From a virus: 28,954 nucleotides of DNA. The DNA lies in the IMG/VR virus record IMGVR_UViG_3300042907_001513, positions 1 to 28,954 of that record; one strand, 5' to 3'. The position numbers and the translations under genes are program-made. The stretch's first letter is position 1. Each line of letters starts with the position of its first letter. The notes under the pieces are model-generated. The model was not told the origin of the DNA. It searched no databases and was given only the letters and a program-made list of their open reading frames with translations. Of this stretch, positions 1-28,954 are shown piece after piece.

Positions 1-179
1 TTGTAGATAATAGTGTAATCTTTCTTCTTAAATTTGTTACGGGCAATATACTTTTGAGCGTGGTCTTCGGTTTGAAAATAGCAGGTTTTACTATCCTTCA
101 ACTCTTTACCATCTTTATGTATGATTTTAATTGGAAATCCATCTCCGTGAGGAAACTCATCTTTAATTGGTTTAATCAT
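1..179 (-). CDS. Small hypothetical protein, 3' end cut by window
   Basis: An open frame begins at an ATG at 179 and runs off the left edge, giving 59 visible residues starting MIKPIKDEF. It was read directly from the reverse strand. A GGAG lies about 10 bases upstream of the ATG and can serve as ribosome binding site. The visible part is rich in Lys, Asp and Phe/Tyr and contains a stretch resembling 'cyFQTEDHAQKYIARNK', a short pattern (Thr/Glu, then Ala, then Tyr-Ile) also seen in the 81-aa protein at 2731-2976. It lies last in the operon headed at 949, 36 bases after the stop of the preceding small gene. Function is not recognised. Confidence 0.6.
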   Translation of the reverse strand, partial: MIKPIKDEFPHGDGFPIKIIHKDGKELKDSKTCYFQTEDHAQKYIARNKFKKKDYTIIY

Positions 180-215
180 TGTTAGTGAACTCCGGATTCA
201 ATAGTTTTTGAGATT

Positions 216-386
216 TCAGTCATAAACATTCTGCTCTTGCTGTATTCGGTCTAGGTAATGATAGATTGTGCTGTAAGAGTAATCAAATTCTTTAAATCGG
301 TCTGGTTTACTTTCCTTCATTTTGACAAGCATATTCATCCAATCATAATGAGTATTCACAACCCAACCATAATGTGTGTCGTTCAT
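216..386 (-). CDS. Hypothetical protein, 56 aa
   Basis: A 56-residue protein starting MNDTHYGW. An in-frame ATG at 410 exists, but the ATG at 386 overlaps the TGA of the upstream gene as ATGA, which is the coupling pattern used across this window, so I prefer it. The protein is rich in Tyr, Trp and charged residues, has no signal peptide or membrane segment, and carries no motif I recognise. It is probably translated by re-initiation after the 188-aa gene. Small acidic/aromatic proteins like this are typical early-gene cargo of T4-type phages; function unknown. Confidence 0.6.
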   Translation of the reverse strand: MNDTHYGWVVNTHYDWMNMLVKMKESKPDRFKEFDYSYSTIYHYLDRIQQEQNVYD

Positions 387-949
387 TTTCCTTTGCCGTG
401 AATAGGGCAATCACCATTTACCCATTTTTTATCGTCGGGCATTTCTTCATTATCCATCACAGGACATTTACATCCATTTTCAACAGCAGCATAACTACCA
501 GGAACTAAATTATCCCAAGACCTATACAGTTCCGAAAAATCGATTTTTCCATACTGCTCTGGAAGAATATCAGCAAGTTTTGCCTTCAGGTCACGAACTT
601 GTGCTTCCAGTTTCTTGATTTCTTCATCCTGTTGAGCATCATATTCTACAAGTTTTTTGTGATAATCTTCGGCAAGAACCAGGTCATACTCTTCGGCAGT
701 CTTACGCATCTCTTCGGTGGTTCGCATTTCATTGAATGCGACATATGCGGCACCCTTGGCAATACCATCAGTATTATGCCCCATAGCATAACAGAACTTC
801 TCAAAGAGTTGAAAGAGTTGAATGGTATTGAGGTCTTCCGCAGGAACCTCAAAAGTGTAGTGTTCCTCTGGAAGAATCTCTTCATCATAAATGCCACCTT
901 TATGATCCCAAACGGAATCATACTTCAATGTAACTTTTGCCGAGTACAT
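383..949 (-). CDS. Hypothetical phage protein with C-terminal Cys/His cluster, 188 aa
   Basis: A 188-residue acidic protein. The N-terminal half carries an 'EEHYTFEVPAEDL' stretch followed by a probable globular region. Residues about 110-130 (EIKKLEAQVRDLKAKL) have heptad spacing and are a likely short coiled coil. The tail holds C-x-C-P-x-x-D-N, then D-C-P-I-H-G-K-G-K, so three Cys and one His are close enough to bind a metal; that is inference. A promoter with a consensus -35 and 17-base spacer sits 30 bases upstream (979-1007), so this gene heads a three-gene operon running off the left edge. I do not recognise the function. Confidence 0.75.
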   Translation of the reverse strand: MYSAKVTLKYDSVWDHKGGIYDEEILPEEHYTFEVPAEDLNTIQLFQLFEKFCYAMGHNTDGIAKGAAYVAFNEMRTTEEMRKTAEEYDLVLAEDYHKKLVEYDAQQDEEIKKLEAQVRDLKAKLADILPEQYGKIDFSELYRSWDNLVPGSYAAVENGCKCPVMDNEEMPDDKKWVNGDCPIHGKGK

Positions 950-978
950 AATGCGGGTTTTGCGGAATCAATAAACAT

Positions 979-1007
979 ACTATAAGACCCCTGACAGGAA
1001 ATGTCAA
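979..1007 (-). promoter_or_regulatory. Sigma70-type promoter, TTGACA-17-TATAGT
   Basis: On the minus strand TTGACA (1002-1007) is followed by exactly 17 bases and TATAGT (979-984), about 30 bases before the ATG at 949. The -35 and most of the spacer lie inside the hairpin at 986-1012, so terminator-like structure and promoter are one element. It would be read by host RNA polymerase with its main sigma factor, as expected of an early phage promoter. Confidence 0.7.
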
Positions 1008-1012
1008 GGGTC
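986..1012 (-). terminator. Stem-loop between operons, terminator-like
   Basis: An inverted repeat of 11 + 11 bases with a 5-base loop; in the minus-strand RNA all pairs form, with one G-U. It lies 24 bases past the stop of the 57-aa gene at 1036. There is no clean U tract after the stem (TTATAG follows), so termination may be weak, and the structure could instead act on the overlapping promoter. Confidence 0.5.
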
Positions 1013-1035
1013 AGTGGACGGTTTTTAAACTGGAT

Positions 1036-1209
1036 TTATGTACTTAAGATTTCTCTACACACTCTCTTACACTCCGTTTGATTATCATTACATTCAATTA
1101 AACACTGATAATAATCATTAATTATTTCACTTTGTTCTATGAACTCATCAAGTGTATTTTCAAAGTGTCTCCAAGAAGCTAGTTGATTGTAAGAAATTAA
1201 ATTGTGCAT
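1036..1209 (-). CDS. Hypothetical protein, 57 aa, Cys-rich C-terminus
   Basis: The longest frame begins at 1236, but a clear GGAGG at 1215-1219 sits just before two consecutive ATGs at 1212 and 1209. With 5 bases of spacing the 1209 start (MHNLISYN) is the better placed, so I use it. The protein is short and helical in character, with three cysteines in the last 20 residues (CLIECNDNQTECKRVC region has four counting the first). No family recognised. It is a single-gene unit with its own probable promoter (-10 at 1235-1240) and a stem-loop after its stop. Confidence 0.6.
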   Translation of the reverse strand: MHNLISYNQLASWRHFENTLDEFIEQSEIINDYYQCLIECNDNQTECKRVCREILST

Positions 1210-1234
1210 CATAACCTCCACGCACAAGAAAAAC

Positions 1235-1240
1235 ATTATA
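1235..1240 (-). promoter_or_regulatory. Probable -10 box TATAAT for the 57-aa gene
   Basis: A perfect TATAAT on the minus strand lies 26 bases before the chosen ATG at 1209, leaving a leader that contains the GGAGG ribosome binding site. No good -35 is visible at 16-18 bases (TACTAC at 17), so the promoter may be weak or need an activator. Confidence 0.45.
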
Positions 1241-1321
1241 ATAAAAGATTTTATGCTGTAGTACTCTCACTGATACTAATTTAGCACAAAATCTCTCATT
1301 TATGTGCGGTTCTTAACACAA

Positions 1322-1510
1322 CTACATACCACCTTCTATTTTAAGACGCTTGAAATACTCCTTATAGTATTTCTTTTTTAGAGTATTGATAAACTCCAAT
1401 TCTTCCGGTTCATCTAGGCAACTCAACAAATAAGAAACGCCTTCCAGTTCAGATAGAAGGCGAGCAATTGTTGTTGCTTGAGTGGGATTTACATTCCACT
1501 TACTTTTCAT
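1322..1510 (-). CDS. Hypothetical protein, 62 aa
   Basis: A 62-residue basic protein starting MKSKWNVNPTQ. Its ATG overlaps the end of the upstream membrane-protein gene by 11 bases, showing it is the last gene of the operon that starts at 3131. The middle (LLSELEGVSYLLSCLDEPEE) is predicted helical and the C-terminus is Lys/Tyr-rich. No signal peptide, no recognised motif. Function unknown. Confidence 0.6.
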   Translation of the reverse strand: MKSKWNVNPTQATTIARLLSELEGVSYLLSCLDEPEELEFINTLKKKYYKEYFKRLKIEGGM

Positions 1511-1733
1511 ACTCTTTCATCAGGTCTCTTGCCATTTTATCGTATTTCCACTTCATCATCAAGTTGGTGACGGGATTACGAGGATGAAATCTTATCATCC
1601 ATAGCATTCTCTCAGTATTGACTTTGAGTATCTTGAATATCAAAGTTAAGTATATTACCACATTTTCATCCACCCACATAAGATATGCCAGTATTCCAAA
1701 AATAACAAGGCAACCTGATTGAAATGGAGTCAT
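1500..1733 (-). CDS. Small membrane protein, 77 aa
   Basis: A 77-residue protein beginning MTPFQSGC. A hydrophobic stretch (CLVIFGILAYLMW) near residues 8-20 and a second one (VVIYLTLIFKIL) near 25-36 suggest one or two membrane segments followed by a positively charged tail (Arg/Lys-rich, 40-77). I prefer the ATG at 1733 because it overlaps the preceding TAA as TAATG, and a GGTGGG lies just upstream; an alternative ATG at 1745 would add four residues. Role unknown; small inner-membrane proteins are common among phage host-takeover genes, but that is only context. Confidence 0.6.
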   Translation of the reverse strand: MTPFQSGCLVIFGILAYLMWVDENVVIYLTLIFKILKVNTERMLWMIRFHPRNPVTNLMMKWKYDKMARDLMKEYEK

Positions 1734-2281
1734 TAGTCCCACCATAGTTCTAGAGATTTGAGAGCACGAAAGAATTGCCCCGCATAGTATGTATCAACAT
1801 TATACATCTTCTGTAATTCTTTGATGTATTGAATAATACCTTCTGTGGCAGGATTTATCTCAAAATACTCATAGAACCGAAAGACATCAAACTTCTCATT
1901 GTACTGGAACATTGTATTCCAGTTTTCCTGAAATCCTTTCGTATAAACATCCTCTCTTTCAAGACCATTATCATTCAAGAATTCAATTGGAATAACTCCA
2001 TCTTCATCTTCACCTTGAATTCTATCCAATAAATCTTTTCCGGTCTTCTTGTTAATAACCCGAAGACCATCGGAATATTTCTGAAAAAGGTCTAGGTCCT
2101 GAACAATTTCAGTTTTCTTCCATTCCTGACACTCATCCAGAAATCTCTGCTTTGTGCTGTAGTATTCATCATCAGTATCAGATGCACGAAAAACAAGGTT
2201 GATTTTATAGCAACCTTGTTCGTGATATGATGGCCACTTTCTTTGAGAAAAGTGAAGTATTTCAAATGATGATTGAGTCAT
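1733..2281 (-). CDS. Hypothetical protein, 182 aa
   Basis: A 182-residue acidic protein, rich in Asp, Glu, Tyr and Trp, with no signal peptide or membrane segment. Its middle reads as alternating charged helices. I see no catalytic motif. It follows the 71-aa gene by a 37-base gap and overlaps the next gene by one base, so it is part of the small-gene operon from 3131 to 1322. The start at 2281 is the first ATG in the frame; no strong ribosome binding site precedes it. Function unknown. Confidence 0.7.
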   Translation of the reverse strand: MTQSSFEILHFSQRKWPSYHEQGCYKINLVFRASDTDDEYYSTKQRFLDECQEWKKTEIVQDLDLFQKYSDGLRVINKKTGKDLLDRIQGEDEDGVIPIEFLNDNGLEREDVYTKGFQENWNTMFQYNEKFDVFRFYEYFEINPATEGIIQYIKELQKMYNVDTYYAGQFFRALKSLELWWD

Positions 2282-2318
2282 TATTCAGTTCACGGAGATA
2301 TTTTATGAGTGAGTGTAT

Positions 2319-2534
2319 TTAGACCCCAAATCCTTTGGTCTTAACTTTTTCCTTACGCTTGGATTTGTCAAGTACGTTTATAAAGTCCAAATAATCGGGA
2401 ATTTGATGGTGGACGAACCAATACCCCTGAGCGTCCTCCCAATCGTCAAAAAATACGGTTTTGCCCGTTTTGAGGACAATTTCGTAGTTGTGACGGTCGT
2501 ATGGGACATCAGAAGTCTGCCGAAACACCTCCAT
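2319..2534 (-). CDS. Hypothetical protein, 71 aa
   Basis: A 71-residue protein starting MEVFRQTSD. The frame could open at a GTG at 2537, but the ATG at 2534 overlaps the preceding TGA as TGATG, matching the neighbours. It holds a compact sequence (KTGKTVFFDDWEDAQGYWFVH) that looks like a small folded beta unit with conserved-looking aromatic and acidic residues, then a Lys-rich tail. Such small proteins recur in cyanophage early regions, from general knowledge of these genomes; function unknown. Confidence 0.65.
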   Translation of the reverse strand: MEVFRQTSDVPYDRHNYEIVLKTGKTVFFDDWEDAQGYWFVHHQIPDYLDFINVLDKSKRKEKVKTKGFGV

Positions 2535-2734
2535 CACTGAACTCCATCAAACTGGCGGACAAACAGCAGACACTTCTTAAATTTTTGGAATTCGGCATCC
2601 GAAAAATTATCAGAGGCATAAGGAATTCCAACGATTGCCGCACAAAGACGATTGACATTCAAAGTCACCATCATTTCATTTGCCGATGCTGGTTGAATGA
2701 ACAGAAGAGGCAGAAGGAAGGCAATTTTTTTCAT
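2534..2734 (-). CDS. Small secreted protein with signal peptide, 66 aa
   Basis: A 66-residue protein whose first 18 residues form a classical Sec signal: MKK, a hydrophobic core (IAFLLPLLFI), and an Ala-Ser-Ala cleavage site before Asn19. The mature part is about 48 residues and has two cysteines (31 and 55), which could form a disulfide in the periplasm. The ATG overlaps the upstream TAG/TGA by four bases. The exported product might act on the host envelope, but nothing in the sequence says how; function unknown. Confidence 0.7.
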   Translation of the reverse strand: MKKIAFLLPLLFIQPASANEMMVTLNVNRLCAAIVGIPYASDNFSDAEFQKFKKCLLFVRQFDGVQ

Positions 2735-2976
2735 AGGTAGTTTTCCAGACTGGATGAAGATTTCCTTTTTCTTGGAGTTTGTGAGACCTTTTTCTTGATG
2801 TATTCTTTGGCAGTTGTAAGATTATTGGCAGTATGAACCTGTTCACCATTACAAATGATGACAAACTTATTCCCCCAAGGAACCGCTGCCCATTTACCGT
2901 CCTTAGTTACATAACCATCAGGGTCCGAAGGAACACTATCCAACAGACCCGAATTGGGAATAAAGGGAAGATTCAT
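2731..2976 (-). CDS. Hypothetical protein, 81 aa
   Basis: An 81-residue protein starting MNLPFIPNS. An ATG at 2985 would add three residues; the one at 2976 overlaps the upstream TGA as TGATG and is preferred. Residues 24-60 (TKDGKWAAVPWGNKF, then ICNGEQVHTANNLTTAKEYIKKK) look like a small beta-beta-alpha unit; the same type of segment appears in the truncated gene at the left edge. The C-terminus is basic and Ser-rich. Second gene of the operon headed at 3131. Function unknown. Confidence 0.65.
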   Translation of the reverse strand: MNLPFIPNSGLLDSVPSDPDGYVTKDGKWAAVPWGNKFVIICNGEQVHTANNLTTAKEYIKKKVSQTPRKRKSSSSLENYL

Positions 2977-3131
2977 CAAAACCAACTGTTGCTATGGGGA
3001 ACCGTTACGTTGACGATGCGGGCATTCGGATTCCGTGCCATCACAACTTGCTGTGCCTCACGAGGACTATTGGCGTGAACCTGCTCACTCAACCGCTGAT
3101 TGCCAGCAACAAAAATCACTTCGTATTTCAT
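2976..3131 (-). CDS. Hypothetical protein, 51 aa
   Basis: Read by hand on the minus strand: ATG at 3131, TGA at 2976-2978, 51 residues starting MKYEVIFVAG and ending SNSWF. The ATG is 9 bases after an AAGGAG (3141-3146), itself 15 bases after a TATAAT, so it is the first gene of its operon. The pattern of a beta strand, then 'ANSPREAQQVVMARNPNARIVNVTV', is a beta-alpha-beta arrangement seen in small cyanophage proteins of unknown function. It overlaps the next gene by one base (TGATG). Its ribosome binding site lies within a short palindrome (3134-3144). Confidence 0.7.
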   Translation of the reverse strand: MKYEVIFVAGNQRLSEQVHANSPREAQQVVMARNPNARIVNVTVPHSNSWF

Positions 3132-3160
3132 TTGGAGAATCTCCTTTTGTGTATGTAAGT

Positions 3161-3166
3161 ATTATA
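3161..3166 (-). promoter_or_regulatory. -10 box TATAAT of a terminator-promoter cassette
   Basis: A perfect TATAAT on the minus strand directly follows the stem-loop at 3171-3195. The hexamer 17 bases further upstream is TTCCCA (4 of 6 to TTGACA) and lies inside the stem. It would drive the seven-gene operon from 3131 to 1322. Confidence 0.55.
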
Positions 3167-3170
3167 GCAG

Positions 3171-3195
3171 AAAAGGGGTCCGCTGGGAACCCCTT
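3171..3195 (-). terminator. Rho-independent terminator of the 352-aa gene
   Basis: On the minus strand AAGGGGTTCC pairs with GGACCCCTT around a short loop (with one A.C or bulged position) and is followed by TTTT. It lies 20 bases after the stop of the 352-aa gene at 3216. It is preceded by the shared ACTGGCACAAGGGG sequence and followed at once by a -10 box. Confidence 0.7.
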
Positions 3196-3204
3196 GTGCC
3201 AGTT
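3190..3204 (-). repeat. Copy 1 of shared 15-base intergenic repeat
   Basis: On the plus strand this reads ccccttgtgccagtt; the same 15 bases occur at 4354-4368 and 8094-8108, each time in the gap after a stop codon and forming or adjoining a stem-loop/promoter element. Confidence 0.8.
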
Positions 3205-3215
3205 TGGGAACTGGT

Positions 3216-4274
3216 TCAGAGCAGTTGAATTGCTTCAGTTTCTCCTTCGATTTGAGGAGCAGCCCACAATTCAAGAGGGAGTTCATCAAGAGACACAGTA
3301 GGAGGAGTAATCATACCCCCAAACTGAGCGTGAAGCTTCTCACAGTAGAAGTTGATAGGTCCGAGAAACACTTCTTCCATAACCTTGACAATTTCGTCGC
3401 GTTCTGCTTCGATGTCAGATTCGTGCTCGGCATAACTGTTACAAATTACGCGAACCGATTCACCCTTTCGCCAGGCAGATATCGCCCACTTGAGAATGTC
3501 TCCAGCATAACGATAAGTAAACTGAGAGTCAAGAATCTTGTGTCGGGTTGCAACTCCATCAATAGAGGAGTAATTGTTAGAACCAAACATAGGATTTACT
3601 TTAATCCATTGCTTGATTTCTTCTTTAGTTGTGTTAAAAACTTTGGTTGATTTAGTCTTTCTATCTAGAATAGCGTTTTCAATTGCCGTGATGACAGGTT
3701 TGTGAGCATACCGCGAAGTAATGCCACAGATGTCTAGCAATTCCCTGACAACATCACGAGTCAGAGGAAGACTCTCATCTTCGATAACCAACTTCACAAC
3801 GTTGATGAAGTCATTCTGAACTGCATTTACCGTACCATCAATTGCATTGGCATACAAACCCATCAAACTTAAAGCAGAATTGTGAGAAAGATTGTCGTAA
3901 AGTTCGTTACCGGTATCCTTTCGCACATACAACGCAACAGGAACGGAGTGATAGTTGTTCTCCTTCACTGCCTTCAGAAGGTGACGGTGGTCGAACAAAC
4001 TCTCATTGCCATCGTCATCTACAAAGACACTAAATGGCCACTGTTTGACTGCCCATCCTTCTTTTGTTGATGCGATCAGAACATCCAGATTGCCTTTGGC
4101 AAGTTCAGTCTTGCGGGGATAGTTGGCAGTTGTGGGAACGATTTTGGAAGTTAATCGTGGAACGAAGTTATCGTCAATTAACTGTAGTAGTGGGTATTGA
4201 GGTCCGTCTTCAGCAGTAACCTCAACACTATGAACAGGAAAAACCTGTCCTGAGTGAACTTTAATTTTTTTCAT
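3216..4274 (-). CDS. Phage protein with possible ParB-like N-terminal segment, 352 aa
   Basis: A 352-residue soluble protein. Residues about 50-120 follow the layout of a ParB/sulfiredoxin-like fold: a basic/hydrophobic lead-in, 'WPFSVFVDDDGN', then SLFDHRHLLKAV at 92-103 and 'SVPVALYV'. The FDHRH at 94-98 stands where ParB-type proteins have their D-G-x-R-R nuclease/NTP motif; the match is partial and I rate it tentative. The remainder (130-352) is mainly helical with no motif I know. It is a single-gene unit: a near-consensus promoter (4324-4352) precedes it and a terminator follows. Unlike the adjacent oxygenase genes its base composition is balanced. It could equally be an unrelated phage protein with a chance match. 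Confidence 0.7.
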   Translation of the reverse strand: MKKIKVHSGQVFPVHSVEVTAEDGPQYPLLQLIDDNFVPRLTSKIVPTTANYPRKTELAKGNLDVLIASTKEGWAVKQWPFSVFVDDDGNESLFDHRHLLKAVKENNYHSVPVALYVRKDTGNELYDNLSHNSALSLMGLYANAIDGTVNAVQNDFINVVKLVIEDESLPLTRDVVRELLDICGITSRYAHKPVITAIENAILDRKTKSTKVFNTTKEEIKQWIKVNPMFGSNNYSSIDGVATRHKILDSQFTYRYAGDILKWAISAWRKGESVRVICNSYAEHESDIEAERDEIVKVMEEVFLGPINFYCEKLHAQFGGMITPPTVSLDELPLELWAAPQIEGETEAIQLL

Positions 4275-4323
4275 TTAGTTTAATGCAATGTGTATTGCCC
4301 ATCAATTGATTGAGCATATGAGT

Positions 4324-4352
4324 ATCATATACCAAAAAGAAGTCTTTGTCAA
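4324..4352 (-). promoter_or_regulatory. Sigma70-type promoter, TTGACA-17-TATGAT
   Basis: On the minus strand TTGACA (4347-4352) and TATGAT (4324-4329) are separated by exactly 17 bases, about 50 bases before the ATG at 4274. It abuts the shared ACTGGCACAAGGGG repeat, in which here only one arm of the stem is kept, so the promoter survives while the terminator hairpin appears lost. Confidence 0.75.
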
Positions 4353-4353
4353 T

Positions 4354-4368
4354 CCCCTTGTGCCAGTT
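4354..4368 (-). repeat. Copy 2 of shared 15-base intergenic repeat
   Basis: Plus-strand ccccttgtgccagtt, extending with 'ct' exactly as in the copy at 8094 (17 shared bases, 4354-4370). It starts at the last base of the stop codon of the oxygenase gene and joins the -35 of the next promoter. Confidence 0.8.
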
Positions 4369-4369
4369 C

Positions 4370-4855
4370 TCAATCTGGACACTCTACACCATATTTTATG
4401 GCAACTGAAAAGCGGTGTCGATCATAAAAAGATGTTGCTTTATGGAGTAAACTTGCATTAAAAGCAACTAGGCGATTTGGAATAGGTAGAATTCCATAAA
4501 GTCTTTCATCAATAAAAAATTGTGTTTCTCCACCATCATTCAAGTCCCAAGTTTCATTCGGATAATATAGAAATGTAACTTCTTCGCTACCCCCATCAGT
4601 ATGGAAATAAGGATTTTCTGATGGAGCAAAACAATTTATGTACATTCTATACAATTTGAGATTTGTAACTAATCCCTTAAGTTTAGTTTCAAATAGATTA
4701 TAAATTGGTTCAGTTTCTGAAATATTATGTATCATTCCAGTAGGTGGATGATTCTCATCGTCTGCTTCACCATAAATGTACACAGAAGATTTACAATATT
4801 CTAGGACAAAATTAAATTCTTCTTGTGATAGAAAATTATCGGTTACTTCAATCAT
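4370..4855 (-). CDS. 2-oxoglutarate/Fe(II) oxygenase, prolyl-hydroxylase-like, 161 aa
   Basis: A compact double-stranded beta-helix oxygenase. The iron ligands are visible as H85-T-D87 and H138, with R148 (RHRFSVAIKY) ten residues on as the likely 2-oxoglutarate carboxylate binder. The stretch TFLYYPNETW...DGGETQFF between them is the standard strand pair of prolyl 4-hydroxylase-type enzymes. The family couples decarboxylation of 2-oxoglutarate to hydroxylation of a protein or small molecule; the substrate is not known here. The frame opens at a GTG at 4861, but the ATG at 4855 overlaps the upstream TGA as ATGA and is chosen. It is about 35% shorter in its N-terminal half than its neighbour at 4852, with which it is clearly paralogous. 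Last gene of a four-oxygenase operon. Confidence 0.88.
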   Translation of the reverse strand: MIEVTDNFLSQEEFNFVLEYCKSSVYIYGEADDENHPPTGMIHNISETEPIYNLFETKLKGLVTNLKLYRMYINCFAPSENPYFHTDGGSEEVTFLYYPNETWDLNDGGETQFFIDERLYGILPIPNRLVAFNASLLHKATSFYDRHRFSVAIKYGVECPD

Positions 4856-5442
4856 ATGCACCCCTCATAATGAATGCCGTACTTTATGGCAATTGAAAAA
4901 CGATGCCGATTACGAAAGGGTGTTGCCGTATGTTCTAAATTAGCATCAAATGAAATTAAACGATTGGGGATTGGTGGGATACCATAAAATCCCCCATCAA
5001 TAAAAAATTTGGTTTCTCCACCATCATCTAAGTCCCAAGTTTCATTTGGATAATATAGAAATGTAGTTCCAACCTCCCCATCGGTATGAAAATAAGACTT
5101 TTCTAATGCGGCAAAACAATTGATGTAAATTCTTGTAATATCTTTTGATTTGTACTGTGGAAATCGAGTTTCTATTGAACTTGAAAATAGATCAAACATT
5201 TTTTTTTGATTTATAATTTTCGTAGGGTCTCCTCCAATTAAATGAGATTCTTCTGGTAATGGATTATCTTCGGTGTAGTGATAAACTTCATGAACTAATC
5301 CAGTACAGTATTTAAAATTAGTCACAGAATTAGAGTCTGAACCTCCACCTTCACCATAAAAATAAGATGCTTTGATGCAATAGTCTAATATAAAATTATA
5401 TTCTTCTTTGGTAAAAAAATTATCATAAACATCAATACTCAT
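4852..5442 (-). CDS. 2-oxoglutarate/Fe(II) oxygenase, prolyl-hydroxylase-like, 196 aa
   Basis: Paralogue of the next gene. Ligands read H119-T-D121 and H171, with R181 as the 2-oxoglutarate-binding residue in RHRFSIAIKYG. The strings FLYYPNETWDL, DGGET, FFID and PIPNRL are shared between the two, showing a tandem duplication. This copy carries an extra segment of roughly 30 residues (about 33-75, including a Gly/Ser-rich loop), close to where substrates of this fold are gripped, so the two copies may differ in target. The ATG overlaps the previous gene's TGA as ATGA. Soluble, no signal peptide. The family assignment is firm; the reaction is not known. Confidence 0.88.
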   Translation of the reverse strand: MSIDVYDNFFTKEEYNFILDYCIKASYFYGEGGGSDSNSVTNFKYCTGLVHEVYHYTEDNPLPEESHLIGGDPTKIINQKKMFDLFSSSIETRFPQYKSKDITRIYINCFAALEKSYFHTDGEVGTTFLYYPNETWDLDDGGETKFFIDGGFYGIPPIPNRLISFDANLEHTATPFRNRHRFSIAIKYGIHYEGCI

Positions 5443-6095
5443 ATTGATTCATCTCCGTACTGCAAAACCTTAAGATTCATAGCAATTGTTATACGAGGAT
5501 AATCTTCAGTATAAACACAAGGATTAACTGAATGTTTAAGATATGATGGAAACATTATGAAATCTCCTTCTTCAATTTCCGGTTCATATTTACTATTATA
5601 TTGATTCCTACCAAACTCAAGTGAAAAGCATCTTAATTGCTCTAGAGGGTCTCTAAAAATAGGAGGTTTATGTCTGGATTTATCAAATGAAAGAAAATGA
5701 ATACACGAAAAATGAACCGTATTAAAAGGTCCACTTAGATGATCGTGCTCTTCTTGATATTCTCCATCAGTATAGCAATTGTACCATATCTCATCAATCA
5801 TAATTTGATATGTTGAGTCAAAAAAACTATCAAGACATTTTGCGTATTTTTTTTCTAAAATTGATTGATATGTATTGTCTTCTCCAAAAAAGATTTCGTT
5901 TCCGGATTTTTCTCCAGAGAAAGATGTCTTAAGTTTATGAGTAAACCATCCTTCAGGAATCGGAAGCTCCTCAGAATCTTTGAGAATCTTTGGAACTAAC
6001 ATTTCTTTTATTTCATCATTATTTTCAACTTTACTGTGAAAAAATGATATTGGAAAAATAGGAATCCTACTTTGCTTATCAAAATTTTTATCCAT
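5439..6095 (-). CDS. Putative 2OG-Fe(II) oxygenase, phage 'Oxy_5'-like, 218 aa
   Basis: A 218-residue member of the second oxygenase type found in cyanophages. The iron-binding region is EEHDHLSGPFNTVHFSC with H117 and H119 (D118 between), followed by RDP at 148-150, then FIMFPSYLKHSV with H188 as distal ligand and P-R201-I-T-I-A-M-N as the 2-oxoglutarate binder. Length is usual for this family. It overlaps the upstream oxygenase by 8 bases and the downstream one by 4, so all four are co-translated. It is only distantly similar to the two prolyl-hydroxylase-like paralogues. Which of D118/H119 is the second ligand cannot be decided by eye. Substrate unknown. Confidence 0.82.
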   Translation of the reverse strand: MDKNFDKQSRIPIFPISFFHSKVENNDEIKEMLVPKILKDSEELPIPEGWFTHKLKTSFSGEKSGNEIFFGEDNTYQSILEKKYAKCLDSFFDSTYQIMIDEIWYNCYTDGEYQEEHDHLSGPFNTVHFSCIHFLSFDKSRHKPPIFRDPLEQLRCFSLEFGRNQYNSKYEPEIEEGDFIMFPSYLKHSVNPCVYTEDYPRITIAMNLKVLQYGDESI

Positions 6096-6780
6096 TCACA
6101 CAATCTCCAATTTTTACTTTAATATTTCCAGAAATACTTATTCTATAGTCGTCAGAAGTATAAAATGGATAAACACTATGATTTAACCAGGATGGAAACA
6201 TTACCATAGTTCCCTCCCAAGTTTTATCTATAAACAAAGGCAAAGTCTCCATTTCCCCATCTGGAGAGATGAACTGAAATTCAAATAAAGAATTTAAGGA
6301 TTCATTTGAATTTTTACAATTTTTATGATTTAACTCATTTGTTAAATCATAAGGAATACGCATCCAAATTACAAATGAATAATCTCCTGCGTGAGAATGT
6401 CTTGGATTAAATTCGTATTTTTTTTGTAAGTTAATCCAAAGACTTTCAAGTTCATAATTAACTTCCTTCTCAAAAAAATCACTATCGTGGTCAAATTTTT
6501 TGACAGGATTTAATTGCTCATCCTCTATTACTTGAAAATAACCTTTAGCAACCTCAATGGAAAAATCCTCAATTAAATGTGAGGATTTAGTGGAAAGTTT
6601 ATATTCTTCTTCAATATTTCCCGCCAAGTATTCATTCCATTTTTTAAGATTAGATTTATTCTCCAAAATAAAATCTACATCTTCATTTATTTTTTCAAGT
6701 ATATCCTCAGGAACTTTTGTCCTAACATAGTATAAGGATGTGATTGGTTCGGCATATATTTTTAATTGCTCTTGGTTCAT
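6088..6780 (-). CDS. Putative 2OG-Fe(II) oxygenase, phage 'Oxy_5'-like, 230 aa
   Basis: First gene of the oxygenase operon. A long, highly charged N-terminal region (about 1-120) precedes the catalytic part: NPRHSHAGDYSFVIWMRIP with H128 and H130, then MVMFPSWLNHSVYPF with H201 and DYR213ISISGN. This order (H-x-H, FPSWL-x-H, R-x-S-x-S) is typical of the oxygenase group common in T4-like cyanophages. The gene is strikingly AT-rich, as is the whole operon, in contrast with the helicase just upstream. A TATAAT with a TGn extension lies 23 bases before the ATG. The target is unknown; DNA, nucleotide, protein or small-molecule hydroxylation are all possible. Confidence 0.82.
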   Translation of the reverse strand: MNQEQLKIYAEPITSLYYVRTKVPEDILEKINEDVDFILENKSNLKKWNEYLAGNIEEEYKLSTKSSHLIEDFSIEVAKGYFQVIEDEQLNPVKKFDHDSDFFEKEVNYELESLWINLQKKYEFNPRHSHAGDYSFVIWMRIPYDLTNELNHKNCKNSNESLNSLFEFQFISPDGEMETLPLFIDKTWEGTMVMFPSWLNHSVYPFYTSDDYRISISGNIKVKIGDCVNG

Positions 6781-6802
6781 ATCTAATTAACTTCATCATC
6801 TA

Positions 6803-6808
6803 ATTATA
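6803..6808 (-). promoter_or_regulatory. Extended -10 (TGGTATAAT) of the oxygenase operon
   Basis: On the minus strand TGG precedes a perfect TATAAT, the extended -10 form that can work without a good -35; none is seen (AGCACC at 17 bases). It lies in the 33-base gap after the helicase stop at 6814 and before the ATG at 6780. Confidence 0.5.
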
Positions 6809-6813
6809 CCACA

Positions 6814-8049
6814 TCAGCGGGTGATGGTGCTGATTGCCACGTCACCCTTCTGGAAGATAATGTCCACCACGTTCTGGACCTTCTGTGCGGTGCTCGTAGA
6901 TGCCTTGTCAAAGGTCGGGCAGACCACCAGACCATAGGATTTGGTGTAGGAGTCCAGAGCACCCGCCTGAAGGGCACCAGAGCGGATCCCAGCGGCATCC
7001 TGGGGGTGCAGGCGCAGCGTCCTACCGACCGTTTGACCGATGCCCACGATGTCCATAGAACGCATAAACACAACCGCTTCCAGAGCAGAGATGTTGATGC
7101 CTTCTGCCAGAATGCTGTGATGAAGAACCACAAACTTCTTGTCGGCATCCTTACCCCACTCATTCAGAGTGTCAAAGAACACCTCACGGTTGACTTTCTG
7201 ACCGTCAATAAATGCACCGTGCTTGGAAGTAATGTGCATCACGGAATAACCCTCTTCTGCCAGTTGTTCGGCAAAGTCAGATTCGGACAGAAGTTGAATG
7301 ATATTCTTGGTAGTCTTGGCACAAATCAGAATCTTATCAACAGGATTATCCTGAATAATCTCAAGCAGATACTCACAGTCCCGTTGACCCACATCCTCAC
7401 CTTTGATGGAAAGACGAAGTTGCTTGGCAATCACCTTAGGAGGAATGATATAACCGTTCTGCACCAGTTGAGGAGCAGGAACCTTGGCAATAATCTGACC
7501 GTAAACATCAACGTCATTCATACCTGCCTTACCCACAACGGTAGAATATTTGGGAGTTGCGGTGAAGAAATAGCAACGCTTTGCCTCCGCAGAAAAATGC
7601 TCTACGGCAGGAAAGAAGTGACGTTGAATGCTATTGTGTGCCTCGTCAAAGTAGATCGTATCCACATCCACATCTGCCTTGGCAAGTTGACCCAAAGAGT
7701 TGTAGGTGGTGAAAATCAGTTTGTTCTGAGTGCTGCTATTGACAAACCAATTGATTTTTGAAGGATTGGTAGAAACAAAGTGATGAGTCTCACCACTATG
7801 AACGTGCATCACGGCAGCATTCGTGATAAACTCAAGATACTCAGAAGAAAGTTGTTCGGCAAGCAGAATGCGAGGAGCAACCACAACAATCACTTTGTTG
7901 GTGGCATTCTCAAACTGCTTCGAAGCATCAAAGATACCAACGTTGGTTTTACCACCGCCGGTAGGGAACACACAAATACCTTTAGAATGCTGCTGGAGAG
8001 CATCAAGGGCATCTTGCTGGTGAGGACGAAGTTGAATCACGAATCTCAT
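6814..8049 (-). CDS. DEAH-type superfamily 2 DNA/RNA helicase, 411 aa
   Basis: An ATP-dependent helicase with all the SF2 motifs in order: RPHQ at 8-11, Walker A PTGGGKT at 29-35, motif Ia APRILLAEQ at 58-66, Walker B DEAH at 135-138, motif III TAT at 163-165, motif V AEGINI at 315-320 and motif VI QTVGRTLR at 339-346. The layout is that of phage helicases related to UvsW and to type III restriction/RecG-like enzymes; I cannot tell whether it is the UvsW orthologue because 411 residues is shorter than T4 UvsW and no N-terminal accessory domain is seen. It likely remodels forked or recombining DNA during replication. Own -10 box at 8064-8069; the oxygenase operon follows after 33 bases. Confidence 0.9.
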   Translation of the reverse strand: MRFVIQLRPHQQDALDALQQHSKGICVFPTGGGKTNVGIFDASKQFENATNKVIVVVAPRILLAEQLSSEYLEFITNAAVMHVHSGETHHFVSTNPSKINWFVNSSTQNKLIFTTYNSLGQLAKADVDVDTIYFDEAHNSIQRHFFPAVEHFSAEAKRCYFFTATPKYSTVVGKAGMNDVDVYGQIIAKVPAPQLVQNGYIIPPKVIAKQLRLSIKGEDVGQRDCEYLLEIIQDNPVDKILICAKTTKNIIQLLSESDFAEQLAEEGYSVMHITSKHGAFIDGQKVNREVFFDTLNEWGKDADKKFVVLHHSILAEGINISALEAVVFMRSMDIVGIGQTVGRTLRLHPQDAAGIRSGALQAGALDSYTKSYGLVVCPTFDKASTSTAQKVQNVVDIIFQKGDVAISTITR

Positions 8050-8063
8050 TTGCGTATGAAACT

Positions 8064-8069
8064 ATTATA
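8064..8069 (-). promoter_or_regulatory. -10 box TATAAT of the helicase gene
   Basis: Perfect TATAAT on the minus strand, 14 bases before the ATG at 8049 and directly after the terminator at 8075-8099. No convincing -35: the region falls in the stem. Same layout as the cassette at 3161-3204, where bases around the -10 (TATAATA-TT-CATAC-CAA) are also shared. Confidence 0.5.
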
Positions 8070-8074
8070 ACAGC

Positions 8075-8099
8075 AAAAAGGGGTCTCACAGGACCCCTT
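8075..8099 (-). terminator. Rho-independent terminator after the structural block
   Basis: On the minus strand AAGGGGTC pairs perfectly with GACCCCTT (8 base pairs, 6-base loop) and is followed by TTTTT. It stands between the 673-aa structural gene and the helicase and so separates the late block from the non-structural genes. Confidence 0.8.
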
Positions 8100-8110
8100 G
8101 TGCCAGTTCT
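8094..8110 (-). repeat. Copy 3 of shared intergenic repeat (17 bases)
   Basis: Plus-strand ccccttgtgccagttct, identical over 17 bases to 4354-4370 and over 15 to 3190-3204. It supplies the upstream arm of the terminator stem. Confidence 0.8.
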
Positions 8111-8150
8111 TAAAGTGTCCTAGTATCTCATCTTCAACGGAGACAAACCT

Positions 8151-8179
8151 AGTCTACAGAGATTTAGAGATTATGTCAA
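8151..8179 (-). promoter_or_regulatory. Candidate promoter, TTGACA-17-TAGACT
   Basis: TTGACA (8174-8179) with a 17-base spacer and a weaker -10, TAGACT (8151-8156), just after the 673-aa gene. A transcript from here would meet the terminator at 8075-8099 before the helicase, so it may be a relic or a conditional start. Confidence 0.35.
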
Positions 8180-8183
8180 GCCC

Positions 8184-10205
8184 CTATGGAACTAAAACTG
8201 TACTAAGAACTCCTGCATTACTTACAATTAATCTGTACTTAGTTCCATTAGCAGATGTGAGAATTAAACCAGTAGAAGTGTTTATACCAACAGAAACATC
8301 GCCACTAATCACTCTTGCAGGTCCGTTTACCAGTAATCTTGTTCCTAAGGGATTATCTACGTTTGTGGTTCCAATACCGACTGTACCAAAAACTGTGTCT
8401 ACTTCTGAGGCATCAATACCAAGACCAAATCTAATTGAAGTTGTTCCAATTCCTATTCCAGATGAATTAATAACTACGGCATCTTCTGGATTGATTAAAT
8501 AATCACCACCAATATGTAAAGGTTGTAATGGATTTGTATTTCCAATACCAATTCTTTGGTCAAAAAATCCATGATTAGTAACATTAATATCAAAGAAAGT
8601 TGATATTCCCGAAGTTGCATTTACATTTTCATCACCTCCACCCATGATTTGATTTCCATTAGCATCAAGAAGTCCGGATTGACCTTCTAAAATATAAAGT
8701 GTTCTAACACTCGTACTGGTTGCTGCTCCAGTTGCAACAATATTTTGAGATACATTTAAAGAAGAAACACTTACATTTCCAGAAACTTGAAGTTTACTTG
8801 TAGGATTCGTAACACCAATTCCAAGATTTCCTCCATAAGTTAGCGTCATTAATGGACTACTGATATTAGAAGAATCTGGTCCATACAACCAATTAAAATT
8901 ACCAGTTCCTACTCCAGCAGCACCATAATGTAAATAGTAATTCAAATTTCCAGTATCATAATTAATAATATCTAAAGACTTAGTTGTACTGGATGGATAT
9001 AGACCAGAAGTATTTCCAAACCTTAGAGCACCATTACTTCCGGTAAGAGTTATGTCTCTACCTACTGCAACAATTGCTTCTGCAGTATCACTCGTAACTT
9101 GTAATCTAGATGCAGAACTTCTTCTAATGTGAATATCAGAAGAAGGAGAGTTTGTACCTACTCCAATTGATTCTGCATAAAGTCTGGTGGAAACTGTTGA
9201 GATTCCAATTGAAGAAGTTTGAGATGCAATATGTGTAATACTTACTCTTGCATCAGAAGTTAAATCTCTTGCCGTACTAGCAATACCAACTACATTACCA
9301 GTAAGTTGCCCAACAAATCTAGATGCTGTTACAATACCAGCAGAAGCAGTAATACCTCCAGAATTAATTGTAACTCCACTACCAACAACAATACTTGTTG
9401 CGGTTGCGCTTCCTAGTACAGGAGTTACAAGAGTTGGTGAGGTCGCAAATACATTCGCACCACTACCAGTTTCATCAGATAGTGCCGCTGCTAATTGTGA
9501 TGATGTAAAAGAACCTAATGATGTTGTGGTATTATTGGATGTAATCGCACCCGTTAAATTTGGTATATTGGTTGTTGTGGAGGCAGTACCAGTTAGGTTT
9601 CCAACAAAACTAGTTGCCGTAACAATACCACCACTAATTGTGACACCAGTTCCTACTTTAAGTGTGGAGAAAGTAGAAATACCATTTGAATTTACATTTC
9701 CTGTTAGGTTTCCAACAAAACTAGGTGCAGTTAGTATTCCAGTTGTGTTTACATTTCCAGTAAGTGCATCAATAGATAATCCATTTCCAGTAATAGGATC
9801 TTGACCCACCTGTAAAGAATAATTTGGAATATCTGTTCCTATACCTACTTTTGATGTAGTGGAAATAGTTCCTGCGCTAATATACCATCCATCAACCGCA
9901 ATTGCATAAATGCTAGTCAATCCAACGGCACTTCCATAAAATGCCGTGGCACTTACAATTCCCGTAGAGGCATTAAGTGTAATTCCTGAACCAACCCTTA
10001 CATTACTATAAAAAGTAGAAATTCCTGTGATTGTCAGATTCGTTGCCGTAACTAATCCAGTAACCTTTGCGGTTCCGTGAACATCCAAAAACTCTCTAGG
10101 AATTGATGTTCCAATTCCAACCAGACCATTTGCATTTACAATAAAGTTGTCATTATCAACCTGAACTCCATTTCTAAAGTTAAATGACTTGTTATAATTT
10201 GCCAT
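8184..10205 (-). CDS. Virion structural / tail-fibre-like protein, 673 aa
   Basis: A Ser/Thr/Gly/Asn-rich repetitive protein of the type found in cyanomyovirus tail regions. It opens with MANYNKSFNFRNGVQVDNDNF and carries about seven degenerate copies of a G-I-G-T-x-x-P-x-x-x-L-x-V-x-G unit, for example VGIGTSIPREFLDVHG near residue 29 and LGIGVTNPTSKLQVSG near 463. Between these are 'SFVGNLTG' strands. Such units occur in trimeric beta-structured fibre shafts. There is no S74 chaperone at its C-terminus, unlike its two large relatives here. An AATAAATA late-promoter-like motif lies 18 bases before the ATG. It sits downstream of the gp38-like adhesin gene. A distal tail/fibre role is inferred. 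Confidence 0.8.
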   Translation of the reverse strand: MANYNKSFNFRNGVQVDNDNFIVNANGLVGIGTSIPREFLDVHGTAKVTGLVTATNLTITGISTFYSNVRVGSGITLNASTGIVSATAFYGSAVGLTSIYAIAVDGWYISAGTISTTSKVGIGTDIPNYSLQVGQDPITGNGLSIDALTGNVNTTGILTAPSFVGNLTGNVNSNGISTFSTLKVGTGVTISGGIVTATSFVGNLTGTASTTTNIPNLTGAITSNNTTTSLGSFTSSQLAAALSDETGSGANVFATSPTLVTPVLGSATATSIVVGSGVTINSGGITASAGIVTASRFVGQLTGNVVGIASTARDLTSDARVSITHIASQTSSIGISTVSTRLYAESIGVGTNSPSSDIHIRRSSASRLQVTSDTAEAIVAVGRDITLTGSNGALRFGNTSGLYPSSTTKSLDIINYDTGNLNYYLHYGAAGVGTGNFNWLYGPDSSNISSPLMTLTYGGNLGIGVTNPTSKLQVSGNVSVSSLNVSQNIVATGAATSTSVRTLYILEGQSGLLDANGNQIMGGGDENVNATSGISTFFDINVTNHGFFDQRIGIGNTNPLQPLHIGGDYLINPEDAVVINSSGIGIGTTSIRFGLGIDASEVDTVFGTVGIGTTNVDNPLGTRLLVNGPARVISGDVSVGINTSTGLILTSANGTKYRLIVSNAGVLSTVLVP

Positions 10206-10222
10206 CTCGGAGACTTTTTAAG

Positions 10223-10230
10223 TATTTATT
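10223..10230 (-). promoter_or_regulatory. Late-promoter-like AATAAATA
   Basis: One mismatch to the T4 late -10 TATAAATA, in the 36-base gap before the 673-aa structural gene at 10205. Confidence 0.4.
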
Positions 10231-10241
10231 GAGTTTATTAA

Positions 10242-11216
10242 TTAAGTAGGGTTAGTGTTATAAATTATTGGTCCAACTATGGATCCCCCGACATTTGATA
10301 TAGATGTTCCGCTTCCATCATTGTAGATAATAATTGCTCTTCCTTGAGATCCTCCCACATTTCCACTTCCATTACCACCATTGCCGCCGTTAGATCCACC
10401 AGCACCGGCAAAATTTCCGGCACCACCGCCAGCTCCTCCGGGTGTAAGTCCACCACCTCCACCAGGGCTTCCATTATTACTTGCGCCGCCGCCAGCAGCG
10501 CCGCCTGCACCACCGGGGAATCCAGATCCTCCCCCACCTCCAGCACCCGCTGTACGTACTTCTGTTCTACGTCTTGTAATAGACCCTGTTCTTCTTGATT
10601 GATTGGTCCAAGAACCACCACCACCACCACCTCCACCAGATTGAATGTAACCTCTATTTGTAACAACAGTTGGATATTGAATTCCTAAGGCACTACTTCC
10701 ATTACCACCTGGGGTTGAATTAATAAGGCTACTATCTGCTCCTTTTCCCCCATTTCCTCCAGAACCATAAAGTTGCCCACTTGGACCAATTTCAAGTTCT
10801 AATTGCGTATTCCCTTCCCATCCTCCAGTTGCCAGTGCGACATTATTAATTGAACCTAAATCAGAACCAATAATACTATTTACATTAATAATAACTCTTG
10901 TATTTGCACTACTTGGTGGTCTAGTTTTAAATCCACCAATCACGGTTACATTTTGATTATTATATCTAACACGAGCTGTCTGTCTTGTAGAAAAGTTTGG
11001 AATTGAATGAAGATCGACGACAACATTTAATTTTTTGGAATAAAAATTACTAAATCCAATTTGACCTGATTGTGGAATTCCAGTATCTAAAGGAAGGTTT
11101 GATAATGTTCCAACAGTTTGACTAACTCGGTAAGCTCCTAGATTTTTTCCTGTAGGTATACCAAACTCATTCGAAATTTGAGAGAAGGAAATAGGTCCTG
11201 ATGCCTGTAGTGTCAT
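10242..11216 (-). CDS. Glycine-rich gp38-like adhesin, 324 aa
   Basis: The N-terminus (MTLQASGPISFSQISNEFG) is a module common at the start of cyanophage distal-tail proteins. Residues about 60-140 form beta strands. From about 145 the protein is dominated by glycine motifs, including a run of nine Gly near residue 195 and blocks such as PGGAGGAAGGGASNNGSPGG, then ends QGRAIIIYND followed by a hydrophobic tail. This matches the architecture of T-even/S16-type gp38 adhesins, in which poly-glycine type II helices pack into a sandwich and the loops between set receptor specificity; that is known for S16 gp38 and inferred here. An arginine-rich loop (RRTGSITRRRTEVR, about 208-221) interrupts the Gly blocks. 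AAGGAG for this gene lies inside the last codons of the preceding one. Confidence 0.75.
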   Translation of the reverse strand: MTLQASGPISFSQISNEFGIPTGKNLGAYRVSQTVGTLSNLPLDTGIPQSGQIGFSNFYSKKLNVVVDLHSIPNFSTRQTARVRYNNQNVTVIGGFKTRPPSSANTRVIINVNSIIGSDLGSINNVALATGGWEGNTQLELEIGPSGQLYGSGGNGGKGADSSLINSTPGGNGSSALGIQYPTVVTNRGYIQSGGGGGGGGSWTNQSRRTGSITRRRTEVRTAGAGGGGGSGFPGGAGGAAGGGASNNGSPGGGGGLTPGGAGGGAGNFAGAGGSNGGNGGNGSGNVGGSQGRAIIIYNDGSGTSISNVGGSIVGPIIYNTNPT

Positions 11217-11218
11217 CT

Positions 11219-14200
11219 TTACTTAACTCCTTTAAGTTCGTTGATTTCTGCTTTGAGTTCCTTAATTGCCTCAATCAATAGAGGAACAAGTTTTTCATAA
11301 CGAACTGCAAGATAACCATTATCTCTAGTGGTTACTGCTTCTGGAAGTACTTCTAGGATTTCTTGTGCGACAACACCAACATCGGAACCTTCTTTTTCCG
11401 ACTTCTCATTCCAATCAAATGTATTGCCACTGATTGAAAGTACCTTATCAAGAGCATTAGGAATTGGAGTAATATTATCTTTGAGTCTTTGGTCTGAAGT
11501 AAAGAATGCCGTGATGTCTCCAGTTACACTGAGATTGCCACTTGGATCAAGAATCATTCTTACAGTGAAATTATTTGCCCCATCATGAGTATACCATCTA
11601 TGTGTTGTTCCATCTTGTTGAAATGCACATCCAGGAGTTCCATCAGAAACCCAATTAGTACCATTCCACCATGTATTATTTGCTAAATGCGTATAATTTG
11701 ACCCATCGCCAGAGGATAGATAAGCATTTCCAACTCTTATACGAAGATTATTTGAAACATCCACATTTGAATTAAGTGTAGTAGTTCCAGAAACAGTAAG
11801 ATTATCATCAATCGTTGTAGTACCACCAGCAGAATCAATTGTTAAGTCTCCCGTAGAAGTATCAATCTCATTATCGCCAGCAATTCCAATACGAATATTG
11901 TCAATTGTTGCTCCAGCATTGGCATCTAGAAGACCTGATAATGTTGCTGAACTAAGAGTTGTTGCACCAGTAACTCCCAAAGTACCATTGACGCTCAGAT
12001 CATCATCAATTGTTGTGGTTCCACCAGCAGAATCAATTGTTAAGTTTCCTGTGGAAGTATCAATTTCATTATCACCAGCAACACCTATTCTTACGTTATC
12101 AATTGTTGCACCGCCATTGGCGTCTAGAAGACCGGTGAGAGTAGAAGTTCCACTGACGCTCAGATCATCATCAATTGTTGTGGTTCCACCAGCAGAATCA
12201 ATTGTTAAGTTTCCTGTGGAAGTATCAATTTCATTATCACCAGCAACACCTATTCTTACGTTATCAATTGTTGCACCGCCATTGGCGTCTAGAAGACCGG
12301 TGAGAGTAGAAGTTCCACCAACATTTAAATTCTTGACAATACCAACACCACCACTTACAACGAGTGCTCCGTTTGTGGTAGTTGTGGATTGAGTTGTGTC
12401 ACTAACCTTTAATTGTGACTTAGCATTTACTGCAGCAGTAAGTTTAACTTCTTTATTGAATGTAACCGGACCATCAAACTGAGAAAGAATTGTACCAGAG
12501 TTTCCACCCTCAACAACAAGTCTTTCCTTAATTGTAACCTCATCAAATACCGCACTTAATCTAGATGGGTCTTCACCGGTAATCGTTGGAATTGGATTAT
12601 CATAAGTAACTTCTTCACCAGTTGCGGATGATGTCTTACGATTACCTACAAATAAGTCTCCATTATTGTTCATACCAGTATAAACAACAATACCACCAGA
12701 CCTTTCTTGAGATTGTACCAAGAACTCTTCTCTTTCGGTTAAGGTTACGGTCTGAACCTGAGGCAATCCGGTTGAGTAGTTTCCGGGACCATAACCAAGA
12801 TATTCAAAAGTATGACCTGATGCCCTAACGATAGAAGGTCTTCTAAACTCAATTGAGATTGGATTAATCTTTCTAATAAGTGAACCATTATCATGAGCGG
12901 TTTGTCTTGTGGCAAGAGATCCACGAATCACCGTAATAGAACTTGAAGATAGAGTGCTACTTGCAACTCTCATAATCTCTTCATCAATCTGAATATAAGA
13001 ACCAAGTGGGAATCTCTTGGTAATTGCGTCTGCTCCTACAGGGCTTGAAACTGCAATTAGAGTATCAGTAGTACTAATTCCGGCACTGGCAACAAGAGTT
13101 TCCTTATCAAATAAAGGAACACTTCGTACTCCTAGATTCTCCGCAGAAGAATCAGAACTTGCATCATTTGCCGACAGTCCGTGCTTCAGAATATATCCAT
13201 TATTGGAACTATTGATAGAAGGAGTAAGTGATGTAAATGAAGTAGTACTAATTCTATCCTTTACAATATAATCACCTAGATTATTATTTGAAGAATCAAT
13301 AACTCTAAATCTATTACCGGCAACTAGTCCGTGAGGTGCATAGCAATTGAAGGTTCTTATACCAACGCTGCTAGAATAAGTGGTTGTCTGAATCTGTACA
13401 GAAGGTCCAACAACAAAGGCATATTGAGATGTGGTAATAACAGGGTCACCCGTAGTTCTGGCAATAGAAATCTGATTGTCTGCAGAAACTGCCGTAATAC
13501 GATGATAAGTATCGGAAGTTGTACCGGCACCAGTAAATTGAACCACATTACCAATTGCCGTTGTAATTCCTGATGTGGCAACATTAAATCTGGCAGAACC
13601 ATTACCATTACCTATTACAGAAGAATCAAAATATAAACCGTTAGCTCCAGAACCGGCAGAATAACCAGATCCAGAAGAAACAATATCGGCAGAAGCAACC
13701 GCTCCACTGATATGAACAACAACATTTGCGGTTGCTCCCCTCCAAGTTCCAGTCTGAGAACCGTTTAGAAGTTTGACATTTTGATATGTTCCTGGAGTAT
13801 AAGTGGCACCACCATCTAAAGTGCTACAGGTTACAATACCAGCAAGACCGTGCTCTCTGGCAAAGGTAATCGTTGCACTTGATGTAGAACTAGAAACAGA
13901 GGAAACATCAAGACCAACATTTAAACTTGTAAGTAAGGCATCACTAGACTCTTTGGTAATGCTCTTCTTAAGGTCATTTGTTACAACATCTCCAATCGGA
14001 GACCTTTTAGCAAATGTCTTGGCAGATGTTGGAGTATCATTAATATTATCTCTATCCAACTGAGGATACAAGTCAACAACATTTTGACTATACTTGATAT
14101 TTGTAAACTCGGTTGGAACTGCCTTATCCGCACTTAAGACATAGAGGTGATAAACCCCATCCTGAACATTTTCAATATATGGTGTGATTACCTCATTTCT

Positions 14201-17005
14201 GTAAATATAAAGATTTGAACGTAAATCATTTCTTTCAAATCTTGGAAGCGAAGTTGTTCTGACAGTTGTATTATTTGTAAATGTAGTTCCCGGAGTTCTT
14301 GTTGTTAAATATGTAAATGTCATATCATCAACAACAGATTCAACCGTAAAGGTTCCATTATAACCAAGGTCATCTTCACCGGTAGGATTTTCATCACCGT
14401 CCGTTACATTTTTGATGATAATACTATCACCATCATTAAGATTGTGTGGAAGTTCCGATATAATCGTTACTGTATTAGAAGCTCGTGTACACTTGGCAAT
14501 AAAACTTAGATTTCTATTATAATCATAGTCCGTTGTAGTAAGACTAGAGAGACTAGAATCAGCATTATCACGATATCCGGTTGAACTAGATTCCTGAATG
14601 ACAAATCCATTCTCGGGATTTTTGGCATTCTCTAGTTGTTTTGGAATTACAACTCTAATCTTATAGATTTTTTCATCTAGACTTCTGGTGTCGGCAATTC
14701 TCTTAATATAAGAAGGTTCGGTTCTTTCGGTTAATCCCGCAACACCTAATGAAGTGAATGCAGTATAGATGGAACTACCTGCATTTGTGGTAATATACCA
14801 CTGATTATTTGCAGTATCAAACTGTACTGGATGACCAACATCACCGGCAATTTTATCAGATACTCTACTTAGAATTCTTAGATTAGTTCCTAAATAAACA
14901 TTAATTTCATTACCATTTATAGCTGCCGATTGTGAAGAAGCAAGTTTAATTTCAGTAGAAGACTCACGAATTGCATAATAAACTGTATTTTCTACAATAT
15001 TTTCTGGCAGGTCTCCATCATCACTCAGAATAATAACTTTTTCACCTGTTTGGATATTGTGAGTACCAATCGTAAAGATATTAGATGATGGTCCAGAAGT
15101 TACTGTGTGTTCCTTTACAGAACTTGTAACACCATCGGACATTAGAATATTTGCCGAATATTCCGTTCCGTTTGCGGTAAAATATAATTTATCACTTACC
15201 TTTGCACCAACTCTATATCCTTGAGTCAGGACTGGTGGTACATCATCTTCGGCAGTAAATCCAAAAAGATAAAGTCTATTTTGACCTGGATTTATTGTCG
15301 TATTCGTAGTTATACCAACATCTAATGAAATCCAATCAACATTTTCTTCTTCTCCCACAATTGCTCTGGGAGCAATAATTGAGGTAATAAATGCATTATT
15401 ATCCTTGTCAAATGCTTCTTTTTTAAATCCGGCAGAGGCAAGTGAAATCTGACCAAAGTTTGAGTTGGAGTTGGTAATGCTTAAGTCACCACCACTTTCG
15501 GCATCAAAGTGCTTATTAAATCCAATTGCAAAGACGGAAACAATCTGAATAAAAGCATCATTCGTTGCTTTTATGTGACTGGATTCCCATCCACTTCTAT
15601 AAATTGATAATGGTTCTAGGTGATAAACTGTACCAAGTGAGGATGACTGAGAAGATAAAGTTGCACCGGCAACTCTGGTTATGGCAATATTATCCGAATA
15701 GTTTCTATTTGTTGGATTGTATCTTACAAATGCACGGTCATCTTTTTGTAGAGATACGCCAGTAAATTGTGCAACAACCATCGAACGGAATCCCGATGCC
15801 TTACTACCATCGGCAAGCATTCCGTTCATTCCATAAACAGAACGCAAGGAAATATTAAAGATATAAGGTGATGCACCAGAAACCGTATCAGTCTCAATCG
15901 TTACTAATCCACTTGATGCATTTCCGGGTGTTGGTAAATTAAGACGGAAATTAGGAAGTAAATATGTAAAGACTGTTGGGTCGGTTTCACTAATACTCTG
16001 AACCTTTGTAGAGATATTATAGTCTACTGGCGAAACTCCACTAATCTTGATTGGAGTTCCTGCCGTAAGTTCGTGAGGTATTGTTGTCTTAACCGTAACC
16101 TGACTGTTTGGTGTTCCACCACTTCCAGCCTCAATAGTAGAAATCTCAATTGGGTCCGCAGCAAAGGCACCTACAATCTCCCATTCGGGTCTTTGCTTTT
16201 CAAAACCAAGAGGTTTTGCGGGATACTTATCATCAATATCTCTACCGGATGCAAGATTAAATGCATTAGACAGTTTTGCATAATACATATCAAGGTCAGT
16301 AAGACCTGTATTTTCTAAATTTACACCATCGGCATACTCAAAGCAGGTGAGTTTGTGGTGAGAGAATGTTGGTACTGATTGATTATTAACTGAGAAGTCT
16401 GCTGGGTCAGTATATACCGTACCTTCTGTGCTACCATCAAAAATACAGAACTGCCAGAAATAGCAGGCACCAGTGATTCTAAAAATTGCCGAGTTTGAAA
16501 CAGCAGAATCAGTTGGGTTTGGGACATATTTTGGACGAATCTTGGTCTTTCTTAAATCTAGACCAACAATTGAAGTTCCTCTGGGTACAACAACACCACC
16601 ATTAACACTATTAAACTTATAAAGAATATTATCTTCTTGTGTGAGGTCAAATACCGAATCAAGAGTGAGTGATAATGTACTCGATGCCGCAGATGTTGCA
16701 CCACTCGGAGATGTTACTGTTGCCGTACCACCAACATTTTTTATAGAAAAACCGGGTCTATTATCAACCGTATGTTGACCAGGCATCAAAAGAATCGTGG
16801 TCTTCTCTACTTCATCATTACTATTTCCTTTTTGATAAGAAAATCTTGCTGCCTCTAAAAGTGCTCTCTGCAGCGTTTTGAATGGTTGGGCAAGTGAATT
16901 ACCCTGATTACTAATACTATCAGTAGAATCAAGGTCACTTGGACTTACATAAAGAATACGACCTTCTGTATTCTTTATAAAATTGTCTAATTTATTCAGA
17001 GGCAT
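11219..17005 (-). CDS. Large virion structural protein, beta-helix with S74 chaperone, 1928 aa
   Basis: The largest gene here. Residues 15-90 (ILYVSPSDLDSTDS...QPFKTLQRALLEAA, then LLMPGQHTV) match the start of pectate-lyase-like right-handed beta-helix proteins. A central part contains many 'PH-x-L-x-x-G-D' modules that are common in cyanophage structural proteins. From about 1560 come three copies of a 55-residue unit (TGLLDANGGATIDN, then RIG-AGDNEIDTSTG), two of them identical in DNA. The C-terminal 92 residues are an S74 intramolecular chaperone: S1837-D-Q-R-L-K-D-N-I, then VGVVAQEILEVLPEAV and a coiled-coil end. In this family the chaperone trimerises the fibre and cuts itself off just before the Ser. 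A CATAAATA late motif lies upstream. Probably a fibre or baseplate-attached spike. Confidence 0.85.
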   Translation of the reverse strand: MPLNKLDNFIKNTEGRILYVSPSDLDSTDSISNQGNSLAQPFKTLQRALLEAARFSYQKGNSNDEVEKTTILLMPGQHTVDNRPGFSIKNVGGTATVTSPSGATSAASSTLSLTLDSVFDLTQEDNILYKFNSVNGGVVVPRGTSIVGLDLRKTKIRPKYVPNPTDSAVSNSAIFRITGACYFWQFCIFDGSTEGTVYTDPADFSVNNQSVPTFSHHKLTCFEYADGVNLENTGLTDLDMYYAKLSNAFNLASGRDIDDKYPAKPLGFEKQRPEWEIVGAFAADPIEISTIEAGSGGTPNSQVTVKTTIPHELTAGTPIKISGVSPVDYNISTKVQSISETDPTVFTYLLPNFRLNLPTPGNASSGLVTIETDTVSGASPYIFNISLRSVYGMNGMLADGSKASGFRSMVVAQFTGVSLQKDDRAFVRYNPTNRNYSDNIAITRVAGATLSSQSSSLGTVYHLEPLSIYRSGWESSHIKATNDAFIQIVSVFAIGFNKHFDAESGGDLSITNSNSNFGQISLASAGFKKEAFDKDNNAFITSIIAPRAIVGEEENVDWISLDVGITTNTTINPGQNRLYLFGFTAEDDVPPVLTQGYRVGAKVSDKLYFTANGTEYSANILMSDGVTSSVKEHTVTSGPSSNIFTIGTHNIQTGEKVIILSDDGDLPENIVENTVYYAIRESSTEIKLASSQSAAINGNEINVYLGTNLRILSRVSDKIAGDVGHPVQFDTANNQWYITTNAGSSIYTAFTSLGVAGLTERTEPSYIKRIADTRSLDEKIYKIRVVIPKQLENAKNPENGFVIQESSSTGYRDNADSSLSSLTTTDYDYNRNLSFIAKCTRASNTVTIISELPHNLNDGDSIIIKNVTDGDENPTGEDDLGYNGTFTVESVVDDMTFTYLTTRTPGTTFTNNTTVRTTSLPRFERNDLRSNLYIYRNEVITPYIENVQDGVYHLYVLSADKAVPTEFTNIKYSQNVVDLYPQLDRDNINDTPTSAKTFAKRSPIGDVVTNDLKKSITKESSDALLTSLNVGLDVSSVSSSTSSATITFAREHGLAGIVTCSTLDGGATYTPGTYQNVKLLNGSQTGTWRGATANVVVHISGAVASADIVSSGSGYSAGSGANGLYFDSSVIGNGNGSARFNVATSGITTAIGNVVQFTGAGTTSDTYHRITAVSADNQISIARTTGDPVITTSQYAFVVGPSVQIQTTTYSSSVGIRTFNCYAPHGLVAGNRFRVIDSSNNNLGDYIVKDRISTTSFTSLTPSINSSNNGYILKHGLSANDASSDSSAENLGVRSVPLFDKETLVASAGISTTDTLIAVSSPVGADAITKRFPLGSYIQIDEEIMRVASSTLSSSSITVIRGSLATRQTAHDNGSLIRKINPISIEFRRPSIVRASGHTFEYLGYGPGNYSTGLPQVQTVTLTEREEFLVQSQERSGGIVVYTGMNNNGDLFVGNRKTSSATGEEVTYDNPIPTITGEDPSRLSAVFDEVTIKERLVVEGGNSGTILSQFDGPVTFNKEVKLTAAVNAKSQLKVSDTTQSTTTTNGALVVSGGVGIVKNLNVGGTSTLTGLLDANGGATIDNVRIGVAGDNEIDTSTGNLTIDSAGGTTTIDDDLSVSGTSTLTGLLDANGGATIDNVRIGVAGDNEIDTSTGNLTIDSAGGTTTIDDDLSVNGTLGVTGATTLSSATLSGLLDANAGATIDNIRIGIAGDNEIDTSTGDLTIDSAGGTTTIDDNLTVSGTTTLNSNVDVSNNLRIRVGNAYLSSGDGSNYTHLANNTWWNGTNWVSDGTPGCAFQQDGTTHRWYTHDGANNFTVRMILDPSGNLSVTGDITAFFTSDQRLKDNITPIPNALDKVLSISGNTFDWNEKSEKEGSDVGVVAQEILEVLPEAVTTRDNGYLAVRYEKLVPLLIEAIKELKAEINELKGVK
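11990..12151 (-). repeat. 162-bp direct repeat, copy 2 of tandem unit
   Basis: Identical base for base to 12155-12316; period 165 bp (55 codons). Compared by eye over the full length with no difference found. A third, diverged copy precedes it at about 11825-11986. Confidence 0.85.
12155..12316 (-). repeat. 162-bp direct repeat, copy 1 of tandem unit
   Basis: First-translated member of the identical pair within the 1928-aa gene. Identity at synonymous positions shows a recent duplication or gene conversion. Confidence 0.85.
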
Positions 17006-17037
17006 CGGATTATAACTTCTAAATTATTTCTATGTTT

Positions 17038-17045
17038 TATTTATG
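17038..17045 (-). promoter_or_regulatory. Late-promoter-like CATAAATA
   Basis: One mismatch to TATAAATA, 33 bases before the ATG of the 1928-aa gene and overlapping the stop of the 103-aa gene. Confidence 0.45.
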
Positions 17046-17352
17046 AAGTCAAATCCTCCTCATCAAAAAGATATTCTACATCTGGGGGCATATCCTCTGG
17101 GTTTTCTAGGTCCATCATAAACAGGCAAGGATGTGCCTCCTCGTCTATAAGATAGAAAGAGTTTTTATATAAATCTTCTGGTTCAAATGTACGATATTTG
17201 TCCGCTGTTTTACAGAGTTCTTGGTCGTATAAGTGCCCGTCTGGGAGCTCATCAAAGGTAAAGGGAATCTCGTTGATGAAGTACATTTTCACTATCATAC
17301 TGCCATTATTGTACCAGCAGTATGCGTGAGTGATTTTGTACTTAAAAGACAT
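17041..17352 (-). CDS. Hypothetical protein, 103 aa
   Basis: An acidic 103-residue protein starting MSFKYKITHAYCWYNN. The N-terminal half looks beta-rich with many aromatics; the second half is Asp/Glu/Pro-rich (MDLENPEDMPPDVEYLFDEED). No signal, no membrane segment, no motif I recognise. It sits between the HNH endonuclease and the 1928-aa structural gene and has an AATAAATATAAG sequence 20 bases upstream, so it is likely expressed late. Could be a virion-linked or modulatory protein; unknown. Confidence 0.65.
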   Translation of the reverse strand: MSFKYKITHAYCWYNNGSMIVKMYFINEIPFTFDELPDGHLYDQELCKTADKYRTFEPEDLYKNSFYLIDEEAHPCLFMMDLENPEDMPPDVEYLFDEEDLTS

Positions 17353-17372
17353 ATGAATACTTCAATATCTTA

Positions 17373-17380
17373 TATTTATT
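17373..17380 (-). promoter_or_regulatory. Late-promoter-like AATAAATA
   Basis: In the 47-base gap between the HNH gene and the 103-aa gene, 20 bases before the ATG at 17352. Confidence 0.4.
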
Positions 17381-17399
17381 TTAAGTAGGAAATGGGAGA

Positions 17400-17738
17400 C
17401 TAATTTAGAATAAGTTCAGCAAGATCGTTGTGAAGTAGTCTATGACAAACAGCACATAAAGGAATACATTTATCAATCTCTTCTTGTAATTTTTGGTAAG
17501 AACCCATTCTCACCATTCCAGATATGCCACCCATATCTTTTGTTGATGGATCGATATGATGTAAATCCATAGCACAAGGAGGGTATTTAACTTTACAGAT
17601 GGCACAAGGTTTATCTTTTGCCTCTTCGACCATTTGTTTTCTCTTATTATGAGAAGTTTGTTTTGTTTTTGGAAGTTTATGTTCAGAGTGCCACTTTTTT
17701 TGATATTCTTTTTGCTTTTCTTTGTTTTTATAAGGCAT
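17400..17738 (-). CDS. HNH endonuclease, 112 aa
   Basis: A small HNH nuclease. The N-terminal 40 residues are strongly basic (KNKEKQKEYQKKWHSEHK), as expected of DNA binding. Then come a C45-x-x-C48 zinc pair, the core DLH60H61IDP, and CIPLC95AVC98H99RLLH103N, that is the second zinc pair and the last catalytic His. All key residues are present, so the enzyme should be active. Free-standing HNH genes of this kind act as homing endonucleases in phages, often next to tRNAs or between late genes. A perfect TATAAATA late motif lies 21 bases before the ATG and the tRNA-Leu gene ends 46 bases upstream. Confidence 0.88.
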   Translation of the reverse strand: MPYKNKEKQKEYQKKWHSEHKLPKTKQTSHNKRKQMVEEAKDKPCAICKVKYPPCAMDLHHIDPSTKDMGGISGMVRMGSYQKLQEEIDKCIPLCAVCHRLLHNDLAELILN

Positions 17739-17759
17739 ATAGGTTCAAGTATCTAATGA

Positions 17760-17767
17760 TATTTATA
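17760..17767 (-). promoter_or_regulatory. Late promoter motif TATAAATA
   Basis: Exact match to the T4 late -10 element on the minus strand, between the tRNA-Leu 3' end (17785) and the HNH gene (17738). Confidence 0.55.
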
Positions 17768-17784
17768 ACCCAAATATTTTTGAG

Positions 17785-17868
17785 TGCGAGTAGCCAGGGT
17801 CGAACTGGCACGAGCATACGCTCAACAGATTTTAAGTCTGGTGTGTCTACCGATTCCACCATACTCGC
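17785..17868 (-). tRNA. tRNA-Leu (anticodon TAA)
   Basis: An 84-base class II tRNA. The acceptor stem GCGAGTA/TACTCGC pairs fully with discriminator A; the anticodon loop is CTTAAAA, giving TAA; the variable arm (GAGCGTATGCTC) forms a stem; the T arm is GCCAG-TTCGACC-CTGGC. No CCA is encoded. Reads the UUA codon, useful in an AT-rich phage. Confidence 0.93.
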
Positions 17869-17910
17869 TTGTATGAGACCATTATAACTCAAAGAGTCAT
17901 AAAGGTCAAG

Positions 17911-17983
17911 TGCTCCTTGAGGGGATCGAACCCACCTTCGCCGCTTTATGAGAACGGTCCATTCACCAGATTGGTAAAGAAGC
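17911..17983 (-). tRNA. tRNA-Met/Ile2 (anticodon CAT)
   Basis: A 73-base tRNA: acceptor GCTTCTT/AAGGAGC (one G-U), D arm CCA-loop-TGG, anticodon stem CCGTT/AGCGG with loop CTCATAA, T arm GTGGG-TTCGATC-CCCTC with one mismatch. The CAT anticodon is either elongator Met or the Ile type that needs lysidine; sequence by eye does not decide, and the start does not look like an initiator. Confidence 0.85.
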
Positions 17984-17987
17984 ATTC

Positions 17988-18010
17988 GCTATTCGCAAAT
18001 AACGAATAGC
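17988..18010 (-). other. Hairpin between two tRNA genes
   Basis: Perfect 8-bp stem (gctattcg / cgaatagc) with a 7-base loop fills most of the 29 bases between the tRNAs. No T tract, so a processing signal or spacer structure is more likely than a terminator. Confidence 0.6.
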
Positions 18011-18012
18011 AA

Positions 18013-18100
18013 TACGAGTGCCTGGATTCGAACCAGGTCAAAGGCCCTAATCTGGGGCAAAGGCGTTATAAGTGCCCTCTGACTACCAAGTCTCACTCGC
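18013..18100 (-). tRNA. Class II-like tRNA, anticodon uncertain (TAT?)
   Basis: An 88-base tRNA-like sequence. Acceptor GCGAGTG pairs with CACTCGT (G-U at the end), the T arm CCTGG-TTCGAAT-CCAGG is perfect, and a long variable arm (GCCC...GGGC) is present. The D arm is very short (GACT-TGGT-AGTC) and the anticodon arm (AGGGC/GCCTT) closes a 9-base loop, or a 7-base loop CTTATAA with an A.C pair, reading TAT. An Ile-type anticodon does not fit a class II body, so identity is open. Confidence 0.6.
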
Positions 18101-18106
18101 AAAAAA

Positions 18107-18274
18107 TCAACAACCTTCTTCGTGGTCCGTGTGTATTCGGATAAGGTCGTCGTGTGCAGGAATCATCATAGCATCTCCGTGTTCGCTATGAATCATAAAA
18201 GACTCTCCGTTCTCTACTCTATTCATAAGAGCATCAAAGTCTGCTTGAAATTCTTCTACAGTAAACTCTTCCAT
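18107..18274 (-). CDS. Phd/YefM-like antitoxin-type protein, 55 aa
   Basis: Read by hand: ATG at 18274, TGA at 18107-18109, 55 residues. The N-terminal MEEFTVEEFQADFDALMNRVENG matches the Phd/YefM pattern (a strand, then a helix with F-D-x-L-x-x-x-V-x-x-G), followed by 'SFMIHSEHGDAMMIPA', the strand pair of the same DNA-binding dimer fold. The last part (DLIRIHTDHEEGC) is short, so the toxin-neutralising tail of full antitoxins is minimal. No toxin gene is adjacent: the 61-aa neighbour 3 bases upstream has no toxin features I know. It could act as a repressor or as a phage antitoxin that neutralises a host toxin. The fold call is likely; the role is inference. Confidence 0.7.
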   Translation of the reverse strand: MEEFTVEEFQADFDALMNRVENGESFMIHSEHGDAMMIPAHDDLIRIHTDHEEGC

Positions 18275-18277
18275 TTA

Positions 18278-18463
18278 TCAAAGGGGATCAGAATATGCAA
18301 GACAATCATCACTTACCTGAGCACGAACCACTTCAAGAACATTCATAAACTGGTCTACGGTCTCACAATTTACAACTCGTTCACCACCCTCATTAGAATA
18401 CAGGTAGAACTTACGAGCAAGAGTATCAACAACACAGCGGGTCAGGGTCTCTTCGGCAGGCAT
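18278..18463 (-). CDS. Hypothetical protein, 61 aa
   Basis: A 61-residue acidic protein starting MPAEETLTRC. The order TLARKFYLYSNEGGERVVNCETVDQFMNVLEVV suggests two strands, then a helix, and the end LAYSDPL is compact. First gene after the consensus promoter at 18490-18518, followed 3 bases later by the Phd-like gene and then three tRNAs, so it belongs to a small early unit. I do not recognise a family; similar short proteins occur in cyanophage genomes without known function. Confidence 0.65.
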   Translation of the reverse strand: MPAEETLTRCVVDTLARKFYLYSNEGGERVVNCETVDQFMNVLEVVRAQVSDDCLAYSDPL

Positions 18464-18489
18464 CAGGCGTTTCGTTTGATTACCTAGGT

Positions 18490-18518
18490 ATTATAGGGCA
18501 TCAGGCGGGTGGTGTCAA
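18490..18518 (-). promoter_or_regulatory. Consensus sigma70-type promoter, TTGACA-17-TATAAT
   Basis: Both hexamers are perfect and the spacer is exactly 17 bases (-35 at 18513-18518, -10 at 18490-18495). The -35 lies within the last codons of the 89-aa gene. It drives the 61-aa gene, the Phd-like gene and the tRNA cluster, and is the strongest host-type promoter in the window. Confidence 0.85.
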
Positions 18519-18770
18519 GGGGTTTTGGCAATCAAATTCCTCTTGCCGTTCTCTGGCAGATTTGATGGGTGCGGCAAGAACTATATCCTCTTTTGTTCCC
18601 GAAAGTTCTCCGCCTTGTGAGGTAATTCTTTCTACCTCTAGTGCGACTATTTCATCAATCGCAATTCTGCATCTATTATATACTGCATTTTCAATCCATT
18701 CTTGTGTATCATAAGAAACATAAGCGAGTGCTTTTTCTTGTGCTTCTGTTAAAGTGATTGTGTAGTTCAT
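18501..18770 (-). CDS. Conserved phage protein after tail fibres, 89 aa
   Basis: An 89-residue, mostly helical protein: MNYTITLTEAQEKALAYVSYDTQEWIENAV, then RCRIAIDEIVALEVERI and GTKEDIVLAA. Proteins with this layout are frequent after fibre genes in cyanophages and other marine phages, from general knowledge; their job is not established. It has no signal or membrane segment. It follows the C1q-like gene by 4 bases as last gene of the fibre operon. Its final eleven codons contain the -35 of the next promoter, so the DNA there serves two purposes. Confidence 0.7.
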   Translation of the reverse strand: MNYTITLTEAQEKALAYVSYDTQEWIENAVYNRCRIAIDEIVALEVERITSQGGELSGTKEDIVLAAPIKSARERQEEFDCQNPLTPPA

Positions 18771-18774
18771 AGTT

Positions 18775-19263
18775 TTATCCTAAGAGAAATCCAGTAAAAA
18801 CAGGATTTTGATTTGGGTGTATATCAATAAAAGAATATGGTCTTACAGTATCATTTGTTGCTAGTGATATGATACATTCTGTGGCAAAAGGACGAAAATT
18901 ATTTACGGTTTCACTGGTAAATGTTCTGACAATTGCTGTATTATTAAGTCTAATTTCTATGTTATTACTTCCACTTGCACTTGCTTCAGTAAATCCAGTA
19001 AAACTAAAATAATATAATCCAGATACAGGAGCAGTAAAATTTCCAGTTGAAGTACTATAATAATTTCCATTATTTAATATTATTGTATTTAAAATAATAT
19101 TTCCAGACAGTATCGGAATTCCTGTTGCACTAATATTTCGGGCAGTGAATGCTGGTCTATTGGAATTTAAAACTATACCAGAACTATCAATCGATAAAGC
19201 AGTATTTCCGGTAGTGCTTTTAATGAAGTTTGCTTGAACTTCACCTACATTTAAGATACTCAT
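18775..19263 (-). CDS. C1q-like fibre/adhesin protein, 162 aa
   Basis: The N-terminus (MSILNVGEVQANFIKS) is a short attachment module like those of other small fibres here. Residues about 37-162 follow the C1q globular domain: RPAFTARN, then an N-x-G-x-Y-Y-S-T-S-T-G-N-F-T-A-P-V-S-G-L-Y-Y-F-S string at about 66-88 that includes the hallmark F-x-A-P-x-x-G-x-Y-x-F, and the typical end FTGFLLG. C1q domains are trimeric jelly-rolls that bind diverse ligands, so this is a likely receptor-binding tip. The start overlaps the upstream TGA/TAA by four bases. Confidence 0.82.
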   Translation of the reverse strand: MSILNVGEVQANFIKSTTGNTALSIDSSGIVLNSNRPAFTARNISATGIPILSGNIILNTIILNNGNYYSTSTGNFTAPVSGLYYFSFTGFTEASASGSNNIEIRLNNTAIVRTFTSETVNNFRPFATECIISLATNDTVRPYSFIDIHPNQNPVFTGFLLG

Positions 19264-19565
19264 AAGTTTTCTGGTTTTGGATATTTATTTTTGACTTCAT
19301 CAATAGTCGCTTTCCAACCATCATAACCTTGATGATATAAAGTATCTAGTTGTTCTCGAATAGGTGGATAAGCAGAGGCACGGTCTCTTTGATATTGTTT
19401 ACTTTCATATTCTTGTTGAAGTCTTTCTCCTTCCGCTTGAAGTTCTTCCTCTGTTGGTGGAGGAAGTTCGTTTTCATTAGACCACCATAATCCGTCATAA
19501 GATTCACCATCTAATGACCATACGGATCCGGGTCTTAATGATAGTATTGCTTTTGTTAAATCCAT
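19260..19565 (-). CDS. Tail fibre assembly chaperone-like protein, 101 aa (copy 2)
   Basis: A 101-residue acidic protein: LRPGSVWSLDGESYDGLWW at the N-terminus, a Glu/Gln-rich helix, then YPPIREQLDTLYHQGYDGWK and a KYPKP end. These are marks of a phage tail/fibre assembly chaperone-like family widespread in marine phages (XkdW-like and related). It is paralogous to the 120-aa protein at 20149 (shared LRPxxxW, RxxxYPPxxxxLD, VKxKYPKPE). It overlaps the fibre gene upstream by one base and the C1q gene downstream by four, consistent with acting on one or both. Function inferred from family and context. Confidence 0.75.
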   Translation of the reverse strand: MDLTKAILSLRPGSVWSLDGESYDGLWWSNENELPPPTEEELQAEGERLQQEYESKQYQRDRASAYPPIREQLDTLYHQGYDGWKATIDEVKNKYPKPENL

Positions 19566-20149
19566 TATGCAGAAACCTCCATTAATGTTAAGGTGGAAGT
19601 AGGAACAGAATCATAATCATTAGCGACATTTTGAAAGATTTGTGATCTATTTAAATAAACAGTGGGACTACCAGAATATCTACCTAATGCTATTTGATAA
19701 GTTACTGACGATGTAGATGCCGGACTATCATAATGAACTCCACTAAGTTGTGACATTCTATATTGAAGGCTGGCGGGATCATATGCTGGGTCTGTATACA
19801 TGTTAATTGTTCCTGCCGATGCGGGTCTAACACCTTCGAAGATAGGTGAAAAGAAAAAAGGACTTCCGTTTCTTTTTATTCTAAAATGTACCTGATATCC
19901 GGATGCTCCTTCTGTTGATGCTCCAACATACAGATTAGTCAAAATAAGTATTCTATTACTTGAACTACTCGGTGTTATTGATGCACTTAATCCAGGAACA
20001 TCTATGTAATAACCAGTACCAGTTTGCACGGATACTCCGGTAAAACTATCACTTTTTGCAACATGAACAACCTGTATAATACTTCCAGTACTATTAAGAA
20101 TGGGTTTTCCGGCAACCGTTGTGATTACGTCAGTTCTTAAAGTACTCAT
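19565..20149 (-). CDS. Short tail-fibre-like protein, 194 aa (copy 2)
   Basis: Begins MSTLRTDVITTVAGKPILNSTGSIIQVVH, an attachment module nearly the same as that of the 180-aa protein at 20508, and ends in the shared TLMEVSA. The middle (about 40-185) is a Ser/Thr/Tyr-rich beta domain that differs between the two copies, as expected of host-range determinants. No chaperone domain of its own; its partner is encoded directly after it. Overlaps the copy-1 chaperone by one base (TAATG). Confidence 0.78.
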   Translation of the reverse strand: MSTLRTDVITTVAGKPILNSTGSIIQVVHVAKSDSFTGVSVQTGTGYYIDVPGLSASITPSSSSNRILILTNLYVGASTEGASGYQVHFRIKRNGSPFFFSPIFEGVRPASAGTINMYTDPAYDPASLQYRMSQLSGVHYDSPASTSSVTYQIALGRYSGSPTVYLNRSQIFQNVANDYDSVPTSTLTLMEVSA

Positions 20150-20511
20150 TACTCTACACCTTCTGGTTTAGGATATTTTGCCTTTACCGCAAGACAGGCA
20201 TCAATATATGTTTGTATTTGCTCTTGATCGTTTTTTACAATACCGTCAAGATAATCAGCCATCGGTGGATATTCTGCTGCTCTCAGGCGTTGATATTCGG
20301 TATTGTCCCACTCTCTTTGAAGTCTTATTATTTCTGCGTCTACCTCTTCTTTTGTGGGTTTCTTTTGACCACCTTCCCATACTGGTTTTTCTAACCATTC
20401 TATACCTTCATAACAATTTCCTCGTACTAAAAATTGTGCATTAGGTCTTAAGGATAAAACTGCAGATGAAATATCAGTACTAAACTTTTTAAGAATATCC
20501 AACTCAATCAT
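20149..20511 (-). CDS. Tail fibre assembly chaperone-like protein, 120 aa (copy 1)
   Basis: Paralogue of the gene at 19260: SLRPNAQFLVRGNCYEGIEW, a charged helix, EYPPMADYLDGIVKND and AVKAKYPKPEGVE. It has about 15 extra residues at the N-terminus (MIELDILKKFSTDI). The ATG overlaps the TGA of the preceding fibre gene as ATGA, so fibre and chaperone are made together. An accessory role in folding or attaching the 180-aa fibre is likely from family and position. Confidence 0.75.
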   Translation of the reverse strand: MIELDILKKFSTDISSAVLSLRPNAQFLVRGNCYEGIEWLEKPVWEGGQKKPTKEEVDAEIIRLQREWDNTEYQRLRAAEYPPMADYLDGIVKNDQEQIQTYIDACLAVKAKYPKPEGVE

Positions 20512-21050
20512 GCTGACACCTCCATTATAGTAAATCCAGATTTTTGTCCAAATCCTGAAGTAGTAAGTCTTAATGGTACAACCTCATAAGACGCAGCAAG
20601 AAGATTGAATGTTAGTAAAGTTCCTGCCGGAGATGTTGAAGTATAAACTACAGGTCTACTATGTAGTGCTTGCCCCACTATTACCCTTCCAAAACTATCA
20701 ATAGCCCCACTGGTTTGTGCCCAAGAATCTCCATTTATTCCATCTACACCAAGTATTCTTGTAGTTGATCCTGAAATTGTTACAGAATATCCAATATTTG
20801 ATCTACCATACCTAAAGTCACCACCTAACGATACTCCAGACCATCCAGTAAAAAATCCATCTAAAACATATCTACTATTATTGGCAATTGCAGTAACATT
20901 TAAACTATAATATACTTGATAAGATCTGAGAACAGTCACATCAAATTGTGACGTATCCTCTCCATATACAACTTGAAGAATACTTCCAGTACTACCAAGT
21001 ATTGTCTTCCCCGCAACTGTCTGAATTGTATTAGTTTTTAAAGTACTCAT
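20508..21050 (-). CDS. Short tail-fibre-like protein, 180 aa (copy 1)
   Basis: Starts MSTLKTNTIQTVAGKTILGSTGSILQVVY and ends TIMEVSA, matching the 194-aa protein at 19565 at both ends while the central beta domain is diverged. The common head probably docks to the same structure and the variable body presents a ligand-binding surface. First member of the duplicated fibre + chaperone array; 8 bases separate it from the 93-aa gene before. Confidence 0.78.
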   Translation of the reverse strand: MSTLKTNTIQTVAGKTILGSTGSILQVVYGEDTSQFDVTVLRSYQVYYSLNVTAIANNSRYVLDGFFTGWSGVSLGGDFRYGRSNIGYSVTISGSTTRILGVDGINGDSWAQTSGAIDSFGRVIVGQALHSRPVVYTSTSPAGTLLTFNLLAASYEVVPLRLTTSGFGQKSGFTIMEVSA

Positions 21051-21058
21051 ATTTTATC

Positions 21059-21340
21059 TCAAATAATAACCCAATTGCCGCCTGAACTTACAGTTACTGT
21101 GACGCCACTATTTATTGTGATTGGACCAACACTCATTTCATTATAAGATGGACCGATTGTATAGTCCGCAGAAATTGTTGGTCCAGTTCTAAAAAATGGA
21201 GTATTACTTGCCGTAATGGTTCCATTTACATCCAAAGCAGATGATGGACTAGTTGTTCCAATTCCCAATCTATCATTTGTAATATTGGCAAATGCAATAT
21301 TATCAGAAACAAAATTACCAGTATCTCTTGCCTTTCCCAT
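21059..21340 (-). CDS. Small fibre-like structural protein, 93 aa
   Basis: Starts MGKARDTGNFVSDNIAF and contains one LGIGTTSPSSALDVNG unit, the same motif repeated in the 673-aa and 1256-aa proteins, then a short beta region ending GGNWVII. It looks like a minimal fibre or a connector built from the common head plus one repeat. A TATAAATA lies 9 bases before the ATG, leaving almost no leader, so a leaderless message or chance motif is possible. Function inferred only. Confidence 0.7.
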   Translation of the reverse strand: MGKARDTGNFVSDNIAFANITNDRLGIGTTSPSSALDVNGTITASNTPFFRTGPTISADYTIGPSYNEMSVGPITINSGVTVTVSSGGNWVII

Positions 21341-21349
21341 TTTTATTTT

Positions 21350-21357
21350 TATTTATA
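21350..21357 (-). promoter_or_regulatory. Late promoter motif TATAAATA
   Basis: Exact match to the T4 late element, 9 bases upstream of the 93-aa gene start at 21340. Confidence 0.45.
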
Positions 21358-21366
21358 ATTAGCAAC

Positions 21367-21699
21367 TTAGAACTCTGCTTCGGGTAGAGTGTTTATTGGT
21401 TGATTTAGTGGGGTAATTTGTGCCGGAACAATTCCTTGTTGTAAAGTATTCATATAAAGTTGCTGATTTTGTTGATTTGCCTTTACGACTTCATTTCTAA
21501 AGGACTCAACCGCAGCGCCAGTTTGATTTGATTTTTGTGCAACTTCAATAGTAAGTATAGGCATCCATTTCACGGCACACGCCCAATCGTCAACTTCTTG
21601 TCCGGTGTTTGGATTTACTCCTCTAATCTGAGTAAACCAAGCACATTTATTTTCTATACATTCTTTTTTAATAAGAGGGCAGAAGGTTCCTTTTTTCAT
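21367..21699 (-). CDS. Conserved phage protein with N-terminal Cys motif, 110 aa
   Basis: The N-terminus reads KGTFCPLIKKECIENKCAW with cysteines at 7, 14 and 19, and a fourth in DDWACAVKWMP at 41: four Cys suited to bind zinc or an Fe-S cluster (inference). The second half is a Gln/Asn-rich helix with the string GAAVESFRNEVVKANQQ, then a Pro-rich end. Proteins of this kind occur in many tailed phages near tail genes; function not established to my knowledge. It stands alone between the chaperone gene and the 93-aa gene. Confidence 0.72.
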   Translation of the reverse strand: MKKGTFCPLIKKECIENKCAWFTQIRGVNPNTGQEVDDWACAVKWMPILTIEVAQKSNQTGAAVESFRNEVVKANQQNQQLYMNTLQQGIVPAQITPLNQPINTLPEAEF

Positions 21700-21737
21700 A
21701 TTTAAATTTATAGTTATAGATTATAATACATTAAGTA

Positions 21738-22340
21738 TCAAATAAAAGCAATCGGCCAATCTGGATGTGTTTGGTCAAGAACTAATGCTTTTGGATCATT
21801 AATATTTTCTGGCAAATCTCTTAGTTTTTGCCTATAGATTCTCCAAGATTCTTTTTGCTCTTCGGATAATGGTACATCTGGCAATTGAGTCCAATCTGAT
21901 TGTGTAAGTAATTGATTTCTAATATTTTTTAACAATTCTAGATAATCTTTATTTTTTTCTATTTCCTCTTGTTCTCTTTCTTGTTCTATTCTTCTTTTTT
22001 CTACATTATCTAGTGCTTCTTGTCTTTTATTTTCATCATCGGTAGTCCATAAATCATTAGATTTTAAGTAATCAATATAATCCGGCATTAACAACTCATA
22101 ATCATTAATTGGAGGATGTTCAGTTATAGCATCAGGATCTATATCTATAAACCATTCCCCACCATTCCAGTATGCAACAGATTCTTTTCCTGTCTCTGGA
22201 GGTTTTACTAGTGTGGTAAATGGTGGTAAATGAATCTCGTCCTTGTCTTTATTATTTGGAAATTTGTATTCACCGATATATTTTTTAGTTTCGGGAGACC
22301 ATTGATAACCCAAAATAAGTTCTTCGTTTTCCATAATCAT
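21738..22340 (-). CDS. Phage tail assembly chaperone, 200 aa
   Basis: The C-terminal part (about 133-195) contains LLKNIRNQLLTQSDWTQLPD, VPLSEEQKESWRIYRQKLRDLPE and HPDWP, the signature of the tail assembly chaperone family often found after tail fibres. The first 70 residues (GYQWSPETKKYIGEY, then VAYWNGGEWF) are the typical N-terminal beta part of fibre-assembly proteins, and about 95-130 is a charged helix. The start may be the ATG at 22340 or 22334; neither has a good ribosome binding site. It follows the 207-aa HxH tip gene by 4 bases, its likely client. Confidence 0.85.
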   Translation of the reverse strand: MIMENEELILGYQWSPETKKYIGEYKFPNNKDKDEIHLPPFTTLVKPPETGKESVAYWNGGEWFIDIDPDAITEHPPINDYELLMPDYIDYLKSNDLWTTDDENKRQEALDNVEKRRIEQEREQEEIEKNKDYLELLKNIRNQLLTQSDWTQLPDVPLSEEQKESWRIYRQKLRDLPENINDPKALVLDQTHPDWPIAFI

Positions 22341-22344
22341 TTTT

Positions 22345-22968
22345 TTAATTTTTAGAGCATAAAATCATATTAATATATCTAGGAGCCCAGTTTGTTGCAC
22401 TAGAACCATTATCTGTAGTACCGCTGTGACTGTGTGAGACACTTTGTCCACCTGTACCAAATGAGTGAAAGTGGTTGGCAGTTACACCACTAGTCCCAGC
22501 ATTAAATACTCCACTATTAACTGCTGCATTTAACCCTAAGACATCACGTGTCGTATTATTATTATTACTTGCACTATAGATGTGTGCGTGGTCATTTGAT
22601 TCATTATTAGTATTTCCGGTGTGACTGTGATCCACACTTTGATTACCAGTGGTAAAACTATGAGTGTGTGCCGGAACTACATTATTCAGAATTGGGGATG
22701 CAGAACCTGCGAAGGCACCACCAACATCACCACCACCAGATACGACTCTAAGCATTCTGTTATTTGCCGAATCGTCTGTTACTCTAGTCCATCCAGTTGG
22801 TGCTATATCTTGAGCAAACATCAGTTTTGTTCCCGCTACAAATCCATCTCCAGAAACACTTCCCCACGAAGAATTGGTTCCGTCAGAAACAATTACTTGT
22901 CCAGCAGATCCTACAGAAGAATTGATTGAGATAGCATTACCGGAACCACCACCAATAACTATTGCCAC
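22345..22968 (-). CDS. Tail fibre tip / collar-like protein with five HxH motifs, 207 aa
   Basis: Starts at a GTG (MAIVIGGGSG). Residues 43-75 (DGFVAGTKLMFAQDIAPTGWTRV) are the pattern of phage collar and fibre-tip domains. From 98 on there are five His-x-His pairs: 101/103, 114/116, 127/129, 166/168 and 179/181, in Ser/Thr/Gly/Asn-rich context, and the protein ends NWAPRYINMILCSKN as in many receptor-binding tips. In T4 gp37, HxH pairs from three chains coordinate iron ions along the needle; the same is inferred here. A TATAAATA lies 27 bases upstream, inside the 3' end of the collagen-like gene. Confidence 0.82.
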   Translation of the reverse strand: MAIVIGGGSGNAISINSSVGSAGQVIVSDGTNSSWGSVSGDGFVAGTKLMFAQDIAPTGWTRVTDDSANNRMLRVVSGGGDVGGAFAGSASPILNNVVPAHTHSFTTGNQSVDHSHTGNTNNESNDHAHIYSASNNNNTTRDVLGLNAAVNSGVFNAGTSGVTANHFHSFGTGGQSVSHSHSGTTDNGSSATNWAPRYINMILCSKN

Positions 22969-22983
22969 TCTACTTTCATTAAT

Positions 22984-25900
22984 TTACTTGTTATTATTTA
23001 TAGTATTCTTCAAAATTTCAACCTCATATTTAAGTTCTTTAATTGCTTCTACAAGAAGTGCAACAAAGTTTTGGTATGCAACTGATTTAGGATCATCACC
23101 AAAAACAAGATGAGGTATAACTTTTTCAACTTCTTGAGCTATAAACCCTAACGAGTGCTGATTATTTTGCTTATAATCAAATTCTACTCCACGAAGTTCA
23201 CAAACTTTATTTAATGCACCTTCAATAGTTTTGATATTTTCTTTAATTTTTTCATCGGAGTTTGCTGTAACTGTTCCGGCACAAGTAAGATTTCCTGTTG
23301 AAGGATTAAAGGTAAGTTTTGTGGATGAAACATTCACAGAATCAACCGAACCAGTAGTTATATCATCAAATAAAAGGTATCTGGTGGCATTGGTAGTTGT
23401 GTCATCAGAGAGAGTAACATTTGTAGCTCCAGTAGCACCAGTAGCACCTTGAAGTCCTTGAGAACCTTGAATTCCTGCGACATAATTGCCCAAGTTAAAA
23501 TATACGACCTCAATAATATCTCCGGCAGATGCACCAACGGTAAGAACAACTGTAGTACCATTAGTTGCGGTATAATCTACAGACTCTTGTAAATGAGAAC
23601 CATTTAGATATACAAGAATATATTGTGCTCCATACGTAACCGAGAATGTTGTCTGACCAGCAGTAGCAGTAAATGTTGATTTTGTAATTGTTGATGGAAT
23701 TGTAGCTATGAGCGCACCGGGAATTCCTTGAGCTCCTTGAAGACCCTGAGTACCTTGACGACCCTGAGTACCCTGAAGACCCTGAGTACCCTGTAAACCT
23801 TGGGTTCCCTGAGTTGTTCCCGCAAGTCCCTGAAGACCCTGAAAACCTTGAGCACCCTGTAAACCTTGAGTACCTTGAGCACCTTGAGTTGTTCCTGCAA
23901 GTCCTTGAAGTCCTTGAGTACCTTGACGACCTTGAAGTCCTTGAGTACCTTGAGCACCTTGAGTTGTTCCTGCAGGTCCCTGAAGACCCTGAAGTCCTTG
24001 AGCACCCTGTAGACCTTGAGTACCTTGAGCACCTTGAGTTGTTCCTGCAGGTCCCTGAAGTCCTTGAGTACCTTGACGACCTTGAAGTCCTTGAGTACCT
24101 TGAGCACCTTGAGTTGTTCCTGCAGGTCCCTGAAGACCCTGAAGACCCTGAAGTCCCTGAGCACCCTGCAAACCTTGAGTGCCCTGTGTTGTTCCTGCAA
24201 GTCCTTGAAGTCCCTGAAGTCCCTGAGCACCCTGAAGTCCTTGGGTTCCTTGAGTACCTTGAGTTGTTCCCGCAAGTCCTTGAAGACCCTGAGTACCTTG
24301 ACGACCCTGAAGTCCTTGAGCACCCTGTAACCCTTGAGTACCCTGAGTTGTTCCTGCAAGTCCTTGAAGTCCCTGAAGTCCTTGAGTACCCTGAAGACCT
24401 TGAGCACCCTGTAAACCTTGAGTACCCTGTAAACCTTGAGTACCTTGTAATCCTTGAGTACCTTGAAGTCCTTGAGTACCTTGAGCACCTTGAGTTGTTC
24501 CTGCAAGTCCCTGAAGTCCCTGAAGACCTTGAGTACCCTGTAAACCTTGAGAACCTTGAGTACCCTGAGTTGTTCCAGCAAGTCCCTGAAGTCCTTGAAG
24601 TCCTTGAGCACCCTGAAGTCCTTGAGTACCCTGAAGTCCTTGAGTACCTTGACGACCTTGAGTACCCTGAAGACCTTGAGCACCCTGTAAACCTTGAGCA
24701 CCCTGAAGTCCTTGAGTACCCTGTGTTGTTCCTGCAAGTCCCTGAAGTCCCTGAGTACCTTGGAGACCTTGAGCACCCTGAAGTCCTTGAGCACCCTGTA
24801 ACCCTTGAGTACCCTGACGACCTTGAGTACCCTGAAGTCCTTGTGTTCCTTGTAATCCTTGAGTACCCTGAAGTCCTTGCGTCCCTTGTAATCCTTGAGT
24901 ACCCTGAAGACCTTGAGAACCCTGAGAACCACTACCTTGTAATCCTTGTAATCCTTGAGTACCCTGAAGTCCTTGAGTGCCTTGTAATCCTTGAGCACCC
25001 TGAAGTCCTTGTGTGCCTTGTAAACCTTGAGTGCCTTGTAAACCTTGAGTGCCTTGACGACCTTGAGTGCCTTGTAAACCTTGAGTACCCTGAAGTCCTT
25101 GAGTACCCTGCAATCCTTGAGTACCTTGACGACCTTGAGTACCCTGTAAACCTTGAGCACCCTGAAGTCCTTGTGTTCCTTGTATTCCTTGAGTACCCTG
25201 AAGTCCCTGAGCACCTTGCAGTCCTTGAATACCAGCGGCAAATGGAGTAACCCAACTAACTCCAATACCAGTAGAAATTAAAACACTACCAGCAATACCT
25301 ACATTTCCATAATAATCTTCTACTCTTGAGGTAATACCAATTTTACCACCAACATAAAGATTTTTTTCAATACCAACACCACCTTCCGTAACGATTGAAC
25401 CAGTATCTTTATTTGTTGATTCTGTGGTGCTAGTTACATAAACTACATCATTAATTTGAGTGGTTCCTGCATTTGAATCTAGAATAAGATTTCCACTATT
25501 TGTACTGACCGTATTTGTATCAAGTTTAATATTATCAAATGTTCCTACACCAGTAACATTTAAATTATTAATATTTACCTGAGTATCAAATGTTGAGATT
25601 CCACTTACTCTTAAACGATTAAGTGTTGTAAGACCAGTAACACCTAAATCACTCTCAATATTTACTTTTTGCTTAAATGTTGATAGTCCGGTTACATATA
25701 AATCAGTTACATCAATTGCTCCGATAAACTTTGTTGCCGTTACAATACCCGTAAAATAAGCACTTGTTCCGGTAACAAATCCAACTGTTGTAACTCCAGT
25801 AACTTGAAGATTTCTAGTTGTTGTGGTTCCTGTTACTCCAAGAGTTCCAATTGTCGCTATTCCGGTTATAGTAAGATTATCAATAAAGGTTCCGCCTTTA

Positions 25901-26754
25901 AAACTAGATATTCCTAAAACATCTAGTAAAACCTTTGGTCTAGTACTTCCAATACCAACACGATTATTAACTTCATCAAATACAAAGTTTGAAGCTCCAT
26001 CAACTAATCCGGCAGAATTATGAAACTGAACTTGTTGATATGTTCCTCCTGCCCCTGCTCTAATTGTATCTTGATTTGTCCAAATTAAACCACCAAAATT
26101 ATTTTTAACTAAAATTTGATTATTAATTCCTGGATTATTAAAGTAATCATAAATTGTTCCAGTAAGTCTAAGGTCTCCCTGAACGTGCAATTCTTGTGTT
26201 GGATTTGTGGTTCCTATACCAACCAATCCAGTTGGTTGTACCGTAAAAAGTGCTCCACCACTACCAACATTTAACCCATTACCAATTGTTAAAATTCCAA
26301 CAGAACTATTAAAGACTAAATTGGAAGATGTTGCAAAGTCATTATTTTCTTTAAATAAAACTCCACCATTATTTCCTGGTGGAGATACTGTTATTGTTGC
26401 GGCAATTGCAGGAGACCCATCAGGATTCAAATAACCCTGTACCGTAATAGCACTTCCTTTAAAATTAAGTTGACTAATACTACTAACTCCTCCCGGTGGA
26501 GTTATAACACCTTCTTCATAAACAGTAATTCCCGCAGGAATTAATCCTCCACCAACCGGAATCCAATATCTTTCTCCCGGATTTTCTAAAAGAGATATAA
26601 GTTGATATTGAGTTCCTAATGGTATTGTTGGTCCCGGTACAGCAGGATCTCCAAGATTTGGTTCTGCCTGGTCAAGATCCAAATACCTATATCTATCAGT
26701 AGATAGTGAACCCTGTGGAGTTCTTTTGACTCTATTACTAAGGTATCTTGGCAT
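22984..26754 (-). CDS. Collagen-like structural protein with S74 chaperone, 1256 aa
   Basis: Domains in order: a tail-associated head (1-140), beta units with GIGTTNPTQELHVQG repeats and 'TVTGVTT' strands (140-505), a collagen-like region of about 505 residues (508-1012, nt 23719-25233), a beta domain (IPSTITKSTFTA...), and a C-terminal S74 chaperone from S1166-D-E-K-I-K-E-N-I to the end. The collagen part has roughly 160 Gly-X-Y triplets with Gln nearly always at Y and Leu, Thr, Ala or Arg at X. Eleven G-T-T-Q insertions break the register, plus one GSGSQ. Proline appears only in three GPA and one GIP triplets and lysine is absent. The S74 domain normally drives trimerisation, which suits a triple helix. 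A fibre shaft is the likely role. Confidence 0.88.
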   Translation of the reverse strand: MPRYLSNRVKRTPQGSLSTDRYRYLDLDQAEPNLGDPAVPGPTIPLGTQYQLISLLENPGERYWIPVGGGLIPAGITVYEEGVITPPGGVSSISQLNFKGSAITVQGYLNPDGSPAIAATITVSPPGNNGGVLFKENNDFATSSNLVFNSSVGILTIGNGLNVGSGGALFTVQPTGLVGIGTTNPTQELHVQGDLRLTGTIYDYFNNPGINNQILVKNNFGGLIWTNQDTIRAGAGGTYQQVQFHNSAGLVDGASNFVFDEVNNRVGIGSTRPKVLLDVLGISSFKGGTFIDNLTITGIATIGTLGVTGTTTTRNLQVTGVTTVGFVTGTSAYFTGIVTATKFIGAIDVTDLYVTGLSTFKQKVNIESDLGVTGLTTLNRLRVSGISTFDTQVNINNLNVTGVGTFDNIKLDTNTVSTNSGNLILDSNAGTTQINDVVYVTSTTESTNKDTGSIVTEGGVGIEKNLYVGGKIGITSRVEDYYGNVGIAGSVLISTGIGVSWVTPFAAGIQGLQGAQGLQGTQGIQGTQGLQGAQGLQGTQGRQGTQGLQGTQGLQGTQGLQGTQGRQGTQGLQGTQGLQGTQGLQGAQGLQGTQGLQGTQGLQGLQGSGSQGSQGLQGTQGLQGTQGLQGTQGLQGTQGLQGTQGRQGTQGLQGAQGLQGAQGLQGTQGLQGLAGTTQGTQGLQGAQGLQGAQGLQGTQGRQGTQGLQGTQGLQGAQGLQGLQGLAGTTQGTQGSQGLQGTQGLQGLQGLAGTTQGAQGTQGLQGTQGLQGTQGLQGTQGLQGAQGLQGTQGLQGLQGLAGTTQGTQGLQGAQGLQGRQGTQGLQGLAGTTQGTQGTQGLQGAQGLQGLQGLAGTTQGTQGLQGAQGLQGLQGLQGPAGTTQGAQGTQGLQGRQGTQGLQGPAGTTQGAQGTQGLQGAQGLQGLQGPAGTTQGAQGTQGLQGRQGTQGLQGLAGTTQGAQGTQGLQGAQGFQGLQGLAGTTQGTQGLQGTQGLQGTQGRQGTQGLQGAQGIPGALIATIPSTITKSTFTATAGQTTFSVTYGAQYILVYLNGSHLQESVDYTATNGTTVVLTVGASAGDIIEVVYFNLGNYVAGIQGSQGLQGATGATGATNVTLSDDTTTNATRYLLFDDITTGSVDSVNVSSTKLTFNPSTGNLTCAGTVTANSDEKIKENIKTIEGALNKVCELRGVEFDYKQNNQHSLGFIAQEVEKVIPHLVFGDDPKSVAYQNFVALLVEAIKELKYEVEILKNTINNNK
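22995..23002 (-). promoter_or_regulatory. Late promoter motif TATAAATA
   Basis: Exact match on the minus strand within the last codons of the 1256-aa gene, upstream of the GTG at 22968. Confidence 0.5.
23719..25233 (-). repeat. Low-complexity DNA coding for collagen-like repeats
   Basis: About 1.5 kb of 9- and 18-base tandem units (plus strand: cttgagtac, cctgaagtc and variants). The same unit spelled with different synonymous codons shows old repeats mixed with newer exact ones. Such DNA expands and contracts easily, so fibre length may vary between isolates and assembly here needs care. Confidence 0.9.
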
Positions 26755-26756
26755 AA

Positions 26757-27425
26757 TTATGTCGTACTATTTTCTAGAATGCTGCAAATAAATTCCATAT
26801 GAAGTGGTCCGACGTGACCTCCATTCAAATAAGTATGAGCAATACCAACAACTACACCAGAATTAGTTACAAAGGTTTTAGAAGTTCCGACACTACCAAT
26901 TATAGAATCAACAACGAAAGATTGTTGAGGTGATGGGAAAATAGATGTGGTTAGTCCGAATGATCCGCTACAAGTAAATGCCAATCCACTCATCGTAACC
27001 TCATCATTTACATTAAAATTATGTGGTGTAAGTGTGGTTACAGTAGTAATTCCACTTGTATTGTCATATACGCAGTTAGTAACCGAAACAATACCTGATT
27101 GAGTTCCTTGAATTACAACAGAATCATTAATTACGGCGGTTCTTTCTAAGACTAATCGTCCGTCAACAATTACTACAGCATCATTTGGAGGTATTTCTAC
27201 ATTTTTAATGATTCTAATATCTCTAGTATTTCCAGAAGTTCTTGATGATGTACTTTTTCTTCTATGAGTAAGAGAGACTGTTGGATAAGTATTGACACCC
27301 ACATTTGCAACCTGAGCATAAAGAAGAATTGCAGAGACTCCAATAGGAGTTGTATATACTGTCTGTTCTCCTGGAGCAACCGGAACTGCTATGGTTAAAA
27401 ATTTATTAAGTGGTGCGACTGCCAT
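26757..27425 (-). CDS. Virion structural protein, 222 aa
   Basis: Starts MAVAPLNKFLTIAVPVAPG. The first 110 residues are beta-rich with a basic stretch (THRRKSTSSRTSGNTRD). Residues 115-160 hold a 'TVTTLTPHNFNVNDEVTMSGL' module like those in the 1928-aa protein (T-x-x-PH-x-x-x-x-D-x-V), a small beta domain common in cyanophage tail proteins. No chaperone or enzyme motif. It lies 3 bases after the truncated beta-helix gene and 2 bases before the collagen-like gene, so the three are one late unit. Exact position in the virion unknown. Confidence 0.75.
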   Translation of the reverse strand: MAVAPLNKFLTIAVPVAPGEQTVYTTPIGVSAILLYAQVANVGVNTYPTVSLTHRRKSTSSRTSGNTRDIRIIKNVEIPPNDAVVIVDGRLVLERTAVINDSVVIQGTQSGIVSVTNCVYDNTSGITTVTTLTPHNFNVNDEVTMSGLAFTCSGSFGLTTSIFPSPQQSFVVDSIIGSVGTSKTFVTNSGVVVGIAHTYLNGGHVGPLHMEFICSILENSTT

Positions 27426-27428
27426 ATC

Positions 27429-28954
27429 TTATCTCAATGCAAGTATGAGTGGTGTAACTTCTGCCTGTATTGCCTTACTAAAATCTCTTCCTCTGATAGT
27501 TGCAGATGGTTGATTAATTTGAAATCCTTCACCGATATCAAAATTACCTTTTTGGTCTGTACTTGTAAATGGAATTTGTGCCCCATCTAAAGCAACAATC
27601 TCATTTTCTTTAATAGAAACTCCACCTTTAAACGGTGTTGATGTATTTATGTCTGTGCCAGTACCGATATATTCAAAAGAATGAGAGCTTGTAAGTATGC
27701 GACTGATTCTCTTTAATGAAACTTCTTCTCCACCAAATAGTTCATATGGTATAAATTCGTTAAAAGTGACTGTTGTAATTCCAGTAACAGATGTTGTTTC
27801 TGTTGCAGAATCAACCGCATAATAAATTGGTTGAGTAACAACATCTGCAGTAGCAGTTCCTCCGTCAATAAAAACTTTAAGATCTTGCGTTGGTAAATAA
27901 TTTCTTCCACTATTTACAATATCTATTGCCGTAATTGCACCTGTTACTTCATCAATTGTCGGACTTAATTCCGCAATAATTCCTTGAGGTCCTTTTGGTT
28001 GTTGAGATTGATCAATATTATCATAAACAAATATTGTTGGAGGTGTTGCAGGACTATATCCAGACCCACCATTTGTAACTTTAATTTCTTGAATTTGAAC
28101 CATTGGTTCTTGAAGTATTCCGGTTCCTTGAGCATCTGGATAATTATTTAAATTAATCTTAAAGAAAAGTGCCTGGCCATCATAAGGTCTTCTTTCAAGT
28201 CCACCACCATCTTTCATATTAGCAAAGGTGACTTTATCACTTCCGGCATCAACACCAGGTTGAGTTCTAGTTGGAGGGAAAGTACTTACAATGCCAGTAA
28301 ATTCAGTAGAACCTAATCCAACGGCAACGAGTCCAAAATTACCAAATGATGAGTTGGAGTTTGTTAGGTCACAAGAACCACCAGTATCCGCATAGATTGC
28401 AATATCGCAGTTGATTGTGAAAATAGAAACTAACTGAGCATATCCATTATTAGTAATTGATACTCCGATTCCTGCCTCATTATATTGTGTGAATGAATCA
28501 CAAACCATACACTTCAAATCATTACCAATTGTTGCTGCAGTTGCATGGTCTCCATTAATTTTCATACCAATACTGCTACTCATAAAGTTGGTGCAGTTAC
28601 GAATATATGGAGACCTCCATCTTCCAGTAGGTCCTTCTGTAGCAGGACCCGGTTCTAAATATCCAGTTCTAACTCTTGAAATCCCTGCTGGTGGTGGGAA
28701 TGCCACTGCCGCACCTCTAATAGAAATTGGTGCAGCTGCATCAAATGGATTTTTACTATAAGCAAAACTTAAGTTCTCGATTAAACATCCTCTTCTCACA
28801 TAGAATACGTCATCATCATTTTGTGGGCATATTGTCACAAGTCTCAAATCTTGACCACTAACAGTAACATCAGTTCTCAGTCCAATTGGGTTATTTTCAA
28901 AATAAACGCCAGAACGAACCATAATAGTATCACCTGGTTGTGCAACATCTGCTG
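27429..28954 (-). CDS. Right-handed beta-helix virion protein, 5' end cut by window
   Basis: The frame is open to the right edge (codons before the internal ATG at 28922 read ADVAQPGDTI), so the true start is outside; 508 residues are visible. The beginning (VAQPGDTIMVRSGVYFEN-P) is typical of pectate-lyase-like beta-helix repeats. The middle shares GGSCDLTNSNSSFGNFGL with a stretch of the 1928-aa protein (GGDLSITNSNSNFGQISL), and later SSHSFEYIGTG matches SGHTFEYLGYG there, so the two are paralogous over a long region. It ends ISKAIQAEVTPLILALR-like without an S74 domain. Probably a tail or baseplate-attached fibre. Confidence 0.82.
   Translation of the reverse strand, partial: ADVAQPGDTIMVRSGVYFENNPIGLRTDVTVSGQDLRLVTICPQNDDDVFYVRRGCLIENLSFAYSKNPFDAAAPISIRGAAVAFPPPAGISRVRTGYLEPGPATEGPTGRWRSPYIRNCTNFMSSSIGMKINGDHATAATIGNDLKCMVCDSFTQYNEAGIGVSITNNGYAQLVSIFTINCDIAIYADTGGSCDLTNSNSSFGNFGLVAVGLGSTEFTGIVSTFPPTRTQPGVDAGSDKVTFANMKDGGGLERRPYDGQALFFKINLNNYPDAQGTGILQEPMVQIQEIKVTNGGSGYSPATPPTIFVYDNIDQSQQPKGPQGIIAELSPTIDEVTGAITAIDIVNSGRNYLPTQDLKVFIDGGTATADVVTQPIYYAVDSATETTSVTGITTVTFNEFIPYELFGGEEVSLKRISRILTSSHSFEYIGTGTDINTSTPFKGGVSIKENEIVALDGAQIPFTSTDQKGNFDIGEGFQINQPSATIRGRDFSKAIQAEVTPLILALR

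Follow-up and report, generated by a model that had tools for sequence, protein, structure and literature searches.

A run of four overlapping 2OG-Fe(II) oxygenase genes from two families in a putative cyanophage

Oxygenase gene runs in cyanophages and in the window

Runs of adjacent 2OG-Fe(II) oxygenase genes are known from isolated cyanophages, with runs of four in S-SCSM1 and ACG-2014h and runs of three in S-MbCM6 and P-SSM7. S-SCSM1, for which 24 2OG genes have been reported (PMC9602691), carries its four consecutive genes as ORF240-243 (MK867354.2; PMC9602691), with overlaps of 8, 4, and 1 bases; this run lies one small gene behind a helicase that matches the helicase described below, and tail-fiber genes follow. 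In ACG-2014h (S-MbCM7), genes 042-045 are consecutive, and all four are 2OG oxygenases by Pfam or PHROG, the last belonging to PF13759; their annotations read ferrochelatase, DNA endonuclease V (twice), and 2OG oxygenase. S-MbCM6 has three overlapping 2OG genes, 019-021 (PF13640, PF13759, and PF13640/phrog_274), and Sf-CH8 has a looser cluster of four behind its helicase. Across eight cyanophage genomes, which were picked for holding relatives of the genes studied here and are not a random sample, we counted 2-12 PF13759 matches and 5-13 PF13640 matches per genome, some being counted in both. Among solved structures, P. putida prolyl-4-hydroxylase (PPHD; 4iw3/4j25) and human PHD2/EGLN1 provide the best folds for one of the enzymes described below (gene D) and rank high among the matches for another (gene B).

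We analyzed a viral DNA of 28,954 nucleotides (IMG/VR record IMGVR_UViG_3300042907_001513), hereafter the window. As the initial annotation of this DNA had proposed, ORF calling gave four consecutive, overlapping genes, A-B-C-D, which run on the minus strand from position 6780 down to 4370 as one co-directional unit. Gene A (6088..6780) encodes 230 aa, gene B (5439..6095) 218 aa, gene C (4852..5442) 196 aa, and gene D (4370..4855) 161 aa. A and B overlap by 8 bases, B and C by 4, and C and D by 4, the last value assuming that D starts at the ATG at 4855; a GTG at 4861, two codons upstream, is an alternative start that would give a product of 163 aa. A sigma-70-like site (TTGACA-17-TATGAT; 4324..4352, minus strand) just 3′ of D suggests that the array ends just past D and that the gene after it is served by a separate promoter, the site being a consensus match only. 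In a promoter/terminator scan of the region, the total number of matches was no better than chance.

The same annotation had set this multi-gene unit against the single 2OG oxygenases of other cyanophages. That distinction did not survive the comparison, because each of the eight genomes holds many such genes and runs occur in isolates; the run of four in the window is a further example of the runs of three or more 2OG genes known from Kyanoviridae-type genomes. The individual runs differ in their details. That of S-SCSM1 has the family order PF13759-13640-13640-13759, unlike the window; B is 24% identical to ORF240 and A is 26% identical to ORF243, and C and D are without a clear match to ORF241/242. 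Given these low identities and missing matches, the S-SCSM1 run is not orthologous gene for gene. The order in ACG-2014h is likewise unlike that of the window, and the S-MbCM6 run has three genes rather than four and does not adjoin the helicase; its gene 021 shares 46% identity with D. A nucleotide search for close isolate relatives of the window returned no match.

Family assignment, predicted active sites, and the phrog_274 label

Profile searches with Pfam and PHROGs agreed with the earlier reading of all four products as oxygenases of two types, with no non-oxygenase among them. Genes A and B matched PF13759 (E=1.8e-12 and E=1.5e-10, respectively) and C and D matched PF13640 (E=3.5e-6 and E=2.7e-7), all above the curated cut-offs. 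In PHROGs, A and B fell into phrog_81 (2OG-Fe(II) oxygenase), and C and D fell into phrog_274, which is labeled "DNA endonuclease V." Within the two types, A and B share about 29% identity across 130 residues, and C and D share 46%.

The putative ligand sets are H128/H130/H201 with 2OG-binding Arg R213 in A, H117/H119/H188 with R201 in B, H119/D121/H171 with R181 in C, and H85/D87/H138 with R148 in D. The His/Asp-His set plus Arg claimed at the outset for every gene was therefore found in C and D, whereas A and B have His rather than Asp at the second ligand position; the iron motif reads HxD...H in C and D and HxH...H in A and B. We found His117, His119, His188, and Arg201 (B numbering) invariant in a 30-sequence phrog_81 alignment, and His85, Asp87, His138, and Arg148 (D numbering) invariant in a 22-sequence phrog_274 alignment; the invariant R201 of B and R148 of D are the predicted basic residues for the 2OG C5 carboxylate. 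Profile-profile alignment with hhalign placed His119 of B against Asp87 of D, that is, against the HxD Asp of C and D. The solved relative 3bvc also carries HxH. On these alignments, HxH is a family trait of the PF13759/phrog_81 relatives included here, and a three-histidine iron site in PF13759 proteins is possible. The iron chemistry of A and B may consequently differ from that of known hydroxylases. Literature searches for the HxH motif in the PF13759/PF13640 families found nothing.

AF2 models, built from alignments of window and IMG/VR sequences only, were confident, with a pLDDT of 83.8 and a pTM of 0.83 for B, and a pLDDT of 92.6 and a pTM of 0.89 for D. When searched with Foldseek, the B model retrieved 3bvc and 2rg4 first (uncharacterized, PF13759-like), then P4H/PHD2; for the D model, PHD2 and P. 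putida P4H came out on top. Both models matched P4H/PHD2 with a Foldseek probability of 1.00, and the matches include the P. putida P4H-EF-Tu complex 4iw3. A search of the PDB with the phrog_274 profile also matched EGLN1/PHD2 and prolyl 4-hydroxylases by sequence, so that P4H/PHD2 is the nearest fold and profile in the Foldseek and phrog_274 searches. The models predict a DSBH fold for B and D, and A and C would share it by sequence kinship only. Identity to PPHD and PHD2/EGLN1 is about 20% or lower, and A and B have HxH instead of HxD.

The phrog_274 label deserves separate treatment. We rejected the assignment of this family as DNA endonuclease V, since 2OG oxygenase profiles match it and Pyr_excise (PF03013) does not: with Pfam, no PF03013 match was obtained in C, in D, or in the "DenV"-annotated genes that we tested. 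In S-MbCM7 (ACG-2014h), S-MbCM6, and P-RSM6, the genes annotated as "DNA endonuclease V" match 2OG oxygenase families, some of them below the curated cut-off, and the "ferrochelatase" gene of S-MbCM7 is a PF13640 oxygenase by Pfam (E=9e-19). Genes of RefSeq cyanophages that carry one of these two labels and are 2OG-Fe(II) oxygenases by Pfam/PHROG lie at L001:4458-6005, L002:6001-6489, L008:1270-1800, and L008:2635-3162 in our set of loci. A true Pyr_excise gene is present as a separate single gene, at other coordinates, in seven of the eight cyanophage genomes. The mislabel matters because Sullivan et al. list denV as a separate count, in 13/16 genomes (PMC3037559), a count that may mean either the phrog_274 family or the real gene.

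The conserved pair and its genomic setting

A survey for the same four-gene order recovered it in three further contigs. Two further contigs from IMG/VR contain A-D with 100% identity, and IMGVR_UViG_3300042515_001753 (233,886 b; hereafter L013) contains them in the same order with 88%-93% identity. Because other contigs carry the array, it is not an assembly accident. Against L013, dN/dS was 0.15 for A, 0.21 for B, 0.13 for C, and 0.09 for D, indicating that all four genes are under purifying selection. L013 has the same flanking helicase and tail genes as the window and carries psbA; 3′ of D, it has a 178-aa ORF where the window has a 352-aa gene. In the L013 contig (G001), psbA (10645-11693) is split, and the longer of its two parts has two in-frame TAG codons; an intron, an insertion, or an assembly error may explain the split.

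Beyond these nearest relatives, the four genes differ in their distribution. In every one of the 26 loci found with B, which comprise 19 distinct B sequences with identities as low as about 40%, B is immediately followed on its 3′ side by an overlapping phrog_274 ORF. Gene A is confined to the nearest relatives, L013-L017 and L033, and accompanies B and C in L014-L017 and L033; gene D is limited to L013 and the identical contigs. Judged from this distribution, the core looks like B plus one C/D-type gene, with A and the second phrog_274 copy as additions. B and its phrog_274 partner are probably translationally coupled, and their conserved pairing is the sole sign of the enzymes working together, as they would in the multi-step pathway suggested by the initial annotation. 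Although C and D are 46% identical, a single recent duplication is probably too simple an account of them: in the tree, C groups with the single copies of L014, L016, and L018, while D is nearest by distance to those of more distant loci, with weak support, and either copy may be the older. In another phage contig (L034:1637-6111), two Asp_Arg_Hydrox (PF05118) genes, a methyltransferase gene, and a PF13640 gene precede the B + phrog_274 pair and a helicase.

Directly upstream of the array in the window is a UvsW-like helicase (6814..8049, minus strand), followed in the tail neighborhood by a tail protein (8184-10205, minus strand) and a glycine-rich tail-fiber/adhesin-like protein (10242-11216, minus strand), whose polyglycine-rich stretches (GAGGGGGSG...) resemble glycine-rich phage adhesins. 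Homologs of the tail protein, the glycine-rich adhesin, and/or the helicase flank the B + phrog_274 pair in most loci inspected. Linkage between uvsW and 2OG genes is common and not universal, and a strict form of it was rejected on the counterexample of S-SKS1, where the 4 kb around the helicase lack any annotated 2OG gene. The best isolate match of the window helicase is the S-SCSM1 helicase, at 58% identity. The helicase matches, together with psbA in the 234-kb relative, support the view that the window comes from a cyanophage.

The array is more AT-rich than both of its neighbors, as first noted, with a GC content of 0.29-0.32 against 0.381 for the window. The initial annotation had also proposed that the genes were gained as cargo, which AT-richness does not support. 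The GC3 of the array (0.16-0.23) falls in the range of the window's tail genes (0.12-0.23) and is thus ordinary for this DNA, so its low GC is no sign of recent gain. The GC3 outliers are instead the helicase, at 0.52, and the gene for 352 aa (3216-4274, minus strand), at 0.39, compared with 0.12-0.23 for most other genes in the window.

A tRNA-Leu (TAA) gene (17784-17868, minus strand) and a tRNA-Met (CAT) gene (17910-17983, minus strand) lie inside the tail-fiber cluster, and an ORF beside them (17400-17738) reads like an HNH endonuclease and has no Pfam match. A collagen-like tail fiber of 1256 aa (22984-26754, minus strand) contains long Gly-X-Y runs of GLQGTQ/GLQGAQ with very few prolines, and its terminal region resembles the intramolecular-chaperone end seen in tail fibers. 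A C1q-domain protein is encoded near it (18775-19263).

Candidate substrates and rival explanations

We give roughly an even chance to the array being a lineage-specific expansion of cyanophage 2OG-Fe(II) oxygenases around the B + C/D pair, encoding active protein hydroxylases that are made together. On this reading, A and a second phrog_274 enzyme would have been added, in the lineage of the window, to a B + phrog_274 pair in the tail-fiber/uvsW-helicase region. All four products would be active hydroxylases, produced together, that draw on host 2OG, Fe, and O2 during infection and act on amino-acid side chains in proteins. We infer protein substrates from the closest solved structures, which belong to protein prolyl hydroxylases and include a complex with EF-Tu (4iw3); the tail-fiber neighborhood makes virion proteins plausible targets. 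The most plausible substrates would be tail-fiber proteins that the phage encodes in this cluster or, on the host side, a protein such as EF-Tu. The window's only collagen-like fiber is a poor candidate for a classical collagen prolyl-4-hydroxylase, since its repeats are nearly proline-free; we therefore disfavor collagen prolyl hydroxylation of that protein. The HxH motif of A and B, a uvsW linkage that is not universal, and the C/D relative among apparent glycan genes described below also weigh against the expansion reading. In a narrower proposal, B and its phrog_274 partner would make up an obligate hetero-oligomer that hydroxylates tail-fiber proteins, its PF13759 subunit using a three-histidine iron center, and A and the second phrog_274 enzyme would add target residues; this strikes us as very improbable.

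The expansion reading has its most serious competitor in the idea that four functionally unrelated oxygenases simply share a gene-gain hot spot without a common pathway, an idea compatible with any of the substrates discussed here. In its favor, other genomes have runs of different orders and families at a comparable place, and A and D lie outside the conserved core; yet the adjacency of B to its phrog_274 partner holds in 26/26 loci, even at about 40% identity, and the genes of the array overlap by 4-8 bases. On balance, we regard the hot spot as a realistic possibility that falls short of even.

Substrates other than proteins also have to be weighed. The enzymes might act on glycans, lipids, or small molecules, for instance in tailoring surface polysaccharide or lipid A, and some neighborhoods of their relatives would suit such a role. 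In L006 (Marine virus AG-345-F15; 3214-8229), a C/D relative lies among ORFs that, judged by eye, resemble glycosyltransferases and a nucleotide-sugar epimerase; a gene annotated as a glycosyltransferase lies behind the B relative of Sf-CH8; and clusters in other contigs include methyltransferase and Asp_Arg_Hydrox (PF05118) genes, the latter family also including lipid A hydroxylases. However, the window itself has no glycosyltransferase among the ORFs scanned, in line with the initial annotation, and both the fold and the profile searches matched protein prolyl hydroxylases, which makes this alternative unlikely in our judgment. Nucleic acids appear less probable still as substrates. DNA repair has been suggested for cyanophage 2OG enzymes (PMC3037559), and either oxidative repair or base hydroxylation would sit well with an array that follows a DNA helicase and with the N6/N4 methylase genes found near the pair in some relatives. 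Against this, no AlkB or TET/JBP family appeared among the Pfam matches of the window up to E=1, and phrog_274 is wrongly labeled "endonuclease V," since the real Pyr_excise gene lies elsewhere in 7/8 genomes. The same publication proposed that cyanophages modulate 2OG and cited their numerous 2OG oxygenases (PMC3037559), from which one could argue that the main effect of the array is to lower cellular 2-oxoglutarate by uncoupled turnover and so alter host nitrogen signaling via NtcA. We find this scarcely credible as the main effect, for one enzyme would be enough, and a conserved pair from two families with distinct conserved motifs would be left unexplained. Both proposals from the literature, DNA repair and 2OG draw-down, thus find weaker support here than protein substrates.

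Few unexplained genes of marine cyanophages are as numerous as 2OG oxygenases. Because several genes labeled "DNA endonuclease V" or "ferrochelatase" in fact belong to this superfamily, the published counts (1-5 per genome) are probably too low. Overall, our analyses sharpen the problem to a testable two-family pair, a predicted HxH iron motif in the aligned phrog_81 relatives, and a set of misfiled genes.
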